This document shows, in pieces, positions 1 through 64,000 of a DNA stretch of 64,000 nt. The position numbers and the translations under genes were made by a program. Numbering within the stretch: position 1 is the first letter of the stretch; the number at the start of each line of letters is the position of its first letter. This DNA is from a virus, in the IMG/VR virus record IMGVR_UViG_3300011113_000123, positions 93,581-157,580 of that record. One strand, written 5' to 3'. The notes under the pieces are model-generated. The model saw only the letters and a list, made by a program, of their open reading frames with translations, made no database searches and was not told the DNA's origin.

Positions 1-2
1 AA

Positions 3-272
3 GGCGGAAATTGCTTGATTAGAAAGTCTGCGTTAGATGAATTGGGTGGTTATGATACTTCTGTAGCTTTTTATGGTGAAGATACCATGACTGCGAAGAG
101 GTTAGAGCGTTATGGTAAAATCAAGTTCAATATGAAACTGAATCTTTTCTCATCAGCAAGAAGATTGGAAAAGCAAGGCGTTCTGAAGACAACATGGTTA
201 TATCTCGTGAACTATTTGTATGTGACTGTGAAGAACAAACCACATACTAACGAGTATAAGGACTTCAGATGA
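3..272 (+). CDS. Glycosyltransferase family 2, C-terminal end (partial)
   Basis: The frame is open from the left edge, so only the C-terminal ~89 residues are present. The reading GGNCLIRKSALDELGGYDTS followed by YGEDTMTAKRL resembles the end of the GT2 GT-A domain, where a conserved ED motif lies in the acceptor-binding region. The remainder is a basic tail with a hydrophobic stretch (TTWLYLVNYLYVTV) that may contact the membrane. It overlaps the next gene by four bases (ATGA), so the two are probably cotranslated. The acceptor cannot be inferred; a surface polysaccharide is likely given the LpxH-like neighbour. The first TTG in frame is internal, not a start. Confidence 0.6.
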   Translation, partial: GGNCLIRKSALDELGGYDTSVAFYGEDTMTAKRLERYGKIKFNMKLNLFSSARRLEKQGVLKTTWLYLVNYLYVTVKNKPHTNEYKDFR

Positions 273-1006
273 AATCTTATAAGACAGTGTTCATTTCCGA
301 CATTCATCTTGGCACTAAAATGTGCCAAGCACAAAATCTGCTAGAATTCTTCAAGACGTTTGAATGCGAAAGGATGTACCTTGTAGGAGACATCATTGAT
401 GGCTGGGCTATGCGAGGAAAGAAGTATTGGCCTCAACATCACAACGACGTTGTCCAGAAGTTACTAAGACGTGCAAGAAAAGGCACAGAGATTATCTATA
501 TTCCTGGTAATCACGACGAGTTCATGCGCGAATACTGCGATGCTGAGTTTGGTCATATGTTATTGCAGAAAGAAGCGGTGCATGTAGGCGTAGATGGTAA
601 GATCTACTACGTTACTCATGGCGATCAGTTCGATGTCGTGATCACGAACGCCAAATGGTTAGCACATCTCGGTTCGTGGGCATATGACGTAAGTATTATG
701 ATCAGCCTAGGATTGAATAAGATACGTCATGCTCTAGGTATGCCCTACTGGTCTCTATCTTCATACCTTAAGCAAACTGTGAAGGAGTCTGTGAACTTCA
801 TCGGCAACTACGAAGAGACGCTTTCAGACTATGTTAGTAAGAAGGGTTACAATGGTATTATTTGCGGTCATATACACCATGCTAATATTCGTGATATTAG
901 CAGCGTTAGATATATAAACTGCGGCGATTGGGTTGAAAGTATGACCGCTATCGTCGAGCATCATGATGGGCGTTTTGAACTAATAGAATGGAAATCAAAT
1001 GAATGA
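269..1006 (+). CDS. LpxH-like metallophosphoesterase
   Basis: A 245-aa calcineurin-like phosphoesterase. Metal-binding motifs appear in order: DIH at residues 11-13, GDIID at 40-44, GNHDE at 80-84, THGD at 116-119 and GHIHHAN near residue 200. This set, with the WAMRGKKYWP segment after the second motif, matches the UDP-2,3-diacylglucosamine pyrophosphatase (LpxH) family of lipid A synthesis; the length fits the family (~240 aa). It sits with glycosyltransferases, so a role in modifying host lipopolysaccharide is plausible, but the substrate cannot be read from the sequence. It overlaps both neighbours by a few bases. Confidence 0.72.
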   Translation: MKSYKTVFISDIHLGTKMCQAQNLLEFFKTFECERMYLVGDIIDGWAMRGKKYWPQHHNDVVQKLLRRARKGTEIIYIPGNHDEFMREYCDAEFGHMLLQKEAVHVGVDGKIYYVTHGDQFDVVITNAKWLAHLGSWAYDVSIMISLGLNKIRHALGMPYWSLSSYLKQTVKESVNFIGNYEETLSDYVSKKGYNGIICGHIHHANIRDISSVRYINCGDWVESMTAIVEHHDGRFELIEWKSNE

Positions 1007-1190
1007 ATCCCTGATGAGCATCAATGAACGTTATAGCATGCTGCTCGATAAGTTTGAATCTATCCGCGCTAATGTTCATCTCGTTGCTGGTGAAGAGCTA
1101 GAGTTCGCTATGAAGGAAATGGATAAGATAGAAACTATCTTGAAACAGCTTGAGGACCTATACCCAGAGGACGTTTCACGCCATATATAA
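999..1190 (+). CDS. Small hypothetical protein
   Basis: A 63-aa acidic, probably helical protein (MNESLMSINERYSML...). It overlaps the end of the phosphoesterase gene by eight bases and is followed five bases later by the GIY-YIG gene. No recognised family; the Leu/Glu/Lys heptad-like pattern (VAGEELEFAMKEMDKIETILKQ) suggests a short coiled coil. Confidence 0.55.
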   Translation: MNESLMSINERYSMLLDKFESIRANVHLVAGEELEFAMKEMDKIETILKQLEDLYPEDVSRHI

Positions 1191-1194
1191 CTGT

Positions 1195-1659
1195 ATGGCC
1201 AGTTATGATAATCCTTGGACTTTTAACGGAATAGAGTTTGACAGTGAAGATATCGGGAACTCCTATGGGTTTGTGTATCTTATTACGACGCCAGAAGGCC
1301 AGAAGTATGTCGGAAGAAAATACTTCTGGTCAGTCCGCAAAGTACGCGGAAAGAGTCGTCGCCAGCGATCTGAATCCGACTGGAAAACTTACTATGGATC
1401 CAGTGACGCCCTCAAGGCTAAGATCAAAGATTCTGACAAATCCCTCTTCAGACGCGAAATAATTTCTTTACATTCGACTAAAGGTGATGTGAACGTAACT
1501 GAAGTCCGACTACAATTTGTTATGAATGTGTTGGAGGACGAGTCTTTCATCAACGAAAATGTTAATGGTAAGTGGCATCGGCCTCCAGATCACATTGTCG
1601 CGAATCGTCGTATTTCTGCTGAGTACATGTTAATTTTTAGAAAGGATATAAATGTATAA
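1195..1659 (+). CDS. GIY-YIG (SegE-like) endonuclease
   Basis: A 154-aa protein. The ATG at 1195 was chosen because an upstream TTG at 1150 would overlap the preceding gene by 41 bases. The sequence GFVYLITTPEGQKYVGRKYFW resembles the GIY-YIG core (Y-L-I then Y-V-G-R/K), followed by SDWKTYYGSSDALK and an Asn/Glu-containing segment TEVRLQFVMNVLED, as in Seg-type phage nucleases. Such enzymes are free-standing homing endonucleases in T4-like phages. The C-terminus (NGKWHRPPDH) resembles the end of phage SegE-like proteins. It overlaps the next gene by eight bases. Confidence 0.6.
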   Translation: MASYDNPWTFNGIEFDSEDIGNSYGFVYLITTPEGQKYVGRKYFWSVRKVRGKSRRQRSESDWKTYYGSSDALKAKIKDSDKSLFRREIISLHSTKGDVNVTEVRLQFVMNVLEDESFINENVNGKWHRPPDHIVANRRISAEYMLIFRKDINV

Positions 1660-1882
1660 GAAACGATCAGGTTTCGTTAATGGTAGACCATTATATGGCT
1701 GGTCGACTGGTAAGCAAACAAAACCGAATGATTATTATAATCCTTATAAGCGCGATCCACACTTTACTGGTGGAATGAACCGAAAGATACATGAAAGCAA
1801 AAAGAACGGTCTTTATTGGTTGACAGATGAAGAAAGAGAACGTATGATACAGGAGTATATGGAGAACAAAGAAAATGAGTGA
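1652..1882 (+). CDS. Small hypothetical protein
   Basis: A 76-aa protein, basic and aromatic in the first half (KRSGFVNGRPLYGWSTGKQTKP) and acidic at the C-terminus (TDEERERMIQEYMENKENE). It is preceded by an AGAAAGGATATAA ribosome-binding region and overlaps both flanking genes by eight bases. No recognised family. Confidence 0.55.
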   Translation: MYKKRSGFVNGRPLYGWSTGKQTKPNDYYNPYKRDPHFTGGMNRKIHESKKNGLYWLTDEERERMIQEYMENKENE

Positions 1883-2432
1883 AACCGATTCTCTGCCCTC
1901 GCATCTAGGCGGACATCTCAACAAGACGCATAACGATCGTGGTCTTCTCCAGTATCTTATTGGAGAATACAAAATCAAGTCGTTCCTTGACGTAGGTTGT
2001 GGTCCTGGTGGTATGGTCGCGCTCGCGGGAATGCGCGGGCTCGAAGCTGTTGGCATCGACGGCGACTGGGAAGTTCCTAAAGAGCCAGACACGAATATCG
2101 TTATCCACGACTTTACCACTGGTCCTTGCCTTCTGACGAAAGCTCAGTTTGATCTTGGTTGGTCTGTAGAGTTTCTAGAGCATGTCGAAGAGCGATACAT
2201 GGATAACTACATGGCTGCGTTCCAGCGATGCAAGTATGTTGTATGCACTGCTGCGCCGCCAGGCTATCCCGGGCATCATCACGTAAACTGTCAGACTGAG
2301 GAATACTGGATTAAGAAGTTCGACAGTTACGGATTCGATTTTGATCTGCAACAGACAGTTACAATCCGCGCAATGTCTACTATGCAAAAGCCGTTCATGC
2401 AAACCACAGGAATGTTCTACAGGAGACGATAA
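1875..2432 (+). CDS. SAM-dependent methyltransferase
   Basis: A 185-aa class I methyltransferase. Motif I, FLDVGCGPGG, is at residues 37-46 and binds S-adenosylmethionine; an acidic residue closing strand beta-2 follows (VGIDGD). The later segment FDLGWSVEFLEHVEE is the usual motif II/III region of Methyltransf_11/23 enzymes. The substrate is unknown; the surrounding glycosyltransferases suggest a sugar or small-molecule acceptor rather than DNA, since no target-recognition domain is visible. The stop overlaps the start of the BI-1 gene by one base. Confidence 0.7.
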   Translation: MSETDSLPSHLGGHLNKTHNDRGLLQYLIGEYKIKSFLDVGCGPGGMVALAGMRGLEAVGIDGDWEVPKEPDTNIVIHDFTTGPCLLTKAQFDLGWSVEFLEHVEERYMDNYMAAFQRCKYVVCTAAPPGYPGHHHVNCQTEEYWIKKFDSYGFDFDLQQTVTIRAMSTMQKPFMQTTGMFYRRR

Positions 2433-3139
2433 TGAACTACAACTCAATGGATGTCGCTTCAATTAGAAGCAAGATTGCGTATGACGAAGGTCTGCGCAAT
2501 TTCATGTTGCAAGTATATAACTACATGACGTTTGCGCTTGCGCTCAGCGGTCTCGTAGCACTCGGTGTATCTATGTCGCCGACGCTCATGGCTGGCATCT
2601 GGGGATCGCCGCTCAAGTGGGTTGTAGTGTTTGCTCCGTTGGCTATGAGCTTGGGCTTCATGTTCATGGTTGACAAGATGTCTTCGGCTACAGCCAGACT
2701 ATTCCTGTTTGCGTTTGCTGCTGCGATGGGATTGAGTCTCAGTTCTATCTTTGCCATCTATAAGATGGGTAGCATCATCCATGTGTTCTTTATCTCGGCT
2801 GCTACGTTCGGGGCTGCTTCGTTGTATGGTTACACAACGAAAAAGGACTTGACAAGCATGGGATCATTTTTTATAATGGGAGCTATTGGTATTGCTATCG
2901 CAAGCGTGGTTAATCTGTTCCTACAGAGTTCAGCCTTCGCTTTCGTTATCAGTATCCTTGCTGTTCTTGTGTTCACTGGCTTGACTGCGTATGATACTCA
3001 GCAGATCAAGCAAACGTATGATGAAACTGAAGGCGACGAGCGACAGAAGGCAGGCGTGATTGGTGCGCTGATGTTGTACATGGACTTTATCAACATCTTC
3101 GTCCATCTGCTACAGATCCTTGGAGATAAGAAAGAATGA
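2432..3139 (+). CDS. Bax inhibitor-1 / YccA family membrane protein
   Basis: A 235-aa integral membrane protein with about seven hydrophobic segments. The N-terminal stretch YDEGLRNFMLQVYNYMTFALALSG and the C-terminal TAYDTQQIKQTY...IGALMLYMDFINIFVHLLQILG are hallmarks of the bacterial BI-1 (YbhL/YccA) family, closest to alphaproteobacterial members. In bacteria this family modulates the FtsH protease or acts as a pH-sensitive calcium leak channel. In a phage it may protect membrane-associated phage proteins or alter host envelope stress; that is inference. Full length for the family. Confidence 0.85.
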   Translation: MNYNSMDVASIRSKIAYDEGLRNFMLQVYNYMTFALALSGLVALGVSMSPTLMAGIWGSPLKWVVVFAPLAMSLGFMFMVDKMSSATARLFLFAFAAAMGLSLSSIFAIYKMGSIIHVFFISAATFGAASLYGYTTKKDLTSMGSFFIMGAIGIAIASVVNLFLQSSAFAFVISILAVLVFTGLTAYDTQQIKQTYDETEGDERQKAGVIGALMLYMDFINIFVHLLQILGDKKE

Positions 3140-3864
3140 TGGAACCTATTCGTATTTTCGTAGGCACCTCCTCTAACAACGAGGACGCCGAAGCTGAAAT
3201 GGTTCTGGAGTATACGCTCCGTAAGAACACCACAGTCCCTCTTGATATTACGTGGATGCGTCAGACCCACGACGAGAACAGCATCTGGGGTGGCTGGGAA
3301 ACTCGTCGTTGGTCGACTCCGTTCAGCGGATTCCGTTGGGCTATCCCTGAAGCATGTGATTTCACGGGACGAGCTATCTACATGGACGTAGATCAGCTGA
3401 ACCTGCGCGATATCTCAGATCTATTCTGTATTGACCTTGAGGGTCGTCCGATGGCTGCGCGTCGTGGTGCTCGCTTTGGTGGGCACGAGTTTTGTGTTAT
3501 CCTTATGGACTGCGAGAAGCTCGGTGACATGCTACAGCCAGCTGCACGAATGAAACGTAATGCAGACGCGCACCATCGTTATATCGGTATGTTCTCAGGA
3601 AGCGACTACGTTCTTGATCTAGATCCGCGTTGGAACTGTCATGATGGAGATGGTCGTGAGATTGCTGATATCTGGCATCTACATTATACCGACATGGCTA
3701 CGCAACCATGGAAGCCAGCCTGGTATACGGGCGTTCCATGCGAGCATCCGCGTCAGGACCTAGTTAAGTTGTGGCATGATACGCGAGCAGAAGCTGCTCT
3801 GAATGGTTGGGCTCCGCATCTCAATAATGAAGTTTATGGTGATTACAGGATTATTGGTCGATGA
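3136..3864 (+). CDS. GT8-like glycosyltransferase
   Basis: A 242-aa protein. IRIFVGTSSNNEDAEAEMVLEYTLRKN is typical of the N-terminus of GT-A enzymes of family 8, and AIYMDVDQLNLRDISDLF contains the metal-binding DxD motif (D84-V-D86). The C-terminal HLHYTDMATQPWKP resembles the H-x-x-G/D motif that closes the active site in GT8 enzymes. It overlaps the BI-1 gene and the next glycosyltransferase by four bases each. Donor and acceptor are unknown; surface glycan modification is the simplest reading. Confidence 0.65.
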   Translation: MMEPIRIFVGTSSNNEDAEAEMVLEYTLRKNTTVPLDITWMRQTHDENSIWGGWETRRWSTPFSGFRWAIPEACDFTGRAIYMDVDQLNLRDISDLFCIDLEGRPMAARRGARFGGHEFCVILMDCEKLGDMLQPAARMKRNADAHHRYIGMFSGSDYVLDLDPRWNCHDGDGREIADIWHLHYTDMATQPWKPAWYTGVPCEHPRQDLVKLWHDTRAEAALNGWAPHLNNEVYGDYRIIGR

Positions 3865-4580
3865 GACTATTTGCTTCATGCGATTCCGTTTATCTTAATC
3901 AACACGCTCCCGCGTTGATTGCTTCGGCTGCATATGCCGAGAACTCTATTCATCTGCATGTGATTCAGCCGAAGCATGAGGACTTTGAATTCCTAGATCA
4001 TTTGTCTTCACGATACAACAAGATCGTTGGTTGGCCTCAGAGCGAGTTTACATATTCGACTGCGCCTATGTGGACTGAAGCTAAAGAGAGCGAATCGCGT
4101 CGAACTGTGTATGCTACAGATCGTTTCCTTTCTGTCATGACGCAAATGATCGCACGACCAGATCAGTATCTTATCATTGATACTGACTGTCTCATCATGA
4201 AGCACATCAGCGAAAGTGATTTGCATGGTGATGTGGGTCTGTTCCTTCGTGATCCGCTGCCAGGAACTGTTGGATGGGAAGCGCAAGGTACTCGTTGTGC
4301 CGCAGGCGCAGTCTATTACTCTTCGCGTTCTATAGAGTTCGCTCAAGCTGTTGCTAAACGTATTCGTCAGGGTCCGCTCGCATGGTTCCTCGATCAGGTT
4401 GCTATCAGCGAAACGTATGCGGCGATGAAGGATCGTTATAGATATCAATACTTCGACGGAAACTTCATGGATTGGGAGTTCAAGGAAGGAACGACGATCT
4501 GGACAGGCAAGGGTCCACGCAAGTATGATAATCCAACGTATGTGGCTAAGAAGTGTTATTACGACGGGATGATGAGATGA
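3861..4580 (+). CDS. GT8-like glycosyltransferase
   Basis: A 239-aa GT-A-type protein related in design to its upstream neighbour. A DxD motif (D107-T-D109, in YLIIDTDCLIM) is followed by GAVYYSSRSIEFAQAVAKRI and DQVAISETYAA, matching the order of conserved blocks in GT8-like phage proteins. The start ATG overlaps the preceding stop, and its own stop overlaps the next ATG at 4577. The function is a sugar transfer of unknown specificity. Confidence 0.55.
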   Translation: MRLFASCDSVYLNQHAPALIASAAYAENSIHLHVIQPKHEDFEFLDHLSSRYNKIVGWPQSEFTYSTAPMWTEAKESESRRTVYATDRFLSVMTQMIARPDQYLIIDTDCLIMKHISESDLHGDVGLFLRDPLPGTVGWEAQGTRCAAGAVYYSSRSIEFAQAVAKRIRQGPLAWFLDQVAISETYAAMKDRYRYQYFDGNFMDWEFKEGTTIWTGKGPRKYDNPTYVAKKCYYDGMMR

Positions 4581-5536
4581 GGAAGATTGCGTTTTTGTTT
4601 CCACGCCTTGACGTTACTTTCAAGGAAGGTCATGTTCCCCAAGCGAGAGGACCGATTCCTCCGATTCGTGTTCACTGGCAGAAACTAGCTGATCGCGTTG
4701 TAAACGCACATCGCCTTAAAGGTGATATGGTGCAGTTCATTGAAAAGCCCTTGTGGCAGTTTACTACGGAGTTCGTGGAATCATTAGACGTTGATATCGT
4801 ATACGTTCCGCATAAGTCAACGGACACGTTCCCAGTCTTTAATAAGGAAGTCCGTTATTATATGCAATCAGTGTTCCCTTTCCAGTTCTATATCGACTCG
4901 AAGGGGTTCGCTGGTGGCGCTTCAAGATATCCGTTTGACTTTGATCGGGATCGTGAAGTGCCGCATGGTAGCTTCTATTCTCAGATGATCGCTCGCGCGC
5001 TCACGGGAGAAAGTAAGTTCGATCAGCCATCTAAAAAGAATCTAAGCCTACCCAACGATTTCGTTCTGTATCTGTGTCAGATCCCGCATGATGAGACTAT
5101 CAAGTATCATTCAAACGTAACTGTCGAACAAGCAGTTGAAACAACTTGTAAGGCTACAGAACAGCTAAATATCCCACTATACGTTAAGGGTCATCCAGTC
5201 AATCCCATGAGCATGGTCAATCTTATGACCATCGCTTCGCGATATAGACACACCAGATGGATTGAGGATGTTAACATTCATGATTTGATCCCTCACGCGC
5301 GAGCAGTCGTAGTCGTGAACTCTGGAACTGGTATGGAGACGCTACTTCATAAGCGTCCTATTGTTACTTTCGGGCGTTGTGAGTATGATTGTGTGAGTAA
5401 TCAAGCTACGACTGATAACATCGTCGATATCCTCAGGGATCCTAAATTCGACGAGAAAGAAGTACGAGCGTTTTTCGAGTCGTGGTACGAATGGACCTAC
5501 GACACAAGAAACAGTAAATCTTTTGAACGACTTTAG
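4577..5536 (+). CDS. KpsS/LipB-like capsule polysaccharide transferase
   Basis: A 319-aa protein starting at the ATG that overlaps the previous stop (ATGA); an in-frame TTG at 4553 is less likely. YVKGHP at residues 202-207 and VNSGTGMETLLHKRPIVTFG at 247-266 are signature blocks of the Capsule_synth family (PF05159), whose GT-B members add Kdo to lipid carriers during capsule synthesis. A phage copy beside other glycosyltransferases and, elsewhere in the window, a KdsA homologue suggests handling of a Kdo-like sugar. An ordinary UDP-sugar transferase is the alternative. Confidence 0.65.
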   Translation: MRKIAFLFPRLDVTFKEGHVPQARGPIPPIRVHWQKLADRVVNAHRLKGDMVQFIEKPLWQFTTEFVESLDVDIVYVPHKSTDTFPVFNKEVRYYMQSVFPFQFYIDSKGFAGGASRYPFDFDRDREVPHGSFYSQMIARALTGESKFDQPSKKNLSLPNDFVLYLCQIPHDETIKYHSNVTVEQAVETTCKATEQLNIPLYVKGHPVNPMSMVNLMTIASRYRHTRWIEDVNIHDLIPHARAVVVVNSGTGMETLLHKRPIVTFGRCEYDCVSNQATTDNIVDILRDPKFDEKEVRAFFESWYEWTYDTRNSKSFERL

Positions 5537-5545
5537 GAGGCTAAC

Positions 5546-5911
5546 ATGGCATATTGGGGATACCATCTTCTTCTAGATTGCGCAGAACTTGACAACGCAG
5601 CAATCACGAGCTATGATACTATCTACGCTTTCACGAAGCGCCTCGTCAACGATATCGACATGGTTGCTTACGGTGAGCCACAGATCGTAAACTTTGGATC
5701 TGGTAATAAGGCTGGATACACTCTTGTTCAGCTGATTGAAACATCTAACATCGTTGCTCACTTCGTACCTGATGATGGTATGGGTGGAAACGCAATGTAC
5801 CTTGACGTTTTCTCTTGTAAGGAGTATGATGATCAAGTTGTTATCGCTTTGGTCAAGGAATATTTTGGCGCTAAGTATGTTCGTCCGAACTTCTTGACAA
5901 GACAAGCGTGA
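5546..5911 (+). CDS. speD: S-adenosylmethionine decarboxylase-like protein
   Basis: A 121-aa protein of the small prokaryotic AdoMet decarboxylase family, which makes decarboxylated AdoMet for spermidine synthesis. The self-cleaving block TSNIVAHFVPD aligns with the ESHISIHTWPE motif of bacterial enzymes: pyruvoyl-forming Ser67, His72, then Cys91 in YLDVFSCKEYD. All three catalytic residues are present, so activity is plausible. The start is fixed by an excellent ribosome-binding site (TAGGAGGCTAAC). Polyamines could neutralise packaged DNA. A perfect sigma-70-type promoter for the following tRNA lies across the 3' end. Confidence 0.8.
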   Translation: MAYWGYHLLLDCAELDNAAITSYDTIYAFTKRLVNDIDMVAYGEPQIVNFGSGNKAGYTLVQLIETSNIVAHFVPDDGMGGNAMYLDVFSCKEYDDQVVIALVKEYFGAKYVRPNFLTRQA

Positions 5912-5922
5912 CGCGGTACAAT
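5894..5922 (+). promoter_or_regulatory. Sigma-70-type promoter for tRNA-Gly
   Basis: TTGACA, 17 bases, then TACAAT. The -35 lies within the end of speD and the predicted start is only a few bases before the tRNA. Confidence 0.8.
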
Positions 5923-5936
5923 GAACAATAAAGATT

Positions 5937-6011
5937 GCGGGTATAACTCAGAGGTAGAGTGTCAGCCTTCCAAGCTGTTCGTCGCAGGTTCGAATCCTGT
6001 TGCCCGCTCCA
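5937..6011 (+). tRNA. tRNA-Gly(TCC)
   Basis: Acceptor GCGGGTA pairs with TGCCCGC, anticodon loop CTTCCAA reads TCC, T-arm GGTTCGAATCC, encoded CCA. First tRNA of the array and immediately behind its own promoter. Confidence 0.9.
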
Positions 6012-6037
6012 ACTTTCTTGACTGGTGTAAAATCACT

Positions 6038-6115
6038 ATGTCATTGATCCTCTGCAACTGGATGGCTATCTCTGCTGGCATCATGTTGTGGATTTATAAT
6101 GTTGTCTTCAACTAA
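6038..6115 (+). CDS. Possible 25-aa membrane microprotein
   Basis: A short ATG frame between the tRNA and the outer-membrane gene encodes MSLILCNWMAISAGIMLWIY plus five residues, a single hydrophobic segment. There is no convincing ribosome-binding site (GTGTAAAATCACT), so this may be chance. Its stop lies two bases before the AGGAG that serves the next gene. Confidence 0.25.
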   Translation: MSLILCNWMAISAGIMLWIYNVVFN

Positions 6116-6124
6116 GGAGTAAAT

Positions 6125-6652
6125 ATGAAGAATACAGTTATTGCGTTCGCTCTGCTGGCTAGCACTGTTGCTGCTAATGCTACAGACATCTCAAGCATTC
6201 CTTCGCGTCTGAGCCCTGCCGCTCCAGTTGCTGCGCTCGTATCTCCGCCTAAGTTTTGGGTCGGCGTCAACGGCGGTGCTTCTGTAACTAATGGTCTCAA
6301 CTCCGATTCTCCGTGGAACGTCGGTGCTGTCGCTGGATATAACTTCTTGAGCTTTGGTCCAGTTTCTGTCGGAGCGGAAGCCGCATATGACTACGTCAAG
6401 GGTGGTACTCAGGAAGTTGGTGGCAATGCAGTCGCTTCTGTCGGTATTGGTTTATTCTCACCATATGCTCTCGGCGGCATTGGATATCGTTGGACCGACT
6501 TTGGTAACGAGCGTATCTGGACTGTTGGTGCGGGTCTGAAGTATTCTATCGCTCGTAATCTCGAGGTTGATACTCGTTATCGTCGTATCGAAAACTGGGA
6601 TCGCACGAATCATGATGATCGTGTAACTCTCGGCGTGAACTACAAGTTCTGA
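6125..6652 (+). CDS. Outer-membrane beta-barrel protein
   Basis: A 175-aa protein with a cleavable signal peptide (cleavage likely after AANA at residues 16-19) and a C-terminal part of alternating strands (WNVGAVAGYNF, VSVGAEAAYDYV, PYALGGIGYRW, IWTVGAGLKYSI, LEVDTRYRRI) ending in YKF, the terminal aromatic recognised by BAM. It resembles small porin/Omp25-like proteins of rhizobia. A phage-encoded outer-membrane protein could block superinfection or change surface receptors. The ribosome-binding site is AAGGAG. The next small membrane ORF overlaps its stop. Confidence 0.75.
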   Translation: MKNTVIAFALLASTVAANATDISSIPSRLSPAAPVAALVSPPKFWVGVNGGASVTNGLNSDSPWNVGAVAGYNFLSFGPVSVGAEAAYDYVKGGTQEVGGNAVASVGIGLFSPYALGGIGYRWTDFGNERIWTVGAGLKYSIARNLEVDTRYRRIENWDRTNHDDRVTLGVNYKF

Positions 6653-6771
6653 TGGCACAGGCCGCATATATAATTGCGGCTCTGCTGTTCTTGACGGCTG
6701 GGCTTATGCTTTGGATAGCATTCGGTCCAGCCGTTTTCCTTTCCTATCTAGCGTATTCGTTCATGTGCTAA
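6652..6771 (+). CDS. Small membrane protein (39 aa)
   Basis: Starts in the ATGA overlap with the outer-membrane gene and encodes 39 residues that are almost entirely hydrophobic (AAYIIAALLFLTAGLMLW, then FGPAVFLSYLAYSF), enough for one or two transmembrane helices. Coupling to the barrel gene suggests cotranslation. It stops one base before tRNA-Leu. No known family. Confidence 0.5.
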   Translation: MAQAAYIIAALLFLTAGLMLWIAFGPAVFLSYLAYSFMC

Positions 6772-6772
6772 T

Positions 6773-6850
6773 GCCCGCGTAGGCCAACTGGTTAGAGTCA
6801 AGAGACTTAAAATCTCTAAAGTGTCGGTTCGAATCCGACCGCGGGTACCA
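6773..6850 (+). tRNA. tRNA-Leu(TAA), short variable loop
   Basis: Acceptor GCCCGCG with CGCGGGT, anticodon stem AGAGA/TCTCT around CTTAAAA (TAA), T-arm GTCGG/CCGAC, A73, encoded CCA. The variable region is only about five bases, whereas leucine tRNAs normally carry a long arm. Confidence 0.8.
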
Positions 6851-6895
6851 TAGCTTTGGCTAGACCATAACGGAAGCGTAACAATAGGGGGGCCC

Positions 6896-6924
6896 TTGAC
6901 AATTATCCCCTTACCCGCTAGAAT
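6896..6924 (+). promoter_or_regulatory. Sigma-70-type promoter
   Basis: TTGACA, 17 bases, TAGAAT; serves the small gene starting at 7003. Confidence 0.8.
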
Positions 6925-6956
6925 CAGTAAATGGATAGCACCCCGCTACCCCCACC

Positions 6957-6979
6957 CTATAGCTACGCCCTAGCTATAG
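6957..6979 (+). promoter_or_regulatory. 5'-leader hairpin
   Basis: Perfect 9-bp inverted repeat CTATAGCTA / TAGCTATAG with a five-base loop, in the untranslated leader between promoter and ribosome-binding site of the 49-aa gene. May set mRNA stability or translation. Confidence 0.55.
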
Positions 6980-7002
6980 CTACCCCGTATAAGGATTTTC
7001 TT

Positions 7003-7152
7003 ATGGACCTCGAGTCAATCTACCGCGATTTTCAAGCCCTCGCTTCTGTAGCTGAAAAGGTTACGTTCCTTAAGCAATTAGCTACGCTTAACCTGCCCTA
7101 CGATATCAATTACGAAGCGCTCATTTCCGCTTGGGAACGTAACGAAAATTGA
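7003..7152 (+). CDS. Small hypothetical protein (49 aa)
   Basis: Start chosen at 7003 because it has an ATAAGGA ribosome-binding site; the in-frame ATG at 6931 coincides with the predicted transcription start and would be leaderless. The protein (MDLESIYRDFQALASVAEKV...) is helical and acidic, with no recognised family. Followed by an A-rich element repeated at 28.3 kb. Confidence 0.55.
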   Translation: MDLESIYRDFQALASVAEKVTFLKQLATLNLPYDINYEALISAWERNEN

Positions 7153-7212
7153 TACAAAAAAGTTGAAAAAACTCCAAAAAACTTTTCCGAGTAAAATCAG
7201 TGACTTAGTGCT
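7149..7212 (+). repeat. A-rich 3'-end repeat, copy 1
   Basis: Shares TTGATACAAAAAAG, AAAAAACT and AAATCAGTGACTTA, in the same order, with the region at 28293-28346. In copy 2 the last block is half of an intrinsic terminator; here the second hairpin arm is missing. Confidence 0.6.
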
Positions 7213-7233
7213 AACCCTTTGTTTTTACAAGGC

Positions 7234-7262
7234 TTGACAACCAGCCTGATACCGTATACAAT
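7234..7262 (+). promoter_or_regulatory. Sigma-70-type promoter
   Basis: TTGACA, 17 bases, TACAAT, for the 34-aa membrane ORF. The -35 lies between arms of a short dyad (AGGCT/AGCCT). Confidence 0.8.
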
Positions 7263-7296
7263 CATATATGTAAGGTCGAGTTAAGGAGTTCAGCGT

Positions 7297-7401
7297 ATGT
7301 CAGCCACCGATATCCTAGTCGTGTTCAGCCCCCTCCTCGTTCTGGTCACGATCATGTTCATCGGGTTTACCTACGTTCATTACCTCGATAACCGCCCTTG
7401 A
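7297..7401 (+). CDS. Small single-pass membrane protein (34 aa)
   Basis: Encodes 34 residues with one hydrophobic helix (ILVVFSPLLVLVTIMFIGF) and a polar tail (THYLDNRP-like, YVHYLDNRP). A clear TTAAGGAGTT ribosome-binding site and its own promoter support it. Its TGA stop lies inside the TTGACA -35 box of the next gene's promoter. Function unknown; small early membrane proteins often act on the host envelope. Confidence 0.6.
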   Translation: MSATDILVVFSPLLVLVTIMFIGFTYVHYLDNRP

Positions 7402-7426
7402 CAATCTTTCTAGCGCCCGCTAGAAT
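7398..7426 (+). promoter_or_regulatory. Sigma-70-type promoter
   Basis: TTGACA, 17 bases, TAGAAT. Spacer and -10 form a perfect 8-bp dyad (TTCTAGCG, CC, CGCTAGAA). Confidence 0.8.
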
Positions 7427-7460
7427 CAATAATGTACCAACTTGTGGAGACCTGTATATC

Positions 7461-8057
7461 ATGGCTATCAAACTCAACCCCGCTAAAGCTCAGTTCGTTA
7501 TCGATCTGCTCAAGTCTAACTCCAACCGCTTCACGCCTGCTCAGCTTCTGTCTGCGACTGGTAACGAGCGTCGCGCTCGCTCCGCTCTCAGCCATGCTCG
7601 TATGGCTGGCATTGTGCTCGAGGCTGTCCGCGACAGCGGTCGTGCAGTGACTGCGTATGTCGCGAACGGATCGCTCCCCTCGCTTCCTGCGAGCGCTGCG
7701 AAAGCGTCTCGTGCGAAGTCCGCTAAGTCTGCGAAGACTGCTCGCGTAGCTGCGACTCCCAAGGTCAAGGCTGCACCTGCGGTCAAGACCAAGCGTGTCG
7801 CTAAGGCTAAGGCTGCTCCCGCCGCTGCTCCCGTCAAGTCTGACGAGGAAGTTGCTGCGATCAAGGCTAAGAATCTCGAGACTATGCGCGAGGTTTCTCA
7901 GCGTCACGCCAAGTTCGAGGATCGTCTGACCCCCGAGCAGCGCGCGATCCGCAAGGAGTTCTACGCCGAGGAAGAAGCCATCGCTCGTATGGAAGAGCAG
8001 GCTGCGTTGCGCGCCAACGCTCCGTCCTTCCTGTTCAAGGAATCGTATTCCGAGTGA
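7461..8057 (+). CDS. Histone-H1-like Lys/Ala-rich protein
   Basis: A 198-aa protein in three parts. Residues ~1-70 (LNPAKAQFVIDLLKSNSNRF...ERRARSALSHARMAGIVLEA) look like a small winged-helix DNA-binding domain. Residues ~75-130 are a low-complexity Lys/Ala/Pro/Val tail (AKSAKSAKTARVAATPKVK...), as in bacterial H1-like proteins. The C-terminus is a charged helix (EEAIARMEEQAALRA). The protein probably binds DNA; whether host nucleoid or phage DNA is the target is unknown. Start at 7461 is supported by GTGGAGA and the predicted transcription start near 7433. Confidence 0.6.
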   Translation: MAIKLNPAKAQFVIDLLKSNSNRFTPAQLLSATGNERRARSALSHARMAGIVLEAVRDSGRAVTAYVANGSLPSLPASAAKASRAKSAKSAKTARVAATPKVKAAPAVKTKRVAKAKAAPAAAPVKSDEEVAAIKAKNLETMREVSQRHAKFEDRLTPEQRAIRKEFYAEEEAIARMEEQAALRANAPSFLFKESYSE

Positions 8058-8060
8058 TCG

Positions 8061-8123
8061 CTTGATTTAACAGTACCACGGGCCCTTGACAACCATATCT
8101 GCCCGTGGTATCATTAAATCAAG
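8061..8123 (+). promoter_or_regulatory. Long inverted repeat enclosing a promoter
   Basis: Left arm CTTGATTTAA-CAG-TACCACGGG and right arm CCCGTGGTA-TCA-TTAAATCAAG are complementary over 19 of 22 positions. The 19-base loop contains the -35 box and the right arm contains the -10 box. Read-through RNA would form a strong hairpin, while RNA from the promoter itself would not. Confidence 0.8.
8086..8114 (+). promoter_or_regulatory. Sigma-70-type promoter inside an inverted repeat
   Basis: TTGACA, 17 bases, TATCAT; drives the gp88-like gene. Confidence 0.75.
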
Positions 8124-8139
8124 TTCAATGAGGTTCGCT

Positions 8140-8781
8140 ATGATCAAGTTGTCCAAGGCTTCTAAGATGCCTGCCAAGTCCTGGTCGCTGCAAGCTCGCA
8201 AGACCTGCCCTGGCTCTATCGATCCTAACACGAAGCAGCCTGTTGCTGTTTGTGCTGGCTGCTACGCCGCTGAGGGTTTCTATATGATGCCCGACGCGAT
8301 CGCTGTTCGTGAGCACAATCGTGAGGATTGGAAGCGGGCTGAGTGGGTCGATGATATGGTCCACGAGCTGCGTCGGCAGAAGTTCTTTCGCTGGTTTGAT
8401 AGCGGTGACGTATATCATCCTGCGCTTGCGTTCAAGATCCTTCTCGTGATGCAGAAGACGCCTCACGTGAAGCATTGGCTGCCTACCAAGTCGTACAAGA
8501 TCCCGCGCATCCGCGCGATCCTTGAGCGTATGAAGTTGCTGCCTAACGTTTCTGTTCGCTACTCGTCCGACTCTATGACTGGCGAGTACGATGCTGATCA
8601 CGGCTCGACGGTTATCCCGTTCGCTGACTCAGTGACCAGCGCGAGCAAGGTGTGTGATGCGTATGAGCGTTCCGGTAAGTGTGGCGACTGTCGCGCATGC
8701 TGGAGCAAGGAAGTCAGCGTCGTAGCGTATCCCGCTCACGGTCGTCGTATGGGTCGTATCGTAAAGGAACTCGCAGCATGA
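8140..8781 (+). CDS. Phage gp88-family protein
   Basis: A 213-aa protein of the phage GP88 type. Recognisable blocks are LSKASKMPAKSWSL (residues 4-17), TCPG (22-25), VCAGCYA (37-43), RWFDSGD (84-90), HWLPTKS, VRYSSDSM and a C-terminal Cys cluster (KCGDCRACW). The cysteines suggest a metal or iron-sulphur site; no enzymatic activity is established that I can name. Start 8140 was preferred over 8128 because the ATGAGG before it can act as ribosome-binding site. Confidence 0.65.
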   Translation: MIKLSKASKMPAKSWSLQARKTCPGSIDPNTKQPVAVCAGCYAAEGFYMMPDAIAVREHNREDWKRAEWVDDMVHELRRQKFFRWFDSGDVYHPALAFKILLVMQKTPHVKHWLPTKSYKIPRIRAILERMKLLPNVSVRYSSDSMTGEYDADHGSTVIPFADSVTSASKVCDAYERSGKCGDCRACWSKEVSVVAYPAHGRRMGRIVKELAA

Positions 8782-8981
8782 CTTGGGTCGCAAAGCCTTA
8801 TCTGAATCGTAACACGGGTATGAAAGAGTTCGAAGATGCTCCGTCAGCCGTGAAGTACCTTGAAGACTTCACTGGCTTCAAGATGGACTACGAAATTAAT
8901 CGCAAGACTAAGGAGAGGTCCTATGGCTGGGAGCTATGTGGAAAACTCTACAAAAAGATCGAGAAATCCGGTCGCGCGTGA
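8778..8981 (+). CDS. Small hypothetical protein (67 aa)
   Basis: Begins in the ATGA overlap with the gp88-like gene. The 67-aa basic protein (MTWVAKPYLNRNTGMKEFED...) has no recognised family. Its 3' third overlaps, in another frame, the ArfA-like ORF at 8923. Confidence 0.5.
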   Translation: MTWVAKPYLNRNTGMKEFEDAPSAVKYLEDFTGFKMDYEINRKTKERSYGWELCGKLYKKIEKSGRA

Positions 8982-9081
8982 GTTGCGCACGACTAAATAT
9001 CGCGCTCGTGTAGTACGTTCGCGAAAGCAGTATAAGCGAAAGGGTCGCGTAGCTCAGCAGGATAGAGCAACAGACTTCTAA
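8923..9081 (+). CDS. ArfA-like ribosome-rescue protein, stop codon inside a tRNA
   Basis: A 52-aa basic ORF with the best ribosome-binding site in the area (AAGGAGAGGTCCTATG). Residues 15-42, RNPVARELRTTKYRARVVRS then RKQYKRKGR, follow the ArfA pattern (N-x-[IV]-x3-L-x4-[FY]-R-x-R-V-x-[KR] ... Y-x-R-K-G). ArfA recruits RF2 to stalled ribosomes. The coding frame enters tRNA-Arg at 9043 exactly between codons 40 and 41, and its TAA stop is in the tRNA anticodon arm. RNase P cleavage of the tRNA would therefore leave a nonstop mRNA ending just after the conserved motif, echoing how E. coli arfA is made from nonstop mRNA. Assignment is by eye. Confidence 0.45.
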   Translation: MAGSYVENSTKRSRNPVARELRTTKYRARVVRSRKQYKRKGRVAQQDRATDF

Positions 9082-9119
9082 TCTGTGGGTCGAAAGTTCG
9101 AATCTTTCCGCGATCACCA
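9043..9119 (+). tRNA. tRNA-Arg(TCT)
   Basis: Acceptor GGTCGCG/CGCGATC, anticodon stem ACAGA/TCTGT around CTTCTAA (TCT), encoded CCA. Overlaps the 3' end of the ArfA-like ORF. Confidence 0.9.
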
Positions 9120-9126
9120 CTTGACA

Positions 9127-9543
9127 ATGGAGACGAAAGTGACTAAGATAGTGATTAGTCGGTGCTATGGTGGCTTCGGCGTTTCTGAAGCTGGTATGCG
9201 TCGGTATGCTGAGATCAAAGGTCTGCCGTTTTATGTTTGGCAAGACCCTCAGTATCCGAAGGCTTCTACTGATATGTTCAAGCTGTACTTCACGGCTGAT
9301 CCGTCTGGTATGACAAAGATTAACAACGAGTTCTATCGTAAGTATAGCTTGTATGATGGAAACCTCGACCGCGCTGATCCTGTGCTTGTTCAAGTCGTCG
9401 AAGAGCTTGGTGAAAGGGCGAACGGTTGGGCTGCTAAACTTGTGATTGAAGAACTGCCTAAGGGGACTCTGTATCGTATCGAAGAGTATGATGGTTATGA
9501 GTCCATCGAAACCGCTGAAGATATTAACTGGAAGGTAGCATGA
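9127..9543 (+). CDS. Conserved phage protein (CYGGFG motif)
   Basis: A 138-aa protein starting just downstream of tRNA-Arg. The start METKVTKIVISRCYGGFGVS and the following EAGMRRYAEIKG form a block I recognise from many unrelated phages, annotated only as hypothetical. The C-terminus is acidic. A GTG at 9139 is an alternative start. It overlaps the lipoprotein gene by four bases. Confidence 0.6.
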   Translation: METKVTKIVISRCYGGFGVSEAGMRRYAEIKGLPFYVWQDPQYPKASTDMFKLYFTADPSGMTKINNEFYRKYSLYDGNLDRADPVLVQVVEELGERANGWAAKLVIEELPKGTLYRIEEYDGYESIETAEDINWKVA

Positions 9544-9779
9544 AACGAATTATGGCAGTCTCTGTTCTCGCGCTTGGTCTCGCTGGCTGCAACGCGACTG
9601 TGTATGATAGCGGATATCATCGTCGCCCTGTCGCGTCGGTGTATGTCCAGCCTGCTCCAGTCTACGTTGCACCGCGCCATGTGTATCACCCTTATGCGTA
9701 TCGACCCGCGCCTCCGCGTTGTTATACTGTTTGGGAACGTACACACTACGGAATGCGCGAGCGCAGAGTCTGCCACTAG
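9540..9779 (+). CDS. Small lipoprotein
   Basis: A 79-aa protein with a lipoprotein signal peptide: basic start MKRIMAV, hydrophobic core and lipobox LAGC with the lipidated cysteine at residue 17. The mature part is rich in Pro, Tyr, His and Arg (VQPAPVYVAPRHVYHPYAYR). Likely anchored in the host envelope; superinfection exclusion is a possible role but is inference. The TAG stop overlaps the first base of tRNA-Lys. Confidence 0.65.
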   Translation: MKRIMAVSVLALGLAGCNATVYDSGYHRRPVASVYVQPAPVYVAPRHVYHPYAYRPAPPRCYTVWERTHYGMRERRVCH

Positions 9780-9855
9780 GACTCTTAGCTCAGTAGGTTA
9801 GAGCAACGGTCTTTTAAACCGCAGGTCCTGGGTTCGAGTCCCAGAGAGTCCACCA
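9779..9855 (+). tRNA. tRNA-Lys(TTT)
   Basis: Acceptor GGACTCT/AGAGTCC, loop CTTTTAA (TTT), T-arm CTGGGTTCGAGTCCCAG, encoded CCA. Confidence 0.92.
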
Positions 9856-9857
9856 AT

Positions 9858-9931
9858 CCTCCTGTAGCTCAAAGGTAGAGCACACGACTGATAATCGTGC
9901 GACCATGGATCGATACCATGCGGGAGGACCA
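9858..9931 (+). tRNA. tRNA-Ile(GAT)
   Basis: Acceptor CCTCCTG/CGGGAGG, anticodon stem CACGA/TCGTG around CTGATAA (GAT), encoded CCA. Confidence 0.9.
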
Positions 9932-9943
9932 AAATAAAACGGG

Positions 9944-9972
9944 TTGACAACCACACGCCAACCCAGTATGCT
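9944..9972 (+). promoter_or_regulatory. Sigma-70-type promoter of the main tRNA array
   Basis: TTGACA, 17 bases, TATGCT, overlapped by a 6-bp dyad (GGGTTG/CAACCC). Positioned before the long run of tRNA genes. Confidence 0.7.
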
Positions 9973-10158
9973 ACTAAATATGGAACTTGCTGTTTGACAA
10001 TCGAATCTGGTAGGAACAACGAAAGTTGTTTCTTCATGAATGCATCAGAGCGTGGGTGATCGTAAAGCCCGCTAGGCTTTCTCATTCCGTCTAAGTTGGC
10101 CATAATTGACGGTGGTTATAGGAGCTAGATAGCTGGTGCATTCTTGTAGAAACATTTT
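9973..10158 (+). other. Noncoding leader of the tRNA array
   Basis: No gene seen. Contains a GNRA-capped hairpin (GGAACAAC, GAAA, GTTGTTTC at 10013-10032) and a second hairpin (AAAGCC/GGCTTT at 10064-10080). Probably removed during processing of the tRNA precursor. Confidence 0.5.
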
Positions 10159-10235
<77 letters not shown>

Positions 10236-10240
10236 TATTC

Positions 10241-10324
10241 GGAGGGTAGCGTCTAAGGTAGACAAACGGTCTTGAAAACCGTGCCACCGCAAGGTTGATG
10301 GTTCGATTCCTTTACCCTCCGCCA
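10241..10324 (+). tRNA. tRNA-Ser(TGA)
   Basis: Acceptor GGAGGGT/ACCCTCC, loop CTTGAAA (TGA), long variable arm, G73, encoded CCA. Confidence 0.92.
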
Positions 10325-10329
10325 TATTT

Positions 10330-10405
10330 GCTTCGCTGGTATAGCTGGTGCGTACGCTGGTCTGAAGAACCAGAGGATGCGGTTCGATTCCGTGGTGAAG
10401 CACCA
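10330..10405 (+). tRNA. tRNA-Phe(GAA)
   Basis: Acceptor GCTTCGC/GTGAAGC, anticodon stem CTGGT/ACCAG around CTGAAGA (GAA), encoded CCA. Confidence 0.88.
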
Positions 10406-10456
10406 ATAGCGCCCGTGACTTCGTGGCGCAGCAGCAAGTTACGAGTCTAAGATTTC

Positions 10457-10547
10457 GCGTGGGCTGCAGAGACGGTGGTTCTGCGACGGACTGTAAATCC
10501 GTTCCCTAAGGGTAACGCTGGAGGTTCGAATCCTTCCCCACGCACCA
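10457..10547 (+). tRNA. tRNA-Tyr(GTA)
   Basis: Acceptor GCGTGGG/CCCACGC, anticodon stem ACGGA/TCCGT around CTGTAAA (GTA), long variable arm as usual for bacterial tRNA-Tyr, encoded CCA. Confidence 0.92.
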
Positions 10548-10554
10548 AGTCAAT

Positions 10555-10632
10555 CCTCTGTTAGTGTAGCGGTCAAACATACCCGCCTTTCAAGCGCGGA
10601 GATCATCGGTTCAAATCCGATACAGAGGACCA
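10555..10632 (+). tRNA. tRNA-Glu(TTC)
   Basis: Acceptor CCTCTGT/ACAGAGG, loop CTTTCAA (TTC), T-arm ATCGGTTCAAATCCGAT, encoded CCA. One mismatch in the anticodon stem. Confidence 0.85.
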
Positions 10633-10661
10633 AGTTGCCAACAATCAGGTCATGAACTGAT

Positions 10662-10754
10662 TGGTCGTTCGTCTAATAGGATAGGACTTTCTTGGGAGGT
10701 TTCCTGATCAGAAACCGATAGGAAGATATGGGTTCGAGCCCCATACGACAGGCA
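10662..10754 (+). tRNA. Abnormal tRNA-like gene with expanded anticodon region
   Basis: Recognisable D-arm (GTC/GAC) and T-arm (ATGGGTTCGAGCCCCAT), and a partly paired acceptor (GTCGT/ACGAC), but 3' end GCA instead of CCA. Between D- and T-arms lies an outer stem CTTTC/GGAAG that encloses an extra perfect hairpin GGTTTC-CTGATCA-GAAACC. Either the anticodon loop carries an insertion of about 22 bases or the arm is rearranged; the anticodon cannot be assigned. Confidence 0.4.
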
Positions 10755-10762
10755 TTGATTTT

Positions 10763-10838
10763 GGACCGTTAGCTGAGTTGGTTTTAGCACAGGACTCTTA
10801 ATCCTAGGACGGGGGTTCGAATCCCTCACGGTCTACCA
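10763..10838 (+). tRNA. tRNA-Lys(CTT)
   Basis: Acceptor GGACCGT/ACGGTCT, loop CTCTTAA (CTT), T-arm GGGGGTTCGAATCCCTC, encoded CCA. Confidence 0.88.
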
Positions 10839-10854
10839 TATATAGAAGTATCAT

Positions 10855-10931
10855 TCCCAAGGAGCCTGATTGGTACAGGCACGTGACTGTTAATCACGCC
10901 GCTATAGGTTCGAGTCCTATCTTGGGAGCCA
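10855..10931 (+). tRNA. tRNA-Asn(GTT)
   Basis: Acceptor TCCCAAG/CTTGGGA, anticodon stem around CTGTTAA (GTT), G73, encoded CCA. Confidence 0.92.
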
Positions 10932-10935
10932 GTTT

Positions 10936-11010
10936 GGTCCGTTAGCTCAGTGGGAGAGCAACTCCTTTACACGGAGAAGGTCGGCAGTTCAACCCTGTCA
11001 CGGACTACCA
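10936..11010 (+). tRNA. tRNA-Val(TAC)
   Basis: Acceptor GGTCCGT/ACGGACT, anticodon stem CTCC/GGAG around TTTACAC (TAC), encoded CCA. Confidence 0.9.
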
Positions 11011-11066
11011 CTTTGGTGGCTTGTAGGAGCATTAAAGAACGGCACAACCGTTCGCCAAAACATTTT

Positions 11067-11142
11067 GGGGGTATAGCTCAGTTGGGAGAGCGTCTGCTTT
11101 GCAAGCAGAATGTCGGCGGTTCGATCCCGTCTACCTCCACCA
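11067..11142 (+). tRNA. tRNA-Ala(TGC)
   Basis: Acceptor GGGGGTA/TACCTCC with the G3-T70 wobble pair that marks alanine tRNAs, anticodon stem TCTGC/GCAGA around TTTGCAA (TGC), encoded CCA. Confidence 0.93.
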
Positions 11143-11271
11143 AGTTGACACGGGTAATACAGCGACTCAAATCATCCGTCACTATCGACTGTCGTTGGCG
11201 ATAGCGTGTCAGCATATCGGGTGGCTACGTAATAAGCCCGCGTGGGTCCACGGTTAGCCCACACCAGTTCC

Positions 11272-11347
<76 letters not shown>

Positions 11348-11359
11348 GAACCAAAATGT

Positions 11360-11434
11360 GGGGTCACCGCACAATAGGGTAAGCGCACTTGCGTTTGTAA
11401 TGCTAAGGTGATAGGTATTCGACGGGTGGACCTC
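11360..11434 (+). pseudogene. Degenerate tRNA-like sequence (Thr TGT-like)
   Basis: A cloverleaf can be partly drawn: acceptor GGGGTC/GGACCTC, anticodon loop TTTGTAA in a stem with a mismatch, and a T-loop-like ATTCGAC whose stem does not pair. CCA is absent (AACT follows). Probably a decaying duplicate of the neighbouring tRNA-Thr. Confidence 0.4.
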
Positions 11435-11456
11435 AACTAACCCGTCACAGATTTAA

Positions 11457-11532
11457 TGCAGAGTAGAGAAGTGGTCATCTCACGTGGTTCATACCCACGG
11501 AATCGTCAGTTCGAATCTGACCTCTGCAACCA
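11457..11532 (+). tRNA. tRNA with CAT anticodon (Met or Ile2)
   Basis: Acceptor TGCAGAG/CTCTGCA, anticodon stem CGTGG/CCACG around TTCATAC (CAT), encoded CCA. The paired first position argues against an initiator tRNA; elongator Met and lysidine-modified Ile cannot be told apart here. Confidence 0.88.
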
Positions 11533-11931
11533 AGATGTGCTGTAGGATAGTCCTCTGGAGAATACGAGCAGAGTGGTTTCTGTAAGTACCATGACTTCTA
11601 TGCCTCAGTCTCTAGATTAACCAACTAGAGATCGCGTGAGGGCGCTGTTACCGAGCAGCAGGCAAGGTGAGGAGATCATCATCGGTTACTAATTCACAGG
11701 GGATGGGAACCTGTGCATCACCAATCGTATGACGCGAGCTCAGTTTGCGTCATGAAGCGCGCTGCTGCTGCGATTGGATATAGGCTCAAGCCGCCTGAAG
11801 AGTCTTGGTTAAGCAGCCGTCTAATCCTAATTGAATCTGTCACGCGAAAAGGTGACGCTGGATGGCAGTAACCAGCTGTGTTATGAAACGGCTAATGCGT
11901 TTTCATATTATTAGCCGTTTCATAACACATT
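11533..11931 (+). ncRNA. Hairpin-rich noncoding region
   Basis: About 400 bases inside the tRNA array without a supported ORF or tRNA. Successive stems can be drawn: CTCTG/CAGAG (11553-11573), CTCTAG/CTAGAG (11610-11630), CACAGG/CCTGTG (11695-11715), CCAATCG/CGATTGG (11721-11777) enclosing ATGACGC/GCGTCAT (11729-11753), GTCAC/GTGAC (11839-11856) and a 19-bp hairpin (11878-11928). A structured RNA is likely, since the array is transcribed through it; family unknown. Confidence 0.45.
11878..11928 (+). repeat. Perfect 19-bp inverted repeat
   Basis: Arms GTGTTATGAAACGGCTAAT and ATTAGCCGTTTCATAACAC with a 13-base loop, ending three bases before tRNA-Asp. No T-run follows, so it is not a typical terminator; an RNase III processing site is possible. 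Confidence 0.8.
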
Positions 11932-12007
11932 GGCTTCGTAGCTCAGTTGGGAGAGCATCCGCCTGTCACGCGGAAGGTCGCGGGATCGAGACCCGTCGAA
12001 GTCGCCA
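11932..12007 (+). tRNA. tRNA-Asp(GTC)
   Basis: Acceptor GGCTTCG/CGAAGTC, anticodon stem TCCGC/GCGGA around CTGTCAC (GTC), G73, encoded CCA. Confidence 0.93.
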
Positions 12008-12008
12008 T

Positions 12009-12084
12009 TCCAGGATAGTTCAGTCGGTAGAACATCAGATTCTGATTCTGAGTGTCGGTGGTTCGAATCCATCTCCTGGATCCA
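12009..12084 (+). tRNA. tRNA-Gln(CTG)
   Basis: Acceptor TCCAGGA/TCCTGGA, anticodon stem TCAGA/TCTGA around TTCTGAT (CTG), encoded CCA. Confidence 0.9.
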
Positions 12085-12088
12085 TTTC

Positions 12089-12163
12089 GGTGCTTGAGCA
12101 GGACGGTAATGCGCGGGACTGCAAATCCTTGAGAACCCAGTTCGACTCTGGGAAGCACCTCCA
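12089..12163 (+). tRNA. tRNA-Cys(GCA)
   Basis: Acceptor GGTGCTT/AAGCACC, loop CTGCAAA (GCA), T73 as in cysteine tRNAs, encoded CCA. Confidence 0.92.
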
Positions 12164-12181
12164 TATCAAAGGGAAGTGAGC

Positions 12182-12313
12182 ATGAGTTGGATCGTGATTA
12201 TACCTGACGATGTTACTGGTGATATCGTTCAGGAGTTTCTATCTTACTACGACGCCGTTCTGTTTGCAGATTCTTTGCAGCATTATGGCGCGAGACTTCT
12301 GTACGATCTATGA
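12182..12313 (+). CDS. Small hypothetical protein (43 aa)
   Basis: A 43-aa ORF (MSWIVIIPDDVTGDIVQEFL...) with ribosome-binding site AAGGGAAGTGAGC, between tRNA-Cys and the next ORF, whose ATG overlaps its stop (ATGA). No recognised family. Confidence 0.45.
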   Translation: MSWIVIIPDDVTGDIVQEFLSYYDAVLFADSLQHYGARLLYDL

Positions 12314-12516
12314 ACTTCGACGATCCTCACTTCAAAAGTGAGTTCTGGCGCTGGTTCGATAACATATCACCCGCAGAACGTAAGAAGTTCAAAGAGTACT
12401 CAGCTGACATGGCGGAGCTCTTTTTCTACAATAAGTATTTCAGCAAGGGGATCGACCCCTTCGAAGATCAGGTAGCTCAACTGAATAGAGCATCGCGCTA
12501 CGAACGCGAAGGTTGA
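12310..12516 (+). CDS. Small hypothetical protein running into tRNA-Arg
   Basis: A 68-aa ORF (MNFDDPHFKSEFWRWFDNIS...). Codons 1-52 precede tRNA-Arg(ACG), which starts at 12466 exactly on a codon boundary; the in-frame TGA is inside the tRNA. A hairpin (AAGGGG/CCCCTT, 12445-12461) lies just before the tRNA. As with the ArfA-like ORF, tRNA maturation would create a nonstop message. Function unknown. Confidence 0.45.
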   Translation: MNFDDPHFKSEFWRWFDNISPAERKKFKEYSADMAELFFYNKYFSKGIDPFEDQVAQLNRASRYEREG

Positions 12517-12542
12517 GGGTTTGAGTCCTTCCCTGATCGCCA
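12466..12542 (+). tRNA. tRNA-Arg(ACG)
   Basis: Acceptor GATCAGG/CCTGATC, anticodon stem TCGCG/CGCGA around CTACGAA (ACG, presumably edited to inosine by host TadA), encoded CCA. Confidence 0.92.
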
Positions 12543-12625
12543 TATATGTCACCGACGATGTTGTGAGAAACATTGTTTCCGAAAAGAAACATAAGCCGTT
12601 TGAATCGGATAGGTGGCCACCAACT

Positions 12626-12699
12626 GCGGGTGTAGCTCAATGGTAGAGCAGAACGTTGCCAACGTTACGACGAGAGTTCGATTCTCTCTATCCGCTCCA
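12626..12699 (+). tRNA. tRNA-Gly(GCC)
   Basis: Acceptor GCGGGTG/TATCCGC, loop TTGCCAA (GCC), T73, encoded CCA. Confidence 0.9.
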
Positions 12700-12704
12700 A
12701 TATC

Positions 12705-12781
12705 GCCCCTGTAGCCCAATTGGTAGAGGTGCCGGTCTTAGAAACCGTAGGTTGTCAGTTCGAATCTGACCTGGGGCACCA
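12705..12781 (+). tRNA. tRNA-Leu(TAG), short variable loop
   Basis: Acceptor GCCCCTG/CTGGGGC with one T-T mismatch, loop CTTAGAA (TAG), T-arm GTCAG/CTGAC, A73, encoded CCA. No long variable arm. Confidence 0.82.
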
Positions 12782-12786
12782 TTCAC

Positions 12787-12862
12787 GTCGGAATAGCTCA
12801 GTTGGTAGAGCAGTGGTTTCATACGCCGCGCGTCGCAAGTTCGATCCTTGCTTCCGACACCA
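12787..12862 (+). tRNA. tRNA with CAT anticodon (Met or Ile2)
   Basis: Acceptor GTCGGAA/TTCCGAC, anticodon stem GTGGT/GCCGC around TTCATAC (CAT), encoded CCA. Second CAT tRNA; one of the two probably reads ATA after lysidine modification. Confidence 0.88.
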
Positions 12863-12866
12863 TATC

Positions 12867-12943
12867 GCCCATGTAGCGCAACTGGTAGAGGCGGCGGTTT
12901 CAAACTCCGCATGTTGGGGGTTCGAGTCCCTCCATGGGCACCA
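12867..12943 (+). tRNA. tRNA-Leu(CAA), short variable loop
   Basis: Acceptor GCCCATG/CATGGGC, loop TTCAAAC (CAA), A73, encoded CCA. Third leucine-anticodon tRNA without the long variable arm. Confidence 0.8.
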
Positions 12944-13021
12944 AGATGGGTTGTTTGCGTTAGGGCTTTGCCGCAAGACATGAAAGTATAAGGTTCGCTC
13001 TTATACGCCCAATGAATATAT

Positions 13022-13097
13022 GCTCGCTTGGTGTTGTTGGTCAGCACGCTAGATTGTGGATCTGGAAGACTTGGTTCGAATCCAAGAGCGGGTACCA
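13022..13097 (+). tRNA. tRNA-His(GTG), A73 and no G-1
   Basis: Acceptor GCTCGCT/AGCGGGT, anticodon stem CTAGA/TCTGG around TTGTGGA (GTG), discriminator A73 and T at -1. Most bacterial tRNA-His have G-1 paired with C73; the A73 form without G-1 is typical of many alphaproteobacteria. Confidence 0.9.
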
Positions 13098-13123
13098 TAT
13101 ATAATCGTGGAGGTGATTCACGA

Positions 13124-13543
13124 ATGATGAAGATTCTTATTACAACCGCGTTCCTACTTGTTTCCAGCTCTGCAGTCGCTAATCCATACGACTACAGAGT
13201 CATTCGCGTTTTAGATGGCGATACAGTTGAGTTCGACGCACCGTTCCTACCAAAAGAACTGAAGCAGGTATTGAAGCTTCGTATCGAAGGGGTCGACACT
13301 CCTGAGAAAGGGCGGATGGCTAAATGTGATAGAGAACGCGATCTAGCAGAACGTGCTACTCGTTTCACTCAGCAAAGAGTAGCCAGCGCGAAGAAACATC
13401 AAATCGTTATTGTTGGCTGGGATAAGTATGGTGGGCGAGTGATTGGCGATCTAATGCTAGATGGTCAGTCGCTGAAAAAGATGCTTCTTGACAGCAAGAA
13501 CGCGATGCCCTACGATGGTGGTAAGAAAGCGAGTTGGTGCTAA
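13124..13543 (+). CDS. Secreted thermonuclease-like (SNase) nuclease
   Basis: A 139-aa protein: signal peptide (residues 1-19, MMKILITTAFLLVSSSAVAN) followed by a compact SNase domain. RVIRVLDGDTVEFD, LRIEGVDTPE and WDKYGGRVIGDLML correspond to the Asp/Arg/Glu catalytic and calcium-binding blocks of staphylococcal nuclease homologues. Export to the periplasm is expected, where it could degrade incoming DNA of competing phages; that role is inference. The start at 13124 has a GGAGGTGATT ribosome-binding site, and an upstream in-frame extension would run through tRNA-His. Confidence 0.75.
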   Translation: MMKILITTAFLLVSSSAVANPYDYRVIRVLDGDTVEFDAPFLPKELKQVLKLRIEGVDTPEKGRMAKCDRERDLAERATRFTQQRVASAKKHQIVIVGWDKYGGRVIGDLMLDGQSLKKMLLDSKNAMPYDGGKKASWC

Positions 13544-13791
13544 TGAGCGGTGCAGCCTGGAATACCAAAAAGAAAACGCCCGAGCAAGAGTGGGACGAGC
13601 TCGTCATTATGAAGAACGAATATTCAGATATCCTAACCACAGAAGAATGCTTAGTTCCTACCTTTGAAGAATACAGAAAGCAAAGATGGGAAGAAGTTAG
13701 AGGAACTCCATACGAGCCATCTGGTATGTTTGGTTGTTGGGGATTCAATGTCAGGCTGGAAAAAGAATACAAAATCAAGTATCCTAAATAA
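13543..13791 (+). CDS. Small hypothetical protein (82 aa)
   Basis: Starts in a TAATG overlap with the nuclease stop. The 82-aa protein (MSGAAWNTKKKTPEQEWDELV...) is charged, with a C-terminal EPSGMFGCWGFNVRLEKEYKI. Unknown family. It stops immediately before tRNA-Ser. Confidence 0.5.
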   Translation: MSGAAWNTKKKTPEQEWDELVIMKNEYSDILTTEECLVPTFEEYRKQRWEEVRGTPYEPSGMFGCWGFNVRLEKEYKIKYPK

Positions 13792-13877
13792 GGAGCGTGG
13801 GCAGGATGGTAATGCAGCGGTTTGCTAAACCGTAGGACCGTAAGGTTCAATTGGTTCGATTCCAATACGCTCCGCCA
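13792..13877 (+). tRNA. tRNA-Ser(GCT)
   Basis: Acceptor GGAGCGT/ACGCTCC, loop TTGCTAA (GCT), long variable arm, G73, encoded CCA. Confidence 0.92.
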
Positions 13878-13880
13878 TAC

Positions 13881-13954
13881 ATCAGTGAAGTGTTACGGTA
13901 GCACGGCGGTCTCCAAAACCGCAGGCGAGGGTTCGACTCCTTCCACTGGTGCCA
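13881..13954 (+). tRNA. tRNA-Trp(CCA)
   Basis: Acceptor ATCAGTG/CACTGGT, anticodon stem GCGGT/ACCGC around CTCCAAA (CCA), G73, encoded CCA. Last tRNA of the main array. Confidence 0.9.
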
Positions 13955-13984
13955 TTTCACTCATATGAATGTTATATCTGCATC

Positions 13985-15517
13985 ATGATTCGTAAGATCA
14001 TTATCTTCTCACAGAATAATGGCGCAGGATTCAATTTCATGAAATCTGCGTCTAATCTTCGTCTATCCTACATGCTAAGATCTGTAGGATACGAGGTGAA
14101 GCAGATCCATAACTGTTTGTCATTCACTCCTGAAGAAATCAAATGGATCGTACAGAACTTTACTCAAGGCGAGCCCGCATTAGCATGTTTCAGTTCTTCA
14201 TTTATCAATACGACATTTAGAAAGAATATCGCAGAGCTGAAAGGCATAAACCATATAGAAACTTCTCAAGTAGGCTTCAGATGGGGTTCTGAAGCCTTTT
14301 CTTTCTTGCTGAGATCATTCTCAGTAATCAAAAGCATGAACATACCTATCATGCTAGGTGGATGGGAAATAGAAAAGAACAAGTTTCAAAGCGCGAAGAA
14401 CAGACACTCTTGGGGATTGGATGTTCTAGATAAGTTCGTAGATCTTTATGTCATCGGTAACAATATTGACGTGATCTTAAATTTCACGCGAAACGAACAT
14501 ATTGAATACGAAACAATAGGCGGCTCGCGAATAGCTATTGCGTCTGATATCGTCGATTTCAGTGACTGCGCTTCGACTCCTCTCATCGAAGATCATATTC
14601 TAGAAGACGAAAGTCTTCCAACAGAAATAGCTGCTGGATGCATTTTCAGTTGTCAGTTCTGCAACTATGCTGCGCTTGGTAAGAAAAAGACCGAGTATGT
14701 TCGTACATATGAAAGTTTAGAGCGAGAGCTCATTTCCAACTACGAAAACTTCAAGACTCGTATGTATCTCCTCACAGACAACATCATGAATGACTATGAG
14801 GAGAAGCTGAAGTTTCTAATTAGAATCCGTGAAAAGACTGGAGTCGATATTAGATGGACGGGATACGTTCGTCTCGATACGATCAAACGCAAAGAGCAAG
14901 CTCAGCTACTACTCGATTCAGGTATAGCTGGTGCTACATTTGGTATAGAATCTCTTAAGAAAGATGCTGGACCCAGCATTGGTAAGATGACTGATAAGAG
15001 TAAGCTGATTCAGTCGATGGAAATATTTCGTGGCGTGATAGGAGATAATTGCATAACGACTGGTTCGTTCATAGCAGGGCTCCCGAACGAAACTATCGAC
15101 GATCTGTTGAAAACGAAGGAATGGCTAAACTCAAAAGAAGGAAGATATTTCATAGATCAACACACGTTCACGTCTCTAGTGTTGTTCGACGGAAACGAAA
15201 ACAAGAATGATATCAACATAGCTCGAAACGATCCTTTCAGAGACTATGAAAGAACGAACAATCCATACAAGTGGAAAAGCCCTTGGGGAAGTTCTGATGA
15301 TTTCATGGCTCTTGCTAGAAAGTTTAATACAGAAGACCGAATGCAGACTGCTGCGTTCTCGCTCCCATTCTTACATAATGTTGGGTTAAAGGTAGAAAAT
15401 GCAGTCAAGCTGACTAGAAACGCAGACAGAGAACTGCAGAAACAAATAATAGGTAAACTTCAACCAAACTACAAGACCAAAATAGAAACATACAAGTCGA
15501 AAATGCTAGGTAAATAG
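13985..15517 (+). CDS. Radical SAM protein with N-terminal B12-binding-like domain
   Basis: A 510-aa protein. Residues ~1-190 resemble a cobalamin-binding Rossmann-like domain (IIIFSQNNGAG..., IPIMLGGWEIE, DLYVIGN). The radical SAM core contains the [4Fe-4S] motif C219-x3-C223-x2-C226 (AAGCIFSCQFCNY), followed by DNIMN, IRWTGYVRLD, GATFGIESL and GSFIAGLPNET, the usual order of beta-strands in B12-dependent radical SAM enzymes. Such enzymes methylate or rearrange unreactive carbons; the substrate here is unknown. It is followed by a YkuK-like protein and a prolyl-hydroxylase-like oxygenase. Codons are AT-richer than the flanks. The ATG at 13985 begins MIRKIIIFSQ; the longer frame would overlap tRNA-Trp. 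Confidence 0.8.
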   Translation: MIRKIIIFSQNNGAGFNFMKSASNLRLSYMLRSVGYEVKQIHNCLSFTPEEIKWIVQNFTQGEPALACFSSSFINTTFRKNIAELKGINHIETSQVGFRWGSEAFSFLLRSFSVIKSMNIPIMLGGWEIEKNKFQSAKNRHSWGLDVLDKFVDLYVIGNNIDVILNFTRNEHIEYETIGGSRIAIASDIVDFSDCASTPLIEDHILEDESLPTEIAAGCIFSCQFCNYAALGKKKTEYVRTYESLERELISNYENFKTRMYLLTDNIMNDYEEKLKFLIRIREKTGVDIRWTGYVRLDTIKRKEQAQLLLDSGIAGATFGIESLKKDAGPSIGKMTDKSKLIQSMEIFRGVIGDNCITTGSFIAGLPNETIDDLLKTKEWLNSKEGRYFIDQHTFTSLVLFDGNENKNDINIARNDPFRDYERTNNPYKWKSPWGSSDDFMALARKFNTEDRMQTAAFSLPFLHNVGLKVENAVKLTRNADRELQKQIIGKLQPNYKTKIETYKSKMLGK

Positions 15518-15519
15518 CT

Positions 15520-15996
15520 ATGATGAAAAACATGAATCTAGATGAAGTCCGCGAGTTCATTCGTAACACTTCTGACGAAACTTGCATCTATATCGGCGCT
15601 GACAGTGAACGCTATTGTGGAAAAAATAATCTGTGGTACGCCGACTACACGCTGGCTGTCGTGATTCACTACGACGGATCGCGCGGATGTAAGGTGTTTG
15701 GTAAGATGGAAACCGAACGCGACTATGATCAGCGTAAGGATCGTCCAGCTTATCGCTTAATGAACGAAGTGTATAAGGTTGCTCAGCTATACATGGATCT
15801 GGCTGAAGCGATTGGAGATAGACACGCTGAAGTTCATCTCGATATCAACCCTGATATTATCCACGGCAGCAGCTGCGTGGTGCAGCAAGCTGTCGGATAC
15901 ATTCGAGGAACGTGTAACGTTGTGCCTCGAGTGAAACCCGACGCTTTTGCTGCTTCTTATGCAGCTGATAGATTAAAGGAGATTCTTACCGCATGA
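15520..15996 (+). CDS. YkuK/DUF458-like RNase H-fold protein
   Basis: A 158-aa protein. ETCIYIGADSERYC and HLDINPDI are acidic blocks like those of the RNase-H-fold YkuK (DUF458) family, and DAFAASYAADR near the C-terminus adds another conserved Asp. The activity of this family is not established; a nuclease is predicted from the fold. The gene overlaps the following oxygenase by four bases, and the ATGATG start allows either of two methionines. Confidence 0.55.
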   Translation: MMKNMNLDEVREFIRNTSDETCIYIGADSERYCGKNNLWYADYTLAVVIHYDGSRGCKVFGKMETERDYDQRKDRPAYRLMNEVYKVAQLYMDLAEAIGDRHAEVHLDINPDIIHGSSCVVQQAVGYIRGTCNVVPRVKPDAFAASYAADRLKEILTA

Positions 15997-16583
15997 TTAC
16001 GATAGAAAACTTCATCCTCCAATATGATAATCTTTTCTCAGCTCAGGAGTGCCAGCAGTTCATCGATTCATTCAATCGTATGGAGCGCGCTGGCTTCACG
16101 ATCAGTCGTCAGAAAGAAGGAAATTCGTCGACTGTAAAGAAAGACGATCAGTTCTACTTCTCAGATTTCTTGTCTGGAATGGAACTGGATATATCTGACA
16201 TAGCACCATTCAAGATGATGACGGAGCGTTTCTGGAATAACGTATATCCAGCTTATGCTGAGCAGTATGGCGCTTTGAATCAAATGGCAAACATGACGGT
16301 TCGTTTGGCTAAGATTCAGAAGACTGAGATTGGTGGCGGATATCACATCTGGCACAATGAAGATGATACGCCACAAAACATGCGTCGCGTGGCTACGTTC
16401 ATTCTGTATCTAAACGATGTGGATGAAGGCGGAGAGACGGAGTTCTTGTATTACCCAAAGCGAGTTAAGGCTAAAACTGGCAGATTCATTCTGTGGCCTG
16501 CTGGCTACACCCACACTCATCGCGGCAATCCGCCAATCAGCAATACCAAATATATCGTCACTGGCTGGATGGAAATGACTTGA
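15993..16583 (+). CDS. Prolyl-4-hydroxylase-like 2OG-Fe(II) oxygenase
   Basis: A 196-aa protein of the P4H type. GGYHIWHNEDD supplies the HxD iron ligands, RRVATFILYLNDVDEGGETEF is the characteristic core strand pair, and TGRFILWPAGYTHTHRGNPP provides the distal His and the region that binds 2-oxoglutarate. T4-like phages often carry one or more such genes; substrates are unproven and may be protein side chains. The TGA stop lies inside the -35 box of the next promoter. Confidence 0.8.
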   Translation: MITIENFILQYDNLFSAQECQQFIDSFNRMERAGFTISRQKEGNSSTVKKDDQFYFSDFLSGMELDISDIAPFKMMTERFWNNVYPAYAEQYGALNQMANMTVRLAKIQKTEIGGGYHIWHNEDDTPQNMRRVATFILYLNDVDEGGETEFLYYPKRVKAKTGRFILWPAGYTHTHRGNPPISNTKYIVTGWMEMT

Positions 16584-16608
16584 CAACCTGACCTTTTGTG
16601 CATATAAT
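16580..16608 (+). promoter_or_regulatory. Sigma-70-type promoter
   Basis: TTGACA, 17 bases, TATAAT: a perfect consensus. Serves the gene at 16634. Confidence 0.85.
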
Positions 16609-16633
16609 TGATATTGTCATGAGGGGTCAGTAT

Positions 16634-17026
16634 ATGGCTATCTTACCAATCTACTACACCACTACCAACATGCGTAAGCGTAAGACTCGTAAGCCAACTC
16701 AGGCTATGATTGAGTCTCAGCGTAAGACACAAGAGTTGCTTGATCGTGTAGGCTATCGTAAGCCAACCAAAACGACTAAGAAATTCACATACTCACTCGA
16801 AGTAGAGTCTAATGCAGCTCCTATGTCTAACACCATTCCTGGTGGCATAGCTGCCAAGCGTGATAAGCTGAACGATCATAAATGGAAACGTGGTGCAGAA
16901 GAGTCTGCTGCTACTGTCAAAGCTATCGAGGATAAGGCTAAACGTCTTGCTCCTGCATTCAACAAAGGTGCAGTGCAATATATCACTGATGAAACTGATG
17001 CTAAGTATCTTGGGAGGAAGGTATGA
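16634..17026 (+). CDS. Conserved phage protein (basic N-terminus)
   Basis: A 130-aa protein with a basic N-terminal third (MRKRKTRKPTQAM...) and a conserved-looking centre (PGGIAAKRDKLNDHKWKRGAEESAATVKAIEDKAKRLAPAFNKG). I recognise this type from other large phages but not its function; the charge suggests nucleic-acid binding. ATG 16634 was chosen because GAGGGG precedes it and the predicted transcription start is near 16615. Confidence 0.55.
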   Translation: MAILPIYYTTTNMRKRKTRKPTQAMIESQRKTQELLDRVGYRKPTKTTKKFTYSLEVESNAAPMSNTIPGGIAAKRDKLNDHKWKRGAEESAATVKAIEDKAKRLAPAFNKGAVQYITDETDAKYLGRKV

Positions 17027-17208
17027 ACTTGAAGTATCCAGCTCTATTTATTCTGCTTGCTGCTGGGTTAGGATTGATCAGCGTTGTCTATAAGATAGCG
17101 ATAACGTTCTGGTCTGACGATATGCTGCTAGTGTTCTGCGTTGGTTGTATGTTCGTGTCAGAATACCTGTCATGGATTAACTATTGGATGGAAAGGTACT
17201 GGAAATGA
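17023..17208 (+). CDS. Small membrane protein
   Basis: A 61-aa protein with two hydrophobic segments (ALFILLAAGLGLISVVYKIA and MLLVFCVGCMFVSEYLS). Overlaps its neighbours by four bases on each side, indicating translational coupling. Function unknown. Confidence 0.55.
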   Translation: MNLKYPALFILLAAGLGLISVVYKIAITFWSDDMLLVFCVGCMFVSEYLSWINYWMERYWK

Positions 17209-17453
17209 TTTTGACTAAGGAAGCGCTCGCTGAAATGCTTCGTGGTGATAAGCTGGAAGTATGTTTCACAAAGAAGGATGGCACCAATCGTGTTATGAAC
17301 TGCACGTTGCAGGAAAACTTCCTACCTGTGTTTCAGGGTGCAGAAACTCGTAAGGAGAATCCCGAAGTGCTTGCTGTTTGGGATATAGATAATAATGGAT
17401 GGCGTTCGTTTCGCCTCGATTCTATTACTTCTGTGAGGATTGTTAATGACTAA
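17205..17453 (+). CDS. DUF2693 / WYL_2-like SH3-fold protein
   Basis: An 82-aa protein. The central MNCTLQENFLPVF and ENPEVLAVWDIDNNGWRSFR match the small phage DUF2693 (WYL_2) family, an SH3-like beta-barrel seen in T4-like phages of cyanobacteria and others. Role unknown. ATG 17205 is chosen because of the ATGA overlap with the preceding stop. Confidence 0.65.
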   Translation: MILTKEALAEMLRGDKLEVCFTKKDGTNRVMNCTLQENFLPVFQGAETRKENPEVLAVWDIDNNGWRSFRLDSITSVRIVND

Positions 17454-18450
17454 ACTGAATATCGTCGGACTGAAAAACTCTGCAACCAAAGCTAAAGATA
17501 TGGAGCCAGCAGAGAACGGAACGTATGCTCATATTGGTTCCAAGGGTGGAACTGAGCAGATGTACGAAGGGCTCATGGCTCGACTACCTACAGAACTGAC
17601 TGATAAGTTCAATATCATCTGCTCGCGCGTGCGCGAAGAAAATATCAGCAAGACTAAGAAGAATATCCTATGGCTCCACGACACATGGGATGATCCAGAG
17701 TCGCAGCACCTAAAGGATCGTAAAAGCCTTGACCGATTCGAGAAACTCGTATTCGTATCACACTATCAGCAATCTACTTACAATCTCGGGCTTGGAGTAC
17801 CCTATGACAAGGGCGTCGTTATCCAGAACGCGATCGTTCCTATCGAGCCTCATGAGAAGCCGCAGGGATCGACAATCAACCTTATCTATCATACCACTCC
17901 ACATCGCGGACTGGAACTTCTGATTCCTGTATGCGAGTTCCTTGCTGATAAGGGATTAGACTTCCATCTCGACGTATATTCGTCGTTCAGTATCTATGGA
18001 TGGCCTGATAGAGACGCTCAGTTCCAAAGCGTATTCGAGCGTATCAAGAATCATCCTAAGATGACGTATCATGGCTTCCAGCCAAACTCCGTTATCCGCG
18101 AAGCTCTGAAGAAGGCGCACGTATACACGTATCCGTCGATTTGGCCTGAGACTTCTGGTATCTCAGTGATCGAGGCTATGAGCGCTGGCTGTAACGTTAT
18201 CTGCCCAACGCTGGCTGCGTTACCTGAGACTACAGCCAACTTCGCGGTTCAGTATGGCTGGACTGAGGATAATAACAAGCACGCCAATATGTTCGCTGGC
18301 ATCCTAGCCATGGTTATCCAGCAGTATCGTAGCCAATTCAACCAAGAGCGGCTCAAGTTCCAGAAAGCCTACTTTGATTCGTTCTACAATTGGGATACTA
18401 GAGCTAGACAGTGGCAGGACTTCCTAACCTCCCTGAATAGGGGCCCTTGA
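17446..18450 (+). CDS. GT4 (GT-B) glycosyltransferase
   Basis: A 334-aa GT-B enzyme. The N-terminal donor-independent half contains GGTEQMYEGLMARL; the C-terminal half contains LIYHTTPHRGLELL and the GT4 signature ETSGISVIEAMSAGCNVICP (E-x7-E pattern) near residues 240-260. Likely acts on surface glycans or on modified DNA; context does not decide. Its TGA stop is embedded in the -35 box of the next promoter. Confidence 0.78.
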   Translation: MTKLNIVGLKNSATKAKDMEPAENGTYAHIGSKGGTEQMYEGLMARLPTELTDKFNIICSRVREENISKTKKNILWLHDTWDDPESQHLKDRKSLDRFEKLVFVSHYQQSTYNLGLGVPYDKGVVIQNAIVPIEPHEKPQGSTINLIYHTTPHRGLELLIPVCEFLADKGLDFHLDVYSSFSIYGWPDRDAQFQSVFERIKNHPKMTYHGFQPNSVIREALKKAHVYTYPSIWPETSGISVIEAMSAGCNVICPTLAALPETTANFAVQYGWTEDNNKHANMFAGILAMVIQQYRSQFNQERLKFQKAYFDSFYNWDTRARQWQDFLTSLNRGP

Positions 18451-18475
18451 CAATTACCCTGCCGCGTGGTATGAT
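18447..18475 (+). promoter_or_regulatory. Sigma-70-type promoter
   Basis: TTGACA, 17 bases, TATGAT, before the gene at 18499. Confidence 0.8.
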
Positions 18476-18498
18476 AGATATAGTGAGAGGAGTGATTC

Positions 18499-19644
18499 AT
18501 GGCTAAGAGCTTACTCAAGTCTGCGCCCATCAAGAAGAAACGTACTATCACGCCACGCGGTTTCGACGCCAAGCATATGGGCGACGAGCCTTCTTGGGAA
18601 AATCAGTTTCTCGTAGATGATGACGAGCGTCAGTCGATGCTCGGTCGTGCATACAATTGGTACAACTATTTCTACGAGGCTAAGACTGGGCGCAAGTGGC
18701 TCGTCGAGTATATGACAGAGCAGGGTATGTCCAAGGCTGCTATGTCGATGACCAATCGCGTGTCAGACGCGAAACTCAGCTCGACGATGTGTAATACTGC
18801 GCGCATGCTGTCGATGGGTCTGGAAGACAAGAAGCTTCAAGAGAAGCTGAACAACTATCTCGTCACTCTCGTCGAGCAGGGAGTTGCTATCGCTAAAGCT
18901 GAAAAGGCTGCGGCTGCTAAGGTAGCTCCCGCATATGAAAAGAATCCTGCGGCTGATCTTATCGCTACCATCGAAGAGATGATCGACCACGATCCCGACG
19001 AGGAATGGCGCAATTCTTTCTATAGCTGGCTCAAAGATACGAAGCAGGTCAAGCCGACTCAGGCTCGTGCGATCGCTGACTACTATCGCCCGTGGCTTGA
19101 AGAGCTGCGCGAAGTGGCTACGACCAAAGACGCTGAACTCAAGTATGCGTATCGTCATCTGAATAAGAAAAAGCTCAAGGAACGTATCGCGCTGTTCACT
19201 GGCATCGTCAACGATTGCGAGTCTCTGGTATCCAATAGTCGTAAGACTGTCGCGCGCAAGCCGCGTAAAACTAAGCCTAAGACGGCTGACAAGATCGTAT
19301 CCAAGATTAAGTTCCAGAAGGAAGATACCAATCTTAAGATCGTTTCTGTTGATCCTACAAAGATCGTAGGCTCTACTGAGCTCTGGGTGTTCAATACTAA
19401 GTACAACGTCCTTGCTCATTATGTTGCTGGCGCTGGTGGGCTTTCCATGAAAGGCACTACGCTCCAGAACGTGAGCGATACATCCAAACAGAAGAAGCTG
19501 CGTAAGCCCGCAGATATTCTGCCTAAGATCACTGGCAGCACGGCTAAGGCTGCTGAACGTACATTCACTTCAATCAAGACTAAGGAAAGCGACCCTAATG
19601 GGCGAATCAACGAATACTGCATCATCCTTCGCGCAGTCAAGTAA
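18499..19644 (+). CDS. Conserved T4-like phage protein of unknown function
   Basis: A 381-aa protein. SWENQFLVDDDERQSMLGRA then YNWYNYFYEAKTGRKWLVEY is a conserved N-terminal block I recognise from T4-like cyanophage and rhizobiophage proteins; the middle is helical and the C-terminus (TELWVFNTKYNVLAHYVAGAG...) is a beta-rich domain followed by basic residues. No function is established. It overlaps the next gene by 47 bases. GTGAGAGGAG gives a good ribosome-binding site. Confidence 0.6.
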   Translation: MAKSLLKSAPIKKKRTITPRGFDAKHMGDEPSWENQFLVDDDERQSMLGRAYNWYNYFYEAKTGRKWLVEYMTEQGMSKAAMSMTNRVSDAKLSSTMCNTARMLSMGLEDKKLQEKLNNYLVTLVEQGVAIAKAEKAAAAKVAPAYEKNPAADLIATIEEMIDHDPDEEWRNSFYSWLKDTKQVKPTQARAIADYYRPWLEELREVATTKDAELKYAYRHLNKKKLKERIALFTGIVNDCESLVSNSRKTVARKPRKTKPKTADKIVSKIKFQKEDTNLKIVSVDPTKIVGSTELWVFNTKYNVLAHYVAGAGGLSMKGTTLQNVSDTSKQKKLRKPADILPKITGSTAKAAERTFTSIKTKESDPNGRINEYCIILRAVK

Positions 19645-19969
19645 TGTTCTGCGCTTTCCTAAGAAAAGCATAAGAACTATCCTACCAGATGAAGATCAAG
19701 AAGCTCGTGATGCGGCGCGTCGTTTGTATGTTGATGAGGTGGTAGAGTCATATGCTTCTCATTTGGCTAACAAGTTGGCTCAGCAAGGTTTCGATGTGTT
19801 CCATGATGCGTTCGACAAGCATTTTGGCTTTACGATGGAAGCCTTTAGGTCTACGTTGCTTTTGACGATGGAACTGGATCATCCGTTCCAGGAGATCGTC
19901 GAGCAAACGGTACAGACGATTAAGGATGTTCGCCCAATTGAAGTCGAAGACGATTTCGATCCAGCTTGA
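19598..19969 (+). CDS. Hypothetical protein
   Basis: A 123-aa acidic helical protein (MGESTNTASSFAQSSNVLRF...). Overlaps the previous gene by 47 bases and ends in a TGA inside the -35 box of the rnh promoter. Unknown family. Confidence 0.55.
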   Translation: MGESTNTASSFAQSSNVLRFPKKSIRTILPDEDQEARDAARRLYVDEVVESYASHLANKLAQQGFDVFHDAFDKHFGFTMEAFRSTLLLTMELDHPFQEIVEQTVQTIKDVRPIEVEDDFDPA

Positions 19970-19994
19970 CAACCACGCATAGATAGTATATGAT
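19966..19994 (+). promoter_or_regulatory. Promoter with overlapping dyad for rnh
   Basis: TTGACA, 17 bases, TATGAT. The -10 box is the centre of a perfect inverted repeat GATAGTAT-ATG-ATACTATC (19982-20000), which looks like an operator. Confidence 0.8.
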
Positions 19995-20017
19995 ACTATC
20001 ATGCAATGGAGTTCGTT

Positions 20018-20881
20018 ATGATTCTCGTAGATTTTAGCCAGGTCATGATTTCTAACATCATGATGCAGCTAGCCAACAATGAGAGCAAGCTCGAAGAGGA
20101 TATGGTTCGCCATATGGTTCTATCGAGTCTGCGTCTATACAAGCGCAAGTTTGGCGCTGAGTACGGCGAGATTGTTATCTGTGCCGACGGTCCTTCGTAC
20201 TGGCGTCGTGAGATCTATCCTCACTACAAGGCTGGTCGTCGTAAGGCTCGTGACAAGTCGCAGCATGACTGGTCGCTGATCTTCAATGCACTGCATAAGA
20301 TCCGTGATGAGATCGCTGACAATATGCCTTATCCTGTTCTGCGTTTCGAGCGTGCGGAAGCTGACGACATCATCGGTGCTCTGTGTCACCAGTTTGGTAT
20401 GCACGGCATGCTCACTGATCCCAAGATCCTTATCATCTCAGGTGACAAGGACTTCGCTCAGCTGCAGAAGTATGATAACGTCCAGCAGTATAGCCCTATC
20501 ACTAAGAAGTTCATCGTGCCTGATGTGAATCCTGAGCGATTCAAGCAGTATCATATCCTGCAAGGTGACGTTGGTGACGGCGTACCTAACTTCTTATCGG
20601 CTGACGATACGTTCGTATCTGGTGGTCGTCAGAAGCCTCTTCCCAAGAAAAAGCTCGAAGAGTGGACGCTGATGAATCCAGAAGAGTTCTGTCAGGGTGA
20701 AATGTTGCGCAATTATCACAGAAACAAAATGATGGTCGATCTTGATTGCATTCCTGACGATCTACAGAAAGAAATCGTATCTGCGTATGCTACATACAAT
20801 CGTAATCCACGCAGCAAGATCTTCAACTACTTCATCGAACATCGCCTGCGTCAACTAACTGAAGCCATCTCGGAGTTCTGA
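20018..20881 (+). CDS. rnh: T4-like RNase H (5'-3' flap/exonuclease)
   Basis: A 287-aa member of the FEN-1/T4 RNase H family, which removes RNA primers from lagging-strand DNA. MILVDFSQVMISN gives the first metal-binding Asp, EIVICADGPSYWRREIYPHYKAGRR is the conserved helical-arch entry, FERAEADDIIGALC and ISGDKDFAQLQ supply the acidic cluster, and QGDVGDGVPN is the helix-hairpin-helix region. Start at 20018 was chosen because ATGGAG at 20006 serves as the ribosome-binding site. Confidence 0.88.
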   Translation: MILVDFSQVMISNIMMQLANNESKLEEDMVRHMVLSSLRLYKRKFGAEYGEIVICADGPSYWRREIYPHYKAGRRKARDKSQHDWSLIFNALHKIRDEIADNMPYPVLRFERAEADDIIGALCHQFGMHGMLTDPKILIISGDKDFAQLQKYDNVQQYSPITKKFIVPDVNPERFKQYHILQGDVGDGVPNFLSADDTFVSGGRQKPLPKKKLEEWTLMNPEEFCQGEMLRNYHRNKMMVDLDCIPDDLQKEIVSAYATYNRNPRSKIFNYFIEHRLRQLTEAISEF

Positions 20882-20882
20882 T

Positions 20883-21080
20883 ATGACTAGCTTTATGATC
20901 GCTGTTCAAATATGTCTGACGCTACTGGTTACTGGCGGCATGACTTATCTCATGATTAAGAACGTCGTCGTCGAAGACGTAAAGAACGTCACTCAGTATC
21001 AGAAATTCGTGGCTGTGTTGCTTCTTATCCACGCCGTCCTCGGTCCTATCGCCCTCATCAATCTTATCTGGAGTTACTAA
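20883..21080 (+). CDS. Small membrane protein
   Basis: A 65-aa protein with two transmembrane segments (FMIAVQICLTLLVTGGMTYL and FVAVLLLIHAVLGPIALINL). One base separates it from rnh and its stop overlaps the MazG start. Unknown function. Confidence 0.55.
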   Translation: MTSFMIAVQICLTLLVTGGMTYLMIKNVVVEDVKNVTQYQKFVAVLLLIHAVLGPIALINLIWSY

Positions 21081-21499
21081 TGATCGATCTGAATAAGTAT
21101 GCAGAATTCGTCATGGCTGTTACGAGCAAGGAAAGCCGCGAAACGCAGGTTTTCATTGACAGGATGAAGGAACTCCAGTATCATGATGAAGATAGCAGGA
21201 GCAAGCTCAATCTGTCGTTGCTGATTACTGCTATGATTGGGCTTACCAGCGAGGCTGGTGAAGCGCAAGAGATTCTCAAGAAGGTTCTGTTTCAGGGTAA
21301 GCCGTTCACTGAAGATACTCGTCAGCATCTCAAGAAGGAGCTTGGTGATGTGATTTGGTACTGGATCAATGCTTGTAATGCTCTTCAGCTCGATCCCAAT
21401 GAAGTCGTGGCTGAAAACGTGAAGAAGCTCGAAGCTCGCTATCCTGGCGGCAAGTTCGATGCGTACTACTCCGAAAATCGTAAAGAAGGCGATATCTAA
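21080..21499 (+). CDS. mazG: MazG-like nucleotide pyrophosphohydrolase
   Basis: A 139-aa all-alpha NTP pyrophosphohydrolase. GLTSEAGEAQEILKKVLF contains the first acidic metal-binding pair (E-x2-E) and KKELGDVIWYWINAC the second (E-x2-D), the standard MazG arrangement. Phage MazG proteins hydrolyse nucleoside triphosphates, and possibly alarmones, to favour phage replication. Placed after rnh among nucleotide-metabolism genes. Confidence 0.8.
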   Translation: MIDLNKYAEFVMAVTSKESRETQVFIDRMKELQYHDEDSRSKLNLSLLITAMIGLTSEAGEAQEILKKVLFQGKPFTEDTRQHLKKELGDVIWYWINACNALQLDPNEVVAENVKKLEARYPGGKFDAYYSENRKEGDI

Positions 21500-21807
21500 T
21501 GTCCAAGCTCGTTATGGTCGACGTTCTTTCTTCGTTTCGTTTGCGCTACGTAGTTCGTGCAAACACTGTTGAAGACGCGCTCGATGAAGTTGTGATGCGC
21601 GAAAACGATGCTGACTTCAAGGAGTTCAGTCAGAAGCACCTCGAACCAACAGCGATCATCGATCATCGCGAAATCACTGAAGAGGAGTATCTTCAGATCT
21701 TCAGTGAAGACAACGACTATCTGAAGACCTGGACGGACGAGCAGAAGAGGAATTATATCAACGTGATTGACTATTACGAACAGAAGGAGAATAAACATGG
21801 CGCTTGA
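21499..21807 (+). CDS. Hypothetical acidic protein
   Basis: A 102-aa strongly acidic protein (RANTVEDALDEVVMRENDADFKE...). One-base overlap with mazG and 11-base overlap with the next gene. Unknown family. Confidence 0.55.
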   Translation: MSKLVMVDVLSSFRLRYVVRANTVEDALDEVVMRENDADFKEFSQKHLEPTAIIDHREITEEEYLQIFSEDNDYLKTWTDEQKRNYINVIDYYEQKENKHGA

Positions 21808-22360
21808 TACCAATAAGTGCATGGCAAATATCGTATCGAAGATTGAAGCACAGACTACCGTCGAAAAGCAGGTTGAGTTTCTTCAGTTGCATAGTTCATA
21901 TGCTTTGAAGGCTGTACTGGGTTATGGTATGGATCCGAACGTGAAGTGGTTGCTTCCTGATGGTGATCCGCCGTATCGCGGTTTGTTTGACGCTTCTGAC
22001 CAGGAAGGTCGTTTCTATGTCGAGTGCAAGAAGCTGATCTATTTCGTTGATAGTGAAGAAGGTCGTCAGGTTAAGCAGATCAAGCGTGAACAGTTGTTCA
22101 TCCAGGTGCTTGAGTCTATTGATGCTCGCGACGCGAAGCTGCTTCTTCGCATGAAGAATCGTCAGATCAATATCAAGCCCGAAGCTATCGCTCAGGCGTT
22201 CCCTAACATGTGGGAAGCGTGGGGTCGTACTGTTGCGAAGCCGGTCGTGATCCAGGAGGTAGCTCCTCAGGAAACTCCTTTTCGTACCGAAGAAGCAGAA
22301 GTTCCTGTCAAGCGTGGTCGCGGGCGCCCTAAGGGTTCTACTAAGAAGGAAGTAGCATGA
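21797..22360 (+). CDS. Conserved phage protein with AT-hook-like tail (DUF6433-like)
   Basis: A 187-aa protein. The body (LHSSYALKAVLGYGMDPNVKWLLP, RREQL-like QIKREQLFIQVLESIDARDAKLL) is conserved in T4-like phages as DUF6433. The C-terminus KRGRGRPKGSTKK contains the GRP core of an AT-hook, so minor-groove DNA binding is likely. Function unestablished. ATG 21797 follows GGAGAATAAAC. Confidence 0.6.
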   Translation: MALDTNKCMANIVSKIEAQTTVEKQVEFLQLHSSYALKAVLGYGMDPNVKWLLPDGDPPYRGLFDASDQEGRFYVECKKLIYFVDSEEGRQVKQIKREQLFIQVLESIDARDAKLLLRMKNRQINIKPEAIAQAFPNMWEAWGRTVAKPVVIQEVAPQETPFRTEEAEVPVKRGRGRPKGSTKKEVA

Positions 22361-22935
22361 ACACCGCCTTTATCATTGGTAACGGAACGAGTCGCTCTGA
22401 CTTCGACCTAAAGAGGCTCAAGCCTTATGGAACGATCTATGGATGTAATGCGCTTTATCGTGATTTCCCTGATCACTCTATTCCTGACTTCCTCGTTGCT
22501 ATTGATGACGGTATTATTGCAGAGATAGAATTCAGTAGGTTCCCGTCTAATCGTTTCATCGTTCCACCGATTGATGAGCGCTGGGAACCTTCTGAGTGTA
22601 ACATCGGTCGCCCTCGTAGCAACGCTGGTATGAATGCTATGCGTGAGGCTATCAAGGCTGGGCATAATCAGCTGATCTGTCTTGGGTTTGACTTCCTCAT
22701 TGGTGGTAAGAATCAGTTCTTGTCGAATCTGTATGACGGCACCGAGAACTATGGTCCAGACACTCGCGCGAGCGCGGGAGACAATCCTGGTCGTGTCAAC
22801 TATCTTCAGTGGTTGGTACGTAAGCATCCAGACGTTGACTTTATCTTTATCTATCCAGATATCGAAAATGTGACAGTGATTAACGGCGATAATGTCTATT
22901 ACAACACATTTGAAAAACTCTTGAAACATACATAG
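22357..22935 (+). CDS. DUF115/MptE-like phage protein
   Basis: A 192-aa protein. AFIIGNGTSRSDFDLKRLKP and GTIYGCNALYRDF resemble the glycine-rich N-terminal block of DUF115-type proteins, followed by FLVAIDDGI and LICLGFDFLIGG. Members are linked to glycan or nucleotide chemistry, but function is not established here. It overlaps the preceding gene by four bases and lies directly before the TET/JBP-like gene. Confidence 0.45.
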   Translation: MNTAFIIGNGTSRSDFDLKRLKPYGTIYGCNALYRDFPDHSIPDFLVAIDDGIIAEIEFSRFPSNRFIVPPIDERWEPSECNIGRPRSNAGMNAMREAIKAGHNQLICLGFDFLIGGKNQFLSNLYDGTENYGPDTRASAGDNPGRVNYLQWLVRKHPDVDFIFIYPDIENVTVINGDNVYYNTFEKLLKHT

Positions 22936-22964
22936 CATCGTAGAAATTAAAGAAGGAGAGTGCT

Positions 22965-24374
22965 ATGGTTAAGAAAATCTATCTTGAACATTCAGATCGA
23001 AACAAGATGGATCACTTGTTGGGTAAGTTCCTCGATCACGACTGCTATGATCTAGTGCTCACCGAGGATACCGATGTTTACGAACCACTGACTCAGTTGC
23101 AGATTGACCAGGGCGAAACACACAGCGAAAAGAATCTGCTATGTAAGTTCCGTAAAGGTGTGTTCAGCAAAGAAATGACGGACGCGGCATATAAGGCGCT
23201 GCGTTCTGGTGCCATCATGTCAGACAATCGTGGTCTTGCTGCTGGTATCTTTCGCGACACAGCATATCAGAAGCTGCCTGACGGCGAAGGTTCTCGTCGT
23301 TGGGTTACAGAGCGCGAGAGAGCTGTCCTTCAGTATATGTTGAAGGATTCTCCTAAGACTGTTAATGAAGAAGATCAGTTAGAAGAGATCTATAAGAGTA
23401 ATCCAGACACTCCTCTTCAGGGGCGCGGTTCTGGAGCGCATAAAGCTAAGGGTGATATTGGCGCAGGTGCTATCTGGATTGTTAACAAGTCGAAAGACTT
23501 TGTTTTCGATGACTGGTACAACTCTGTAAAAGATAAGAGCCCGGCTGAGCGTCGTATGGCTGCGGATCATATTCTCAATGATCTAATCTCAGACACGACT
23601 TATGCTAACGGTGTTCGCTCAGGCGTTGGTGGCTTCATGGATCGTTATCCGCGTATTCCGTTCTGTCGCGAGACAGGTTGGAGTGCGAGCCATCATAAGC
23701 TATACGAAGCTGCGCTTCCGTTGTTTGAACAGGCTTCGAAAGTGTTCGAGGAAAATCTACCAGTGCGCTTTGCTGGTCAGATGGAAGCTATGAAGCAGCT
23801 TGGTCCAGATTGGCAAATCGGTAACACGCCATACACTACTCTAACCATCAATCGCGACTTCCGCACAGCTGCTCATCGCGACGTTGGTGATCTGTGTGAG
23901 TCGTGGGAGTCTCATGCAAATCCACGCGGCTTCTCGAATCTGCTAGTATTAGACAACGGAAAGAGCTATAATGGATTCTATCTTTGCTTCCCTGAGTTTC
24001 GTGTAGCGGCTGATATTCGTGCTGGCGATATGATTATGATGAACGCACATCGTATTCATAGCAACAGCCCAGCCTTCGACTACGAAGAAGGCTTCGAGCG
24101 TATGTCAGTTGTGATGTACTTCCGCGAGTCTATGCTGGAGTGTGGTAGCCGTAAGTATGAAGATACACGTCGCAGCTTCGTGTACATGCGCGCGAACAAC
24201 AAAGAACATCCTTTGTGGAAAGAAGGATGGAATGGTGTATCGCCTGGAATGTGGGATACTGAAGAATGGGGTGAGTACCTCGGAAACAATGGTCTCACTG
24301 ACGAAGCAGAAGAAGTCCTAAGTAAGATTGGTAAGAGTGATCGATTAGTAACTCTCGAAGATTACTTTGCATAA
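22965..24374 (+). CDS. TET/JBP-type 2OG-Fe(II) dioxygenase
   Basis: A 469-aa protein whose C-terminal half is a double-stranded beta-helix dioxygenase of the TET/JBP kind. TLTINRDFRTAAHRDVGDL supplies the iron ligands H304 and D306; GFSNLLVLDNGKSYNGFYLCF and RAGDMIMMNAHRIHSNSP follow, with a distal His at 362 or 365; R379 in ERMSVVMYFRES should bind 2-oxoglutarate. Phage TET enzymes oxidise the methyl group of modified pyrimidines in DNA. The N-terminal ~280 residues are not recognised. The downstream genes (nucleotidyltransferase-kinase, HAD, TAGT-like) fit a base-hypermodification cassette. Confidence 0.65.
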   Translation: MVKKIYLEHSDRNKMDHLLGKFLDHDCYDLVLTEDTDVYEPLTQLQIDQGETHSEKNLLCKFRKGVFSKEMTDAAYKALRSGAIMSDNRGLAAGIFRDTAYQKLPDGEGSRRWVTERERAVLQYMLKDSPKTVNEEDQLEEIYKSNPDTPLQGRGSGAHKAKGDIGAGAIWIVNKSKDFVFDDWYNSVKDKSPAERRMAADHILNDLISDTTYANGVRSGVGGFMDRYPRIPFCRETGWSASHHKLYEAALPLFEQASKVFEENLPVRFAGQMEAMKQLGPDWQIGNTPYTTLTINRDFRTAAHRDVGDLCESWESHANPRGFSNLLVLDNGKSYNGFYLCFPEFRVAADIRAGDMIMMNAHRIHSNSPAFDYEEGFERMSVVMYFRESMLECGSRKYEDTRRSFVYMRANNKEHPLWKEGWNGVSPGMWDTEEWGEYLGNNGLTDEAEEVLSKIGKSDRLVTLEDYFA

Positions 24375-24389
24375 ATCAAGAGGTCGTTA

Positions 24390-25952
24390 ATGTATTGCGT
24401 GATTCCTGCGGCAGGGCGCGGTGTTCGTTTCAACGAACTAGGTAAGAACTATCCGAAGTGCGTCCTGCCATATAAAGATATTCCAATCATCGTTCATAAC
24501 ATTAGACTGGCTCTCGATTCGGGAGCCAGAGAAGTTTCTATAGTCGTCGGTCATCAGGGTGATAAGATTCGTGAGATCGTCGGAATGTACTTTCCGGAAG
24601 ATCCGCGCATCATCTTCTCGGAGTATCAAGAAACAGCCTCAATAGGTGGTCCTGGCGTTTCAATCTACTGCGGTATCCCTGATGACATCGGTGATGAGTC
24701 TGTCCTGATTCTTCTTTCCGATATCGTCGTAGAACATGTTTTGATTAACAATTCTAAAACATCCTGGATTTCTGTTCAGCAAGTTCCTGATTGGGAACGC
24801 TGGTGTATGGCTGAGACTAAAGATGGAACAATCGTAAAGTTCCACGATAAGCCGCGCGATATGCCTCCGACTAGTCATGCGGTCAGCGGAGTCTATTACT
24901 TTAGAAACGCATCGTTGTTCCGTAGTTGTTTGATTGATGCTATCAAAGATACTCGTTATGGCGAAGTTCAGATTTCTTCAGCGATGTCGCGCTATATGGA
25001 AAAGGAATCTATCTATACGAAGCCAATCAGGATCGTCGATTTCGGTACGTTGCAAGAGTATCTCGAGAATCGTGGTGTAAAGAACTCGCGTTCGTTCAAT
25101 ACGCTCTATCATTCTGGTGATGAAACTACGATCACGAAAACATCTGTTGCTCATCCAGAAAAGATTCATGCGGAAGCTAACTGGTACGACAATCTTCCGA
25201 CGCCTATCAAGATGATGACACCTCGCATCTTTGATAAGACGTTGTATGGTGATCGACCAATGTATACGATGGAGCGTATCGACAGCCCTACGTTGCGTGA
25301 GCTATATCTGTATCTCGAATCTGATCCTATCTTCTGGGCTGAAATCTTTACGAAACTCTTTGATCTAACCGACAAGTTCAAGTTCTACACGAAGCCTGGT
25401 AAGCCAGAGTTCTTCGATCGTGTCGTAGACAAGACGTTCTCGAGATTCACAGAAGTCGATGCTGATCTCATAGAGAACGACGATCATGCGTTCATGAACA
25501 AGTTCTATGAAATGAATCAGCAGGGTATGTTCAACGTATTCCCTGACTCCCTGTTCCATGGCGACTTCTGCTTCTCTAACATCTTCTATCATCCAGGCAG
25601 CAAGCATATCAAGTTCATCGATCCGCGCGGCGACGCGTATGGTAACATCTTGTATGACTTGGCTAAGATCACACATTCAGCATACTACCCATACGATTAT
25701 GTTGATGCGGAACTCTATCTAAATAAGAGTGGCGAAAAGCTATACATCTTCGATAGTGGCAAAGAAGTCGCTCGCGAAGCGTACAAGAAGCTCTTCGTTG
25801 CCAAATACGGTGAGTCAACGTGGCAGATCAATTTGTTCTTGACAGCTACTCTGTTTTTGAGTATGATTCCCTTACACTCACACAATAAGGTCAACCAAGA
25901 GTTATTCTATGCGCTCTATCGTAAGGCGGCCGCAGACAGCGGATTTGTTTGA
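24390..25952 (+). CDS. Fused sugar nucleotidyltransferase-kinase (APH/LicA-like)
   Basis: A 520-aa two-domain protein. Residues ~1-235 are a nucleotidyltransferase: CVIPAAGRGVRFNELG and YPKCVLPY form the NTP- and Mg-binding loop, and LILLSDIVV the Asp-containing motif. Residues ~240-520 are an aminoglycoside/choline-kinase-like phosphotransferase: FHGDFCFSNIFY (catalytic HGD-x4-N at ~390) and KFIDPRGD (metal-binding Asp). The order recalls a LicC-LicA fusion: phosphorylate a small molecule, then activate it as an NDP/CDP derivative. It could supply the group transferred to DNA or to surface glycans. Confidence 0.7.
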   Translation: MYCVIPAAGRGVRFNELGKNYPKCVLPYKDIPIIVHNIRLALDSGAREVSIVVGHQGDKIREIVGMYFPEDPRIIFSEYQETASIGGPGVSIYCGIPDDIGDESVLILLSDIVVEHVLINNSKTSWISVQQVPDWERWCMAETKDGTIVKFHDKPRDMPPTSHAVSGVYYFRNASLFRSCLIDAIKDTRYGEVQISSAMSRYMEKESIYTKPIRIVDFGTLQEYLENRGVKNSRSFNTLYHSGDETTITKTSVAHPEKIHAEANWYDNLPTPIKMMTPRIFDKTLYGDRPMYTMERIDSPTLRELYLYLESDPIFWAEIFTKLFDLTDKFKFYTKPGKPEFFDRVVDKTFSRFTEVDADLIENDDHAFMNKFYEMNQQGMFNVFPDSLFHGDFCFSNIFYHPGSKHIKFIDPRGDAYGNILYDLAKITHSAYYPYDYVDAELYLNKSGEKLYIFDSGKEVAREAYKKLFVAKYGESTWQINLFLTATLFLSMIPLHSHNKVNQELFYALYRKAAADSGFV

Positions 25953-26301
25953 ACTTAGCCTCGTGGTTGATCTGGACCACACACTATGCGTTGGCGATCT
26001 TAGTATAGCGAGTTCAGCTGAACGATACGCCAACGCAAAGCCAATTGCAGAAACAATCAAGAAATTACAAGAAGCGTACAGTAACGGCTGGTACATCACC
26101 ATTCTTACTGCACGTCATATGCGTTCTTGTCAAAACGATGCAGAGTTTGCGTTCGAGAAGCTAGGTAAGATCACTGAAGACTGGCTTGATCGACACGACG
26201 TTCCCTTCGATCAGCTTGTCTTTGGTAAGCCATATGGTATGTGGTACATCGACGATAAAGCAATGACACTGGATACCTTCCTACATGAATTCCAAGCCTA
26301 A
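25909..26301 (+). CDS. HAD-family phosphatase
   Basis: A 130-aa HAD hydrolase of the capsule-biosynthesis-phosphatase type. LVVDLDHTLCV carries the nucleophile motif DxDxT, ITILTARHM the Ser/Thr motif II, and GKPYGMWYIDDKAMTLDTFL motifs III and IV. It overlaps the nucleotidyltransferase-kinase gene by 44 bases and the next gene by 17, so it belongs to the same cassette and may remove a phosphate during synthesis of the activated group. Confidence 0.7.
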   Translation: MRSIVRRPQTADLFELSLVVDLDHTLCVGDLSIASSAERYANAKPIAETIKKLQEAYSNGWYITILTARHMRSCQNDAEFAFEKLGKITEDWLDRHDVPFDQLVFGKPYGMWYIDDKAMTLDTFLHEFQA

Positions 26302-27115
26302 GATTATCATCACTACGTTCATGCGCGAGGACAAGCAGAAAGCTGTGTTCCAGATTCCTGCTTCGCTGCATGAAAACGTTTATATGTTCACTCGCGAAGA
26401 TCGCGTCGATGAGCTGCGTAAGTATGTTCCCGAAACGATTCGCATCATCGGTAATCCGATGGATATCGACGGTATCGCTGATATCCGTCAGCGTTGTATC
26501 GATCATGTTCCGAAGGGTAAGGTGTGGTTCATCGACGATCTCGCTACGTTTGGTTGGCGCGATCAGAATCTAAAGCAGTTCAACGATATGCCCGAGCAGA
26601 AGTTCGTTGAGATGTATGCCACGCTCGACAAAATGCTCGACGACTATATGCAAGTCGGTTTCTCAGCTCGTGGTGGCAACAATCACGTGACTGATCCGTT
26701 CAAGGAAGTTGGTCGTGCATACACCACATATGGATTGCGCTCAGACTGGATGGAGCGTGAGGATATTCGATTCGATGGTATGTATCGACAGAATCCTAAC
26801 GTGAAGCTCTACGAAGACTACTGGATCACGCTCTCCATGCTGACCAAGGGTTTCAAGAACGCTATCATCTACGACTATTTCTTCAACTACACTCACAACA
26901 ACACAGGCGGCAATTCTACGTTCCGTACGCTAGAACTCCAGGAGCAAGCCGCTCACGAACTCCATAGACACTTCCCACAATTCGTCACAGTAGAAACGAA
27001 GGAAGGGGTATGGGGAAAGATGGGCATGGAGAATCGTAAGGAAGTTCGCATTCAATGGCAGAAAGCATATCAAAGCTCACAGGTCACTAACACGCTCGAC
27101 TCGTTCTTCGAATAA
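26285..27115 (+). CDS. GT-A glycosyltransferase, TAGT-like
   Basis: A 276-aa protein. KIIITTFMRED, then IADIRQRCIDHV and KVWFIDDLATFGWRD (DD motif at ~83-84) form a GT-A nucleotide-sugar domain; the second half has GGNNHVTD, YGLRSDWM, LYEDYWITLSMLTKG. The layout and the neighbouring TET/JBP gene match the TET-associated glycosyltransferase (TAGT) family predicted to glycosylate oxidised pyrimidines in phage DNA. A surface-glycan transferase is the alternative. Confidence 0.55.
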   Translation: MNSKPKIIITTFMREDKQKAVFQIPASLHENVYMFTREDRVDELRKYVPETIRIIGNPMDIDGIADIRQRCIDHVPKGKVWFIDDLATFGWRDQNLKQFNDMPEQKFVEMYATLDKMLDDYMQVGFSARGGNNHVTDPFKEVGRAYTTYGLRSDWMEREDIRFDGMYRQNPNVKLYEDYWITLSMLTKGFKNAIIYDYFFNYTHNNTGGNSTFRTLELQEQAAHELHRHFPQFVTVETKEGVWGKMGMENRKEVRIQWQKAYQSSQVTNTLDSFFE

Positions 27116-27126
27116 CAGGAAATCCT

Positions 27127-27579
27127 ATGAACACCGGAATAGGCTATGTCGAATATCGTAATCTGTTTGAGGGCATCCGTAGAGAAAAGCCAGGAGACGA
27201 AAGATATCTAATCTACTTCGGTCGAGCCCATGTTCAAGATCACATAACTAAAGTTGTTTCTAGGGGCCCACTGAAGATTGGTCGAGGAAAGTTCGCAACT
27301 GCTCTGATGCGCGGGAGGAATCAGCCTGGAGTAGACTTTCGCATATATTCAGAAATCATCGTTCCTTACAATCAAGACACATACGATTGTGAACAACTGA
27401 TAAAGTCTGTTCTGAAACATCGTAACATGAAGATGTCGCAGAACCAGCAGGAACTTTATGATATCAGAGACGAAGAGCTCGAACAAACAGTCAGCGCGAT
27501 AGTTGAAATCATAAAGGCAGAAATGCCTGACATCAAGCTGCTGGAAGTTAACAACTACTTTCTAAAAAAGGAAACCTAA
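27127..27579 (+). CDS. T5orf172/GIY-YIG-like nuclease domain protein
   Basis: A 150-aa protein. YLIYFGRAHVQDHI and PLKIGRGKFATALMRGRNQPG resemble the K-I-G-R core of T5orf172/Mug113 GIY-YIG domains, followed by FRIYSEIIVPYNQDTYDCEQLIKSVL with the expected glutamate. Distant similarity only; catalytic status uncertain. Confidence 0.4.
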   Translation: MNTGIGYVEYRNLFEGIRREKPGDERYLIYFGRAHVQDHITKVVSRGPLKIGRGKFATALMRGRNQPGVDFRIYSEIIVPYNQDTYDCEQLIKSVLKHRNMKMSQNQQELYDIRDEELEQTVSAIVEIIKAEMPDIKLLEVNNYFLKKET

Positions 27580-27953
27580 TGGACACTCTCATGACCGCAG
27601 TGCAAATCGTGATTGCCCTTGGTATCGGTTACTTCGTAGGTAAGATACTCGCAGGATTCGTTAGCGCATATTTTGCAAAGAACGAAGAACCTGTTATGAT
27701 TGGAAGTGTGTCTGGTGATGACGTACTGGATTTCGATAAGAGCGAAGTCCCGTTCATTCCTGTTCGTATCATTAAAGAGCACAACCAGTATTACGCTTGG
27801 TTCTCTGTGAACGAAAAGTTCATTGGTCAGGCGACTACCATCGAAGAGATCCATAAAGCGGCTTATGAGCAGGTTCTCAGGCAGATGGGGCTTCGGTGCG
27901 TGTTCACCCAGGAAAAGATCAAGGCTAAGCCCAAGACGAAAAAAGGGCCTTGA
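27579..27953 (+). CDS. Membrane-anchored hypothetical protein
   Basis: A 124-aa protein with one N-terminal transmembrane segment (AVQIVIALGIGYFVGKILAGFVSAYF) and a soluble domain (FIPVRIIKEHNQYYAWFSVNEKFIG) ending in a basic tail. The TGA stop sits inside the next promoter's -35 box. Unknown family. Confidence 0.55.
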   Translation: MDTLMTAVQIVIALGIGYFVGKILAGFVSAYFAKNEEPVMIGSVSGDDVLDFDKSEVPFIPVRIIKEHNQYYAWFSVNEKFIGQATTIEEIHKAAYEQVLRQMGLRCVFTQEKIKAKPKTKKGP

Positions 27954-27978
27954 CAATTAATCCATAGTCAGCTACAAT
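27950..27978 (+). promoter_or_regulatory. Sigma-70-type promoter
   Basis: TTGACA, 17 bases, TACAAT; a bulged dyad (CCATAG...CTATGG) spans the -10 and the ribosome-binding region. Confidence 0.8.
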
Positions 27979-28004
27979 TAAGAGTTAGCTATGGAGAAAC
28001 GTAA

Positions 28005-28289
28005 ATGTCAAAAGTAAACGCGCTAGTTTCCAAGTATAACGCCCCTAAAGCTAAGTATAAGGGTGGTGTAGCTAAGTTCGATCCTAGTAAAAAATGGGTC
28101 GAATATAGCTTAGATTTAATCGAAGCCAAGCGTTTACTTCAAGTCGCTGATTTTACTACTAAATTCGACCTAGTAAAAGTAATAAATCAAATCGAGAATA
28201 AAGTAAAGTTCCACGAAAATCATGTAGATTTTGATTTCAATTCTGCGCTAAGAAACTTACGTTTAGCTCGCAAATTGTTACGTATGTAA
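28005..28289 (+). CDS. Small basic hypothetical protein
   Basis: A 94-aa basic protein (MSKVNALVSKYNAPKAKYKG...) with a helical C-terminus ending LRNLRLARKLLRM. Its codons (TTA, AAA, AGT) are more AT-rich than those of its neighbours, suggesting a different origin. Own promoter upstream and intrinsic terminator downstream make it a single-gene unit. Confidence 0.55.
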   Translation: MSKVNALVSKYNAPKAKYKGGVAKFDPSKKWVEYSLDLIEAKRLLQVADFTTKFDLVKVINQIENKVKFHENHVDFDFNSALRNLRLARKLLRM

Positions 28290-28292
28290 CGA

Positions 28293-28346
28293 ATTTTGAT
28301 ACAAAAAAGATCAAAAAACTTTCCCTAGTGAAATCAGTGACTTACG
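28293..28346 (+). repeat. A-rich 3'-end repeat, copy 2
   Basis: Shares TTGATACAAAAAAG, AAAAAACT and AAATCAGTGACTTA with 7149-7212. Here the element continues into a complete terminator. Confidence 0.6.
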
Positions 28347-28377
28347 TATAAGCTACTGATTTTGCTAGGGTTTTTTC
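28323..28377 (+). terminator. Intrinsic terminator
   Basis: Arms CCCTAGTGAAATCAGT and ACTGATTTTGCTAGGG pair at 14 of 16 positions and are followed by TTTTTTC. Confidence 0.8.
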
Positions 28378-28391
28378 TTAGGGTAGCGCCA

Positions 28392-28420
28392 TTGACAATC
28401 AGCCAGGAACCCCGTAGAAT
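28392..28420 (+). promoter_or_regulatory. Sigma-70-type promoter
   Basis: TTGACA, 17 bases, TAGAAT. Confidence 0.8.
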
Positions 28421-28450
28421 GTAAATATGATGAATCGAAAGGGAAATCAA

Positions 28451-28696
28451 ATGGAATACGAATCTTTCTTCGAGAACGCCCGCCTTGCTCGCGCCAAAGA
28501 GCGCGCCGCGAAGCTCGAACTGATCGCTGCTGTCGAGCAGTATAGCATCCTGCTGGACAACTACGAGCTCCAGCCTGACAATCACTCCAAGAAAGCGTTG
28601 CAGGATTTCCTGAAGCGATTCCCGAATATCGCGAACTACGATTCCAAGGGTAACTGGATTGGAAACGTTCGTAACGAAAATGGTTGGGTTGCGTGA
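28451..28696 (+). CDS. Small hypothetical protein (81 aa)
   Basis: An 81-aa helical protein (MEYESFFENARLARAKERAA...). Start 28451 is preferred to 28427 because GAAAGGGAAATCAA before it is a ribosome-binding site and the predicted transcript begins near 28427. First of three short units with near-identical promoter and leader design. Confidence 0.5.
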   Translation: MEYESFFENARLARAKERAAKLELIAAVEQYSILLDNYELQPDNHSKKALQDFLKRFPNIANYDSKGNWIGNVRNENGWVA

Positions 28697-28697
28697 C

Positions 28698-28726
28698 TTG
28701 ACAATCAGCCACTAGCCAGGTAGAAT
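28698..28726 (+). promoter_or_regulatory. Sigma-70-type promoter
   Basis: TTGACA, 17 bases, TAGAAT. Confidence 0.8.
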
Positions 28727-28732
28727 GAACAT

Positions 28733-28753
28733 ATGATGAAAGGAAACGACATG
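28733..28753 (+). promoter_or_regulatory. Conserved leader/ribosome-binding segment
   Basis: ATGATGAAAGGAAACGAC then ATG, almost identical to the leader at 29356-29376 (ATGGTGAAAGGAAACGAC). The AAAGGA is the ribosome-binding site. Confidence 0.6.
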
Positions 28754-29086
28754 AATATCGCCTCTGACCTCGAAGCCGCCCTCCAGAAGTATATCGCCCA
28801 CATTAAGGCTGACTATGCCGGCTGGGGCGAGCGTTCGACTATTCGCGAAGAGATGATCCGCGAGTTCGACGCCTCCGTTCGCTACGAGCTTCATCGTAAG
28901 TTTATCAAGGTTATCACTGGACCGCAGACTGGCGTTCACTCGTTTATCATGCTGGCTGACGACGGTAAGTTCAAGCGCGGCGACATTCTCAAGGCGGCTA
29001 GCTGGAAAGCTCCGGCTAAGAACTTCGCTCGTGGTAATGTGCTGGCTGGACAGCTTGATCGTGTCCGTTGGACGGGAGCTCTCTAA
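28751..29086 (+). CDS. Hypothetical protein (111 aa)
   Basis: A 111-aa protein (MNIASDLEAALQKYIAHIKA...), with a helical N-terminus and a basic beta-rich C-terminus (FIMLADDGKFKRGDILKAASW). Start follows the conserved AAAGGAAACGAC leader. Unknown family. TAATG overlap with the next gene. Confidence 0.5.
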   Translation: MNIASDLEAALQKYIAHIKADYAGWGERSTIREEMIREFDASVRYELHRKFIKVITGPQTGVHSFIMLADDGKFKRGDILKAASWKAPAKNFARGNVLAGQLDRVRWTGAL

Positions 29087-29316
29087 TGAAATATGATCTG
29101 GCTAAAGTCACCAAGGTTTATATGGGCAAGGATCGCCACTGTCGGTGCGGTTGTGGTGGCGAATACGTGGAACGCGGCGACGCCAAGTTCGACCTTCGCT
29201 TGAAGCGGTTCATTAAGATGTGGTGCGACTACACTCCCGCTCAAGATGACATGGGCGACAACTCGCTGAACGTTTCCTATGGGCAGAATCGTGCTCTTAC
29301 CGTTTATTTCGACTAG
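29086..29316 (+). CDS. Small Cys-rich hypothetical protein
   Basis: A 76-aa protein with a tight cysteine cluster HCRCGCGGEYVERGD and a later Cys (MWCDYTP), suggesting a metal site. Unknown family. Start in the TAATG overlap with the previous gene. Confidence 0.5.
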   Translation: MKYDLAKVTKVYMGKDRHCRCGCGGEYVERGDAKFDLRLKRFIKMWCDYTPAQDDMGDNSLNVSYGQNRALTVYFD

Positions 29317-29320
29317 GCCC

Positions 29321-29349
29321 TTGACAACCACGTCTGCTCGGTATAGAAT
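29321..29349 (+). promoter_or_regulatory. Sigma-70-type promoter
   Basis: TTGACA, 17 bases, TAGAAT. Confidence 0.8.
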
Positions 29350-29373
29350 GATCATATGGTGAAAGGAAACGAC

Positions 29374-29610
29374 ATGACCGCTGCTGAAGTTCTCCGCCTT
29401 GTCGCTAAGGTTAATTTCATCAAGATGGATGATCTTGACCGCGAAGCGTATTCTGGCGTCGAGTCTGACGACGCGATGATCGGCTATAATCTCGTCATCG
29501 ACGACCATGAAGTTGAGTACGTCATTATCCTTGACGGAAATAAAGTTTGCCTTATTAACGAAGAAGGCTATGAATCTCAGTACATCCTCGGTGACAATAT
29601 CTTCGCTTAA
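29374..29610 (+). CDS. Small acidic hypothetical protein (78 aa)
   Basis: A 78-aa acidic protein (MTAAEVLRLVAKVNFIKMDD...). Start follows the conserved GAAAGGAAACGAC leader. Unknown family; the acidity resembles small phage inhibitors, but nothing specific supports that. Confidence 0.5.
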   Translation: MTAAEVLRLVAKVNFIKMDDLDREAYSGVESDDAMIGYNLVIDDHEVEYVIILDGNKVCLINEEGYESQYILGDNIFA

Positions 29611-29628
29611 TCCAACCTGGAGATTGCT

Positions 29629-29808
29629 ATGACTGTCAATGAAGCCGTTGCTCTCGCTGCCCGCCTCGAGTCGCTTATCCGCCGCGCTGATATGTTTGGT
29701 AAGGATCGCACCTGCATCCTCGAAGAAATCAACGATATCGCGTTTGACTTGCGCGACTATGCTGACCGCCTTGACGAGGCTATGGAGGAGTTGCTCTGTG
29801 ATGAGTGA
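29629..29808 (+). CDS. Small acidic hypothetical protein (59 aa)
   Basis: A 59-aa ORF (MTVNEAVALAARLESLIRRA...) of amphipathic helices, preceded by CTGGAGATTGCT. It overlaps the next start by eight bases. Unknown family. Confidence 0.45.
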   Translation: MTVNEAVALAARLESLIRRADMFGKDRTCILEEINDIAFDLRDYADRLDEAMEELLCDE

Positions 29809-30004
29809 TACGTTCCTATCTGCTGAACCAGTTTCTTCTCGCGAGGAAATCATACAAGAGTTGTATGATCGTTTGCGCGCTGTTCGTCGAGCACTCGACG
29901 CGAAGTTTCCAGTCTACGACGACTTTGAAGTAGGTATCAATTGTCGTTTGGCTAACGAAGAGATGTGGCTGGAAGATCTACTCGATAAGATCGAAAGGAG
30001 CTGA
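29801..30004 (+). CDS. Small hypothetical protein (67 aa)
   Basis: A 67-aa acidic helical protein (MSDTFLSAEPVSSREEIIQE...) overlapping the previous ORF by eight bases. Similar in charge and size to its neighbours; unknown family. Confidence 0.45.
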   Translation: MSDTFLSAEPVSSREEIIQELYDRLRAVRRALDAKFPVYDDFEVGINCRLANEEMWLEDLLDKIERS

Positions 30005-30006
30005 GC

Positions 30007-30171
30007 ATGAAGTATAGAATCGCTTTCGCCGCTGCGCTTGGGTTCGTGTTCACGGGCGTATGTCTGTTCGTGTTTGGTACGGAGTATGGTATGATCGTGG
30101 GTCTTCTGGGTTCAGCTGTTCTAGGTTTTGTCAGCGATGGTATCTATAATCGTATATTCGGAGCACGGTAA
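30007..30171 (+). CDS. Small membrane protein (54 aa)
   Basis: A 54-aa protein with two hydrophobic segments (IAFAAALGFVFTGVCLFVFG and GMIVGLLGSAVLGFVSDGIY). GGAGCTGAGC precedes the ATG. TAATG overlap with the next gene. Confidence 0.5.
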   Translation: MKYRIAFAAALGFVFTGVCLFVFGTEYGMIVGLLGSAVLGFVSDGIYNRIFGAR

Positions 30172-30389
30172 TGCCTTACAAGGAAGTATGGGTCGACGAA
30201 GACGATATCAAAGATTTCCATGACGATGATCTTGTCGACGAGCTTGAACGTCGTGGATATATCGTCATGCGAAAGGGTACCAGCGAAGACCTGCTGTTCA
30301 AGATCAAGCAGTCATATATAATTGACTCACCCGATGACTTCCGTAAGTTCATCGAGCAATTTCTAAAAGATCATGGGCATCATGTATGA
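30171..30389 (+). CDS. Small acidic hypothetical protein (72 aa)
   Basis: A 72-aa protein with a very acidic N-terminus (VDEDDIKDFHDDDLVDELER). Coupled to both neighbours by overlaps. Unknown family. Confidence 0.5.
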   Translation: MPYKEVWVDEDDIKDFHDDDLVDELERRGYIVMRKGTSEDLLFKIKQSYIIDSPDDFRKFIEQFLKDHGHHV

Positions 30390-30628
30390 CTAACAGAGAA
30401 ATGATTCAGACTCGGTTCTACGAGTTTATCTTTAAATCTATGGACGACATGCGGACTCTGAATCCTGAGCTCAAGGAAGCAGAGGCTGCATATATCGTCA
30501 TGACTGCTGCGTTCGACGCTCTTTCCAAGACGTGGATGAACGCATACGGCGCGAAGTACATGGCTGAATACTTTTATCGAGTTGCAGATCAGTATGTCGA
30601 TCTTTCTAATGAGGAAGTTGCTAGATGA
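30386..30628 (+). CDS. Hypothetical protein (80 aa)
   Basis: An 80-aa helical protein (MTNREMIQTRFYEFIFKSMD...), overlapping the dNMP kinase gene by four bases. Unknown family. Confidence 0.5.
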   Translation: MTNREMIQTRFYEFIFKSMDDMRTLNPELKEAEAAYIVMTAAFDALSKTWMNAYGAKYMAEYFYRVADQYVDLSNEEVAR

Positions 30629-31218
30629 CTAAGATTATCGGAATCTGTGGATTGATTGGCTCTGGTAAGAATACCGCAGCTGAGCATCTCATGCGCGAAC
30701 ATGATTACCTTGGTATTTCCTTCGCTGAAACGCTGAAGGACGCAGCAGCCTGCATCTTTGGCTGGGATCGTGATATGCTTGAAGGCGCGACAGCAGCAGA
30801 TCGTCAGACGCGCGAGCTCAAGGATGAATGGTGGAGCGAACGGCTAGGCTTTGATGTTTCGCCGCGTTATATGCTACAGTTTCTCGGAACTGAAGTGATG
30901 CGCAACAATCTCCATACTGATATCTGGGTGTTGGCTACCGAGCGGCACATCATCGAAATGGCGCAGGACTATCCTTGGGCTAAGTTCGTGATCAGTGACG
31001 TTCGTTTCCCTAACGAAGTAGCCATGATCCGTAGGCTTGGCGGAAAGGTTATTCACGTTCGTCGTGGCGATCTTCCCGAGTGGTTTGGTCAAGACCCCGA
31101 AGATATCCATGCGTCAGAAACTGCGTGGAACAACGAACGCTTCGACGCCACGATTCGTAATGATGGCACAGTTGAAGAGTTGAATCAAAACATTGACAAT
31201 CTGCTCAAAGAGTGGTAG
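30625..31218 (+). CDS. 1: Deoxynucleoside monophosphate kinase (T4 gp1-like)
   Basis: A 197-aa P-loop kinase. IGICGLIGSGKNTAAEHL is the Walker A loop (residues 5-22), with the Asn after GSGK typical of T4 gp1-type dNMP kinases. FLGTEVMRNNLHTDIWV and VISDVRFPNEVAMIRRLGG are the family's substrate- and Mg-binding blocks. T4 gp1 phosphorylates dTMP, dGMP and hm-dCMP, so a modified deoxynucleotide may also be a substrate here. The next promoter's boxes lie within its 3' end. Confidence 0.85.
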   Translation: MTKIIGICGLIGSGKNTAAEHLMREHDYLGISFAETLKDAAACIFGWDRDMLEGATAADRQTRELKDEWWSERLGFDVSPRYMLQFLGTEVMRNNLHTDIWVLATERHIIEMAQDYPWAKFVISDVRFPNEVAMIRRLGGKVIHVRRGDLPEWFGQDPEDIHASETAWNNERFDATIRNDGTVEELNQNIDNLLKEW

Positions 31219-31221
31219 AAT
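31193..31221 (+). promoter_or_regulatory. Sigma-70-type promoter
   Basis: TTGACA, 17 bases, TAGAAT, overlapping the end of the dNMP kinase gene. Confidence 0.8.
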
Positions 31222-31244
31222 ATATGTAATGATGGAGCTTGGTT

Positions 31245-31625
31245 ATGAACGTTGGCGATGTGGTTACCATTCGAGTTCGCGATTGTCGTAATGCCTCGAT
31301 CTACGCGGCTGGCGTAGTGCGTGAGTTCAGTGAGTATACGGGCAAGATCCTGGATAATCCTAAGTGGGTATCCAGCGATTCCGTTTGCATTTCAACGGGC
31401 GATACTGCGTTCCCGTTCCGTATCATCGATCGCGAGCGCATCGTCAGTCTGAACGAAGCTCCTGTTATCCATACGCCTGTTGCTACTCGCAGCGAAACTT
31501 TCATTGTCCCAGGCTCCAAGCCAGGAGCCACGTATACTGTCACGCGCGATGGCTCCGCCTGGAGCTGCACTTGCGTTGGCTTTGGTTTCCGTAAAGACTG
31601 CAAGCATATCAGGGAGTGCAAGTGA
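31245..31625 (+). CDS. SWIM-type zinc-finger-like protein
   Basis: A 126-aa protein. The C-terminal WSCTCVGFGFRKDCKHIRECK matches the SWIM zinc-finger pattern C-x-C-x(n)-C-x-H; the N-terminal part is beta-rich (VGDVVTIRVRDCRNASIYAAG). Probably binds nucleic acid or protein. Start 31245 follows GATGGAGCTTGGTT. Confidence 0.5.
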   Translation: MNVGDVVTIRVRDCRNASIYAAGVVREFSEYTGKILDNPKWVSSDSVCISTGDTAFPFRIIDRERIVSLNEAPVIHTPVATRSETFIVPGSKPGATYTVTRDGSAWSCTCVGFGFRKDCKHIRECK

Positions 31626-31906
31626 TGAGATACTCGTTGATCCGTGAACGCGATGGTGTTGGTGACTCTGGTCCTATGTGTCAGATTCTAGACTATGAAT
31701 CATGGAAACCGATTGAAGGCGAAACGTATCCGCGAGTAGGATGCGGTGTTCGTGTTGGTTCATACATCGCTCGCACATATAGTGGACAGGATTGGTGGCA
31801 GTGTACTCCTATCACAGAAATCCTTGAAGAGTCTGTAGATGATGAAGGCTATAGGACTGTGAGGTTCAAGACTCGTAACTCTGTCTATACCTGGAAGGAG
31901 TTTTGA
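31625..31906 (+). CDS. Hypothetical protein (93 aa)
   Basis: A 93-aa beta-rich protein (MRYSLIRERDGVGDSGPMCQ...). ATG overlaps the previous TGA. Unknown family. Confidence 0.5.
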   Translation: MRYSLIRERDGVGDSGPMCQILDYESWKPIEGETYPRVGCGVRVGSYIARTYSGQDWWQCTPITEILEESVDDEGYRTVRFKTRNSVYTWKEF

Positions 31907-31907
31907 T

Positions 31908-32237
31908 ATGACGCACTCCATGAAAGAGATGAACACTCGTTTGCTTTCTGATGGTATTAAGAAAGACGTTGACGATAACAGAATCGTATACTATAAGAAC
32001 GAAGTAGAGATCCTGCTGAAAGAGATTGCTCGTCTACGTGAAAAGTGCGATCGCCAGGCTCATATCCTTCGTAGGCTGACGCCCGAGAGTTATCCAGGAA
32101 CTATGTTTATCTCAGGTGTTCTGGGAAAGACTGATCAGAATCGTATGCCAGAGAAGCTGCTTGTAGTGCCTGGTTATGGTGTTGAGTTTGCATACGTCTA
32201 TGAGCGCACTGATAAAACGTTTGGCGCGGAGTGGTAA
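31908..32237 (+). CDS. Coiled-coil hypothetical protein
   Basis: A 109-aa protein with a helical, likely coiled-coil segment (NEVEILLKEIARLREKCDRQ) followed by a beta-rich tail. ATGTTT overlap with the next gene. Unknown family. Confidence 0.5.
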   Translation: MTHSMKEMNTRLLSDGIKKDVDDNRIVYYKNEVEILLKEIARLREKCDRQAHILRRLTPESYPGTMFISGVLGKTDQNRMPEKLLVVPGYGVEFAYVYERTDKTFGAEW

Positions 32238-32488
32238 TGTTTACGCCATACGAAAAAGAACACTACGACTTTCTTGACAGTCTGATGTTCGAACTGTATG
32301 ATGAACAGACTCGCAACCTGATCTATGACTTCTATGATAAGTATGATGTGAAAGCATATCTTCCTCGACAGCTGGATCGAAAGAACTGGCTTGAGTACAT
32401 CATCGAGTTTAGAGAACTGTCACTGTCTACCGATAGGTTTAAGATAGTTATCGAAGGTGATAGACATTCTATATGGAAGATTGACTGA
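32237..32488 (+). CDS. Hypothetical protein (83 aa)
   Basis: An 83-aa acidic, aromatic-rich protein (MFTPYEKEHYDFLDSLMFEL...). ATG 32237 overlaps the preceding TAA. Unknown family. Confidence 0.5.
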   Translation: MFTPYEKEHYDFLDSLMFELYDEQTRNLIYDFYDKYDVKAYLPRQLDRKNWLEYIIEFRELSLSTDRFKIVIEGDRHSIWKID

Positions 32489-32691
32489 TGAATAACAACA
32501 TAGTGAATTTTCCTGATAACAAGATTGTTCGTGAGGTAACAGCAGTCTCATTTGAGAAGATACAGAAGTTCATTCTGTATCATAAGATTGCAGAAGAATG
32601 TGATGCAGAATTTGGTGACTCTGGAACAGTCGTTTTTCCTAATATAAATTGTTTCGAAAAGTTCTGTGAGAAACTATTGGAGTCAAAATGA
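32488..32691 (+). CDS. Hypothetical protein (67 aa)
   Basis: A 67-aa protein (MNNNIVNFPDNKIVREVTAV...) with overlaps on both sides. It lies directly upstream of, and is coupled to, the release-factor-like ORF. Unknown family. Confidence 0.5.
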   Translation: MNNNIVNFPDNKIVREVTAVSFEKIQKFILYHKIAEECDAEFGDSGTVVFPNINCFEKFCEKLLESK

Positions 32692-32903
32692 TTGACGAAC
32701 AACTGTATAAAGACACAGATGTCAGAGTGATCGATCAGCGTATTGGTATGGGTATCGGTGGTCTCAATACAGTTGTTCGTCTGTATCATAAGCCGACTGG
32801 TATTCTGATTGAGATGCCTAAACTACTTAGTAGTGATTACTACAATAAAATGCTGGCGTTTGAGATGCTGCAACATGCTCTAACAAAGTTGGCGGGTGAA
32901 TGA
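32688..32903 (+). CDS. Release-factor-domain-like miniprotein with degenerate GGQ
   Basis: A 71-aa protein. DVRVIDQRIGMGIGGLN, VVRLYHKPTGILIE and NKMLAFEMLQHAL follow the order and spacing of the class I release-factor catalytic domain (D-[LV]-R-[IV]-x6-G-x-GGQ, then S-A-V-R-[IL]-T-H-x-PTGI, then NK-x-x-A). The catalytic GGQ reads GGL, and about five residues after it are missing. If the alignment is right, the protein cannot hydrolyse peptidyl-tRNA in the usual way and might instead bind or block ribosomes or release factors. Read by eye; moderate confidence. Confidence 0.4.
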   Translation: MIDEQLYKDTDVRVIDQRIGMGIGGLNTVVRLYHKPTGILIEMPKLLSSDYYNKMLAFEMLQHALTKLAGE

Positions 32904-33127
32904 GATACTTTTCATACAACGAATATGTCGAAGACGCTAATGCTAACTCAGTTGTTACACTGTCAGAAGAAGACATTCGCAGAGATTACTGGACATTTTG
33001 GTACGGTAAGATGTGTGAAAAGTATGGCAAAGAGCATGTTGATGCTACTTATTGTTTTGAAGACTGCTTAGATGATTGGATTGTAGTCAATTGGGCATGG
33101 GAGGTGAGCGATGAGCGACACAGTTAG
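32900..33127 (+). CDS. Hypothetical protein (75 aa)
   Basis: A 75-aa acidic, Trp-rich protein (RRDYWTFWYGKMCEKYGKEH, DDWIVVNWAWEV). Overlaps both neighbours. Unknown family. Confidence 0.5.
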   Translation: MRYFSYNEYVEDANANSVVTLSEEDIRRDYWTFWYGKMCEKYGKEHVDATYCFEDCLDDWIVVNWAWEVSDERHS

Positions 33128-33326
33128 AATTGAATACATGATGCTCAGTGAGCAAGGAATCGTTATCATGAACTGGACCACAGCTCAGGGTGGCGTTGAA
33201 AACAACCCGCAGATCTACGTTCCCCGCGCATTGGATGTGAAACGCAGTCTCAGCCCTAATCCTAGCACTAGTCGCGTCCGTGTTATCAGCGAACAAACTA
33301 ACCGTATTGTGGATATGTTCCCATGA
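33111..33326 (+). CDS. Hypothetical protein (71 aa)
   Basis: A 71-aa protein (MSDTVRIEYMMLSEQGIVIM...), mostly beta-strand. 17-base overlap with the previous ORF and four-base overlap with the next. Unknown family. Confidence 0.45.
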   Translation: MSDTVRIEYMMLSEQGIVIMNWTTAQGGVENNPQIYVPRALDVKRSLSPNPSTSRVRVISEQTNRIVDMFP

Positions 33327-33769
33327 GTGAAGATAATCTCGATGATGCCCTTGAAGGGCTTCGACAAGCATTCGCAGACCATGACGCGGAACTTGCTAAG
33401 ATGGCCGACGAATGCGATCCAGAAGTCAAGCTCGCTGTGACTAAATGGGTTATGAAGCACATCGTCGAGCACGCGCGCGAGGGAGGCAGCTATCGCTATC
33501 TCATCTATGATCGACTGGGCTTTGGTCCAGAAGCATACGCTCCGCTTTGCTCTGATGGGCTGACTATCAGCAACGAGTTTGATCTCGATACTGTTCCGCA
33601 AGCTCGTGCGGCTTTGGCTGCTGGAGATCATGACGAGCTGAAGAAAATCTTGAGCTGCTGCGATGAGCCAGGATGCTACGACGAAATCAGCGCGGGATGG
33701 CCATCTCCTAACGGATATCGCAGCACCTGCAGCAAACACTATCAAGAAGGAAATCGCAAGGATGAATGA
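33323..33769 (+). CDS. Hypothetical protein with Cys-rich C-terminus
   Basis: A 148-aa protein: acidic helical N-terminus, then a C-terminal CCDEPGCYDEISAGWPSPNG...CSKHY that could hold a zinc ion. It overlaps the oxygenase by eight bases. Unknown family. Confidence 0.5.
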   Translation: MSEDNLDDALEGLRQAFADHDAELAKMADECDPEVKLAVTKWVMKHIVEHAREGGSYRYLIYDRLGFGPEAYAPLCSDGLTISNEFDLDTVPQARAALAAGDHDELKKILSCCDEPGCYDEISAGWPSPNGYRSTCSKHYQEGNRKDE

Positions 33770-34373
33770 TATCATCGTCGCCGATGATCTGTTACCGATT
33801 GAAACACATCAGAAACTGTATGATCATATTAAGAAGCTGAACATGTCCAACGAATGGAGTAGTGTCAGCGACAAGAATAGGGCGTGGCACTGGAATTACG
33901 TGTTCCATAACTCTAAGCAGTTCATGCCTGCGATGGATCATACTCAGTACGAAGCTCTCAAGGAAAGCCATCCGTTCGTTGCTGATCTGTGGGATCATAT
34001 AAGCGAAGCGGCTAATTCTAGAGTCGGAGCACTGGAGCCTCTACGAATCTATATGAACTGCAATCCGTATGGAACGAATGGATACATCCATCAAGACGAC
34101 GGAGATATGACTGCGGTTTATTATGCGTGCCCAGAATGGGATACGGAATGGGAAGGCGGAACGTGTTTCTATAAAGAAGAAAATGGAACGTATGATGCTA
34201 TCCATTATTCTTCATACAAGCCAAATAGGCTAGTCTTGTTCAAGGCTTCTACGCCACACAGAGCTATGCCTGTAGATCGATCATGTAGGCTTCCAAGATA
34301 TGTAATCGCTATGAAGCTACAGTTCGACGTTAATGATCCGGAATATGCAAATAGGTTCTATAATGAAAAGTGA
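33762..34373 (+). CDS. 2OG-Fe(II) oxygenase (P4H-like)
   Basis: A 203-aa oxygenase. GYIHQDDGDMTAVYYACPEW carries the HxD iron ligands; WEGGTCFY and RLVLFKASTPHRAMPV carry the conserved Gly-rich turn and distal His, with an Arg in RYVIAMKLQF for 2-oxoglutarate. Same superfamily as the enzyme at 15993 but clearly a different subgroup (longer N-terminal helical part). Substrate unknown. ATG 33762 follows CAAGG. Confidence 0.75.
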   Translation: MNDIIVADDLLPIETHQKLYDHIKKLNMSNEWSSVSDKNRAWHWNYVFHNSKQFMPAMDHTQYEALKESHPFVADLWDHISEAANSRVGALEPLRIYMNCNPYGTNGYIHQDDGDMTAVYYACPEWDTEWEGGTCFYKEENGTYDAIHYSSYKPNRLVLFKASTPHRAMPVDRSCRLPRYVIAMKLQFDVNDPEYANRFYNEK

Positions 34374-34470
34374 TCTCGAACTTCTTGTCGAATATGACAT
34401 GTATGTTAATGGCTTTGATCCCGACAACAAGGATGAAGTCATAGCCTATTGGGCGTATATGCTTGCTTAG
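34363..34470 (+). CDS. Possible 35-aa ORF
   Basis: A short acidic ORF (MKSDLELLVEYDMYVNGFDP...) overlapping the oxygenase stop by 11 bases and the next membrane ORF by eight. The position and lack of gaps favour translation, but there is no independent support. Confidence 0.35.
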   Translation: MKSDLELLVEYDMYVNGFDPDNKDEVIAYWAYMLA

Positions 34471-34702
34471 TAAACGAGCAGAATGGTGGATTGAGTGGAG
34501 CTCGACGGCGATTCTTATCGTTGGCGTAGCCCTAACCGCCTGGAATATCTATCCGCTCAATGTTTGGCTTTCTTTGGCTGGAAACTTTGGTTGGCTAATT
34601 GTTGGCGTTTTATGGCAAAAATATTCACTCTTGACAATTCAGATCATAGTGAGTATAATATATCTAATGGGTCTGGCTAAACATTATGGAGTATGGCTGT
34701 GA
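34463..34702 (+). CDS. Small membrane protein (DUF6552-like)
   Basis: A 79-aa protein with two or three hydrophobic segments (STAILIVGVALTAWNIYPLN, LAGNFGWLIVGVLW, IQIIVSIIYLMGLA); the NIYPLNVW...GNFGW block recalls the phage DUF6552 family. TTG is the most upstream start without a long overlap. The promoter for the next gene lies within it. Confidence 0.5.
   Translation: MLSKRAEWWIEWSSTAILIVGVALTAWNIYPLNVWLSLAGNFGWLIVGVLWQKYSLLTIQIIVSIIYLMGLAKHYGVWL
34631..34659 (+). promoter_or_regulatory. Sigma-70-type promoter
   Basis: TTGACA, 17 bases, TATAAT: perfect consensus, inside the preceding ORF. Confidence 0.8.
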
Positions 34703-34980
34703 ATATCGCCCTCGACTTCGATGATACGTATACCCGCGATCCCGCCATGTGGGACGCATTTATCGATATGGCTATTTCGTGTGGCCACGATATTCGTATC
34801 GTGACGTTCCGTAAGTCAACGATGCGCGATTTTGCCCTAGATGATATGCTCATTCCCGTGATCTATACGGAGTATCAGCAGAAGCGTCAGTTTACCAACA
34901 AGATGGGCTGGATGGTCGATGTTTGGATCGACGACAGCCCAGAGTTTATCGTCAATCCCGTGGTAATGGTGGGACAATGA
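34693..34980 (+). CDS. Small HAD-like phosphatase
   Basis: A 95-aa HAD-fold protein. IALDFDDTYTRD is the nucleophile motif DxDxT, RIVTFRKST motif II and VDVWIDDSPEFI the terminal acidic motif IV. The cap region is minimal. Substrate unknown, possibly a nucleotide or a nucleic-acid 5'/3' phosphate. Confidence 0.65.
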   Translation: MAVNIALDFDDTYTRDPAMWDAFIDMAISCGHDIRIVTFRKSTMRDFALDDMLIPVIYTEYQQKRQFTNKMGWMVDVWIDDSPEFIVNPVVMVGQ

Positions 34981-35657
34981 AGATCGGTATCATGTCTGAT
35001 CTGCACATGTACAAGACTGTGCTGACCGAAGAAACACCTTGGGACTTTGAACCCGAGGATGATGTGTTCTATATTTGTGCTGGCGATATCTGTGAAGACG
35101 ACGATTCTCGCCATCGCTGGGTACAGAAGCATCGCGATCATATGTTTGCCATCAACGGCAATCACGATTACTATGGCGGATATTTTACTGACGCGATATA
35201 TGGCACGAAGACGCAAGAAGTCAACGGCATCAAGATCGCTGGTGCTACTCTGTGGACTGACCTATCCAAGCCTATTGACTGGGTAATGTATATGAATGGG
35301 CTGATCGATTGCCGCTACATCAAGGGCGTCACTCATCCGCGAATGATGGAGACTCACGATGCACACAAGCACTTTCTTTTTACAAGTGAAGCTGATATCA
35401 TTGTATCTCATCATACACCATCGCTTCAGTCAGTTCATGAGAAGTATCGTGGTAGCCCTTTTAACTCATCGTTCTCTAACAACTTGGACGAGCAGATTCT
35501 TTCTATGAAGAAGCCGCCTAAGCTGTGGATTCACGGGCATACCCACGATGACTTCGATTATATGATTGGTGAGACTCGTGTTGTGTGTTGGCCTCGCGGC
35601 TACAAGAATGAGCGCGAGAACTACAGGAACTACAAGCCTAAGATCGTGGAGATTTGA
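34977..35657 (+). CDS. Calcineurin-like metallophosphoesterase
   Basis: A 226-aa phosphoesterase with all metal motifs: MSDLHMY (D-x-H), CAGDICEDD (GD), INGNHDYYGG (GNHD), IIVSHHTPS (H) and WIHGHTHDD (GHTH). Found in many phages; substrate unknown. Starts in the ATGA overlap with the HAD gene, and the two could act in sequence. Confidence 0.78.
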   Translation: MKIGIMSDLHMYKTVLTEETPWDFEPEDDVFYICAGDICEDDDSRHRWVQKHRDHMFAINGNHDYYGGYFTDAIYGTKTQEVNGIKIAGATLWTDLSKPIDWVMYMNGLIDCRYIKGVTHPRMMETHDAHKHFLFTSEADIIVSHHTPSLQSVHEKYRGSPFNSSFSNNLDEQILSMKKPPKLWIHGHTHDDFDYMIGETRVVCWPRGYKNERENYRNYKPKIVEI

Positions 35658-35658
35658 T

Positions 35659-36198
35659 ATGAACATCTTCTACGTAGAAACTGATCCATACAAAGCCGCT
35701 GAGTCTATGGTCGACAAGCATGTCGTCAAGATGATTCTCGAATCTGCTCAGTTGCTTTCTACGGCTCATCGTCTTCTCGATGGCGTTGAGTATGTTGGTC
35801 AATCTCAGTCTGGTCGCAAGGCCAAGCGTTGGCGTTTGCCCGACGAGCGTGATGATATTCTGTATTCTGCGACGCACATCAATCATCCGAGCGCTGTATG
35901 GTGTCGTCAGACGAATAACAACTACACGTGGCTTTATTGTCACTTCGTCGGCTTGCTCAACGAGTATACATATCGTTATGGTAAGACGCATAAGTGTGCT
36001 GAGTCGACGTTTCGTCAACTGCTTCAGACGTTGCCAGCCAACATTCCTGTAGGTCCACTGACACCAGTCACGCCTGCGATGCTTGACGAATACAAGATTG
36101 GTAATGACTCACTCGCTTCTTATCGCAACTATTACAAGGTAGGTAAGACGCACCTACATAAGTGGACCAAGCGCGAAACTCCTCAGTGGATGCTCTGA
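35659..36198 (+). CDS. Conserved T4-like phage protein
   Basis: A 179-aa protein. DKHVVKMILESAQLLSTAHR, INHPSAVWCRQTNNNYTWL and EYTYRYGKTHKC are blocks seen in T4-like cyanophage hypothetical proteins. The His/Asp/Glu content of the helices suggests a metal-binding helical enzyme, but function is not known. Confidence 0.6.
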   Translation: MNIFYVETDPYKAAESMVDKHVVKMILESAQLLSTAHRLLDGVEYVGQSQSGRKAKRWRLPDERDDILYSATHINHPSAVWCRQTNNNYTWLYCHFVGLLNEYTYRYGKTHKCAESTFRQLLQTLPANIPVGPLTPVTPAMLDEYKIGNDSLASYRNYYKVGKTHLHKWTKRETPQWML

Positions 36199-36199
36199 T

Positions 36200-36553
36200 A
36201 TGTCTGAATATGTTCCTACCGAAGTCGAGAAGCAGAGACGAATCAGAGTTCTGCTTTCTCTCTACGCATACACATACGAGTACAAGGATCGTTCTATCGT
36301 GTCGGATGGAGACTACGATAGAATGGCTTTGCTCGTAGATACATCTATTGACACAGGCAACAAGAAGTTAGACAACTTCTTCAAGAAGCACTACTCACCG
36401 CATACTGGTATGTGGATTAGGAAGCATCCAGAAAAAGATAAGCTAGAAGCATTGTACGTTCAATACGATCTAGGATTTCCTAACTGGTTGCTTCGTGCAG
36501 GAGCAAATCTTTACGATTTAAGGGGAAATGATGTTCATCAAGCTACGCAATAA
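36200..36553 (+). CDS. Conserved phage protein (ligase-N-terminus-like)
   Basis: A 117-aa protein. The block LLSLYAYTYEYKDRSIVSDGDYDRM resembles domain Ia at the N-terminus of NAD-dependent DNA ligases (Y-Y...S-D-x-x-Y-D), as in other phage proteins. No adenylation domain follows, so ligase activity is not expected. Confidence 0.5.
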   Translation: MSEYVPTEVEKQRRIRVLLSLYAYTYEYKDRSIVSDGDYDRMALLVDTSIDTGNKKLDNFFKKHYSPHTGMWIRKHPEKDKLEALYVQYDLGFPNWLLRAGANLYDLRGNDVHQATQ

Positions 36554-36743
36554 TGCAGACGGATTCAAAGACGAAGACATTTGGATCAACGTAGATCACA
36601 TCACAGCCATTTACGAACATCCTAAAGTTCCTGGTGGTGGATTGACTACGTTCGTTCATGGGCAGATGGGTCCTCCTATCACCTGGGAAGTCGAAGAATC
36701 TGCTAGAGAAATCATCAAGATGATCGAGGAAAACAATGCATAA
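36528..36743 (+). CDS. Small conserved hypothetical protein
   Basis: A 71-aa protein (MMFIKLRNNADGFKDEDIWI...; NVDHITAIYE, WEVEESAREIIKMI). Overlaps the previous gene by 26 bases and thyX by eight. Unknown function. Confidence 0.5.
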   Translation: MMFIKLRNNADGFKDEDIWINVDHITAIYEHPKVPGGGLTTFVHGQMGPPITWEVEESAREIIKMIEENNA

Positions 36744-37455
36744 GGTAACTGCGATTGCTGTCACTCAGCCGCTTATCACTACATCAAAAAGCACCTTTCC
36801 TCAGTATGAACCAGATGTTCGTATGAGCGTTGACGAGTTCATTGCATATGTTGCTCGTGTTTCTAATCCTTCCAATCAGAACAACACTCTGACCGCACCA
36901 AAGCTGCTTCGCTATCTCGCAAAACATAAGCACTGGTCGCCGTTTGAGATGGCTGACATTGTTATGGAAATTGAAACGACGCGCGATATCGCACGACAGA
37001 TTCTTCGTCATCGTTCGTTCTCTTTCCAGGAGTTCTCTCAGCGTTATGCTGATCCGACACAGAGCCTTGGTTTCTCAACTCGTGAAGCACGTTTGCAGGA
37101 TATGAAGAACCGTCAGAACAGCATTGAGATTGATAAGAACGACGACTATCAAGGTGGGCTGCATGACCGTTGGGTTCTGATGCAAGAAGCTGTTACCACG
37201 GAATCTAAAAGAGCTTACGCTTGGGCGATTGATAATGGTATCGCCAAGGAACAAGCTCGTGCTGTTCTTCCAGAAGGTCTGACTAACTCTCGCATGTATA
37301 TGAAGGGTTCTGTTCGTAGCTGGATTCACTATTGCGCTGTACGAACTGACCCGTCGACTCAGAAGGAACATCGTGAAATTGCTCTTGATGCGTGGTACGA
37401 ACTTACTCGTCTCTTCCCATCGCTGAAGGATTGTCTTGATATTGGAGCTGAGTGA
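36736..37455 (+). CDS. thyX: Flavin-dependent thymidylate synthase
   Basis: A 239-aa ThyX. The signature RHRSFSFQEFSQRY (R-H-R-x2-S-x4-S-x-R) binds FAD and dUMP; KHWSPFEMADIVMEIETTRD precedes it, and ARAVLPEGLTNSRMYMKGSVRSW supplies the C-terminal active-site arginines. It makes dTMP from dUMP using methylenetetrahydrofolate and NAD(P)H. Fits with dNMP kinase and MazG in nucleotide supply. If thymine is the base modified by the TET-like enzyme, ThyX would feed that pathway. Confidence 0.9.
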   Translation: MHKVTAIAVTQPLITTSKSTFPQYEPDVRMSVDEFIAYVARVSNPSNQNNTLTAPKLLRYLAKHKHWSPFEMADIVMEIETTRDIARQILRHRSFSFQEFSQRYADPTQSLGFSTREARLQDMKNRQNSIEIDKNDDYQGGLHDRWVLMQEAVTTESKRAYAWAIDNGIAKEQARAVLPEGLTNSRMYMKGSVRSWIHYCAVRTDPSTQKEHREIALDAWYELTRLFPSLKDCLDIGAE

Positions 37456-37712
37456 TGCCTAAGTATGTGAAGAAGCCTGTCGAGATTGAAGCAAGACAGT
37501 TCATTGAAAGCGACGGTGCTGAACTGGCTGAATGGTGCGGTGGTAGCGTTCAGATTAACGATTTGACAGGAGAACCTTCTATCGCTATCTACACTCTTGA
37601 GGGAGTGATGTCTGCAAGACTTGGTGACTGGCTTATCAAAGGCGTGAGTGGTGAGTTCTATCCATGCAAACCAGATATCTTTGATAAGACGTATGAACCT
37701 GCGAAAAGCTAA
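37455..37712 (+). CDS. Conserved phage protein (GDWIIKG-type)
   Basis: An 85-aa protein of a small family frequent in phages: PVEIEARQF at the start, AEWCGG in the middle, IYTLEGVMSARLGDWLIKGV and GEFYPCKPDIFDKTYEP at the end. Function unknown. Second ATG of an ATGATG start chosen; it overlaps the thyX stop. Confidence 0.65.
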   Translation: MPKYVKKPVEIEARQFIESDGAELAEWCGGSVQINDLTGEPSIAIYTLEGVMSARLGDWLIKGVSGEFYPCKPDIFDKTYEPAKS

Positions 37713-37725
37713 ATAAAAGGGTAAG

Positions 37726-37959
37726 ATGCCTAAGTACACATTTGAGAACACTCAAACTGGCGAGATCTACGAGGACTTCATGTCGATTTCCTCGATGGAA
37801 ACGCTCCTCGCCGAAAAACCCCACATCAGGCAGATCATTGGTGCTCCCCTTATCGTTAGCGGCGTTTCGTCTGGCAAGAACAAGCCGGACTCGGGATTCC
37901 GTGACATTCTCAAGACGATTAAGAAGCGTCATCCACGATCAACAGTAAACACGTTCTAA
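37726..37959 (+). CDS. Conserved T4-like phage protein
   Basis: A 77-aa protein (MPKYTFENTQTGEIYEDFMS ... SGFRDILKTIKKRHPRSTVN) resembling a short protein shared by T4-like phages; the N-terminus recalls FmdB-type domains but lacks cysteines. Function unknown. Confidence 0.6.
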   Translation: MPKYTFENTQTGEIYEDFMSISSMETLLAEKPHIRQIIGAPLIVSGVSSGKNKPDSGFRDILKTIKKRHPRSTVNTF

Positions 37960-38029
37960 GGAGGTATACACGACACAAAAATCGTTCTAGTTCGTTATGA
38001 TTTTCAACAACAACAACATCGGAGCAGCC

Positions 38030-38800
38030 ATGAAGACTGCAATCATAGACGAAGCATTTCTTGAAGCCGAAGCAAGTAAGTATTTGACGAGAAAAGAACG
38101 AAAACAAAAGAAGAGAGCAAAGGGAACAGGTTTCCGACAACCTGCGGTCCCCAGCTTGTGTCGTGTATCCCCTAAAACAAATGCGCAGCGCAAAGTCGTC
38201 GACGCATTTAATTCCGATAAGAATATCATCATGCACGGGTGCGCGGGAACTGGTAAGACGTTCCTTGCAGTATGGCTTTCAATGAACGCTGTTCTTGAAG
38301 GCGATGCACCTAAGCCTATCGTGATCCTACGCAGCGTTGTTCCTACACGCGACATTGGATTCCTACCAGGTTCAGTCAAGGACAAAGCTGCTGCATACGA
38401 AGCTCCGTATCAAGGAATCGTATCTGAGATCTGTGATAAGCCTTATGAGTGGCTGAAGACAAACGGATACGTTCAGTTTGATACGACTTCGTTCTTGCGT
38501 GGTCTAACGTTCCGCGATAACATCATTATCGTAGACGAGTGTCAGAATCTGTCCGATCACGAAATCCATACAGTGATGACTCGCGTTGGCGAAGGATGTC
38601 GTGTTATCTTCTGCGGTGACTTTACGCAGAAGGATTATACTCGTGAAGGATCTGGTATGAACAACCTGCTGACTGTCGCTGCTCAAATGAGATCATTCGA
38701 GGTAGTGAAGTTCAATAAGGAAGACGTTGTTCGTTCAGGCTTCGTTAAGGAGTACATCCTGACTAGAACTGATCTTGAGGAGCGCGGTCTTATTGCGTAA
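38030..38800 (+). CDS. phoH: PhoH-like ATPase
   Basis: A 256-aa P-loop ATPase. HGCAGTGKTFLA at residues 69-80 is Walker A, NIIIVDECQNLS Walker B, and IFCGDFTQ the downstream sensor; VILRSVVPTRDIGFLPG is typical of PhoH. Many T4-like phages carry phoH; RNA-helicase-like activity is suggested but its role in infection is unclear. ATG 38030 (CATCGGAGCAGCC) preferred over 37997. Confidence 0.85.
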   Translation: MKTAIIDEAFLEAEASKYLTRKERKQKKRAKGTGFRQPAVPSLCRVSPKTNAQRKVVDAFNSDKNIIMHGCAGTGKTFLAVWLSMNAVLEGDAPKPIVILRSVVPTRDIGFLPGSVKDKAAAYEAPYQGIVSEICDKPYEWLKTNGYVQFDTTSFLRGLTFRDNIIIVDECQNLSDHEIHTVMTRVGEGCRVIFCGDFTQKDYTREGSGMNNLLTVAAQMRSFEVVKFNKEDVVRSGFVKEYILTRTDLEERGLIA

Positions 38801-38811
38801 TATATAATAAT

Positions 38812-39507
38812 ATGAAATTTGATCATGATCCCTACATTGACTTGCCTAGAGCCCGTCAAATCAATACTCCATCGGGGCGTCGCTATCAGACCCCCGATGG
38901 TAACGTATATCCTTCCATCACTACAGTCTTAGGTGATCAGCCCGAGAAGAAGAAAGCGATTGCCGAGTGGCGTGCTCGCGTTGGTGGAGCAGAAGCGAAC
39001 AAGATCAGCTCGCAGGCTGCTCGTCGTGGTACCGATCTTCATAACCTCATGGAAAAGTATATTCTAGGAGACGAGATTGATGCAAAGAAAATCATGCCCT
39101 CGACACTCGCACGTTTTCGTCCTGTTCAGAAATGTCTGGATGAAAATCTGCAACTTGTATATGCGTCTGAAACGCCGATGTTCTCAGACATCCTCCGCAT
39201 CGCAGGAACGGCAGACTTAATCTGTGAATGGAATGGCGAAGTAACAGTGGTTGACTTCAAGACAGCCACGAAGATGAAAACGCCAGAGATGATCACAGAC
39301 TACTTCATACAGGCTACAGCCTACTCAATCATGTTCGAAGAGCATACTGGCCTCGAGTGTCATCACTTTGCCATTCTCATGATATCTGACGAAGGCGAGT
39401 TCCAAGTATTCTCTGGCAAACGCAACGACTATGTTCGCCAACTGATTCGCGTAAGAGATCAGTATGAGTGGAGGAAAAGTCTTGACAACCGACGCCAGAC
39501 CGCGTAA
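38812..39507 (+). CDS. PD-(D/E)XK exonuclease (Cas4/MGME1-like)
   Basis: A 231-aa nuclease. YPSITTVLG and RGTDLHNLMEKY are the N-terminal helix blocks, RIAGTADLICEW gives the catalytic Asp, and TVVDFKTATKMK the D-x-K motif; YFIQATAYSIMF is the QxxxY motif. This is the RecB-like fold of phage exonucleases related to MGME1/Cas4. It likely acts in recombination or DNA degradation. The tmRNA promoter overlaps its 3' end. Confidence 0.75.
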   Translation: MKFDHDPYIDLPRARQINTPSGRRYQTPDGNVYPSITTVLGDQPEKKKAIAEWRARVGGAEANKISSQAARRGTDLHNLMEKYILGDEIDAKKIMPSTLARFRPVQKCLDENLQLVYASETPMFSDILRIAGTADLICEWNGEVTVVDFKTATKMKTPEMITDYFIQATAYSIMFEEHTGLECHHFAILMISDEGEFQVFSGKRNDYVRQLIRVRDQYEWRKSLDNRRQTA

Positions 39508-39510
39508 TAT
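39482..39510 (+). promoter_or_regulatory. Sigma-70-type promoter of the split tmRNA
   Basis: TTGACA, 17 bases, TAATAT, ending ~10 bases before the acceptor piece. Confidence 0.75.
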
Positions 39511-39517
39511 ATACTAA

Positions 39518-39585
39518 TGCTGAGGTCGTTGAGGCGTAAGAAATAAGCGGTTCGGACGCGGGGGCAGTACCCGCCGCCTCCACCA
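39518..39585 (+). ncRNA. ssrA: tmRNA acceptor piece (permuted, two-piece tmRNA)
   Basis: The 3' tRNA-like end of tmRNA, encoded first. GGTTCGGACGCGGG precedes a T-stem GCGGG/CCCGC, then CGCCTCC (39575-39581), A, CCA. CGCCTCC pairs with GGGGGCG at the start of the coding piece (40075-40081), rebuilding the acceptor stem of an alanine-type tmRNA. The T-loop reads GGCAGTA, not the usual TTC-type loop. The 5' boundary is estimated from the promoter. Confidence 0.8.
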
Positions 39586-39611
39586 TAAAGACTTCTCTAA
39601 CTATCCTATTT

Positions 39612-39619
39612 TATAAATA
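39612..39619 (+). promoter_or_regulatory. T4-like late promoter
   Basis: Exact TATAAATA, 20 bases before the HNH ribosome-binding site. Confidence 0.6.
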
Positions 39620-39638
39620 GGTTCGAAGGAGAAATAAA

Positions 39639-40073
39639 ATGAAACATTTACACCATATCATTCCTAAACATATGGGTGGGACTGATGAACCAGAAAATCT
39701 TATAGAACTGACTGTTGAAGAACATGCAGAAGTCCATAAGAAACTCTGGGAACAATATGGAAGATGGGAAGACAAATTAGCTTGGCAAGGTTTGGCTGGT
39801 TTGATTGGTAAAGAAGAACTAATCAAACAAATGCTAATTGAATCTGCTAAGAAAGGTAATGCTTCTAGACCTACAAATAAGGGAAAGAAGTATAACTGGA
39901 AAAAGTCTCCCAAACCAGTAGGAACTGGAGGAACTAGATGGTTTCATAATCCAGAAAATCCTACTGAAAAGAAATGTTTCAGAGCAGATCAGTCACCTCC
40001 TGATGGTTGGGTGAAAGGTCAAGGAAGAAAAGCAGTTAATCCTGGCTTAAACTTCCATAAGAAGTCTTTATGA
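39639..40073 (+). CDS. HNH endonuclease inside the tmRNA spacer
   Basis: A 144-aa HNH protein. HLHHIIPKHMGGTDEPENLI gives the HH pair and Asn, and TVEEHAEVHKKLWEQYGRW the final His. The C-terminal part (GTRWFHNPENPTEKKCFRAD, WVKGQGRK) resembles target-recognition modules of phage homing endonucleases. Strong ribosome-binding site GAAGGAG. Codons are much more AT-rich than in neighbours (AGA, TCT, AAA, CTA/TTA), suggesting a recent mobile gene. Its TGA lies one base before the tmRNA coding piece. Probably a homing endonuclease that targets uninterrupted ssrA genes. Confidence 0.8.
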   Translation: MKHLHHIIPKHMGGTDEPENLIELTVEEHAEVHKKLWEQYGRWEDKLAWQGLAGLIGKEELIKQMLIESAKKGNASRPTNKGKKYNWKKSPKPVGTGGTRWFHNPENPTEKKCFRADQSPPDGWVKGQGRKAVNPGLNFHKKSL

Positions 40074-40074
40074 T

Positions 40075-40240
40075 GGGGGCGAAATTTTAGGATCGACGGG
40101 CGTAGTAAAGTTGCGAAGAGATCGAAAGCAAATCGTAAGTGCAGCGAATGACAATGCACCTCGTTTCGCTCTAGCAGCGTAACATGCGTTCGGGGAGTAC
40201 GTGGAAACAGAAACTCCCCACTCACAATTCACAATGAGGT
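40075..40240 (+). ncRNA. ssrA: tmRNA coding piece, tag ANDNAPRFALAA
   Basis: GGGGGCG is the 5' half of the acceptor stem and GGATCGACGGG the conserved D-loop-like block. The tag frame at 40144-40182 reads ANDNAPRFALAA and stop; if resume occurs at the GCA one codon earlier the tag is AANDNAPRFALAA. A hairpin (GGGGAGT/ACTCCCC, 40192-40219) follows, as in alphaproteobacterial tmRNA. The ANDN start and the ALAA end are typical of alphaproteobacteria. The 3' boundary is approximate. Confidence 0.85.
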
Positions 40241-40245
40241 AAATC

Positions 40246-40479
40246 ATGTCTGATGATAATGACAAGCGCCTTCGTTACGATGTTCTCTTGACTGCTATTG
40301 GTATGGTCGATACGAACTACTTCCAGCTCAAAGACTCTGGTGGTAAGAATGTTCCTGTTCCTTCGACCCATGACTATATCGAAAAGGCTCAGGAGCTTTT
40401 GAAGTTCGTCGAAGGCGATGGGCTTTCTACTGCTACTAGGCAGTTGCTAAACGAGACAGACACGACTGTTGGTTGTTGA
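40246..40479 (+). CDS. Small acidic hypothetical protein (77 aa)
   Basis: A 77-aa protein (MSDDNDKRLRYDVLLTAIGM...) starting right after the tmRNA coding piece with ATGAGGTAAATC. It stops directly before tRNA-Gln. Unknown family. Confidence 0.55.
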   Translation: MSDDNDKRLRYDVLLTAIGMVDTNYFQLKDSGGKNVPVPSTHDYIEKAQELLKFVEGDGLSTATRQLLNETDTTVGC

Positions 40480-40555
40480 TCGGGGTTAGTTCAATTGGTA
40501 GAACTACGGACTTTGAATCCGTGTGTTGGTGGTTCGAACCCATCACCCCGAACCA
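40480..40555 (+). tRNA. tRNA-Gln(TTG)
   Basis: Acceptor TCGGGGT/ACCCCGA, anticodon stem ACGGA/TCCGT around CTTTGAA (TTG), encoded CCA. The only tRNA gene outside the 6-14 kb array. Confidence 0.92.
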
Positions 40556-40570
40556 TTCCTGGAGATTGTT

Positions 40571-41242
40571 ATGAAAGTGTTCATTGGTCCTTACAAGAAT
40601 TGGATTGGTCCTTATCAGATTGCAGATAAGATCTTTTTCTGGGTAGACAGAAAGTCTATCTTTGAAGACGAAGATCCTTACATGCAACGATGGGACTATC
40701 GTGCGGCTGACAAGCTCGGCGACTGGCTCTCTGATAGCTGGGTCAAAAACTTCTGTAACTGGATTCATGAAAAGCGTGGCGACCAAAAGATCAGCGTTCG
40801 TATTGATCGTCATGACACGTGGAATATGAACAACACGCTCGCTGCTATCGTTCATCCTATGCTCATTCAGCTGAAGAACACTAAGCACGGCGGTCCTAAC
40901 GTTGATGACGAGGACGTGCCTGAGCATCTTCGCAGCACTAATGCACCTAAGAAAGAACACGAGTGGGATACTGACGAGTTTTGGTTTGATCGTTGGGATT
41001 GGGTTCTCGACGAAATGATCTGGACGTTCGAGCAGTACGCTGATCCCAACGCTGAAGAAAAGTTCTATTCTGGAACCGTTGACATCAAGTACGAAAAGGA
41101 TGAAGAGTCTGGGCTCAATAAAATGGTGTCTGGACCTAAAGATACTTTCAAAGTTGATCGCGAAGGTATGAGGGCTTGGTCAGAACGTATGGATAACGGA
41201 ACTCGCCTCTTCGGTAAGTATTACAAGAATCTGTGGGACTGA
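40571..41242 (+). CDS. Conserved T4-like phage protein
   Basis: A 223-aa protein (MKVFIGPYKNWIGPYQIADK...). The blocks DTWNMNNTLAAIVHPMLIQLK, WDTDEFWFDRWDWVLDEMIW and the late GMRAWSERMDNGTRLFGKYY are shared with T4-like cyanophage hypothetical proteins. No function known. CTGGAGATTGTT precedes the ATG. Confidence 0.6.
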   Translation: MKVFIGPYKNWIGPYQIADKIFFWVDRKSIFEDEDPYMQRWDYRAADKLGDWLSDSWVKNFCNWIHEKRGDQKISVRIDRHDTWNMNNTLAAIVHPMLIQLKNTKHGGPNVDDEDVPEHLRSTNAPKKEHEWDTDEFWFDRWDWVLDEMIWTFEQYADPNAEEKFYSGTVDIKYEKDEESGLNKMVSGPKDTFKVDREGMRAWSERMDNGTRLFGKYYKNLWD

Positions 41243-41243
41243 T

Positions 41244-42071
41244 ATGAGCTTCTATGAAAACTGTGGGAACGATAAGCCCCTAAGCATTATCGCTGGTCCT
41301 TGTGTATTCGAGTCCAAGGATCACGCAGTTGAAACTGCAACTGCGCTCAAAGAAATGTGTTACATTGTCGGAGAACAGTTCGACACACAAGTCAACTTCA
41401 TCTATAAGACCTCTTTCGATAAAGCGAATCGAAGCTCTGCGGATAGTTACAGAAGTGCAGGTTTCGACGAAGCGTTTTACGGAATGGAGGCCGTCCGTGC
41501 ACGGGGCATCGAAGTCCTCACGGACGTTCACGACGCGTGGCATTGCGAACAAGTGCAGGCTGATATCATTCAGATTCCTGCGTTCTTATGCCGCCAGACT
41601 GACCTTATCCGCGCAGCAGCAGAAAGTGGTAAGCCTGTTAACGTGAAGAAGGGTCAGTTCCTCTCGCCGCATGAGATGAAGAACGTAGCAGAGAAGCTGC
41701 GTAAGTTTGGCTGCACTCAGTACATGTTCACTGAGCGTGGCACGACGTTTGGCTACAACAACCTTGTCGTCGATATGCGCTCACTGGAAATCATGAAGCA
41801 ATACACCAACGCTGTCGTGATGGATTGCACTCACGCGGTTCAGCTTCCTGGTGGTAATGGCACAAGCTCAGGCGGGCAACGTCAGTTCGTTCCGCTTATG
41901 GCTCGCGCTGCTGTTGCTGTTGGCGTAGCTGCTTTGTTCATGGAAGTTCATAACGATCCAGACAACGCGCCAAGCGACGGTCCAAACATGATTCGTCTTG
42001 ACAACTTCGAGAAAATCCTATATGATTTAGTAGAGTTGGATTATATATCCAAGCGGAGCTTGAGGCGATGA
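41244..42071 (+). CDS. kdsA: 3-deoxy-8-phosphooctulonate (KDO-8-P) synthase
   Basis: A 275-aa protein of normal KdsA length. LSIIAGPCVFESKDHAVETA, VNFIYKTSFDKANRSS, GIEVLTDVHD, ADIIQIPAFLCRQTDL, NVKKGQFLSPHEM and VMDCTHAVQLPG are the successive phosphoenolpyruvate- and arabinose-5-phosphate-binding strands of the TIM barrel; FMEVHNDPDNAPSDGPNM closes the site. It condenses PEP with arabinose-5-P to make KDO-8-P, the first committed step of KDO synthesis for LPS. Together with LpxH- and KpsS-like genes it indicates remodelling of the host surface. Confidence 0.9.
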   Translation: MSFYENCGNDKPLSIIAGPCVFESKDHAVETATALKEMCYIVGEQFDTQVNFIYKTSFDKANRSSADSYRSAGFDEAFYGMEAVRARGIEVLTDVHDAWHCEQVQADIIQIPAFLCRQTDLIRAAAESGKPVNVKKGQFLSPHEMKNVAEKLRKFGCTQYMFTERGTTFGYNNLVVDMRSLEIMKQYTNAVVMDCTHAVQLPGGNGTSSGGQRQFVPLMARAAVAVGVAALFMEVHNDPDNAPSDGPNMIRLDNFEKILYDLVELDYISKRSLRR

Positions 42072-42250
42072 TCTACGTTCTTATTGTTGTTACATACTTT
42101 GCTGGCAATGGTGGAAATGGTCAAAACGTTACTTTCCAAGAGTTCAACACATATGATGCGTGTATGTATGCGCTCAGGTTCATTGAAGAAAAGAAGCACG
42201 GAAGAAACATTTGGGATCAGTATAAGCTGGCTTGCGTAGCGAAAGGTTAA
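42068..42250 (+). CDS. Small secreted or membrane protein (60 aa)
   Basis: A 60-aa protein with a hydrophobic N-terminus (MIYVLIVVTYFAG) that may be a signal peptide, and two cysteines in TYDACMYALRFIEE and KLACVAKG. Four-base overlap with kdsA. Unknown function. Confidence 0.5.
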   Translation: MIYVLIVVTYFAGNGGNGQNVTFQEFNTYDACMYALRFIEEKKHGRNIWDQYKLACVAKG

Positions 42251-42252
42251 TC

Positions 42253-42822
42253 ATGGCTGTTATTAATGGTAAGGTGTGGGGCGATACGACCGTCCTTATT
42301 CAAACTCCAGTTTCAGAATTGCATAAGATCAATGCTAAGGCTGGGTTCAGATGCTCGGAGCATAAACATGCACACAAATGGAACGGATTCTACGTCATCT
42401 CAGGAGTGCTGGAAATCCATGTACGAAAGAATGACTACGCCCTCACTGATGTTACTACTCTCAGAGCAGGTGACTTTACCACTGTGCGCCCTGGTGAGTA
42501 TCATTGGTTCTACTGCACTGAAGATTGTGTCGCACTAGAATTGTATTACCCTGAGCTGTTGTCTGAAGACATTCAGCGTCGAGATCATGGTGGACCTGTA
42601 TACGATTTGCAAGATGTTGTTGATACCATTGAAGCAGAAATGGAACAAGACATTGCTGATCTTGTTGCAGGAGCAGGAACAGCTCGTCGATTTTCAGGAA
42701 CGGCTGGCGCGTCGCCGTGCGTGAAGATCTGTAAGGTTGATGATAGTGGTACTCGTTGCGTTGGCTGCGGGCGCACGCTCGATGAGATCCGTGACTATGG
42801 TTTGAAAGGAACATCTAAGTGA
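42253..42822 (+). CDS. Cupin domain fused to DUF1289 Cys-rich domain
   Basis: A 189-aa protein. Residues ~10-110 form a cupin barrel (CSEHKHAHKWNGFYVISGVL, then LRAGDFTTVRPGEYHWFY), with His residues for a metal. The C-terminal SPCVKICKVDDSGTRCVGCG plus RTLDEI matches DUF1289, a small four-Cys domain common in proteobacteria. The fusion is unusual. A sugar isomerase- or sensor-like role is possible; substrate unknown. It follows kdsA, so a link with sugar chemistry is conceivable. Confidence 0.65.
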   Translation: MAVINGKVWGDTTVLIQTPVSELHKINAKAGFRCSEHKHAHKWNGFYVISGVLEIHVRKNDYALTDVTTLRAGDFTTVRPGEYHWFYCTEDCVALELYYPELLSEDIQRRDHGGPVYDLQDVVDTIEAEMEQDIADLVAGAGTARRFSGTAGASPCVKICKVDDSGTRCVGCGRTLDEIRDYGLKGTSK

Positions 42823-43052
42823 CAGAAGTCGCAAGCATCATGAGCTCTAATACGTTTGTTGCTATGGTTGAGCAACGCATCACTCAGAAGGGAATGAGTT
42901 ACCTAGAAGCGATCACTGATGTTTGCGAAAAGACTGGGCTTGAGTTCGAGAACGTTTCCAAGCTCATGACTCCATCTATGCGAAAGCTGTTGCAGGCTGA
43001 AGCTATGTCACTCAACATGATTAAGCGCACTGGCTCGAGGTTGCCGATATGA
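42819..43052 (+). CDS. 33: Late transcription coactivator gp33-like
   Basis: A 77-aa protein. GMSYLEAITDVCEKTGLEFENVSKLM and MRKLLQAEAMSLNMIKRTGSRLP follow the pattern of the short gp33 proteins of T4-like cyanophages. gp33 bridges the sliding clamp and host RNA polymerase and activates late genes from TATAAATA promoters. Two exact TATAAATA sites in this window support such a system. Confidence 0.65.
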   Translation: MTEVASIMSSNTFVAMVEQRITQKGMSYLEAITDVCEKTGLEFENVSKLMTPSMRKLLQAEAMSLNMIKRTGSRLPI

Positions 43053-43975
43053 GCATCGATCGACTGATCACTAGAGTTCAACAAGAGTTTCCTGATATAT
43101 TCGTTGAATATGATTTTACGATAGACGCGTTGCTTATAGGCAAACGTCATCATGACGGATCTGTTGATCGAGTGCGAATCGATAGACATACATTACTCAA
43201 TTATGTAGCAGATCCCATAGATGTCATAAGACATCATGTCTATGCTTGGACGAGCAGCACTACGACTTTGCCGCAGCGTGTCCGTCAAGGTGCAGTAGGT
43301 TCTTCTGTGCCTCTTCCATACATTCCCTCAATACCCGCATTCGATCCTTTCGAAGAAAAACCAAACATGAACGAAGTTGCGTCTCAAAACAAATTGTTTA
43401 CGCCTTCAGACATCATCCGTATCAATGATGTGAAGGCTAGAGTTAAGCAACATATGGAAACATATTTCAGTTTGATTAGGAACAGGTTCGTAGCACAGAA
43501 GTATGTTGTTGCTGGTGGTTGTTTCGCTTCGTTGTTTCATAACGAAGATCCTAGAGACTACGACTTCTTCCTACTCAAGTCTGCCGCGAACTCCGAAATA
43601 ATTGAACAACTCAAGATCGATCTCGAAAAGAATTCGACGACGGATTATGGTACATCATATCGTATTGGTGATGTAACATATCTGAAGAACGACAAGATCA
43701 CTGATACTATCATGCTCGATAGATCTAAAGTTCAGCTCATCAACACACAGTATAACACTCGCGAAGAACTTGTTAAGCACTTTGACTTCAAGCACTGCTG
43801 TGTGTCGTACGACTTCTCCACAGATAAGCTGTACATCACGCGAGAAACGTATGAAGCGATCATGAATAAGAAACTTATTCCAAACGATCCTAAGAAACCA
43901 CCAGCTCACTGGAGATACGATAAGTTCTTTGCTAAGGGTTGGAAGGGTGAAATTTTTTTTGAAGAAGTAGCCTAA
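43049..43975 (+). CDS. Nucleotidyltransferase-fold protein
   Basis: A 308-aa protein. KYVVAGGCFASLFHNEDPRD then YDFFLL is a pol-beta-type nucleotidyltransferase helical turn and metal motif (G-G...D-x-D), and FDFKHCCVSYDFSTDKLYITRE is a block seen in phage homologues. The N-terminal 120 residues are not recognised. Could add nucleotides to RNA or another substrate; function in T4-like phages is unknown to me. Confidence 0.55.
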   Translation: MSIDRLITRVQQEFPDIFVEYDFTIDALLIGKRHHDGSVDRVRIDRHTLLNYVADPIDVIRHHVYAWTSSTTTLPQRVRQGAVGSSVPLPYIPSIPAFDPFEEKPNMNEVASQNKLFTPSDIIRINDVKARVKQHMETYFSLIRNRFVAQKYVVAGGCFASLFHNEDPRDYDFFLLKSAANSEIIEQLKIDLEKNSTTDYGTSYRIGDVTYLKNDKITDTIMLDRSKVQLINTQYNTREELVKHFDFKHCCVSYDFSTDKLYITRETYEAIMNKKLIPNDPKKPPAHWRYDKFFAKGWKGEIFFEEVA

Positions 43976-44568
43976 TGGAAGGCATGAAAGCGTACAGTCG
44001 CTATCAGGCACTCAAACTGCATTTCACTAGCGACTATGACTTCGTGAAGTATGGCGGCAAGATCCGCACTATCTCACAGGAAACGTTCCTCAAGCGAAAG
44101 GATCAATATCTCTTTCGTAAGCTGGAACGCAAATATAGCGACGATGAACTAACCAACTTCTTCGTTGCTAACTTCGTATCTAAGGCTGGCGTTCGTTGGG
44201 TCGGTGAAATGAACGGACCTGAGTCTGAAAAGGTATATCTTAATTGGCTCAAGCGAATGGAAGCCTTTTCATACTTTCTCAAGCAAGAACTTCAATACAT
44301 CGAAGACAACGTAGATAAGCCGCGTATGGTTCTTGCGACTAATGGTGAACATCCGCCACTGCTCAAGTTGTATCTTGGAGGAAAAGTTTCTGCTGAGACG
44401 ATCATTTCATTTGACAAAGTGATCGATACCTTAGATACTTGGAATAGAATCATTACTGACACTATCGTTTGGCCTGAGGTGTACAGGCAGCTCAGCAAGT
44501 ACAAGCCATTCGTTCCTGTCGATAAAGATTCTATCAAAAAAGTAATGCGTGATGTATTTGCGTCTTGA
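43975..44568 (+). CDS. 59: Helicase loader gp59-like
   Basis: A 197-aa protein. The order AYSRYQALKLHFTSDYDFVKYGG, FVANFVSKAGVRWVGEM and QELQYIEDN, LLKLYLGGKVSAETIISFDKV matches T4 gp59 and its relatives, which load the gp41 helicase at forks. It lies directly before gp32, as in T4. Its TGA stop lies inside the -35 box of the gp32 promoter. Confidence 0.85.
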   Translation: MEGMKAYSRYQALKLHFTSDYDFVKYGGKIRTISQETFLKRKDQYLFRKLERKYSDDELTNFFVANFVSKAGVRWVGEMNGPESEKVYLNWLKRMEAFSYFLKQELQYIEDNVDKPRMVLATNGEHPPLLKLYLGGKVSAETIISFDKVIDTLDTWNRIITDTIVWPEVYRQLSKYKPFVPVDKDSIKKVMRDVFAS

Positions 44569-44594
44569 CAGCACGCTATATACTACTATATGAT
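44565..44594 (+). promoter_or_regulatory. Promoter of gp32
   Basis: TTGACA, 18 bases, TATGAT. Confidence 0.6.
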
Positions 44595-44642
44595 GATTAA
44601 GTGGATAAGACGTAACACAACGTACATACAACGGAGACATAC

Positions 44643-45554
44643 ATGAACGAATCATTTTCTGCCCTCAAGCGTCAGCGCACTTCTTCGCTGGAGCGTCTCA
44701 CCAAGGAAATCAATAAGCTCGCTAACAAGGAAACGGCTTCTAATGAAGACGATCGTTATTGGCAGCCAGAGGTCGATAAGGCTGGTAACGGATATGCTAT
44801 TATCCGCTTCCTTCCTGCGCCTATGAACGAAGAACTTCCTTGGGTTCGCATCTGGAATCATGGGTTCCAGGGTCCAGGTGGATGGTATATCGAAAACTCG
44901 TTGACGACTCTTGGTCAGCAAGATCCTGTTTCAGAAATGAACTCTAAGCTCTGGAACTCTGGTAACGACAAGGATAAGGAAATCGTTCGCGCGCGCAAGC
45001 GTCGTCTGACGTATATCGCTAACATCTACGTTGTCAAGGATCCTGCTCATCCTGAGAACGAGGGTAAAGTATTCCTCTACAAGTTTGGTAAGAAGATCTT
45101 CGACAAGATCAACGAGAAGATGAATCCTCAGTTCGAGGATGAGAAGCCCACTAATCCATTCGATCTTTGGGCTGGTGCAAACTTCAAGTTGAAAATTCGT
45201 AAGGTCGAAGGTTATCGCAACTACGATAAGAGCGAGTTCGAAGAGCCAGCTCCGCTGTCTGATGATGACGATAACATGGAAGCTATCTGGAAGTCTCAGT
45301 ACTCGCTCGCTGAGCTCATTGCGCCAGATAAGTTCAAGAGCTACGATGATCTGAAGAAGCGTCTCGATAAGGTTCTCGCTGAGCCTACTGCTCGTAAGAG
45401 CAACGAGGATGATGACGTCCCTTTTGATCGTCCAGCTGCGCGCCCTGCTGCTGCGCCTGCTGTTGGTAAGACAGCCGCAGCTCCGAAGAAGCCAGCCATC
45501 GATGAAGATGACGACTTGGATTTCTTCAACAAACTTGCTGAGGATGATGAATAA
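44643..45554 (+). CDS. 32: Single-stranded DNA-binding protein gp32-like
   Basis: A 303-aa protein with the T4 gp32 plan: basic N-terminal LKRQRTSSLERLTKEINKL for cooperative binding, the OB-fold core (GNGYAIIRFLPAPMNEELPW, RRLTYIANIYVVKDPAHPEN, GKVFLYKFGKKIFDKINEKM), and an acidic C-terminal tail (IDEDDDLDFFNKLAEDDE) for partner binding. The Cys residues that hold zinc in T4 gp32 are absent. GGAGACATAC precedes the ATG. A strong terminator follows. Confidence 0.9.
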   Translation: MNESFSALKRQRTSSLERLTKEINKLANKETASNEDDRYWQPEVDKAGNGYAIIRFLPAPMNEELPWVRIWNHGFQGPGGWYIENSLTTLGQQDPVSEMNSKLWNSGNDKDKEIVRARKRRLTYIANIYVVKDPAHPENEGKVFLYKFGKKIFDKINEKMNPQFEDEKPTNPFDLWAGANFKLKIRKVEGYRNYDKSEFEEPAPLSDDDDNMEAIWKSQYSLAELIAPDKFKSYDDLKKRLDKVLAEPTARKSNEDDDVPFDRPAARPAAAPAVGKTAAAPKKPAIDEDDDLDFFNKLAEDDE

Positions 45555-45588
45555 TCACAGGGCTTATTCCTTTCACCTGTGATATCCT

Positions 45589-45614
45589 GGGGGAGCTTCG
45601 GCTCCCCCTTTTTT
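45589..45614 (+). terminator. Intrinsic terminator after gp32
   Basis: GGGGGAGC, TTCG, GCTCCCCC, TTTTTT. An extra hairpin (ATCACAGG/CCTGTGAT) lies just upstream. It separates the plus-strand replication genes from the minus-strand virion genes. Confidence 0.93.
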
Positions 45615-47313
45615 ATTGATAGTGCGGCGTTACTCTTTGAATGTAGCTTTGTACGAACGGATCAACTACGAACATTGGGAAGTTCTGTCCCGCAATGTTA
45701 TCGCCTTCAGTGTTCGACGCAGACTCAGATGCTTGCGATGAGTTGTTGTTGACAACTACTGGTGCGCCGCCGCCTGCTGCTGGTGGAGCAGGAGTTTCAG
45801 GAGGAGCTGGTGGTGTTGTTGCAGCAGGTGCCGCTGCTGGTGTTCCAGCGGGCGCGCCCTGCGATTCTGTTCCTTGTACAGTTTGTGCGCCGCCAGTAGA
45901 CATTTGAGTTTTAGGAGCACTTCCTTTCGACATAACGAAATTGCGCGCTTCTGACTCTTGGCCGGACGCAGCAATTTCAGCAGCTTTCTTTTTATCTGAT
46001 GGAGACAGAGCAGCATATGCAGCAGCAACTTCAGGATGATTCAGCATCCAGTGTTGGGCTGTAGTCGTATTAAGCGGTTCTCCTCCTGTAGAAGTTCGTG
46101 CTGGTGCTCCTGCTGGAGCAGGAGCTGGCGCAGCTCCACCACCAGCAGCTGGAGAAGCTGGAGCTGGAGCACCAGTAGGAGCAGTTTCAGGAGCGGGAGC
46201 TGCTGGAGCAGGAGTCGGGCTTCCTACTCTTTCTCCCGCTGGCACTACGTTTAGACCCGCGCCACCTTCACCTGCTCCAGTAGAAGCGGACGATGCAGCA
46301 TCAGGAGTTGCTCTTGCTGATTCTGTTGCTTTATCAATAGTTGGTGCTGCTGGAGCAGCAGGAGTTGTAGGCGTTCCTGTCGATGGTCTTACTTCTTCTC
46401 CAGTTTTGAAATTGAAAGTTTTACCTTTATCTGGATGACCATCTTTGATGATTGTTATCAGATCAGGGCTTCCTGGTACAGTCTTTATTTCGTTTCCAGC
46501 AGGTCGTAGTCCTTTACTCTGAAGAAATTCACCAAGGCTTTGATTACGAGATGCTCTAGTTTCACCTACGCGATTTCTAGCAGCTTCCGACGCATCCTTT
46601 TGTGTTTTCTGCAGCTCCTTATATTCGTCGGTTGCTTCACGCTCTCTGATCTTTTCTTTGATACCAAACTTTTTTTCTAACCAATCACCAATAGCAGCAG
46701 AAGCAAATACTGCTGCTGCGAATGCTCCAGATGCGCCTAGGATTCCTGCGACGATTGGATTAGTGATAGCCATTCCTAATCCACGTGCGAGCGTAGTTGC
46801 TGTGTTAGTAGCACCTTTTGCAAGCGTCTTAATTCCAAGAAGACCAGCAAGAGCATCTATGAAATCAAAACGACTGTCGTTATCTTTTTTAGGATCGTCT
46901 GGTTTTGGTGGTTGTCCTGGTAGCGGAGGAAACTTATCTTCAAGAGATAGTTTTCCAGCAGAACCAGTCGTACCCATAGCAGTAACGTTTCGTACGAAGT
47001 CTAAACGCGAAGCTGTAAGATCGCTGCTAAGAGTTTTGAAACGAACACTGATATCGCGATTCAAATTCTTGAACGATTTAATCAAAGCAACAAATGATCT
47101 AACTATATTCTGCGACGTTTCTTGAAGACGTCCAATCTCGCTCGTGAATACTTTCAGCGTTTCGATAACAGACGACACCATTGAATCCGAAAGCATCGTT
47201 GACGATATTTTCTGAACATTATCGTTTGCCGAGCGTTCTTGTGTTCCGAAGAATGCGCTGACACCAGGAAGATTCATTTTCTTTCCTGGTGATACTAGAT
47301 TAGAAATAGCCAT
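45613..47313 (-). CDS. Virion structural protein, Pro/Ala-rich
   Basis: A 566-aa protein. Residues ~1-150 are helical and polar (SSVIETLKVFTSEIGRLQET...), ~170-200 form a glycine/alanine hydrophobic stretch (NPIVAGILGASGAFAAAVFA), ~300-400 and ~480-530 are Pro/Ala/Gly-rich linkers around a small helical segment (LNHPEVAAAYAALSPSDKKK), and the C-terminus ends VDPFVQSYIQRVTPHYQ. Last gene of the minus-strand morphogenesis block, directly following the 918-aa lysin. Same linker composition as that protein. Function not recognised; a tail-tube or hub-associated component is likely from position. Confidence 0.5.
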   Translation of the reverse strand: MAISNLVSPGKKMNLPGVSAFFGTQERSANDNVQKISSTMLSDSMVSSVIETLKVFTSEIGRLQETSQNIVRSFVALIKSFKNLNRDISVRFKTLSSDLTASRLDFVRNVTAMGTTGSAGKLSLEDKFPPLPGQPPKPDDPKKDNDSRFDFIDALAGLLGIKTLAKGATNTATTLARGLGMAITNPIVAGILGASGAFAAAVFASAAIGDWLEKKFGIKEKIREREATDEYKELQKTQKDASEAARNRVGETRASRNQSLGEFLQSKGLRPAGNEIKTVPGSPDLITIIKDGHPDKGKTFNFKTGEEVRPSTGTPTTPAAPAAPTIDKATESARATPDAASSASTGAGEGGAGLNVVPAGERVGSPTPAPAAPAPETAPTGAPAPASPAAGGGAAPAPAPAGAPARTSTGGEPLNTTTAQHWMLNHPEVAAAYAALSPSDKKKAAEIAASGQESEARNFVMSKGSAPKTQMSTGGAQTVQGTESQGAPAGTPAAAPAATTPPAPPETPAPPAAGGGAPVVVNNNSSQASESASNTEGDNIAGQNFPMFVVDPFVQSYIQRVTPHYQ

Positions 47314-50069
47314 TAGAATAACCTCATAGCTCTACCCATAGCGAAACCTGCAGCTGCTGTAGCTACAACGTCGAATGGATTGAACTGTCCAGTGTTAGGT
47401 CTTTGTGTGTTCTGTAATGAGCTTCCACGATGCACTGTTTTCGTATGCATCATGGTTCTATTGTTATTCATTACGACGAGCTGTGGTCCCTGTGGTCTTG
47501 AGTTTTCTGCCATAGCTTGACGAGCAGACCCTTCTGCCATAGTTTTTCCTTGTGCTACCGCGGTTGGAGCCGATGGTGCTCCCGCAGGTGCGCCTGGAGA
47601 TGATGGTGCTTGATAGTTACTGCCGCCCATCTTTTCTACGTGCGGAGGATCGAACGATGCGTGTGGTCTGTGTAATCCATACTTACGTAGAAACGGATCG
47701 AGCGCAGGACCAGGCGAAACGTCAACAGCTTGTCCGCGACCATGCGATGATCCGCGACCAGATCCTTGCACAGTATGCTGTTTTCCTTTGTACGTAATCG
47801 TTACAGTTTGCGCTGGTCGTGCTGGACTGTATATGCCTGGTTCACGATATACGTTTGCTCTTACCCATAACTGCGCTTGATAATCGTCTCCACGATATGC
47901 GGAGTTAACACGAACAGGCTGACCATATTCTTTAACAGCAGCATACAGTCTCTTCAGTAGATCAGGATCAACTTTCGACAGGTCTGCCGCAGATCCTACC
48001 TGAAGATTAGATGGGCGTTCACCAGTAGGAGCAGCCGCTCCCGCATTTGGTGTTCCTGGAGACGGAGCCATTGCTCGTTCTGGTACGCCAGGAGGAGGAG
48101 CACCAGTAGCCGCAGGTGGCGTAGGGCCAGCAGCCGCAGGAGCAGATGGAGCAGCACCAGGTGCAGCAGGAGCAGTAGTCTCAGCTGTTATTTCTCCTGG
48201 TCTGATTCCTTGTTGTTGAGCATACTGGGAACCAAGTCGTGTAATGTTAGCAACGCCGCCGCGATCTCTAACTGCATACCATGGTCCACGTTCCAGACCA
48301 GCAGGTCCTCTTCGCTTCATTAACTCAAGCGAGAAATCAACCTGCTGTTTCCAGTTCGCAGCAGAAGGCGGTTGCTTATAACGCTGCATGAATTCAGCAG
48401 CCATGCCACCTGGTGCAATCTTAGTTGGATCAGGAGAGCCTGAATAAAGCTGATAAGGACCGAAAGAATAACCCCTCGCGTCTCTGTTACCAAACGTAGC
48501 AGCTCCGATCGTATTAGGATTCAATCCTTCGTACGCAGCAATACCAAGAGCCATGTTTGGATTAACACCCATCGCTTGCGCTTTGGATACGATGTACTGC
48601 GCGACTTCCTTAACAGATGGATTGCCGCCTGGGCTTGGCGCGCCAGGAGTTCCTGGTGATGGAGCCATCGCGCGAGCGGGAACACCAGCCGGCGGAGGAG
48701 CTGGAGCTGCTGGAGCCATAGCACCTGGAGCACCTGGAGCCGCACCAGCCTGAGGAGCGGGAGCAGCGGGAGCGCCAGGAAGCGGAGCTACGCCACTGCG
48801 ATCAACAGCTACAGATCCACCTTCAGCTGAAGCCATAGAAAAGTGCATAGCGTCTTTCGACGAACGCCAGTTTCCGCCCCAACCCAATCCATACTTAGCA
48901 GCCATCTGCGCAACGTTAGATGGCATATCTGTTACTAGACCCTTAGGAGGGAATGTATGTGGATTAGTGCTAGGATTAATATCAATCGCTACGCCAAGCG
49001 AGTGAAAGCTCTTCTGACCCGTGCCAGCGATATTACGATTAGCATATCCACCGATGCTCTTAATCGTGTATCCACTATTTTCTAGTTCGTCTACGAATCC
49101 CTTGAAGTTGTTAGCATACTGCTCAGCAACAACGAATTTCTTTTTGCTGATAGGAGTCGTCAGCTCAACCATTCCTGGAACAGATGAACGCTGTGCACCT
49201 GGAGATGGCTCTGTTCCTGTAGGACCTGGAGCTGGCGGTGGTGCTGCAGAAGGAGCTGTTCCTCCACCGCCAGTGACTGCACGATACGCTGCACCAGCAG
49301 CTAATCCACCTATCGCACCAAGAGCAGCCATTTTCTTTATGCTGCTTCTGTTGCGATCTTCACGAGCTTGAAGTATACGCTCGCGTCTTTCCATAACAGC
49401 AGCGCGATCAGTTTCTCTTAGCTTAGGACGACGACCCGCTGCGCGTGATGCTCCTACTGCACGAGCAGCAGATCCGCGCTTAGGCTTCGATACAGCTCCT
49501 CCCGCGCGTGTGGGAGCGCGCGCACCCGTCAGGGCTTCAATGACTTTATCTTGGAGTTCTTCGTTTTGCTTTACTAGCTGCTCGACAATCTGATGATGCT
49601 TGTCAATCAAATTCTTCATAGTCAGTTCAATTTGACCAAACATCTCTGGCATTTTTTGCAGAACTTTATCATGCGATCTTGCGATTGCACTTGTGCCGGA
49701 AATGATCTTACGGAGTTCGCTATTAACTGCGCTCATTCTAGCTGGTGATGCCGTAGCTTTAGGAACAGCATCACGTACACGATCAGCCATTTGATCTTTG
49801 CTACGCAGCATCGCAGCGATAGCAGGCGGAGCAGGAGCACCATCTTTATCTACAATGGTATCACCTGGACCGTAGTAGAACTTCTGCTTTCCCAGCGCAC
49901 CAGCAACCTTGGAAAGACCTTTACGCTTTTTCTTCTGCTCTTTGACGACTGGAGGGTCAGCAGGAGTTGGCGGCTGCTGAGCGATGGCTGCAGCAGCTTG
50001 TTGTTTCGCCTTATCACTTCCCTTTTCTAAAATGGCGCGAAGAATCTCTTCGTCATTTCTGTCAGCCAT
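47313..50069 (-). CDS. Virion cell-wall hydrolase with two M15 peptidases and a transglycosylase
   Basis: A 918-aa modular protein. After a basic N-terminal region (to ~270) come: M15-type peptidase 1 (~300-415; SFHSLGVAIDIN with Zn ligands and later MHFSM), a lytic-transglycosylase/lysozyme-like domain (~480-610; MALGIAAYEGLNPNTIGAA, FGPYQLYSG), and M15-type peptidase 2 (~690-815; VNSAYRGDDYQAQLW, GSSHGRGQAVDVSPG, DPPHVEKMG). They are joined by Pro/Ala-rich linkers containing the repeated AMAPSPGTP. Such a set would cut both glycan and peptide bonds of peptidoglycan during DNA injection. The gp5 homologue here lacks a lysozyme domain, so this protein probably replaces it. Confidence 0.75.
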   Translation of the reverse strand: MADRNDEEILRAILEKGSDKAKQQAAAAIAQQPPTPADPPVVKEQKKKRKGLSKVAGALGKQKFYYGPGDTIVDKDGAPAPPAIAAMLRSKDQMADRVRDAVPKATASPARMSAVNSELRKIISGTSAIARSHDKVLQKMPEMFGQIELTMKNLIDKHHQIVEQLVKQNEELQDKVIEALTGARAPTRAGGAVSKPKRGSAARAVGASRAAGRRPKLRETDRAAVMERRERILQAREDRNRSSIKKMAALGAIGGLAAGAAYRAVTGGGGTAPSAAPPPAPGPTGTEPSPGAQRSSVPGMVELTTPISKKKFVVAEQYANNFKGFVDELENSGYTIKSIGGYANRNIAGTGQKSFHSLGVAIDINPSTNPHTFPPKGLVTDMPSNVAQMAAKYGLGWGGNWRSSKDAMHFSMASAEGGSVAVDRSGVAPLPGAPAAPAPQAGAAPGAPGAMAPAAPAPPPAGVPARAMAPSPGTPGAPSPGGNPSVKEVAQYIVSKAQAMGVNPNMALGIAAYEGLNPNTIGAATFGNRDARGYSFGPYQLYSGSPDPTKIAPGGMAAEFMQRYKQPPSAANWKQQVDFSLELMKRRGPAGLERGPWYAVRDRGGVANITRLGSQYAQQQGIRPGEITAETTAPAAPGAAPSAPAAAGPTPPAATGAPPPGVPERAMAPSPGTPNAGAAAPTGERPSNLQVGSAADLSKVDPDLLKRLYAAVKEYGQPVRVNSAYRGDDYQAQLWVRANVYREPGIYSPARPAQTVTITYKGKQHTVQGSGRGSSHGRGQAVDVSPGPALDPFLRKYGLHRPHASFDPPHVEKMGGSNYQAPSSPGAPAGAPSAPTAVAQGKTMAEGSARQAMAENSRPQGPQLVVMNNNRTMMHTKTVHRGSSLQNTQRPNTGQFNPFDVVATAAAGFAMGRAMRLF

Positions 50070-50072
50070 CTA

Positions 50073-50249
50073 TTACCTTTTTTCTTGTTCGGCTCTAAGT
50101 TTCTCAAGATAATCCATAAGCATCTTGACGTAGATATCCCTCTCCCACGGAATCATTCCATCTATGTCACTCAGCGAGTATTTGTGGTGCTGCATTAACG
50201 AAAAGTTGGTTTGGTAATAATTCGCAAGCGTATTATGAGAGAGGACCAT
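50073..50249 (-). CDS. 51: Baseplate hub protein gp51-like (58 aa)
   Basis: A 58-aa ORF. NYYQTNFSLMQHHKYSLSDI and DGMIPWERDIYVKMLMDYLE are the conserved core of the short baseplate-hub assembly proteins (gp51 type) in T4-like phages. It overlaps gp26 by one base (TAATG) and is followed three bases later by the 918-aa gene. Confidence 0.6.
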   Translation of the reverse strand: MVLSHNTLANYYQTNFSLMQHHKYSLSDIDGMIPWERDIYVKMLMDYLEKLRAEQEKR

Positions 50250-50956
50250 TAAAAAAAATCAGCCATTCCCTCCAGCGTCACCGTATCTTCCTGACCACAC
50301 CCTCTGCACTTGTAGCTGAACGTATGGCGCAGTTTTGGCATAGTCTCGATGAACTCCATGATCTTACTGAACTGAGTATTGTTCAGCGACTCAATGAACT
50401 CTAGCGAATCATCCAGATTGTCTGGCTCGTATATGTTTTCTTCGTCATACACACATACGATACACTTAGCGAGCATCTCGATTTCGTTAGCTCCTTCGGT
50501 CACCATCTTAACGTCGGTGAGCGTAGGATAACGCATTTCAAGACCGAGCTTATCGTCGAGCTGGATCTTATTAGTATGTCCAGGTTTCTTTTCGACTTTC
50601 ACCTGTTCCAGATTGATTTCTACAGGAGTAACCGCTTCACACTCGATTCCTTGATAGTTTTTGCCACCAATGTGTCGATATTCGAGCTTTACGATTTCTC
50701 CCACAGACTTTGCTCTGATATTAAGGAACACATATTCCAGATCAAAGTACGGCAGATCATCTACTTTTACATCGTCGATAATACACGACGCGATAACGTT
50801 CTTGACTGCATCAATCATATCCAACGGATCTTCTGATTGTGTAGCCATGAGCAATGCTTTTTCTTCTTTCACCAGGAACGGTCTGTATTGAATTCTTTTC
50901 CCAGTTGATGGCAGATTCAAAGAGAATTGCGGAGTAGCAAGTTTAGGTAAAGCCAT
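50249..50956 (-). CDS. 26: Baseplate hub protein gp26-like
   Basis: A 235-aa protein. FLVKEEKALLMATQSEDPLD, YRHIGGKNYQGIECEAVTPV and LDDKLGLEMRYPTLTDVKMV follow the T4 baseplate protein family (PF12322, gp26), ending with a four-Cys zinc-ribbon-like segment (YKCRGCGQEDTVTL). GAGGTGATCAC is the ribosome-binding site. Confidence 0.75.
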   Translation of the reverse strand: MALPKLATPQFSLNLPSTGKRIQYRPFLVKEEKALLMATQSEDPLDMIDAVKNVIASCIIDDVKVDDLPYFDLEYVFLNIRAKSVGEIVKLEYRHIGGKNYQGIECEAVTPVEINLEQVKVEKKPGHTNKIQLDDKLGLEMRYPTLTDVKMVTEGANEIEMLAKCIVCVYDEENIYEPDNLDDSLEFIESLNNTQFSKIMEFIETMPKLRHTFSYKCRGCGQEDTVTLEGMADFF

Positions 50957-50977
50957 TATGTGATCACCTCATATGTG

Positions 50978-51694
50978 TTATAGAGCACCAGCACCTGGAT
51001 TATTCTTAAGGAACTGATTATAATCCTGAACGTTTTTGTTGTTATTGAAATCAGCTTGTGATCCAAAGTTCTTATTGAATTCTGTAGCATAACGATAGCG
51101 GATTTCTACTTGTAGCTTGGCGTATCCTTCGTCAGTCCAAGCCATTTGAATATCGTTGACTGTAATCGGAAAAGCTTCGTGAAGTGTTACCGTAGTCTGT
51201 AGCTCGTACTCGGCTCCAGAAGTATTACCACTCGCGTCTCCTAGTGGATAAGAATACTGTAGAATCTGAATACGACCAATACCTTCTTCATAGTATCGTG
51301 TATCAAAGAATCCGGCGAATCCTGTTCCGTCGCTAGTACGATAGTGACCTATAAAGAAATCCTGCCATTTCATGAACGCTTCGCGCTCGCGCATGTCTTT
51401 CGACAGGATAATGGTCATAGATACTGGCTGCACGTTGAAACGATACGGAAGCGCGCGAACAGGACCATTATAGTTTTGATCCAACGTAACGAGCGTTCTA
51501 CCAGGTAGATTCACAGATTCAATACGAAAGCGCATTCCTCTTTCAACACCCGAACGACCTAGTGCGTTTGGTCGTATCTTTCCGCTTTTACTATAAGTAC
51601 CAGGACCACCGACGATAAATCCCTCGAAGTGAGATGTATGTGCGATGCTGCTCTTGCTGATAGCCGAATTAAATTCTGCGATATTAAATGGCAT
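50978..51694 (-). CDS. 54: Baseplate tail-tube initiator gp54-like
   Basis: A 238-aa protein of the tail-tube superfamily. GMRFRIESVNLPGRTLVTLD, NYNGPVRALPYRFNVQPVSM, SKDMREREAFMKWQDFFIG and TVTLHEAFPITVNDIQMAW are the usual tube-fold blocks. T4 gp54 is a tube-like protein that caps the baseplate and starts tube polymerisation. gp19 itself is expected elsewhere; distinction between tube and initiator is by gene context (with gp26, gp4, gp48). Confidence 0.65.
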   Translation of the reverse strand: MPFNIAEFNSAISKSSIAHTSHFEGFIVGGPGTYSKSGKIRPNALGRSGVERGMRFRIESVNLPGRTLVTLDQNYNGPVRALPYRFNVQPVSMTIILSKDMREREAFMKWQDFFIGHYRTSDGTGFAGFFDTRYYEEGIGRIQILQYSYPLGDASGNTSGAEYELQTTVTLHEAFPITVNDIQMAWTDEGYAKLQVEIRYRYATEFNKNFGSQADFNNNKNVQDYNQFLKNNPGAGAL

Positions 51695-52308
51695 TATTGA
51701 ATCCTGTTACGACTGTCGCGATAGATACGCGATTTATTAGCGCCTACGAATCTATCAAGAGGCAAGAACAAAGCCATTTCCCATTCTTTGGGTTCGATAA
51801 AGAAAAACTTAGATTTCACATTAGGAATAAGATATCGCTTGATACACGGTCTGAAGAAACGATACTTCGTCGCTTGTGCGAGTATGTTATAGGATATGCG
51901 CAGTCGCGTTGTTTCGTCGAGCTCTTGAGAAGATGCTGTAGCGTATAGAGCATCCATAAGTCTAGCGCGCAGTTGCAACGGAAGATAATGCAAATTAATT
52001 CCTAGGAACGAACCACGATTGGCTGCGAGCCCTGACGTGCGCGTCGATCCAATAGGAATTACGAGCGGGAATCTATCGTAGTATGGCAGCTTATCTTTAT
52101 GCTTAGGGTCATACTGGAAAAGATACATACGCCCTACCAACGGACGATTAGTCCAGCGCGATGGATCACTACGAATCAATCGAGTAGGAGGAACTGTTAC
52201 GTTGCGAGCTTGATTGCGGAACCAGTTGCGTGAGTCGCGCTTGATTGATGGGGTTACACCAGCGCGCATACCCTGCTGAAGCATTCTATCGAAGACGTAG
52301 CTTACCAT
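51694..52308 (-). CDS. Head/DNA-end protein, gp2-like candidate
   Basis: A 204-aa protein. GRMYLFQYDPKHKDKLPYYD, RFPLVIPIG, FLGINLHYLPLQLRARLMDAL and RPCIKRYLIPNVKSKFFFIE form a conserved set I recall from T4-like cyanophages, where it neighbours gp4. T4 gp2 protects DNA ends and lies next to gp4, so a gp2-like role is suggested by synteny; sequence alone does not prove it. One-base overlaps with both neighbours. Confidence 0.45.
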   Translation of the reverse strand: MVSYVFDRMLQQGMRAGVTPSIKRDSRNWFRNQARNVTVPPTRLIRSDPSRWTNRPLVGRMYLFQYDPKHKDKLPYYDRFPLVIPIGSTRTSGLAANRGSFLGINLHYLPLQLRARLMDALYATASSQELDETTRLRISYNILAQATKYRFFRPCIKRYLIPNVKSKFFFIEPKEWEMALFLPLDRFVGANKSRIYRDSRNRIQ

Positions 52309-52751
52309 TAGATCCCTAATTCCTTTTCCGTCAACACGACGAATTGCCAGTTACGATCAGCGCAATATTCTTTTGCTGCGTGCCACTTTGCACTATTTAT
52401 TCCAAAAGTCGCGACTTCTTTCAGATACTTCTTAGTATGTTGACCCTTCGCGCGCGGAGCTGGCGGAACGGCTTGCGCTCGTGGCTTTATCTCGATCATC
52501 TTCGTGACGACCTTACCATCCTTGTCGCGCATCTTAACAACGAAGTCGGGAAAGTATCTATGCCACTTACCATCCAACGGTGACTTGTATGGAATGAATA
52601 ATTCTTCTGAAGCCCACTGAATGATGTTTGGATTGGAGTCGAGATAACCCATGAAGCGTAGCTCCCACGAACTTCGATATACGATATTCGTGAAATCACC
52701 CTTATACTTCTGTGGATTGCGTGGTTGAAACTTGCCTCTGTATGCTGCCAT
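52308..52751 (-). CDS. 4: Head completion nuclease gp4-like
   Basis: A 147-aa protein. YRGKFQPRNPQKYKGDFTNI, VYRSSWELRFMGYLDSNPNI, IQWASEELFIPYKSPLDGKW, YFPDFVVKMRDKDGK and MIEIKPRAQ are a PD-(D/E)XK-like nuclease core (E, D, E-x-K) typical of T4 gp4, which is needed for head-tail joining. First gene of the minus-strand block; divergent from gp48. Confidence 0.8.
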   Translation of the reverse strand: MAAYRGKFQPRNPQKYKGDFTNIVYRSSWELRFMGYLDSNPNIIQWASEELFIPYKSPLDGKWHRYFPDFVVKMRDKDGKVVTKMIEIKPRAQAVPPAPRAKGQHTKKYLKEVATFGINSAKWHAAKEYCADRNWQFVVLTEKELGI

Positions 52752-52768
52752 ATGGCTATGTATTTCAA

Positions 52769-52776
52769 TATAAATA
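52769..52776 (+). promoter_or_regulatory. T4-like late promoter
   Basis: Exact TATAAATA, 24 bases before gp48, in the divergent intergenic space. Confidence 0.75.
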
Positions 52777-52800
52777 AGCTATAAGACGAAAGGATTACGA

Positions 52801-53937
52801 ATGCCCATATTAGGTCTAGCCACTCGCGCGGCCGCTTTCGCAGGATCGAGACTCCTAAGAAATAATAGAGTTGCAGCTACAGCTAGAACTGCAGCCGTTC
52901 TAGGCGCTGCTGCGGGGGTCGGATACGTCGTTTCTAATTTCAATGCAAGTAATCTAGGAACACCAAAACGCCCTGATCCTTATAGGGGCTCGTCTATGTG
53001 GTTCCCTATGGAGCTAGAAGAAATTGATCACTGGATCGAATTTACCGCTGTAGAAACACCTGCAGCAGGCTTGGCAGCCCTAGGAAATTTCTTAGGGAAT
53101 GATCTCGTAAGTAGAGGTTTACCTAAGCCTACTTTAGGAGGAACGATTCGTCTTCCTATGCCATCAAACCTTTCTACTGATTATAATCCTGATTATTCGC
53201 CAGCAGATTTAGGTCCTGTAGCAGGCATGGCTCTTAAGCCAGCAGAACAGGGAATGTATGGATTGAATTCTATGGGAGGAGCTTCTGCTCTAGGTCAAAA
53301 CTTAGCTGGTCTTGTTGGTGGCACTGGTCTTCTTGGTGGTACTGCTGGAGCAGTGACAGAATTCTTAGCAGGCTCTGGAGCAGCTGCTGGTGTTGCTGGC
53401 GCGCAAAGAGTAGCAGGTAACGAATTATTTGGTGCAGCACTAAAGGTCGCTGGCGGTGTAGCTGTTAATCCACATAAGATTGTGCTGTTTACTGGCGTCA
53501 ACTTCCGTGAACATCAGTTCTCATGGAAGCTATCCCCTAAGAATCGCGAAGAGTCTAATCGTATTAAGTCGATCGTAGATTCGTTCGTTTACTATTCACA
53601 TCCTCAGTACATAGCTGGCGGATTGTTCTTTAAATATCCCGAATTTTTTAATATCAAGTTCCGTCATCCAGATTATTTGTTCGAGATGCTTCCGTCGGTA
53701 TGTAAAGACGTTCGCGTGAACTTTCATGGTCAGGGATATCCAGGATATATTCGCGACTCCGACGGTAGAGGACCGCCAGCTCCAATAGAAGTTGAAATAT
53801 CACTTACGTTCCAGGAAATCGAAATCGTAACGAAAGATAATTTGAATATCAACGGTGGATTAAATACTAGCGGAACGTTTAGAACGACGCCAGGAGGTGA
53901 AGCTCCTGGTGGCGGACCAACAGGAGTTGGAGGATAA
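52801..53937 (+). CDS. 48: Baseplate tail-tube junction protein gp48-like
   Basis: A 378-aa protein. After a basic, Ala-rich N-terminus come WFPMELEEIDHWIEFTAVET, then a Gly/Ala-rich insertion (~130-215), then a tube-fold half (HKIVLFTGVNFREHQFSWKL, SIVDSFVYYSHPQYI, FRHPDYLFEML, VEISLTFQEIEIV) as in T4-like gp48. It links the baseplate to the tail tube. The C-terminal tail is Gly-rich. AAAGGATTACGA precedes the ATG and a late promoter lies upstream. Confidence 0.75.
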   Translation: MPILGLATRAAAFAGSRLLRNNRVAATARTAAVLGAAAGVGYVVSNFNASNLGTPKRPDPYRGSSMWFPMELEEIDHWIEFTAVETPAAGLAALGNFLGNDLVSRGLPKPTLGGTIRLPMPSNLSTDYNPDYSPADLGPVAGMALKPAEQGMYGLNSMGGASALGQNLAGLVGGTGLLGGTAGAVTEFLAGSGAAAGVAGAQRVAGNELFGAALKVAGGVAVNPHKIVLFTGVNFREHQFSWKLSPKNREESNRIKSIVDSFVYYSHPQYIAGGLFFKYPEFFNIKFRHPDYLFEMLPSVCKDVRVNFHGQGYPGYIRDSDGRGPPAPIEVEISLTFQEIEIVTKDNLNINGGLNTSGTFRTTPGGEAPGGGPTGVGG

Positions 53938-53939
53938 TC

Positions 53940-54530
53940 ATGGCCCTACTCTTTAGACCATATCCTACGATTGGTTATAGAATTCCTGGCGCAACTCGTT
54001 CTATTCCTGTTACTGATATCACTCGTCGCTTCACGCTTTCTAGTTTCTTACAGAACGCACAAGTTAACTTCGACGAGTATTATATTCAGGACGGCGAAAC
54101 ACCACAGGGCGTAGCATACGATTACTATGGTGACGTCACGCTCGACTGGGTCGTTTTGTTTTCTAACGAGATCCAAGATCCATATTATGAATGGCCTATG
54201 TCAAGCGAGAACTTTGATTCATATATCAAACAGAAATATGGTATGCAGTACGCATATCAAACGATACATCATTATGAATGGATCACACAACAGTCGCAGG
54301 TAATAGTTGAAAACGGCATTCAGAGAATCCTGCCAGAAAAGAAACTGATCGTAGACTACACTACATACCTAACTCTCACTGCGCCAGAGCGTAGAGCTGT
54401 AAGTATCTACGATCATGAAGCAGAGCTTAACGATGAGCGTAAAACAATCTATCTAATCGATCTCCATTATACCCAAATCTTTAAAGACCAGCATCCGTTT
54501 ATTTTCACTGAAGGTGCATTCGTTAGATGA
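53940..54530 (+). CDS. 53: Baseplate wedge protein gp53-like
   Basis: A 196-aa protein, the same length as T4 gp53. DITRRFTLSSFLQNAQVNFD, EYYIQDGETPQGVAYDYYGD and LDWVVLFSNEIQDPYYEWPM are the LysM-like wedge blocks of gp53, followed by HYEWITQQSQ. gp53 joins wedges around the hub. Its stop overlaps the next start. Confidence 0.85.
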   Translation: MALLFRPYPTIGYRIPGATRSIPVTDITRRFTLSSFLQNAQVNFDEYYIQDGETPQGVAYDYYGDVTLDWVVLFSNEIQDPYYEWPMSSENFDSYIKQKYGMQYAYQTIHHYEWITQQSQVIVENGIQRILPEKKLIVDYTTYLTLTAPERRAVSIYDHEAELNDERKTIYLIDLHYTQIFKDQHPFIFTEGAFVR

Positions 54531-55735
54531 CAACAGACGTAGGCGGTGGTAATTTTACTCAGTGTTCTGTTGGCGGAACAGATGTTCGAAATCTAGTGAT
54601 TATGCTAGAGTATTTCGAGAACATCTATTCACCAACAGCAAGCGCGACTCTATCTGTGAGTGACGCAGCTGGATTCTATGAGAGTCTAAAGAAAGACGGC
54701 GGCGAGGACGTAGAGTTCTCGTTTGGCGGTCGTGAAGGTCAAGCTATTCGCATGAAAATGAAAACTGCGAAGATTGGCGATCGCACACGCTCGAAAGAAA
54801 ATCAAGACTTATATAAAATCAACTGCGTGCCGTCAGAGTTCCTGGATAATAATAAGAAGGAAGTCGTTAAGGCTTATAAGGACAAGAAAGTGTCCGATAT
54901 GGTCGGCGATTGGCATAAAGACTACACTGAGGGATCTACGTCTCTCAAGAAAGATCTTGTGACTAACGAAGGAACTGAGGGTAACGCATCCTACGTAGGA
55001 TCAGGGCGTTCACCTATCACTGCTATTCGTTGGGGATCAAAAGAAGGTAAGTCAAGCGAAGCGAAAGCATCGAACTATGTTTATTATCAAGATCGCGATG
55101 GATATCACTTCAAGACAATCGCAAAGATGCTAGAAGGATCATCAGTCGCGACTCTATCATACTCCTCACAGAACATTGGCGCTGCTGGTGGTAATCCTAA
55201 CGAAAAGATCATCGCGTTCGATCAGGAAACTGATACGAATCAACTAGACTCGTCATATAATGGCGCTATCTCGGATCATTATTATTACTACGATCCTACG
55301 ACTGGTAAGATTGCTGGTGGTTCGAAGCGTGAGAAGGAAGGCGAGTCTGCTCGTGGTCAACGATTTAATTTCGTAGCTGCACCTGGCGTAACGAAGAGCA
55401 AGTTCCGCGATTCACGTGATCCCAAGATCGCAGAAAATAAGCGCAGCCTACCAGAGCATGGCGCAGAATCATCAGCTGCAAATCTACTAGATAATCTTGT
55501 GATGAACGTTCGTGTTCCTGGTGACGTTAAATATAAGCCAGGCGTAAAGGTAAAGCTGAATCTACCTGCGAACCAGGAAGCTAATCAGCTCGACAAACGA
55601 TCTGGTGATTTCTTAGTAACTGCTGTTCGACATATTATCTACAAGGATGATAAAGATACGAAGTATGAAGTGTTTCTGCAGTGTAAGAAAGAAGGTGCGA
55701 AACAAGGAGCATCTGGAGCTGGAGGTATTACATAA
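54527..55735 (+). CDS. 27: Baseplate hub protein gp27-like
   Basis: A 402-aa protein. The N-terminal CSVGGTDVRNLVIMLEYFEN, ASATLSVSDAAGFYESLKKD and the central YVYYQDRDGYHFKTIAKMLE, with C-terminal NLVMNVRVPGDVKYKPGVKV then GDFLVTAVRHII, match the tail-hub beta-barrel organisation of gp27-like proteins. It forms the trimeric hub that carries gp5, the next gene. One-base overlap with gp5. Confidence 0.75.
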   Translation: MTTDVGGGNFTQCSVGGTDVRNLVIMLEYFENIYSPTASATLSVSDAAGFYESLKKDGGEDVEFSFGGREGQAIRMKMKTAKIGDRTRSKENQDLYKINCVPSEFLDNNKKEVVKAYKDKKVSDMVGDWHKDYTEGSTSLKKDLVTNEGTEGNASYVGSGRSPITAIRWGSKEGKSSEAKASNYVYYQDRDGYHFKTIAKMLEGSSVATLSYSSQNIGAAGGNPNEKIIAFDQETDTNQLDSSYNGAISDHYYYYDPTTGKIAGGSKREKEGESARGQRFNFVAAPGVTKSKFRDSRDPKIAENKRSLPEHGAESSAANLLDNLVMNVRVPGDVKYKPGVKVKLNLPANQEANQLDKRSGDFLVTAVRHIIYKDDKDTKYEVFLQCKKEGAKQGASGAGGIT

Positions 55736-56124
55736 TGGCTGAACAAGGTACAGTAATGGGGCAAGACGGGCTCAAGTGGTGGGTCGGTATTGTCGAAGAT
55801 CGTGGGACTGGTAGATTCTCTGGTGAAAAGGATAATCTTAAGACTGGTCGTGTCAAGGTACGTATCAAAGGTCGTCATACAGAAGATAAGGGTAAGCTTC
55901 CCACTAAAGATCTGCCATGGTGTTATGTGTTGATGCCTACAACATCCGCGACACTCAGCGGTGTAGGTCATAGCCCGTCGGGATTGGTTGAGGGAAGTAA
56001 AGTCGTAGGATTCTTTATGGATGGGGACGGCGATCAAGTTCCTGTGGTATTTGGTGTTCTTCCGCATATTCAGCAGAAACAAGACGCTGAGCCTAACGCA
56101 CCTGGATCTGGAAGCAAGAAATAA
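55735..56124 (+). CDS. 5: gp5-like OB-fold hub domain without lysozyme
   Basis: A 129-aa protein corresponding to the N-terminal OB domain of T4 gp5: KWWVGIVEDRGTGRFSGEKD, LKTGRVKVRIKGRHTED, LPWCYVLMPTTSATLSGVGH, GLVEGSKVVGFFMDGDGDQV, PVVFGVLPHI. T4 gp5 continues with a lysozyme domain and a C-terminal beta-helix; here the protein ends after the OB fold. The needle is encoded separately at 56925, and lytic domains are in the 918-aa protein. Confidence 0.8.
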   Translation: MAEQGTVMGQDGLKWWVGIVEDRGTGRFSGEKDNLKTGRVKVRIKGRHTEDKGKLPTKDLPWCYVLMPTTSATLSGVGHSPSGLVEGSKVVGFFMDGDGDQVPVVFGVLPHIQQKQDAEPNAPGSGSKK

Positions 56125-56126
56125 TC

Positions 56127-56915
56127 ATGGCTAAAATTACAGTCAATAAGCTAACCACATCGAACACTGTTCCGACTATTACAGGAACAGTGGAGTTCGA
56201 GCGATTTGATGCGAACAAGAACCCAAAAGAAACTATCCAAGTCGTTCTGAACTTCAATACGTATAAGCTGTTCGAGAACGGTCTAGGAATCGACGAAACT
56301 AAAACGCCAACTGTATGGAAGTTGCAAATTGGTTCGCCGATGTTTCCTGGAACGTACGACGTAGAAGCTAACGTAGTCGAAGTTGCTACCAATAGAATCG
56401 TTGCTTCCGATGAAACTGTTGATGAACTTACGATTCAAACTCAACAAGCAGCCACAGGATTCACTCCTCCTAAGCCAACGATCGCTCAGAAAGTAGCAAC
56501 CATCGCTGGATTGCTAGGAGCAGTCAATAGTCTATTTGGTGGTCAGAATGGTATTAGCCCGCTGCCGTCGGTGCATCCTACAGAAGACGACGACTCTTCG
56601 ACTGCGCTCGCTGGTAGAGGTAAAGAAGAAAGACCGCAAGATCCTCGCGTCAAGAGTCAGGATAAAACTAGAGTCAGAGGTAATCCTGCAACTCCTCCGC
56701 AAGTAGGTAACGATAAAACTAGCAATCAGAGTTTATCCATGGGAACGCAGGAGGTTACTTCTCCAGAACAGTTAGATCAACTCGCTAATGATTTTTCATG
56801 GTTGAACCCATCGGACGCATATGAAAATGCTACGAATAATGTAAGATCTTTGATTGATACAGGAGCAGCAACGGCTGTGAATCCATACGGTAACATTGGT
56901 ACATCATTAGGATAA
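56127..56915 (+). CDS. Ig-like structural protein
   Basis: A 262-aa protein located between the two halves of gp5. Residues 1-110 look like an Ig-like beta-sandwich (TVPTITGTVEFERFD, WKLQIGSPMFPGTYDVEANV, VDELTIQTQ); the rest is Pro/Ser/Asp-rich and disordered-looking, ending in a helical segment. Probably a baseplate or spike accessory protein; not recognised as a T4 homologue. Confidence 0.5.
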   Translation: MAKITVNKLTTSNTVPTITGTVEFERFDANKNPKETIQVVLNFNTYKLFENGLGIDETKTPTVWKLQIGSPMFPGTYDVEANVVEVATNRIVASDETVDELTIQTQQAATGFTPPKPTIAQKVATIAGLLGAVNSLFGGQNGISPLPSVHPTEDDDSSTALAGRGKEERPQDPRVKSQDKTRVRGNPATPPQVGNDKTSNQSLSMGTQEVTSPEQLDQLANDFSWLNPSDAYENATNNVRSLIDTGAATAVNPYGNIGTSLG

Positions 56916-56924
56916 GGAAACGTT

Positions 56925-57656
56925 ATGGCTAAATGGGACGAAAAAGCACCTGGTGGCAAAAAGACTGAGTATCTGGGTAATCACACGATTACAACAGAAG
57001 CTGGTCACATGGTTGAAATTGATAATACGCCAGGCGATCGCCGCGTAAAGATTTATCATGCAAAGGGTACTGTCATCGAAGTTCATGATGACGGAGCCAT
57101 GATTACTACAGTCAAAGGGCTGACACAAAATTTCCACGATAAGGGATTAGAAGAGCGCGTTAAAGGCGATTTCAAAATCATTGTCGACGGAAACGTGGAT
57201 ATGCGCGTCACAGGAAATATGCGTCACAAGATTGACGGAGACTATAATCTAGACTGCAAAAATCTATACGTGAAGGTTGGTGGGCTTGAATCGCGCGAAG
57301 TCGTCGGTGAGCAGCGTGTACAGGTCAACGGTAAGCAGACGCACCGAGTGTCGGGTGATCGTGAAACTATTACGGGTGGCGGGCATGTTGAGTCTGTAGG
57401 CGCAGATGCTAAAGCTACTGTGACTGGCGAAAACACTGCGATCACAGGCGGCAACTCGCTCATCATGACTGGCGGTGAACAGACTATCAGCTCAGGCGGA
57501 TCGATGGGTATCGGTGGATCCGCTGTCGGTATCGCTTCTACTGGAACGACTTCTGTAGTTGCTATGGGAGGATTGCAGCTAGGATTCTCTGACGAAGTTG
57601 GTGGTCCAGTCAGTCAAACGACGGTCAAGGGTACCCAGATTCAATTGAACCCATAA
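56925..57656 (+). CDS. Tail spike/needle beta-helix (gp5 C-terminal-like)
   Basis: A 243-aa protein built of short beta-repeats typical of the gp5/VgrG needle: NHTITTEAGHMVEIDNTPGD, then repeated V-x-G units (VKGDFKIIVDGNVDMRVTGN, MRHKIDGDYNL, EQRVQVNGKQTHRVSGDRET, GENTAITGGNS). Probably the separately encoded needle that sits on the OB-fold hub and carries the PAAR tip. The ribosome-binding site is AAGGAAACG. Confidence 0.75.
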   Translation: MAKWDEKAPGGKKTEYLGNHTITTEAGHMVEIDNTPGDRRVKIYHAKGTVIEVHDDGAMITTVKGLTQNFHDKGLEERVKGDFKIIVDGNVDMRVTGNMRHKIDGDYNLDCKNLYVKVGGLESREVVGEQRVQVNGKQTHRVSGDRETITGGGHVESVGADAKATVTGENTAITGGNSLIMTGGEQTISSGGSMGIGGSAVGIASTGTTSVVAMGGLQLGFSDEVGGPVSQTTVKGTQIQLNP

Positions 57657-57666
57657 TGGATAAACG

Positions 57667-58983
57667 ATGACAGAACTATCAGCAGATCAAATATCATTGT
57701 ACGAACGATACGCTCAGTTGCAGCGAGAAGTGAAGGAACAGCCTCCGCTTGTTCCTGGTGATAAGTACATCGTAAAAGGTGTTCAATACGTATACACGGG
57801 TGTGAACGAAACGGCTGAAATGCTGGATGACTTGAGTAGCTTCAATCCAGCGTATGTTAACATGGGTGCTGCAAAACAAATGATGCAGTATCCTAGTCAA
57901 CCATATCGTCCACCAACGTTCCAGCTCAATCCTACTATTGCGACAGGATTAGCGGCGCTACAATTGGCTGGTCAGATCAATAATCTTACAGGCGTTCTAA
58001 GCAACTTTCTCCCTCCTGGGCTTGATGCACCAGTGGAAGCAGTAAAGAATGCTATCAGTCAAGTCACTGGTCAGATTCCAGGAATCAGCGGTCCTGCGAA
58101 AGAAATTACACAAAAGATTGGTCAAGTGAATGCGCTGATTAATATGGCTGCAAAAGGACCAACATCGCTTATCTTTGCAGCTATCAAATCAAATTTCCTG
58201 TCAGACATTCCTGGTGTAGGTGAACTTGCGAGCCAAATTAGCTTACCCTCAGAAGTCGCGCAGCTTGCTTCTCTTGCTGCGAATCCAGTTGCATTTGCGG
58301 CTAAAGCTGCAGGCATTCAAGCGCAGTTTCCTATGGTCAACGTGAACGCTATCGCGGGCGATCTTGTTAAGAGCGCAGCATCTGGGCGCCCACCTAATAT
58401 CGCAGCGATGGTACCTAACATGGTTATGGCTGCATCTGGATTAATGAAGATGCTACCAGGACCAGGTAAGACGCCAGTCAAGGATGCTAAGGCTCCGCAG
58501 AAAATCGCGAAGCCGCCTAAGCCCAAAGATGCAGTCGAGATGAAAAATTTGTTTGCTGAAGGTGCGGCTGGATCTGCGTTGTCGACGCTAACTCAACCGC
58601 TATCTGCATTCATGGGATTGATGTCAACTATTCCTAACATGACGAATCGTGTCGCGGATACTCCTGCAAAAACTGCGCTGGGAAATAAACTTAATACGAC
58701 GGCCAACACAGCTAACTGGGGTTCGGGTGGATACGGTAAGAACAAAGAGTTTGCCGAGCAGGAGCGTAAGCGCCTAGAGTATAGCGCCAAAATTGAAAAG
58801 AACACAGCCGAGCTGCTGGAGATGGTAGACTATAGCAAGCTGACTCAGTACAGCTATCAGGATCTTATTAAGAAGTATCCTCGTATCACGGGAACTATGA
58901 CGGTTGCAGAAGCACTAACTATCATTGAGGAAGATGATGCGAAAGCAGCAGCTAAAGCTAACACAGCAACAACTACGGTATAA
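57667..58983 (+). CDS. Large baseplate-associated structural protein
   Basis: A 438-aa protein. N-terminal helical region with KEQPPLVPGDKYIVKGVQYV, then Ala/Pro-rich helices (residues ~90-330), and a C-terminal charged part (EQERKRLEYSAKIEKNTAEL; DLIKKYPRITGTMTVAEALT). Encoded between the needle and the PAAR tip, so it is probably a baseplate or spike-associated component. No family recognised. Confidence 0.5.
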   Translation: MTELSADQISLYERYAQLQREVKEQPPLVPGDKYIVKGVQYVYTGVNETAEMLDDLSSFNPAYVNMGAAKQMMQYPSQPYRPPTFQLNPTIATGLAALQLAGQINNLTGVLSNFLPPGLDAPVEAVKNAISQVTGQIPGISGPAKEITQKIGQVNALINMAAKGPTSLIFAAIKSNFLSDIPGVGELASQISLPSEVAQLASLAANPVAFAAKAAGIQAQFPMVNVNAIAGDLVKSAASGRPPNIAAMVPNMVMAASGLMKMLPGPGKTPVKDAKAPQKIAKPPKPKDAVEMKNLFAEGAAGSALSTLTQPLSAFMGLMSTIPNMTNRVADTPAKTALGNKLNTTANTANWGSGGYGKNKEFAEQERKRLEYSAKIEKNTAELLEMVDYSKLTQYSYQDLIKKYPRITGTMTVAEALTIIEEDDAKAAAKANTATTTV

Positions 58984-58985
58984 TC

Positions 58986-59279
58986 ATGGGTAATCCTATT
59001 CACAGACAAGACGACTCAAGATCATGTGGCGCAACTACGGTTGTATCAGGACAGTCGACCGTATATGCTGGTGGGAAACTTGTGGCTGTCGATAAAGATA
59101 AGAATAGCCATGGCGGAGGTGATCTAACAGCAGCCACTAAGAACGTTTTCATTAACGGTAAGATGGTAGTCAACGTTGGTGATAGCGCATCAGCTGATGA
59201 TCTATGCCCTACAGCAGGAGGTGCGCATTGTGCGCCATCAGCATCATCTGGCTTAGGTACTGTTATCGTTGGTGATTGA
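58986..59279 (+). CDS. PAAR-like spike-tip protein
   Basis: A 97-aa protein of the PAAR type: NPIHRQDDSRSCGATTVVSG, QSTVYAGGKLVAVDKDK, GGGDLTAATKNVFINGKMV and the Cys/His-rich end DLCPTAGGAHCAPSASSG, which should bind metal. PAAR proteins form the sharp tip of needles in phages and type VI secretion. Follows the needle gene in the same operon. Confidence 0.8.
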   Translation: MGNPIHRQDDSRSCGATTVVSGQSTVYAGGKLVAVDKDKNSHGGGDLTAATKNVFINGKMVVNVGDSASADDLCPTAGGAHCAPSASSGLGTVIVGD

Positions 59280-59350
59280 GAATATACTGACGGCTCACTA
59301 CAAGTTCTATTATAATGGTAAAGTATCTAGTTGTCAAGGGTTTTTTCTGT

Positions 59351-59358
59351 AATAAATA
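59351..59358 (+). promoter_or_regulatory. Possible T4-like late promoter (variant)
   Basis: AATAAATA, one mismatch from TATAAATA, 18 bases before gp25. Confidence 0.4.
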
Positions 59359-59375
59359 ACAGAAAGGAATAATAG

Positions 59376-59792
59376 ATGAAAAGACCCGTACCAGCTTCAC
59401 TAAAGAAAATCACGTATCGTGACTTCGATTTGCAGTTTCGTCGCCATCCTTCTACAGGCAAACTGCTGATTAAGAAGGAAGACGAGGCTGTGAAGCAGGC
59501 TCTTAAGAATCTCATTCTGACCAATCACTACGAGCGCCCGTTTCGCCCAGAATTTGGAGGCAATGTAAGGGCTCGTTTGTTCGACTTGTTCACATCTTTC
59601 ACGCAAGCTGATTTTGAGAATTTAATCTTAAACGCTATTGAAAACTATGAACCCAGAGCGATTGTTGATAACAGCTCGGTTAACGTCATAGAGAATCCAG
59701 ACGGAAACTCAATGACTATTATTATTCGTTTCCGTAATGCGATTACTCTTAATGATCTTCAGCTAGACATCAATCTCAATAGGGTTCGCTAA
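59376..59792 (+). CDS. 25: Baseplate wedge protein gp25-like
   Basis: A 138-aa protein. YRDFDLQFRRHPSTGKLLIK, LKNLILTNHYERPFRPEFGG and VRARLFDLFTSFTQADFENL are the characteristic gp25 blocks (E-R...R-P-E-F-G). gp25 sits at the inner wedge and nucleates the sheath. AGAAAGGAATAATAG gives the ribosome-binding site; one-base overlap with gp6. Confidence 0.88.
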   Translation: MKRPVPASLKKITYRDFDLQFRRHPSTGKLLIKKEDEAVKQALKNLILTNHYERPFRPEFGGNVRARLFDLFTSFTQADFENLILNAIENYEPRAIVDNSSVNVIENPDGNSMTIIIRFRNAITLNDLQLDINLNRVR

Positions 59793-61684
59793 TGGCCACA
59801 ACTACAGATCTTGTTGTAACTGGATTAGACTTCGACACGATTCGCGCCAATCTGCGAAACTATATCGCATCGAAGCCAGAGTTCACAGACTACGACTTCA
59901 CAGACTCTGCGCTAGGTACGCTGCTCGATCTGCTTGCGTATAACACATACTACAACGCATTCTACGTTAACATGGCTACGAACGAGGGATTCCTCGACAC
60001 GGCTCAGTTGTATGATAGTGTGGTATCACATGCGAAAGCTCTGGGATATAAACCAACTTCAGCGCGCAGTGCTACTGCGAACGTGAAAATCATTTTCACT
60101 GCAAGCACAGCCAACTCCTCGTTCCGTTCTATTCGTGTTCCTAAGAATACACGATTCACAACTTCAGTGAACGGCGCTGTGTATATTTTCGTAACTCCAC
60201 AAACGTACACAATCACAGCCAATACTGAGGGTGGTTTTGCGTCGCATATCGATATCGCTGAAGGTACGCCACTCACACATCGTTTCTTGTTCGATAGAAC
60301 ATCTAACACGTCATTCGTCCTTCCTAATAGAAACATTGATACTACGAGCATCACTGTTTCAGTAACAACTAACGGTAACGTTCAAACATACGTTCCTGCT
60401 AACGATGTCATGACTACGAACTCACTGTCGCAGGTATTCTTTATCGAAGCTGACAGAGAAGAAAAGTTTAAGGTCGTATTTGGTGATGGCGTACTAGCCA
60501 AGCAACCGCAAACTGCATCTGTCGTTACTATCTCATATAGAGTATGTAACGGCTCTATTCCTAATGGAGCTAACTCATACACGCTGATTGACTCTACGAT
60601 TGATGGGCAGAGTAATATCACTATCGTTCCTGTAGGAAGAGCTTCTGGTGGAGCTGAGATTGAATCTATCGAGTCTGTTCGCTATAACGCGCCGCGTCTG
60701 TATGAAACACAGAACCGCAGCGTAACGGCTGACGACTATAAGAGAATTCTATTGCGCGATAATCCAGATATCGAAGCTATCAGCGTATGGGGTGGCGAAG
60801 AAAACAATCCGCCTATCTACGGTAAGGTGTTCGTGAGCGCGAAGCCTAAAAACACTACAGTCTTTTCTCAGAATAGAAAACAAGAAATCGTAAACAACAT
60901 CCGTAAGTATAACGTACAGTCGATCGACATTGAAGTCACAGATCCAACATATCTGTACATCGTACCAGAAGTTACAGTACGATATGATCCTAATCTGACG
61001 ACTCTGAGTCCAGGCGAATTAGCTAACGCTATCGCCAACAGAATCTTATTGTTTGAATCTCAGTTCTTGTCTAATTTTGATAAGAGCTTCCGCTATTCAC
61101 GTTTCCTTGACTGGATCGATTCTACAGATGATTCTATCAAGACGACAAATGCTAATATTCGTATGAGAAAGTTTTTCACACCTTCGTTAACAGGTGTGAA
61201 CACATATACTATCAACTTTAATAATGCTATCCAGAAACTAGGTCCAGCTGAGTTGATCAGTGGTGTTTCTCGTCATCCAGGATACGGTAGCGTAACTTCT
61301 TCACCGTTTACTTACTCTGAGCAAGAATCGTATTTTGACGATAATGGGTTTGGTACACTAAGGATCTACTATCGTTCAGGAGCTGGCGTCCTAGGTCGTG
61401 TTTATACTGCGTTCAACGCAGGAACCGTAGATTATACTTCAGGAACAATGACTATTGGCTCATTCCTGCCATCAGCATTTAGTGGTTCAGGAATCTCGTT
61501 GTTCGCTTCACCAGTATCACCTAACATCACTCCAGTGAGAAATCAGATTCTGCTGCTTTCGCAGACTAGAGTTGATCTAGTAGATGACAATACAAATCAA
61601 ACGTTGGCTGTGTCTTCGAACATTGATACGATCGGACAAACAGCAACAATCCAAACACCTTCTATTAGATTGTATAACTTCTAA
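59792..61684 (+). CDS. 6: Baseplate wedge protein gp6-like
   Basis: A 630-aa protein of T4 gp6 type (T4: 660 aa). FDTIRANLRNYIASKPEFTD, DSALGTLLDLLAYNTYYNAF and the later YETQNRSVTADDYKRILLRD, DIEAISVWGGEENNPPIYGK, VFVSAKPK match the baseplate_J-like core shared with gp6. It forms the hexagonal inner ring of the baseplate. Confidence 0.85.
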   Translation: MATTTDLVVTGLDFDTIRANLRNYIASKPEFTDYDFTDSALGTLLDLLAYNTYYNAFYVNMATNEGFLDTAQLYDSVVSHAKALGYKPTSARSATANVKIIFTASTANSSFRSIRVPKNTRFTTSVNGAVYIFVTPQTYTITANTEGGFASHIDIAEGTPLTHRFLFDRTSNTSFVLPNRNIDTTSITVSVTTNGNVQTYVPANDVMTTNSLSQVFFIEADREEKFKVVFGDGVLAKQPQTASVVTISYRVCNGSIPNGANSYTLIDSTIDGQSNITIVPVGRASGGAEIESIESVRYNAPRLYETQNRSVTADDYKRILLRDNPDIEAISVWGGEENNPPIYGKVFVSAKPKNTTVFSQNRKQEIVNNIRKYNVQSIDIEVTDPTYLYIVPEVTVRYDPNLTTLSPGELANAIANRILLFESQFLSNFDKSFRYSRFLDWIDSTDDSIKTTNANIRMRKFFTPSLTGVNTYTINFNNAIQKLGPAELISGVSRHPGYGSVTSSPFTYSEQESYFDDNGFGTLRIYYRSGAGVLGRVYTAFNAGTVDYTSGTMTIGSFLPSAFSGSGISLFASPVSPNITPVRNQILLLSQTRVDLVDDNTNQTLAVSSNIDTIGQTATIQTPSIRLYNF

Positions 61685-64000
61685 TGGCTATCGCAGGATC
61701 AGAAGAGATATTCAAAAAGATTTCTTCGCAAATCGATACTCAGTTCCCTGGGTTCGTGCGCGAGGAAGGTCCTCAATTCGTCGCGTTCCTACGCGCATAC
61801 TTTGAATACATGGAGCAAAACGGTAAAGCTACACATGCAGCCCGTTCTCTTCGTGACAATCAGGACATCGATAGGACCGTTGACTCTTTCGTAGAGTATT
61901 TCCGCAAACAGTTTATGCTGAACATTCCTAAGAACGTTCTTGCTGATAAACGTTTGCTGACTAAGCATATCCGCGAGTTTTATCGTACTCGCGGCTCGCA
62001 AGAGTCATATCGTTTCCTATTTCGTGCGCTGTTCAATCAGGAAATTGATTTCTATTATCCTGGCGATGACATCCTTCGCGCGTCTGATGGTCGTTGGGTG
62101 CAGGAAACGCGTCTTCGTGTTGGTTCTCCATCAAACATCAATCCTAGAACGTTAGAAGGAAAACGTATTCGTGGTGTTACTTCTGGAGCCACTGCGTTCG
62201 TAGAAGATATCGTAGCGACTGAGGCTCTTGGTCTTTTGGTCTATGATATGACAGTTCGAAATGTGGCAGGATTGTTTATCGACGGCGAGCGAATCGTTAA
62301 TGTTGATAATACTAACCAGTTCACTACAGTCAATTCTCAAGTTGGTTCTATTATTGATCTAGACGTAGTTGACGGTGGTGCGTTTCACAATCTAGGCGAT
62401 AGAGTACAAATCAGTGGTGCAGGTTCAACTGAAGATGCGACAGCTCTAATTACAGAAGTAACAAACAGAAGCGCAGTCACATTAAAAATCGCAAAGGCTG
62501 GATCTGGGTACACAAAAGAGTTTTCTCGTCTAGTAATTACAGGTGGTAATGGCGTAGGCCTAGAAGCTAAGATCGAATCGTATACGTCACAGCCAATCGC
62601 AGGGCTTTCTATTAATACAGATATCATTGGACCGATGAGAAATGTTCCATTGAACACTCCATCGTTCTTCGTTCGTCGTGGCGCAAACACAGCTAGAGTT
62701 GCGAACAAACTAACAGGCACTGTAGCGACTTCAACAGTTTCTAATACGATCACAGGAACGGGAACTGCATTCACAACTCAGCTTGTTGTAGGTGATATCG
62801 TTCGTATTATTGGTGTGGCTAATACGGCTCGTGTTCATTCAATTACAAATGCTACTTCATTTGTTTCTACGTTTACTCCTTTCCAGAACGTAACTGGCGC
62901 AAACGCATATATCAAGCTGGCTGGAGCTAACGTTAGCTCAAGACTTGTTACGGCGCTAACATTTAGCAACACAGCACTTTTCTCGATCAATGCAATCACG
63001 TTGATCAATCCAGGTCGAGGATATAGCACATCTCTACCTACAGTTACGGTTGTAGATGATTTCATCAAAAGATTGAATTTATCTGATGGTTTTGGTAACA
63101 TCTTGGGTAACAATGCGGTTATCATAGCCAATAATGCTCCAGGTACGATTACTAAACTGCGCGTCACATCTTCTGGTGCTAATTTCAATAAGTACGAAGA
63201 CGCGATTGTTTTTAACTCAACACAATCGAATGCTGCGTTCGTAGAAACACAAAGTAGTTCATTTGCTAACGGAAGTTCAAGCTCTCGATATCTTAATCGT
63301 AAGAAAACGTTTTCTGCAACTGGTAAAGCCAAACCGTCAGGATTCGTTTCGTTCCCAGGTCGATATATCGATACGAAAGGTTTCCTGAGCTGGAATAACA
63401 GACTGCAAGATAACTTCTACTATCAGGAGTTTTCTTACGTTATCCGCGTCGATAAGATGCTCAGCAAGTATCGCGACATCATTAAAGCTGTGTTGCATCC
63501 TGCTGGCGCGAAGATGTTTGGTGATTACATCATCACGTCTTCAGCGAACGTAGTTATTACTCTAATCGACGAAGCACCAAGCGTTTCTCGAGGTGTTTCT
63601 ACGGAAATCATTTCTGCGACCGCTACGCATACTGCGACTGCTACATTCAGTGCAGGAATGTCTGTAACAGAAAGTATCACTGCTACAGAATCGCTGATCG
63701 GGACTTTTAATGCTAACACAGCTATAGTTGAGGCGATCACTTCAACAGAAACTTCGAGCGCGACATTTAACGCCAGCGGAATCGCTACTGAAGCAGCAAC
63801 TTCAACAGAATCTGTCAATGCGACATTTAACGCCAACACTTCTATCACTGAAGCTGCTACTACAACAGAAACTGCTGTCGGAACGTTCACAGCTAACACT
63901 GCAAGAGTTGAATCAATTACAGTTGCAGCTGCTGAAAACGCAACATATGATGCCAATACAGCTATAACAGAATCTGTTACCACGACTGAACTACAACAGG
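61684..64000 (+). CDS. Large baseplate/fibre structural protein (partial, 3' end outside)
   Basis: The frame stays open to the right edge (772 codons seen). MAIAGSEEIFKKISSQIDTQ and FVAFLRAYFEYMEQNGKATH, TKHIREFYRTRGSQESYRFL, FRALFNQEIDFYYPGDDI are an N-terminal domain shared with large wedge proteins of T4-like cyanophages. The middle is beta-rich (LDVVDGGAFHNLGDRVQISG). From ~63600 the sequence is a tandem repeat of about 20 residues. It takes the place of gp7/gp8 in T4 gene order; exact homology is uncertain. Confidence 0.65.
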   Translation, partial: MAIAGSEEIFKKISSQIDTQFPGFVREEGPQFVAFLRAYFEYMEQNGKATHAARSLRDNQDIDRTVDSFVEYFRKQFMLNIPKNVLADKRLLTKHIREFYRTRGSQESYRFLFRALFNQEIDFYYPGDDILRASDGRWVQETRLRVGSPSNINPRTLEGKRIRGVTSGATAFVEDIVATEALGLLVYDMTVRNVAGLFIDGERIVNVDNTNQFTTVNSQVGSIIDLDVVDGGAFHNLGDRVQISGAGSTEDATALITEVTNRSAVTLKIAKAGSGYTKEFSRLVITGGNGVGLEAKIESYTSQPIAGLSINTDIIGPMRNVPLNTPSFFVRRGANTARVANKLTGTVATSTVSNTITGTGTAFTTQLVVGDIVRIIGVANTARVHSITNATSFVSTFTPFQNVTGANAYIKLAGANVSSRLVTALTFSNTALFSINAITLINPGRGYSTSLPTVTVVDDFIKRLNLSDGFGNILGNNAVIIANNAPGTITKLRVTSSGANFNKYEDAIVFNSTQSNAAFVETQSSSFANGSSSSRYLNRKKTFSATGKAKPSGFVSFPGRYIDTKGFLSWNNRLQDNFYYQEFSYVIRVDKMLSKYRDIIKAVLHPAGAKMFGDYIITSSANVVITLIDEAPSVSRGVSTEIISATATHTATATFSAGMSVTESITATESLIGTFNANTAIVEAITSTETSSATFNASGIATEAATSTESVNATFNANTSITEAATTTETAVGTFTANTARVESITVAAAENATYDANTAITESVTTTELQQ
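63600..64000 (+). repeat. 60-base tandem repeat in the terminal structural gene
   Basis: At least six imperfect copies of a 60-base unit encoding about 20 residues of the type TFNANTAIVEAITSTETSSA, continuing past the window edge. Probably forms an extended beta-solenoid or shaft. Confidence 0.75.

Follow-up and report, generated by a model that had tools for sequence, protein, structure and literature searches.

A permuted tmRNA gene whose spacer is filled by an HNH gene

The window, by which we mean the whole stretch of DNA analyzed, covers the final 64 kb of a 157,580-bp IMG/VR virus record, and window numbering is used for its coordinates. The record has a T4-like character, with PhoH, exonuclease, and gp32-like neighbors. 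At the locus studied here, an HNH gene fills the intervening sequence (IVS) of a permuted (two-piece) phage tmRNA gene. Upstream lies a PD-(D/E)XK exonuclease gene (PHROG 298; 38812-39507, + strand), which served as our yardstick for vertical descent. A sigma-70-type tmRNA promoter (TTGACA-17-TAATAT; 39482-39510, + strand), found by consensus scan with 10/12 matches, overlaps the end of the exonuclease gene and is also in place in HNH-less relatives. The tmRNA and HNH features that follow are likewise on the + strand.

The acceptor piece (39518-39585; 5′ end approximate, delimited by sequence and by an Rfam match starting at 39524) comprises a T-arm (39558-39574), the acceptor 3′ strand (39575-39581), and an encoded CCA (39583-39585), so that its 3′ end reads CGCCTCCACCA at 39585. 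The IVS is exactly 489 nt long (39586-40074), has a G+C content of 0.36 vs. 0.47 in its flanks, and is inferred to be removed from the mature tmRNA. GGGGGCG then opens the coding piece (40075-40235; 3′ end approximate, also from Rfam and sequence), which carries the acceptor 5′ strand (40075-40081), a D-like loop with the T-run AAATTTTAGGA (40082-40092), and the tag reading frame (40144-40182), which encodes ANDNAPRFALAA before its stop and ends in a hydrophobic degron. Reassembled from both pieces, the acceptor stem has 7/7 pairs, one of them G-U. Within the IVS, the HNH homing-endonuclease gene (39639-40073) encodes 144 aa. Its stop codon overlaps a conserved UGAU just 5′ of the coding piece, making gene and IVS one unit. 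Downstream of the coding piece come a 77-aa ORF (40246-40479) and a tRNA-Gln(TTG) gene (40480-40555, + strand).

With cmscan, the Rfam model tmRNA_permuted (RF04321) matched 39524-40182 at 50.4 bits (E 6e-7 in 64 kb), only slightly above its cut-off of 47. The alpha_tmRNA model (RF01849) gave two separate part matches of 36.2 and 24.9 bits, both below its cut-off of 50, and the window locus did not reach a single-piece match above that cut-off; the relatives L102, L111, and L300 score 99-103 bits with this model (L300, 102.6). ARAGORN called 27 tRNAs in the window and no tmRNA at the locus. The first-pass annotation had described a permuted tmRNA of alphaproteobacterial type, acceptor piece before coding piece, with a complete, AT-rich HNH gene in a 489-base spacer. 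The permuted order held (RF04321 over cut-off, seven acceptor pairs), and the alpha-type features held at the sequence level; in its covariance-model check, RF04321 passed and alpha_tmRNA matched the two parts separately, below cut-off. The HNH claim also held but was understated, in that gene and IVS form a single unit.

Two other features of the window deserve mention. One ARAGORN call, a tRNA-SeC (TCA) at 10555-10632, has a loop (CTTTCAA) that better fits tRNA-Glu (TTC), which is otherwise absent from this 26-tRNA cluster. Near the tmRNA, a DAHP-synthase-family gene (41244-42071; Pfam PF00793, 210 bits) is a probable auxiliary metabolic gene.

The HNH protein and its relatives

The HNH protein matched the PHROG 655 homing endonuclease at E 1e-14, and the motif residues H5, H6, N20, H29, and H33 were invariant across 16 proteins of the family. 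Its Pfam HNH (PF01844) score was 21.1 bits, just below the cut-off of 21.4, and an AlphaFold model compared with the PDB gave no fold match with E < 1. A sequence profile matched the HNH domains of a group II intron maturase and of Cas8f-HNH. Because the Pfam score is below cut-off and there is no strong PDB match, we infer endonuclease activity from the motif and the family.

The eight closest relatives of the protein in IMG/VR, 64-81% identical and including some near-duplicates, all lie within permuted tmRNA IVSs (8/8), and the nearest relatives (54-81%) occupy tmRNA IVSs of unrelated phages. After alignment and C-terminal-domain searches were added, we counted 17 contig clusters with an HNH gene in the IVS, the window included. 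Clusters 1-9 are the window, L020, L021/22, L023/24, L025 (the same as L102), L026, L027, L086/94, and L103/104/173/174; clusters 10-17 are L106, L107, L108, L110, L111, L113/114, L122, and L175. All are metagenomic contigs, and that of L110 begins inside the HNH gene, leaving its left side unseen. The HNH-bearing IVSs are 464-642 nt long, and the insert fills the IVS exactly in every case. The single case implied by the first-pass annotation is therefore only part of the picture, as the insertion family is recurrent. Rfam supports a tmRNA in the tested HNH+ loci, some below cut-off, which is likely a consequence of the long insert; support for the L023 tmRNA is weak and comes via the standard model.

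The protein is modular. Its N-terminal HNH module (approximately residues 1-75) is common to many phage homing endonuclease genes (HEGs) located in other genes. The C-terminal module (GTGGxxWYHNP...GW..GQGKK..NPGLNFH) has IMG/VR matches only in or beside permuted tmRNAs, and a tblastn search of 50,697 phage records returned no match to this domain, with no isolate phage carrying it. At the same position, the C-terminal part is a different one in L086 and L122, and in L111 and L113 it is shortened or altered. When the locus was compared with isolate phages at the nucleotide level, only the HNH N-terminus matched, in cyanophages, and a scan of bacterial and archaeal genomes found one partial relative, in an Actinomycetes MAG.

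Related genes also occur close to other permuted tmRNAs. At L109:5001-5540 and L066:1695-2340, a permuted tmRNA with a short IVS is immediately preceded, upstream of its acceptor piece, by an HNH gene belonging to this N-terminal family; the L109 gene shares the C-terminal module of the IVS-resident enzymes. A second HNH gene or fragment sits just downstream of the HNH-bearing tmRNA, on the opposite strand, at L026:2017-2268 (-) and L105:5771-6046 (-).

Empty alleles and inferred mobility of the HNH gene

Searching with the upstream exonuclease recovered 18 contigs of near relatives at 70-93% identity. The same tmRNA lies downstream of the exonuclease in all 18, and none carries the HNH gene, not even the phages whose exonucleases are 89-93% identical to that of the window. 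In 17 of the 18, for which our finder resolved both ends, the IVS is 65-100 nt. Comparison with HNH-less phages, which had been proposed as a check at the outset, thus revealed the same tmRNA with short spacers. Compared with the nearest empty alleles, the window shows 87% identity in its left flank through CCA and up to 89% in the coding piece, which indicates that an IVS was swapped within an otherwise ordinary tmRNA gene. L015 (near 6739-6870) has an acceptor 3′ strand CCAGTCC facing a coding piece that begins GGGGGCG, a mismatched acceptor stem, unlike L002 with its matched pair CCAGTCC/GGGCTGG. The L015 mismatch resembles IVS-internal recombination or a mixed assembly.

A self-splicing intron in the spacer that carries the HNH gene would be one explanation for the insert. 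There is precedent for HEGs in group I introns of tmRNA genes (36/883 intron-form genes; PMC11915505). However, cmscan found no intron family at E ≤ 1 over 39400-40320, the IVS lies between natural 3′ and 5′ ends so that splicing is unnecessary, and an IVS is present at that place in HNH-less relatives too. This reading is all but excluded.

The HNH gene and its neighbor have different histories. Between the window and L022, HNH identity is 79% and exonuclease identity 42%; between the window and L101, the values are 78% and 46%. Over 36 pairs of HNH+ phages carrying both genes, the two identities correlate at r = -0.21. Moreover, none of the 18 nearest phages has the HNH gene, yet distant phages carry versions that are 78-81% identical. 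Our criterion for mobility, namely patchy presence at one site, empty alleles, and descent unlike that of the neighbors, is thus met, and the discordance is likely what horizontal movement of a gene with a single type of target site leaves behind, an inference made from sequence alone.

Two rival explanations bear on this pattern. In the first, the enzyme is a free-standing endonuclease that merely shelters in the spacer and cuts some other neighboring target. In its favor, free-standing genes make up most of the T4 mob and seg families (PMC2988022), and L109 and L066 each have a related HEG immediately 5′ of the acceptor piece. However, HNH+ phages share little beyond the tmRNA, the exonuclease adjoins it in only some of them and at 37-46% identity, and the exact fit of insert to IVS holds without exception; we regard this explanation as unlikely. 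In the second, the phage has domesticated the gene, for example, to attack host or competitor ssrA (exclusion), with homing secondary. Homing endonucleases can give phages exclusion advantages, and the tRNA-like ends show conservation across phages and hosts; both points are general background, with no result of our analysis behind them. By contrast, patchy presence, absence from the 18 nearest phages, and 78-81% identity in distant ones are what is expected of a selfish gene, and domestication seems very unlikely.

Integrity of the tmRNA around the insert

Beyond the acceptor stem, the precursor is predicted to be closed by a second helix of 11 pairs that links the opening bases of the IVS to its closing bases. 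Its 5′ strand is TAAAGACTTCT (39586-39596) and its 3′ strand AGAAGTCTTTA (40060-40070), which doubles as the final HNH codons. Covariation was counted over 15 HNH+ loci, L113 being excluded because its IVS ends pair poorly. Across these loci, 100% of acceptor-stem cells are paired, with up to four Watson-Crick types per pair, and the IVS-end helix is 96% paired, with both-sided changes at 9/11 pairs. Taken jointly, the two helices have 97.4% of cells paired, 60 both-sided changed cells vs. 17.8 in shuffles, and a covariation of 0.652 vs. at most 0.135 with slid partners. The IVS helix is also found in 80 HNH-less alleles, in which the mean duplex energy is -14.9 kcal/mol vs. -7.4 kcal/mol for swapped partners. 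The HNH-bearing IVSs bring their own closing helix, which identifies the whole IVS as the exchanged unit. This refines the initial picture of a gene inserted into a pre-existing spacer: what moved includes both strands of the closing helix. The tag frame is intact in every complete HNH+ locus and mostly reads ANDN...LAA or near.

Alternatively, the insertion could have inactivated the phage tmRNA, leaving a decaying RNA gene with a parasite. The window's RF04321 score of 50.4, barely above cut-off, and the extra Ts in the D-like loop could be taken as signs of decay. Against this, the acceptor stems of the 15 HNH+ loci covary and are fully paired, all tag frames are intact, and the coding piece is 89% identical to the nearest HNH-less alleles. 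Decay is very unlikely, and we infer instead, from sequence alone, that the insertion leaves the tmRNA intact; two-piece maturation is itself inferred.

Predicted expression control of the HNH gene

Ahead of the HNH gene, a predicted RNA hairpin (39593-39633) pairs the ribosome-binding site (GGAG, 39628-39631) and carries at its apex the T4-late-type promoter motif TATAAATA (39612-39619). The hairpin is predicted to pair the ribosome-binding site wholly or partly in 16/16 complete leaders, and the apex motif is exactly TATAAATA in 13/16 and ACTAAATA in 3/16. The late-type promoter named in the first-pass annotation thus held as a T4-late-type motif, and its hairpin-apex position is conserved in relatives. 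The frequency of TATAAATA in the window is unremarkable (2 vs. 2.2 expected) and was not counted as evidence. Transcription is predicted to start near 39625, which is 3′ of the hairpin's 5′ arm. The mean predicted cost of opening the ribosome-binding site is 6.7 kcal/mol in the long RNA vs. 1.0 kcal/mol in the predicted late RNA (6.8 vs. 0.3 kcal/mol in the window). We took a late promoter within a hairpin that hides the ribosome-binding site as the criterion for I-TevI-type late control; by model prediction it is met, with expression itself inferred. The hairpin base and the IVS helix both use 39593-39596, and therefore the two can never be complete simultaneously.

Such control may matter because the gene and the tmRNA share a transcript. 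In the window and several other loci, only 1 nt separates the end of the HNH stop codon from the coding piece, and in 6/16 loci (L026, L027, L106, L107, L108, and L113) the HNH frame extends 12-40 nt into the coding piece. Where the frame runs right up to or into the coding piece, translation and tmRNA maturation would be expected to collide on one transcript, and where it enters the piece, processing would leave a stop-less message. Efficient td splicing is reported to require tight I-TevI control (PMC2988022), and by analogy, tight control of the HNH gene would be needed because ribosomes on its frame would meet the processing site. We infer that the conserved hairpin is likely an answer to this collision. 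The suggestion that an endonuclease in a discarded segment would cost the phage nothing is therefore too strong. Still, the first-pass interpretation was supported in every part that sequence can test, with cleavage and processing remaining inferred.

A LAGLIDADG gene in the same kind of spacer

A content-blind pattern scan for long IVSs returned eight stretches, three of which are true long-IVS tmRNAs: L300 (LAGLIDADG), L301 (the contig of L102, HNH), and L333 (the contig of L111, HNH). Among the rest, L302 is a short-IVS tmRNA picked up from a chance match upstream, and L299, L332, L334, and L335 are chance matches. L300 (IMGVR_UViG_3300050119_000050, a 61-kb contig) has a permuted tmRNA at 5676-6190 with a 502-nt IVS containing a 133-aa LAGLIDADG ORF (Pfam LAGLIDADG_3, 31 bits; cut-off 22.5) unrelated to the HNH family. 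Relatives of this gene were found at 28 other loci, none of them close. A LAGLIDADG gene in the same type of spacer indicates that the niche has been colonized at least twice. A likely native IVS stem, GAACGGCGC/GCGCCGTTC, lies 3′ of the LAGLIDADG gene in L300.

A proposed homing lineage dedicated to permuted tmRNA genes

The tmRNA, the insertion, the helices, the hairpin, the promoter motif, and the patchy spread are all supported at the sequence level. The most likely explanation, in which cleavage, target, processing, late expression, and homing are inferred, is that permuted tmRNA genes host a dedicated lineage of homing endonucleases, which spreads by whole-IVS replacement and relies on a promoter of its own for late expression. 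In this view, an HNH-family homing endonuclease adopted the permuted-tmRNA spacer as its home. The tmRNA precursor would be transcribed from its own sigma-70-type promoter and folded by the acceptor stem and IVS-end helix; the encoded CCA end and the 5′ end of the coding piece would be matured, and the spacer, HNH gene included, would be discarded without harm to the tmRNA. The hairpin would lock the HNH ribosome-binding site in the long RNA until, late in infection, the apex promoter gave a short mRNA lacking the hairpin's 5′ arm, from which the enzyme would be translated. The enzyme would then nick or cut a conserved tmRNA-gene sequence in co-infecting short-IVS phages, and repair would copy the complete HNH-bearing IVS into them. 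The likeliest target is the stretch around GATGGGGGCGAAATAGGATCGACG at the start of the coding piece, but this remains a guess because homing enzymes can cut at a distance.

The D-like loop contains extra Ts (TTT or more) in 8/17 HNH+ vs. 1/96 HNH-less alleles (Fisher ~4e-7), with the caveat that the loci are non-independent and the HNH-less set is mostly of one acceptor type. Purely as a hypothesis, it is possible that these Ts (in AAATTTTAGG) protect the enzyme's own allele if it cuts the D-like loop. The sole HNH-less allele with the AAATTTTAGGA loop, L238 (near 8850-9100), has a tag region like that of HNH+ L023 and could represent a lineage that lost the HNH gene. A bolder joint reading is that spacers of permuted RNA genes are a general third shelter for HEGs, neutralized by processing and independently colonized by HNH and LAGLIDADG enzymes, and that HEG+ alleles may bear a self-immunity change; the balance of evidence tips slightly in its favor.

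Relation to known systems

The first-pass annotation knew of no endonuclease described in this position, and this held within the literature that we could search: no description of a HEG in a permuted-tmRNA spacer was found in the open-licence literature searched, although absence there is not proof. The 2025 tmRNA database paper reports tmRNA HEGs in group I introns only (36/883) and lists a single tRNA gene and a single repetitive element as oddities of permuted IVSs (PMC11915505). Two-piece phage tmRNAs are already known, for example, in Melnitz (PMC9004378). Our locus indicates an annotation gap, as ARAGORN is blind to the tmRNA here and Rfam scores it barely above cut-off.

In its overall plan, the locus resembles known permuted tmRNAs (RF04321/RF01849), with acceptor piece, IVS, and coding piece in order, a rebuilt acceptor stem, and a tag frame, but the IVSs of the HNH family are 464-642 nt long and encode an endonuclease. 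The enzyme resembles the MobE-type HNH proteins of T4-like phages, whose N-terminal HNH domain is ~35% alignable over residues 2-98, but its C-terminal part is without a match in the 50,697 phage records. Placement of a late promoter inside a hairpin that masks the ribosome-binding site is established for I-TevI, I-TevII, I-TevIII, segB, and Aeh1 mobE (PMC2988022). Our system shares this arrangement with T4 I-TevI, segB, and Aeh1 mobE, as well as a modular endonuclease with a variable C-terminal part. Their locations differ: I-TevI resides in a group I intron, mobE between or within protein genes, and segB between tRNA genes, and none of them in an RNA-gene spacer.

The closest parallel is with the HEG-bearing group I introns of the tmRNA T-loop (PMC11915505), where a HEG likewise sits within a tmRNA gene, in a removed segment. 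Those introns are self-splicing and the HEGs described in them are LAGLIDADG, whereas the shelter in the window is the spacer of a permuted gene, there is no intron, and the main HEG is of the HNH family. Homing endonucleases persist where they are harmless, and introns and inteins are their textbook shelters. Since a spacer would be removed by normal RNA processing, with no need for a ribozyme or protein splicing, a plain gene can inhabit an RNA gene, and permuted RNA genes gain a testable evolutionary role as shelters.
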